Source: Pseudomonadota bacterium
Lineage (GTDB): Bacteria; Pseudomonadota; Gammaproteobacteria; Steroidobacterales; Steroidobacteraceae
Length of the DNA stretch: 6,967 nt
Assembly (NCBI GenBank): GCA_021808195.1
Contig: JAKBCE010000124.1
Location: 1 to 6,967, forward strand
Direction of reading: 5' to 3'
Position 1 is the stretch's first letter; each line of letters opens with the position of its first letter. The notes under the pieces were generated by a model. It was not told where the DNA came from, did not search any database, and worked only from the letters and a program-made list of their open reading frames with translations. Made by a program: the position numbers and the translations under genes. Positions 1-6,967 of the stretch are shown in pieces.

Positions 1-131
1 CTGGTGATCCGCCCGGTGCGCGAGTCCCAGCCGATCTGGCCGGCGACGAAGATCTGGCGCCCCTGTGCGAGCACGCCGTTGCTGTAGCCCGAGGGCCGCA
101 GCCAGCCCTTCGGTTGCAGAGTTTCAAACAT
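1..131 (-). CDS. RidA (YjgF/YER057c/UK114) family protein, N-terminal part only
   Basis: This is the first 43 codons of a minus-strand gene that runs off the left edge of the window. The peptide begins [20 protein letters not shown] and continues through [10 protein letters not shown]. The pattern of a hydrophobic strand followed by VAGQ.GWD is typical of the RidA family. Known members are small trimeric cytosolic proteins of about 130 residues that hydrolyse reactive enamines and imines to ketones and ammonia. The arginine that binds the substrate carboxylate in deaminating members lies in the missing C-terminal part, so activity cannot be judged. The ATG overlaps the 3' end of the acyl-CoA dehydrogenase gene by 8 bases and has only a weak Shine-Dalgarno (TTGAG), so translation is probably coupled. 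Inference: in this operon it could hydrolyse the cyclic beta-enamine formed from 2-aminobenzoyl-CoA. Confidence 0.88.
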
Positions 132-1350
132 GCTCAATTCGTCTGCCTCGCGATGAACGCAACAGTTCGCGACCAATGATCAATTTCTGAACCTCCGTGG
201 CACCCTCGTAAATGCGCAATGCGCGGATATCGCGGTACAGCCGCTCCAGGCGTTCCCCGCGGACCACGCCGCGGCCGCCGAACAGCTGCAGCGCGCGATC
301 GATGATCCGCTGTGCCGATTCGGTGGCGGTCATTTTTGCAATCGCCACTTCCTGGGTGGCCGCTTCGCCCAGATCGCGCAGCCAGGCGGCGCGGTAGGTG
401 AGCAGCCGGGCGGCATCGAGTTCGGCCGCCATGTCGGCGAGCGAGGCCTGGGTGAGCTGGAAGTCCGCGAGCGTGCGTCCGAACATCCGGCGCTCGCCGA
501 CATGGGCGAGTGCCGCATCGAACGCGCATTGCGCCAGACCGAGCGCTGCGCCGGCTACGGTGGTGCGAAACACATCGAGGGTGCGCATGGCGAGCTTGAA
601 GCCCTCACCCTCGTTTCCGAGGCGTTGGGCGGCCGGTACCCGACAGGCGTGCAGACGCAGACGCGCCAGCGGATGCGGGGATATCGGTGTGAATCGCTCG
701 GCGATCTCGAGCCCCGGCGCGTCGGCGTCGACCACGAAAGCGCTGATGCCCTCGGCGCTCACGGCCCCGTCCGGGCGGCGCTGCGGCGCACCGGTTCGCG
801 CAAAAACGCAATAGAAGTCGGCGATGCCGCCATTGGAAATCCAAGTCTTCTGGCCGTCGAGGACATAACTGTCACCCTCGCGGCGAGCCGAACACTCCAG
901 CGCTGCGACGTCCGAGCCGGCATCGGGTTCCGATAGGGCGAACGCTGCGAGGGCCGCTCCGCTGGCGACTCTCGGCAAGTAACGGGCCTTCAGTTGCGCG
1001 GAACCTGCCAGCGAGATCGGTCCACTGCCGAGACCCTGCATCGCGAACACGAAGTCCGCGAGCGCATCGTGGCGCGCGAAAGTCTCGCGGATCAAGGCGA
1101 GTGCGCGCACGTCGAAGGCCGGACCGGCCGACTCGGCCGATCCCTGCCCGCCGCGGCCTACGCAATACGCGGTCCAGCCCGCCTCGCCCATGGTCACGGC
1201 GAGCGAGCGGCAGGCGCGCTCCACGGCCGGGGCGTCTTCCGCGCCTCCAGCCTGCGCCAAGTGTTGCTCGGCCCACGTCTGAAGCCGCGTTCCGAGCGCG
1301 CGGTGCGCCGGCGTGAAGAAGGGCCATTCGAGGGGACTGCGGGCGCTCAC
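124..1350 (-). CDS. acyl-CoA dehydrogenase family protein
   Basis: This 408-residue FAD-dependent flavoprotein would perform alpha,beta-dehydrogenation of a CoA thioester in the cytosol, passing electrons to electron-transfer flavoprotein. It has the all-helical N-terminal domain, the first family signature at residues 137-151 ([15 protein letters not shown]), the middle beta domain with QKTWISNGG at 167-175, and the C-terminal signature ([12 protein letters not shown] at 355-366, IYEGATEVQ at 380-388). Glu382 in IYEG is at the position of the medium-chain-type catalytic base. The start is taken as GTG at 1350: it lies 4 bases after the upstream stop and has AAGGA 10 bases before it. A longer reading frame to an ATG at 1470 would run 120 bases into the hydratase gene and adds low-complexity Arg/Ser/Thr sequence with no family match. 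The substrate is unknown; context suggests an alicyclic or ring-opened intermediate of 2-aminobenzoyl-CoA breakdown. Confidence 0.93.
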
Positions 1351-1354
1351 GAGG

Positions 1355-2182
1355 TCAGTTTCCTTCGAAATGCGGCTTCTGTTTGGCGACGAATGCGTGG
1401 TAGGCGCGGTGAAAATCCTGCGTCTGCATGCACTGCGCCTGGGCCTGTGCCTCCGCGTCGATGGCCGCATCGAGCGGCAGGTGCCACTCCTCGTGCAGCA
1501 TCCGCTTGGTCATCGCATGGGCGAGCGTCGGTCCGCGGGCGATCTGCCCGGCGAGGTCCATGGCCGTGCCGAGCAGCGCCGCGCACTCTTCGAGGCGATT
1601 GAAGAATCCCCACGCCAGTCCCTCCTGTGCCGACATGGCGCGCCCGGTGTAGAGCAGTTCCGCGGCGCGGCCCTGACCGATGAGCCGGGGCAGGATCGCG
1701 CAGGCACCCATGTCGCACCCGGCCAGTCCGACGCGCGTGAACAGGAACGCGGTGCGCGCCAGCGCCGTTCCGAGGCGAAAGTCCGAGGCCATCGCGAGGA
1801 TGGCGCCGGCGCCGGCGCATACGCCATCGACAGCGGCGATGATGGGCTGCGGACAGGCGCGCATCGCCTTGACCAGATCGCCCGTCATCTGCGTGAACGC
1901 GAGCAGTCCGGCCGCGTCCATGGCCGTGAGCGGTCCGATGATCTCGTGCACGTCGCCGCCGGAGCAGAAATTGCCGCCCGCGCCGGTGAGCACGACGGCA
2001 CGGATGCTCTGCACCGAGCGCAGGTTGCGAAACAGGTCGCGAAGCTCCGCGTACGAGTCGAACGTCAGGGGATTCTTGCGCTCCGGTCGGTCGAGGGTGA
2101 TCACCCCGACACGCTCGTGCGAGTGCCAACGGAAGTGGCGCGGTTCGAACCGCTCGATGTCAAAAGTGCGCTCAGGGCTCAT
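1355..2182 (-). CDS. enoyl-CoA hydratase/isomerase (crotonase) family protein with non-canonical active site
   Basis: This 275-residue crotonase-fold protein would act on a CoA ester in the cytosol. The first oxyanion-hole segment is [10 protein letters not shown] (71-80), the second is [16 protein letters not shown] (119-134), and the downstream helix has [14 protein letters not shown] (148-161). Canonical hydratases carry a glutamate in GG.CELA and another in the PE(I/V) segment. By my alignment these positions are Ile128 and Arg150, while Asp157 is acidic and lies close by. Such substitutions occur in crotonase members that hydrolyse, isomerise or cleave C-C bonds, so simple hydratase activity should not be assumed. 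The ATG at 2182 has AAGGGG 5 bases upstream, starts 10 bases after the MarR gene ends, and ends 4 bases before the dehydrogenase. The likely role is a step after dearomatisation of 2-aminobenzoyl-CoA, possibly ring opening (inference). Confidence 0.9.
1361..1365 (-). promoter_or_regulatory. Shine-Dalgarno supporting the GTG start of the acyl-CoA dehydrogenase
   Basis: The minus strand reads AAGGA followed by 10 bases and then GTG at 1350. The site sits in the last codons of the hydratase-like gene (Glu-Gly-Asn-stop). It fixes the start just after that gene ends and makes coupled translation likely. Confidence 0.6.
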
Positions 2183-2192
2183 GCGGACCCCT

Positions 2193-2708
2193 TCAATGCT
2201 GTGCCGGCAGCTGCGCGAACTCCTTCAGGAGCCCGAGCAGATCCATCAGGTCGCGCTTCTGGCGCACCGAGAGTTTGCTGAACAGATCGATGACCCATTG
2301 TTCATGCTCGCTCGCCATGCGGGCGAACTGGCGCACGCCCTCGGGGGTGAGTTTGACCCGAAATGCGCGCCGATCGGCCGGGTCGACCTCGCGGATCACC
2401 AGCCCCTCTTTCTGCAGGCCGTCGGTGATGCCCGTGACGTTGCCGCCGGTGACCATCATGCGCTGCGACAGTTCGCTCATCTTCAGCCCGTCCGGCGCCC
2501 GCTCGAGCTGTGCCATCAGGTCGAAGCGCGGCAGCGTGGTGCCGAAACGCGTCTGCAGGTTCTGGCGAATACGCCCCTCCACCTGGTTGGTGCAGGAGAG
2601 CAGCCGCAGCCACAGGCGTACCGAGATGTGATGATCGTCATTCAGCCGCGTCTCGGCGTCGACCGGGACGGCGCCCGTCTTTTCCTTGCCCTCTGTGTTG
2701 CGGGCCAT
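2193..2708 (-). CDS. MarR-family transcriptional regulator
   Basis: This 171-residue DNA-binding protein is probably a dimeric repressor. The winged helix-turn-helix is clear: [20 protein letters not shown] (75-94), the recognition helix [15 protein letters not shown] (89-103), and the wing [19 protein letters not shown] (106-124) with the family hallmark DP.DRR. Helices at both ends would form the dimer interface. The chosen ATG at 2708 shares one base with the dehydrogenase stop (TGATG) and has GGGGAGG 7 bases upstream. A longer frame to 2936 overlaps the dehydrogenase and gives an unrelated basic peptide. MarR regulators of CoA-dependent aromatic pathways (BadR, CouR) often sense the aromatic acid or its CoA ester. 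By analogy this one may sense 2-aminobenzoyl-CoA or a related compound and bind the divergent promoter region near 5837-5870. As the third gene of the operon it would be autoregulated. Confidence 0.92.
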
Positions 2709-3505
2709 CAGTACACCTCCCCGCCTGCGATTGCGAGACTTTGCCCCGTGATGCTCTCGGTTCCCGGACGGCACAGCCACAGCATCGCGTGGGCCACTTC
2801 GGCTGGTGCGATGAGTCGCCGCTGCGGGTTTGCGCCGAGCAGTGAATCGAGCGCCTGTTCCGGGGTGCGGCCGGTCTTGCGCGTGATGCGAGCGATCGCG
2901 TCCTTGACGATGTCGGTGTCCGTGAATCCAGGGCACAGGGCATTGACCGTGATCGGATGTGCTGCGTACTCGAGCGCGAGCGAGCGCGTTAGTCCGACGA
3001 CGCCATGCTTGGAGGCGGCGTACGCTGCGATGTAAGCGCCCCCGCGCAGCCCGGCGGTGCTCGCGATGTTGACGACGCGTCCAAACCCTTCAGCGAGCAT
3101 GTCCGGGATCGCTAGCCGGGCACACAGGTACGGACCAGTGAGATTGACGGCGAGCATCGCTTGCCAGAGCGCTGGATCGGTGTCGGTGAATTTCGCGCTC
3201 GTGGCGCGGCCGGCGTTGTTGATCAGAATGTGCACGGGGCCGAATTCGGCGCGAGCTGCGCGGAACGCGCGCTCCAATGCGGCCTCGTCGGTGACGTCCG
3301 CCTCGAGTGGCAGAGCCCGCGCCGCTCCGCCGAGCGTTCGTGCGGTGTCCTGCAGATGGGCGAGTTCTCGGCCAAGGAGCGTCACGCGCGCCCCGTCGGC
3401 GGTGAGCGCCGCGGCGCATGCGGCCCCAATGCCCCGACCAGCACCGGTCACGACCGCATGCCTGCCGGCGAGCGGCGCGTTCTCGGCGGCTGTGCCCGAG
3501 TGCAT
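2708..3505 (-). CDS. SDR-family NAD(P)-dependent dehydrogenase
   Basis: This 265-residue classical short-chain dehydrogenase would oxidise or reduce a hydroxyl/carbonyl on a CoA-bound intermediate in the cytosol. The Rossmann motif TGAGRGIG is at 20-27, the adenine-contact Asp70-Val71 pair (EADV) follows, NNAG is at 96-99, and the catalytic tetrad is Asn121, Ser149, Tyr162 and Lys166 (Y-AAS-K). Arg46 at the end of the second strand hints at NADP, but cofactor choice is not certain. The start is the ATG at 3505, which shares a base with the stop of the upstream fused enzyme (TGATG); GGAG lies 10 bases upstream. A longer frame to 3667 only reads into the neighbour's coding region. In this operon it probably interconverts the ring 5-oxo and 5-hydroxy groups, or acts as a 3-hydroxyacyl-CoA dehydrogenase after ring opening (inference). 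Confidence 0.93.
   Translation of the reverse strand: MHSGTAAENAPLAGRHAVVTGAGRGIGAACAAALTADGARVTLLGRELAHLQDTARTLGGAARALPLEADVTDEAALERAFRAARAEFGPVHILINNAGRATSAKFTDTDPALWQAMLAVNLTGPYLCARLAIPDMLAEGFGRVVNIASTAGLRGGAYIAAYAASKHGVVGLTRSLALEYAAHPITVNALCPGFTDTDIVKDAIARITRKTGRTPEQALDSLLGANPQRRLIAPAEVAHAMLWLCRPGTESITGQSLAIAGGEVY
2716..2722 (-). promoter_or_regulatory. Shine-Dalgarno deciding the MarR start
   Basis: The minus strand reads GGGGAGG, 7 bases before ATG 2708. It lies within the last codons (Gly-Glu-Val-Tyr-stop) of the preceding dehydrogenase. It strongly supports the 171-residue MarR product over the longer frame and indicates stop-start coupled translation. Confidence 0.7.
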
Positions 3506-5787
3506 CACTCCGCGGCTCCGGCCACCATCGAGCGCTGCACGTTGCGCTCCAGCTGGGCCTTGCCCGCCAGATACGGCTTCGGCCACCATTGCGCGGAGTA
3601 GCCCTGTCGGGCAGCTGCCTCGAGCGTCCACGCCGGGTTGGCCAGATGCGGCCGGGCGATCGCACACAGGTCGGCGCGTCCGGCCGCGATGATGGTGTTG
3701 ACGTGGTCGGATTCGTAGATGTTCCCGACTGCGAGCGTGGCGATGCCGATTTCGTTGCGCACTTCATCGGCGAAGGGGGTCTGCCACATCCGCCCGTACA
3801 CGGGCGCCTGCCACGGGACGGTCTGGCCGGTCGAGACATCGATCAGGTCGGTGTCCGCGGCCTTCAGTGCCCGGGCGATCGCCAGCAGGTCCTCCTCGGA
3901 AAGTCCCCCCTCGGCCCAGTCCGTGGCCGAGAGACGCACCGAGAGGGGACGTTCGCCGGGCCACGCCGCGCGCACGGCATTGAGGACCTCGAGCGGGAAG
4001 CGCAGCCGGCCGCCGATGCTGCCGCCGTATTCGTCGCGCCGTTGGTTGGTCAGCGGCGAGAGGAACGAGGCGAGCAGATAGCCATGGGCCATGTGCAGCT
4101 CGAGCATGTCGAAGCCCGCCTCGGCCCCGAGCCGGGCGGCGCGCACGAACTGCTCGCGCACCGCATCCATGTCCGCGCGCGACATCTCGTGCGGCGTCGC
4201 GCTGATACCGTCCAGGTACGGCAGGGGCGAGGGCGCCATGAGCGGCCAGTTGTCGTGCTCGAGCGGGTGATCCATGCGCTGCCAGCCGAGCTGGGTCGAT
4301 CCTTTGCGGCCGGCGTGACCAAGCTGGAGGCAGATCCGGGCCGGCGTGCGGGCGTGCACGAAGCGGACGATTTTGCGCCAGGCGTCGCATTGCGCTTCGT
4401 TCCACAGGCCCGTGCAGCCCGGTGTGATGCGACCTTCCGGCGAGACGCAGGTCATCTCCGTATAAATGAGTCCCGCCCCGCCGAGTGCCCGGTGCCCGTA
4501 GTGCACGAGATGCCATTCCTCGGGCATTCCATCGGTGGCGCTGTACTGGGCCATGGGGGAGACGACCACGCGGTTCTCCAGCTCCAGACCGCGCAGCCGA
4601 AACGGCAGGAACATCGGCGGGCGTCGCTTCTCCACGCCGGCTCGCCCCGCGAGCCAGTGCTCGAAACCCTCGACGAATCGCGAGTCGCGCGCCTTGAGGT
4701 TCTCGTGGCCGATGCGCTGACTGCCGGTGAGCAGGCTGTAGGCGAACTGCTCCGGTTCGAGCTGCGCGTAGCGTGCGACGTGCTCGAACCATTCCATGCG
4801 GTTGCGCGCCGCGCTCTGCAGCTTCAATACCTCGAGGCTGCGTTCCTTCTGATACGCGTGCAGCGCTTCGGCGAGAGGTGCCCCGGAGGTCACGTGCTGC
4901 GAGAGCGAGATGGCATCCTCCATGGCGAGCTTCGTGCCCGAGCCGATGGAGAAATGTGCGGTGTGCGCGGCGTCGCCGATCAGAACCCGCTTGCCGTGCG
5001 ACCAGTGCTTGCAGTTCACGCGCAGAAAGTTCAGCCATGCCGAGCCGCGCAGGTGCGTCGCGTTGCTCTGCAGGCGGTGGCCGCCGAGGTAGCGGGCAAA
5101 CAGCTGCTCGCAGAAGGCGATCGATGCGGCGGTGTCGCAGCGGTCGAGTCCATGGGCCTTCCAGGTCTCCTCGCGCGTCTCGACGATCACGGTGGAGAGC
5201 TCGTCACTGAACTGGTAGGCGTGGATCTGGAACCAGCCGTGCTCGGTCTGTTCGAACGCGAAGGTGAATGCAGCGAAGCGCTGAGTCGTGCCGAGCCAGA
5301 TGTAGCGGCAGTTGCGCCGGTCGAGTTCGGGTGCGAACGCCTCGGCGTGACGGGTGCGGGTTCTGCTGTTGACCCCGTCGGCGGCCACGATCAGGTCGGC
5401 ATCGTCGAATTCTTCGTCGCGGTCGATCTCATGCTGGAAGTGCTGCTGCACGCCGAGCTCATGCGCGCGCGCCTGCAGCAGTGCGAGCAGTCGCTTGCGC
5501 CCCAGGCCGCAGAAGCCGTGTCCGCCGCTGAGGAAGGTGCGGCCGCGAAAGTGGATCGCGATGTCGTCCCAATGATGGAACTCCCCGGTGATCGCCGCAT
5601 GCGTGGGGGCATCGGCGCGGCGGAAGTTCTCGATGGTCCGATCGGAGAACACGACGCCCCAGCCGAAGGTGTCATCCGGCCGATTGCGCTCGAATACATC
5701 GATCCGGGCGTGTGGCAATGCTTTACGCAGCAAGATGGCGGCGTACAGTCCAGCCGGCCCGCCGCCGACACAGACGACTCGTTTCAC
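3505..5787 (-). CDS. bifunctional flavin monooxygenase/Old Yellow Enzyme-type reductase (2-aminobenzoyl-CoA monooxygenase/reductase type)
   Basis: This 760-residue fusion has two flavin domains. Residues 1 to about 365 form a class A FAD monooxygenase: GGGPAG (8-13), FGWGVVFSD (41-49), [11 protein letters not shown] (131-141) and GDAAH (271-275). Residues from about 390 form an FMN-binding Old Yellow Enzyme domain: [27 protein letters not shown] with the His565/His568 pair, the [10 protein letters not shown] segment, and a C-terminal phosphate site around [11 protein letters not shown]. This architecture is that of anthraniloyl-CoA monooxygenase (EC 1.14.13.40), which uses O2 and NAD(P)H to hydroxylate and then reduce the ring. 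Databases often call it bifunctional salicylyl-CoA 5-hydroxylase/oxidoreductase. The start is placed at GTG 5787 because the family begins just before the GGGPAG strand and GGGGGAG lies 6 bases upstream; an ATG at 5820 adds 11 residues without a good ribosome site. First gene of the operon. Salicylyl-CoA remains an alternative substrate. Confidence 0.92.
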
Positions 5788-5793
5788 GGCGGT

Positions 5794-5800
5794 CTCCCCC
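5794..5800 (-). promoter_or_regulatory. Shine-Dalgarno supporting the GTG start of the fused monooxygenase/reductase
   Basis: The minus strand reads GGGGGAG, then six bases, then GTG at 5787. The alternative ATG at 5820 is preceded only by CTCGGTGA, a poor ribosome site. This moves the start 33 bases downstream of the longest reading frame. Confidence 0.65.
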
Positions 5801-5835
5801 GTCTTCAGGCGGTATCGCATTCACCGAGGGCCTGT

Positions 5836-5864
5836 GTTATATTCCCAATTGCTTGAGGTGTCAA
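5836..5864 (-). promoter_or_regulatory. near-consensus sigma-70 promoter of the leftward operon
   Basis: On the minus strand the -35 box is TTGACA (5859-5864), followed by a 17-base spacer and a -10 box TATAAC (5836-5841). The -35 is a perfect match and the -10 has 5 of 6 consensus bases. Transcription would start near 5829, giving a leader of about 42 bases before GTG 5787. So strong a core promoter suggests control by repression, consistent with the MarR gene in the operon. Confidence 0.75.
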
Positions 5865-5870
5865 ATATAA
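5837..5870. repeat. 7-base inverted repeat spanning both -10 boxes (candidate operator)
   Basis: TTATATT (5837-5843) and AATATAA (5864-5870) are exact reverse complements separated by 20 bases. Each arm overlaps the -10 region of one of the two divergent promoters. Part of the symmetry may simply come from two facing AT-rich -10 boxes, so its role as an operator is only a possibility. Confidence 0.4.
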
Positions 5871-5871
5871 T
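5842..5871 (+). promoter_or_regulatory. candidate promoter of the rightward unit, interleaved with the leftward promoter
   Basis: The plus strand has a perfect -10 box TATAAT at 5866-5871. The best -35 candidate is TTCCCA at 5842-5847 (4 of 6 bases) with an 18-base spacer, so this promoter looks weaker or activator-assisted. Transcription would start near 5878, about 34 bases before ATG 5912. The element overlaps the leftward promoter almost completely, so polymerase or repressor binding to one should affect the other. Confidence 0.5.
5853..5864. promoter_or_regulatory. short palindrome TTGA-N4-TCAA, candidate MarR operator
   Basis: TTGAGGTGTCAA is a 4+4 inverted repeat with a 4-base centre. 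It covers the -35 box of the leftward promoter and lies in the spacer of the rightward one. Many MarR operators have TTG...CAA half-site symmetry, so this is a plausible site for the MarR protein encoded in the operon. The arms are short and binding is not shown. Confidence 0.4.
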
Positions 5872-5898
5872 TCCCTTGGCCCGTCGGTTCGCTCAAGT

Positions 5899-5902
5899 GG
5901 AG
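5899..5902 (+). promoter_or_regulatory. Shine-Dalgarno of the cyclase-family gene
   Basis: GGAG sits 9 bases before ATG 5912. It supports this start rather than any codon in the long open frame that extends upstream to 5588 across the intergenic region and into the opposite-strand gene. Confidence 0.65.
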
Positions 5903-5911
5903 ACAAGTGAC

Positions 5912-6718
5912 ATGAGTGCTGCTGCCAAAGCCCCCCAGGCCCAGGTCCTCGCTGAACTCGTTGCCGCGCTGGCCGGCGGTGCCGTCCGGGTGGTGGATCT
6001 GACGGTCCCGCTCGAGCCGTCGACGGCGACGATCCAGCTGCCGCCACAGTTCGCGCCGTCCAAGCCGTTCGCGTTGCAGGAGATCTCCCGCTACGACGAA
6101 CGCGGGCCGGCGTGGTACTGGAACAATATTTCCTGCGGGGAGCATACCGGGACGCATTTCGACGCCCCGATTCACTGGGTGACCGGTAAGGATTACCCGC
6201 AGAATGCGACCCACAACATTCCGGTCGAGCGCTTCATCGGTCCGGCGTGCGTGATCGATGTGTCGCAGAACGTTCGCTCGAATGCGGACTATCTGCTGAC
6301 ACGCGAGAACGTCGAAGCCTGGGAGTCCCGTCACGGCCGCATCCCGGTCGGCGCCTGGGTGCTGATCCGGACCGACTGGTCGAAGCGTACGGCCGCAAAG
6401 GACTTCCTGAACATCGGCGCCGACGGGGCGCATACCCCGGGATTTCATCCGCAGTGCGTGCCGTTCCTGGCGCGTGAACGGGATATCCTCGGCGTCGGCG
6501 TCGAGACGGTCGGTACCGATGCCGGTCAGGCGCCGACCTTCGAGCCGATGTTTCCCTGTCATACCCTCATGCACGGATCGAACCGCTTCGGGCTCGCCAG
6601 TCTGACGAATCTCGACCAGCTGCCGGCGACCGGCGCCGTCGTGATCGCCCCGCCGCTGAAAATCGTCAACGGCTCCGGCAGCCCCCTGCGGGTGCTGGCG
6701 CTGGTGCCGGTGAGCTAG
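5912..6718 (+). CDS. cyclase/metal-dependent hydrolase family protein (isatin hydrolase/kynurenine formamidase fold)
   Basis: This 268-residue cytosolic protein has the family metal motif H-x-G-T-H-x-D-x-P-x-H at residues 78-88 (His78, His82, Asp84, His88), preceded by the expected first strand VRVVDLTVPL (25-34). Downstream are GVGVETVGTDAG (195-205) and a His217/His221 region. The family includes bacterial kynurenine formamidase (KynB) and manganese-dependent isatin hydrolase; both open or cleave an amide next to an aminophenyl ring. KynB is usually near 210 residues, and where it has a Glu in an I-E-N-L-type segment this protein appears to read L-A-S-L-T-N-L (228-234), so KynB is not the best fit. 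Divergence from a 2-aminobenzoyl-CoA operon makes an isatin hydrolase-like role (isatin to isatinate) attractive but unproven. It is the first gene of the rightward unit, 14 bases before an oxidoreductase gene. The N-terminal Ala-rich segment is not a signal peptide. Confidence 0.87.
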   Translation: MSAAAKAPQAQVLAELVAALAGGAVRVVDLTVPLEPSTATIQLPPQFAPSKPFALQEISRYDERGPAWYWNNISCGEHTGTHFDAPIHWVTGKDYPQNATHNIPVERFIGPACVIDVSQNVRSNADYLLTRENVEAWESRHGRIPVGAWVLIRTDWSKRTAAKDFLNIGADGAHTPGFHPQCVPFLARERDILGVGVETVGTDAGQAPTFEPMFPCHTLMHGSNRFGLASLTNLDQLPATGAVVIAPPLKIVNGSGSPLRVLALVPVS

Positions 6719-6732
6719 GCGCCGGCGGGCCC

Positions 6733-6967
6733 ATGGCCGAGCGTTCGTTTGCGAAGCAAGTCGAGTCTCTGCGGCTCGGCGCGGGCGCGGAGTTTCGCGG
6801 CGAAGGGATTCTGGCGGTCACCAAAGCGCTGCTGCAATCGGGCGTCGCTTACGTAGGCGGCTATCAGGGTGCGCCCATCTCGCACCTCATGGACGTGCTG
6901 GCCGACGCCGAGGACATCTTGGCGGAGCTCGGCGTGCATTTCGAGGCGAGCGCGTCCGAGGCGACGG
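6733..6967 (+). CDS. indolepyruvate:ferredoxin oxidoreductase-type alpha subunit, N-terminal part only
   Basis: The first 78 codons are present and the frame runs open to the window end. The peptide starts MAERSFAKQVESLRLG and contains FRGEGILAVTKALLQSGV (21-38), GGYQGAPISHLMDVL (42-56) and FEASASEAT (70-78). I recognise this as the N-terminal thiamine-diphosphate pyrimidine-binding domain of the IorA-like 2-oxoacid:ferredoxin oxidoreductase family (compare GYPGTP in classical members). These enzymes oxidatively decarboxylate 2-oxoacids, usually arylpyruvates or aryl-glyoxylates, to acyl-CoA and CO2 with reduction of ferredoxin, and generally need a beta subunit. ATG 6733 follows the cyclase stop by 14 bases with only a weak GGCGGG ribosome site, so the two genes are probably cotranscribed. 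The true substrate is unknown; phenylglyoxylate-like 2-aminophenylglyoxylate is a candidate by context, indolepyruvate another. Confidence 0.82.
   Translation, partial: MAERSFAKQVESLRLGAGAEFRGEGILAVTKALLQSGVAYVGGYQGAPISHLMDVLADAEDILAELGVHFEASASEAT

Follow-up and report, generated by a model that had tools for sequence, protein, structure and literature searches.

A divergent gene cluster of Steroidobacteraceae as a candidate route from isatin to 2-aminobenzoyl-CoA

Gene content of the divergent locus

The window analysed here is a whole stretch of 6,967 nt on contig JAKBCE010000124.1 of assembly GCA_021808195.1 (Steroidobacteraceae, Gammaproteobacteria). A preliminary description placed an isatin hydrolase (IH) gene and an IorA-type gene divergently from an operon for a 2-aminobenzoyl-CoA monooxygenase/reductase (ABMR), and all three genes were located in that layout (Table 1). 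No indole oxygenase gene was found within the 6,967 nt. The partial RidA was 95% identical over 57 aa to the copy in locus L001, a near twin of the window, and the L001 copy belongs to PF01042 (Ribonuc_L-PSP).

Table 1. Features of the window, with strand and basis of assignment.
Feature	Coordinates	Strand	Basis and remarks
RidA-family enamine/imine deaminase, partial	3..137	-	Runs off the left end; start from alignment to L001:3824-4225
Acyl-CoA dehydrogenase (ACAD)	124..1377	-	Pfam Acyl-CoA_dh_1/M/N; start codon approximate
Enoyl-CoA hydratase (ECH) family protein	1355..2182	-	NF006107, 472.8 bits (cutoff 330)
MarR-family regulator within the operon	2193..2714	-	Pfam MarR_2 / MarR; start approximate
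Short-chain dehydrogenase (SDR)	2708..3508	-	Pfam adh_short
ABMR, fusion of FAD monooxygenase and old yellow enzyme (OYE), 2-aminobenzoyl-CoA monooxygenase/reductase type	3505..5820	-	NF006101; PF01494 + PF00724
Shared divergent promoter/operator region	5836..5871	.	Read by eye and from a 10-region alignment
Isatin hydrolase (IH), GLAS / IHB type, 268 aa	5912..6718	+	PDB relatives, catalytic residues
IorA-type 2-oxoacid:ferredoxin oxidoreductase, alpha subunit, N-terminal 78 codons	6733..6967	+	Cut by the window end; identified through L001

The best PDB relatives of the IH were the isatin hydrolases 5nmp, 5nna and 5nnb (335-350 bits) and 4j0n (273 bits), and the four kynurenine formamidase sequences among the PDB matches listed scored 25-31 bits. 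The Mn site, proton relay and pocket residues of isatin hydrolases are named in the available part of PMC6117287. The Ralstonia and Labrenzia enzymes treated there (5nmp, 5nna, 4j0n) have in common with the window IH their sequence, metal ligands (H78, H82 and D84 in the window), proton relay (H88, D203 and H217) and WXW pocket (W68 and W70). The residue spacing agreed with the LaIHA numbering, and all 18 chosen homologues have the His-His-Asp site, the Asp-His-His relay and WXW unchanged. A GLAS motif lies at residues 227-230, where Ala229 occupies the Gln219 position and replaces the glutamate of KynB; the IHA enzymes of the same source carry GLQC (PMC6117287, available part), and a Deinococcus IH copy has GLTS at this motif. 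Kynurenine formamidase (KynB) was rejected on a TIGR03035 score of 40.0 bits against a curated cutoff of 223.05, with the PDB relatives and the motif also against it. The earlier assignment of this cyclase as isatin hydrolase was thus borne out at the level of homology.

Taken alone, the 78 IorA codons in the window gave no match to a Pfam or NCBIfam family and none of note to a PDB chain. They were 100% identical over 78 aa to L001:10822-12954, a 710 aa IorA that scored 273.3 bits against TIGR03336 (IOR_alpha; cutoff 650.9). The beta subunit for which the preliminary description suggested a search was found, as IorB directly follows IorA in the relatives. The IorB of L001 scored 647 bits against PRK08312 (cutoff 348) and 30.9 bits against TIGR03334 (IOR_beta, indolepyruvate oxidoreductase beta; cutoff 205.8). 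A plain indolepyruvate oxidoreductase was rejected as the main reading because the IOR_alpha and IOR_beta scores fell far under their cutoffs. Pfam detected a ThDP domain (TPP_enzyme_C) and a POR domain in L001 IorAB, and the cysteines C615, C621, C627, C651, C654, C657 and C667 of IorA were invariant in 31 of 31 sequences. These features place IorAB, as predicted from its domains and Fe-S cysteines, in the 2-oxoacid:ferredoxin oxidoreductase superfamily. Searches of PDB with the IorA and IorB sequences gave no matches at E 0.01, and an IorA profile gave four weak ThDP-domain matches, two of which were pyruvate:ferredoxin oxidoreductase (E 0.006). The fold matches of IorA were left out as proof because the predicted structure was of low confidence (pLDDT 70.4, pTM 0.59) and matched generic ThDP enzymes (OorA, TMt 0.66).

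In the IorA tree, 53 rows linked to IH or ABMR formed one clade with 4 others (SH-aLRT 100); the mis-framed row L045_m15027 was disregarded, and row L045_p8010 is sound. Identity alone cannot tell this clade from paralogues. Four in-clade IorA genes adjoin neither IH nor ABMR, which leaves room for other arylglyoxylates as substrates of the clade.

The 771 aa ABMR scored 1254.7 bits against NF006101 (cutoff 1078) and contains Pfam FAD_binding_3 and Oxidored_FMN. NCBI names NF006101 salicylyl-CoA 5-hydroxylase/oxidoreductase, so the substrate of ABMR is not fixed by sequence alone. ABMR takes a CoA ester as substrate. When anthranilate is broken down aerobically through CoA, the first step is described as that of an ATP-consuming ligase, and the abm pathway of Azoarcus/Aromatoleum evansii is entered via an ATP-dependent 2-aminobenzoate-CoA ligase. 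The operon of the window resembles this abm system in combining ABMR with a dehydrogenase, a hydratase, an acyl-CoA dehydrogenase and RidA, whereas the window-type locus has IH-IorAB in place of the ligase. The 2-aminobenzoate CoA pathway of this organism is named in the available part of PMC6221969.

Between the two transcription units, a minus-strand promoter, TTGACA-17-TATAAC, was read by eye from 5864 down to 5836, and both hexamers were invariant in 10 aligned intergenic regions, all from the Gammaproteobacterial lineage of the window. A MarR-like palindrome overlaps this promoter. By eye, its arms GATACTTGA / TCAAGTATC are perfect in 4 of the 10 regions (L003, L004, L006 and L008) and degenerate in the window. 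On the plus strand, a promoter-like match at 5842-5871 agreed at 10 of 12 positions (shuffles, 0.1). Both directions are probably regulated from a single operator by the MarR protein that the operon encodes.

Linkage of IH, IorAB and ABMR across genomes

Eighty IH loci were compared, with L087-L145, for which 1.5 kb flanks only were available, excluded from the context counts. IorA was present in 52 of the loci and ABMR in 26. IorA was shown in 25 of the 26 ABMR-holding IH loci (23 with the full seed; in L006 and L022 it was the N-terminal seed that detected it; the contig ends in L016), so the gene association of the window is not due to chance. The co-occurrence of the three genes, proposed earlier as a check, was kept in Gammaproteobacteria, in Acidobacteriota and in the Alphaproteobacterial-class genome L240 despite changed gene order. 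In the Acidobacteriota loci L037 and L064, IH-IorA-IorB-ABMR-SDR-ECH-ACAD-RidA lie on a single strand, and other orders occur in L020, L021 and L034. At the genome level, IH and ABMR were associated in 8/10 vs 26/240, kinship uncorrected. The ABMR search covered 36 of the 80 IH genomes, and ABMR contexts were obtained as 43 regions in 41 of 53 Alphaproteobacterial-class genomes and from 34 of 34 genomes of the Burkholderiales sample; these genome-search counts may be low because scoring was confined to the few top candidates of each genome. Many of the compared genomes are MAGs.

The iad auxin-degradation loci of Variovorax, Achromobacter and Bradyrhizobium (PMC9613470; preprint PMC12633357; available parts of both) also hold, in one locus as in the window lineage, homologues of IorA and IorB (IadA, IadB) and an IH homologue, IadI, which is annotated as kynurenine formamidase and recognised as IH by its place in the loci compared here. 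They differ from window-type loci by the addition of IadCDE, IadF, IadG and IadH for indoleacetate. Homologues of IadF and IadG, which in iad loci lie beside IH with the Rieske oxygenase IadDE, were found together in 0/26 ABMR-holding IH loci. Of the 80 loci, 20 were iad-like, with linked ABMR in 0/20 and IorA in 14/20; the Roseibium plasmid locus (L085) is iad-like and has no IorAB in 18.7 kb.

The preliminary description knew of no system joined in this way. That claim stood for the joining of IH-IorAB to ABMR, for which, as for an isatinate oxidoreductase, no description was found in the openly licensed literature, and the available part of PMC6117287 describes no IH-ABMR link. The pairing of IH with IorAB is not new, because the iad loci carry both.

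CoA ligase and IorAB at ABMR loci

In the stretches examined at the 80 IH loci, no aminobenzoate-CoA ligase of at least 45% identity was found. A search of 30 chosen genomes for the ligase, which lies next to ABMR in the abm operon, gave none with 50% identity or more in G001-G008 and G010. Across core ABMR loci, a ligase was present in 2 of the 23 with linked IorA versus 59 of the 75 without it, and 16 had neither. This count excluded 47 ABMR loci with fewer than two of SDR, ECH and ACAD (6 with ligase, 8 with linked IorA, 33 with neither); L048 and L183 are one place, and L006 and L022 were scored without IorA, yet its N-terminus is present. The swap lay mostly in one Gammaproteobacterial clade (17 of 21 IorA-only loci). 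On the ABMR tree, from which the window was omitted as a near twin of L001, there were 3 to 7 phylogenetically independent pairs and the sign test was not significant, too few pairs for a phylogenetic proof of the swap. Perfect mutual exclusion was also rejected: ligase and IorA are both present in L206, L211 and genome G030, and at least 5 of 12 comparison genomes (Burkholderiales: G013, G016, G019, G022, G027) hold ligase and IorAB, not in one locus.

A second operon type, IorA-IorB-thioesterase-ABMR-cupin-FAH, lacked the ligase in four stretches; the cupin-type operon was also found without IorAB in view (L084).

Proposed route and alternatives

Taken together, the divergent locus probably forms one catabolic unit leading from isatin through isatinate and 2-aminobenzoyl-CoA to ring attack. 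IH, a Mn2+ cyclic amidohydrolase, would open isatin to isatinate (2-aminophenylglyoxylate), a step with a strong basis in homology. IorA-IorB (thiamine diphosphate, Fe-S) would then carry out an oxidative decarboxylation of isatinate with transfer to CoA, which would yield 2-aminobenzoyl-CoA along with CO2 and reduced ferredoxin. Judging from its family membership, ABMR would hydroxylate and reduce the ring of 2-aminobenzoyl-CoA, after which SDR, ECH, acyl-CoA dehydrogenase and RidA would carry on. Such a route would need neither free anthranilate nor an ATP-dependent CoA ligase. The direct conversion of isatin put forward in the preliminary description is supported by the linkage, the IH type and the missing ligase, and we infer the isatinate:ferredoxin oxidoreductase role of IorAB from the genes around it, the clade of IorA and the same lack of a ligase. 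The single-strand runs in Acidobacteriota, the second operon type without ligase, the conserved promoter region, and a Deinococcus plasmid and a C8H7NO3-accumulating Variovorax strain (both described below) also favour the route. Against it weigh the few independent pairs behind the swap, the genomes with both ligase and IorA, the cupin-type operon without IorAB, the IH loci without IorA, the in-clade IorA genes away from IH and ABMR, and the anthranilate seen in Variovorax and Pseudomonas LY1.

Phenylglyoxylate:acceptor oxidoreductase, a multi-subunit, anaerobic enzyme, makes benzoyl-CoA. By description, its chemistry (arylglyoxylate + CoA to aryl-CoA + CO2) is the one proposed for IorAB, which differs in having two subunits, in standing beside an oxygenase pathway, and in that IorA carries its own Fe-S-type domain and IorB a DUF6537.

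Alternatively, IorAB could be an indolepyruvate (arylpyruvate) oxidoreductase that acts upstream and makes indoleacetyl-CoA, with IH further down and isatinate converted to anthranilate otherwise. The named models closest to it are indeed IOR_alpha for IorA and, for IorB, the indolepyruvate oxidoreductase beta family, and the iad loci, which act on indoleacetate, hold IorAB too. However, the scores against both models, the absence of the IadF-IadG pair from ABMR-holding loci, the retention of IH, IorAB and CoA-ester ring enzymes in a compact unit, and an ABMR that takes a CoA ester in a locus without ligase make this unlikely.

It is likewise improbable that isatinate is only decarboxylated, whether by IorAB, spontaneously or driven by peroxide, into 2-aminobenzaldehyde or anthranilate, and that an unlinked ligase then makes 2-aminobenzoyl-CoA. 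Of the 17 non-Burkholderiales genomes searched in which IorA is linked to IH, 16 lacked a ligase of the aminobenzoate/benzoate type with at least 50% identity (best 36%), and the POR domain and conserved cysteine cluster fit an oxidoreductase and are needless for plain decarboxylation, although the genomes holding both IorA and ligase would suit this alternative. So would a Deinococcus plasmid on which a ThDP enzyme and an AMP ligase lie beside IH, with no IorAB in 28.7 kb, and Pseudomonas LY1, in which isatinic acid and anthranilate were both seen. In the available parts of PMC9613470 and PMC12633357, isatin and isatinic acid are reported as iad intermediates, the loci are under MarR control, anthranilic acid is the endpoint, and IadAB are given no role. 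There, anthranilic acid is present in Variovorax cells and still formed with iadC-K2 without iadAB, which would suit this alternative. On the other side, a compound of formula C8H7NO3, that of isatinate, accumulates in a Variovorax strain with iadC-K2 but not iadAB, a finding in favour of the proposed route.

A mere neighbourhood of an anthranilate operon and an unrelated IH-IorAB detoxification pair would suit the 28 of 80 IH loci, some incomplete, in which IorA is absent (L017, L030 and L047 lack ABMR as well), but is very hard to reconcile with a membership kept across distant groups in changed order, the genome-level association, the conserved promoter region common to both directions and the lack of an anthranilate ligase.

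Beyond the isatin-to-2-aminobenzoyl-CoA route of the window, we see an even balance for and against a wider reading, in which the IH/ABMR-linked IorAB clade would be an undescribed CoA-acylating isatinate:ferredoxin oxidoreductase that also supplies the missing function of IadA-IadB. The true iad product would then be 2-aminobenzoyl-CoA, with anthranilate a side product if IadAB is absent or outrun, so that the reported endpoint would merit a fresh check. A route that opens isatin and oxidises it straight to a CoA ester would save ATP, give reduced ferredoxin and avoid free anthranilate, and iadA and iadB of the auxin loci used in plant-microbiome work would gain a role. As for the origin of isatin in the window lineage, a PrnB-type heme oxygenase offers a lead: its gene and one for a kynureninase-like PLP enzyme were searched in 20 genomes, and supply from tryptophan through these two enzymes is a doubtful possibility.

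Identity of the isatin hydrolase and the IorA-type gene

The positions of the features are collected in the table below. The fused FAD monooxygenase and old-yellow-enzyme (OYE) protein (ABMR) scored above the cutoff of NF006101, whose NCBI name is bifunctional salicylyl-CoA 5-hydroxylase/oxidoreductase. Such a fusion is the layout of 2-aminobenzoyl-CoA monooxygenase/reductase.

The preliminary description placed an isatin hydrolase/KynB-fold gene beside ABMR, and the isatin hydrolase (IH) side of this claim was borne out. The best solved relatives of the cyclase were isatin hydrolases (5nmp, 350 bits; 5nna, 336; 5nnb, 335; 4j0n, 273), compared to 25-31 bits for the four formamidases among the matches listed. 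Arylformamidase identity was rejected, with a TIGR03035 score of 40 against a cutoff of 223. The hallmarks given in one structural account (metal ligands, Asp-His-His relay, WXW pocket and GLQC/GLAS motif; PMC6117287) all had counterparts in the cyclase with correct spacing. Eight catalytic and pocket residues were invariant in 18/18 chosen homologues, including iad-type (auxin degradation) and Deinococcus copies, the latter with GLTS at the GLQC/GLAS position. Judged by sequence, the cyclase is an isatin hydrolase.

The gene cut by the right end of the window is assigned as IorA, the alpha subunit of a 2-oxoacid:ferredoxin oxidoreductase, as had been claimed. In L001, the window's near twin, the counterparts of the window's complete genes are 88-96% identical, and the 78 residues of the cut gene recur there at 100% and continue into a 710-aa IorA. 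The beta subunit that was to be looked for, IorB (517 aa, POR + DUF6537), directly follows it. IorA contains a ThDP domain, and seven cysteines in its C-terminal part are invariant across 31/31 sequences. The scores of both L001 subunits fall well short of the curated cutoffs for indolepyruvate oxidoreductase.

The IorA tree was built on 77 rows, of which one is mis-framed; in it, 57 rows grouped in a clade (SH-aLRT 100) that held 53 properly read IH- or ABMR-linked rows and four others (L266, L267, L275 and L285), and 19 paralogues fell outside; the clade rows came mostly from the IH search, which favours linkage, and the outside rows from one 250-genome sample. Because the neighbours of the four unlinked genes (one or two inspected each) include aldehyde dehydrogenase, NAPRTase, an enolase-superfamily protein and a Rieske oxygenase, the clade may also act on other arylglyoxylates. 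Outside this clade, some genomes of the sample carry two tandem IorA genes beside one IorB.

Features of the window and of compared loci (SDR, short-chain dehydrogenase; ECH, enoyl-CoA hydratase)
Feature	Positions	Strand	Remark
ABMR	window:3505-5820	minus	NF006101, 1254.7 bits (cutoff 1078)
SDR, MarR, ECH, acyl-CoA dehydrogenase, RidA start		minus	in this order after ABMR, reading from the right
Cyclase-family gene (isatin hydrolase)	window:5912-6718	plus	
IorA, first 78 codons	window:6733-6967	plus	same 78 residues in L001
Second OYE-type flavoprotein	L001:2347-3795		
PrnB-family gene	L002:1318-2817; L004:1141-2397; L006:1305-2498; L008:121-1296; L012:685-2268		
Kynureninase-like aminotransferase-V gene	L028:8811-9980; L041:8583-9782; L064:6654-7832; L077:2767-3948; L286:1221-2375		near IH or cluster
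CDGSH/cupin protein	L002:15544-16602; L007:15256-16314; L077:8915-9970		
Tandem IorA genes with IorB	L269:1577-5876; L270:6930-11185		
Second operon type	L081:2334-11162		Caballeronia
Deinococcus run	L082:6570-16794		plasmid

Conservation of the gene association

A single scan with the IH protein confirmed 223 relatives, of which the best 80 loci were kept. Within 10 kb of IH, IorA was found in 52/80 of these loci and ABMR in 26/80. Of the 26, 23 showed IorA by the full seed and two (L006 and L022) its N-terminus, and the last, L016, ends 0.3 kb past IH. The gene order differed between loci with the membership kept. The divergent layout of the window recurred in many Gammaproteobacterial loci; L021 has IorA-IorB-ABMR-SDR-MarR-ECH-ACAD (acyl-CoA dehydrogenase) on a single strand, and the 8.2 kb contig of L034 carries ECH-ACAD-IH-IorA-IorB-RidA without ABMR. 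Two Acidobacteriota loci (L037 and L064) are co-directional (IH-IorA-IorB-ABMR-SDR-ECH-ACAD-RidA), the IorB frame sharing 4 bases with that of ABMR, and L240, from an Alphaproteobacterial-class sample, has IH, IorA and IorB with the ABMR operon and no ligase. The three genes stayed together across these groups despite the changes of order, a check that the preliminary description had called for.

Co-occurrence was also surveyed by genome. In 250 genomes from the order of an Achromobacter genome, ABMR was present in 8/10 IH genomes vs 26/240 others (p 2e-6) and IorA in 8/10 vs 25/240, both with kinship ignored. Among 36 IH genomes chosen from the 80 loci, 34 carried ABMR, and 21/23 searched genomes whose IH locus lacks ABMR had it elsewhere.

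L081, L148, L167 and L170 carry another kind of operon (IorA-IorB-thioesterase-ABMR-cupin-FAH) with no ligase in view, and L084 has its last four genes without IorAB; this arrangement suggests a 5-hydroxylated aminobenzoate branch. The second OYE-type flavoprotein (about 483 aa) is conserved after RidA in 13 loci. In five loci, a protein with CDGSH iron-sulfur motifs and cupin domains has a TonB receptor and either IH or IorB in its neighbourhood; the one copy run had no NCBIfam match.

Proposed replacement of the CoA ligase and alternative routes

The ABMR queries gave 34/250 genomes in that same Achromobacter order, 14/274 and 53/289 in the classes of the L001 and L034 genomes, and 6/199 in the phylum of the L037 genome. 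These were pooled with the IH loci, with plasmid loci and with the ABMR loci found in IH genomes; 98 of the loci carry two or more of SDR, ECH and ACAD and were compared. A benzoate/aminobenzoate-type ligase was present in 2/23 loci with linked IorA (L206 and L211) vs 59/75 without (Fisher p 1.6e-9, and 1.3e-11 after removing 7 loci no more than 6 kb from the end of their contig; kinship ignored in both). The 21 IorA-only loci comprise 17 from one Gammaproteobacterial clade, three Acidobacteriota and L240, and a sign test on 3 to 7 independent pairs was not significant. Sixteen loci scored with neither gene, two of which (L006 and L022) show the IorA start.

At genome level (30 chosen genomes, at least 50% identity; many of the IH/IorA genomes are MAGs), no ligase was found in 16/17 non-Burkholderiales genomes with IH-linked IorA (best 36%), the exception, G030, having a 226-aa ligase fragment adjoining its ABMR, nor in G036, where IorA is not linked to IH. 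It was found in 12/12 comparison genomes, 11 of them preselected from ABMR loci already showing a ligase, the twelfth being a Steroidobacter (G009). A simple genome-wide swap is disfavoured because both IorAB and ligase, at separate loci, are present in five or more of the comparison genomes (G013, G016, G019, G022 and G027).

The comparative evidence supports well the reading that these genes form one unit through which isatin enters 2-aminobenzoyl-CoA metabolism with no need of a ligase; we consider this likely, tempered by the genomes that carry both IorAB and ligase. IH would open isatin, IorAB would pass isatinate to 2-aminobenzoyl-CoA in one step, and the ABMR operon would continue from there; the IorAB step is the part that we infer.

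Another route to the same product is suggested by a Deinococcus psychrotolerans plasmid, on which ABMR, SDR, MarR, ECH, ACAD, an AMP ligase, IH, a ThDP enzyme and RidA lie in a row and no IorAB was found in 28.7 kb. In contrast to the one-step IorAB route, this run looks like a two-step alternative, in which the ThDP enzyme and AMP ligase beside IH possibly act as isatinate decarboxylase and then ligase.

The iad loci carry IadA/IadB of the IorA/IorB families (PMC9613470). The order that we observed (IorA-IorB-IadC/D/E-IadF-IadG-IadH-IH-SDR) indicates that IadI, whose annotation is kynurenine formamidase, is a member of the IH family. The buildup of C8H7NO3, the formula of isatinate, in Variovorax expressing iadC-K2 without iadAB fits IadAB as an isatinate consumer, with overexpression as a confounder; anthranilic acid is also present in the wild type (PMC9613470). 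Pseudomonas LY1 is reported to contain both isatinic acid and anthranilate (PMC8383072). Isatin hydrolase genes have been noted in indole degraders, and a 2-aminobenzoyl-CoA cluster for anthranilate is described in the same paper (PMC6221969). The available portions of the open-licence literature searched did not describe isatinate being turned into 2-aminobenzoyl-CoA.

Regulation and candidate sources of isatin

The 91-base divergent gap contains a minus-strand TTGACA-17-TATAAC, with both hexamers invariant in 10 aligned regions of the window's lineage, and a plus-strand promoter-like match. The palindrome GATACTTGA-4-TCAAGTATC, read by eye as the hexamers were, overlaps the minus-strand hexamers, and is perfect in 4/10 regions and degenerate in the window. 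Since these elements share one gap and the operon includes a MarR gene, joint control of both directions is suggested.

No isatin-producing gene, and no indole oxygenase, was found within the window. In five loci, the distal end of the ABMR operon carries a heme-oxygenase-like PrnB gene (PF08933; Pfam run on L002, L008 and L012), from a family placed in the heme superfamily of tryptophan dioxygenase (PMC11791213). It occurred in 9/9 window-type Gammaproteobacterial genomes searched and 12/20 IH genomes overall, compared to a base rate of 2/185 in the class sample (one of the two being G001), and kinship explains part of this enrichment. As a lead only, PrnB may oxygenate indole or tryptophan and so supply the isatin. 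Another lead for isatin supply is a kynureninase-like PLP gene before IH in L028 and L041 and near it in L064, with homologues in 16/20 IH genomes, a count that has no base rate. In places, this gene is accompanied by APC permease, PALP and ornithine-cyclodeaminase-like genes.
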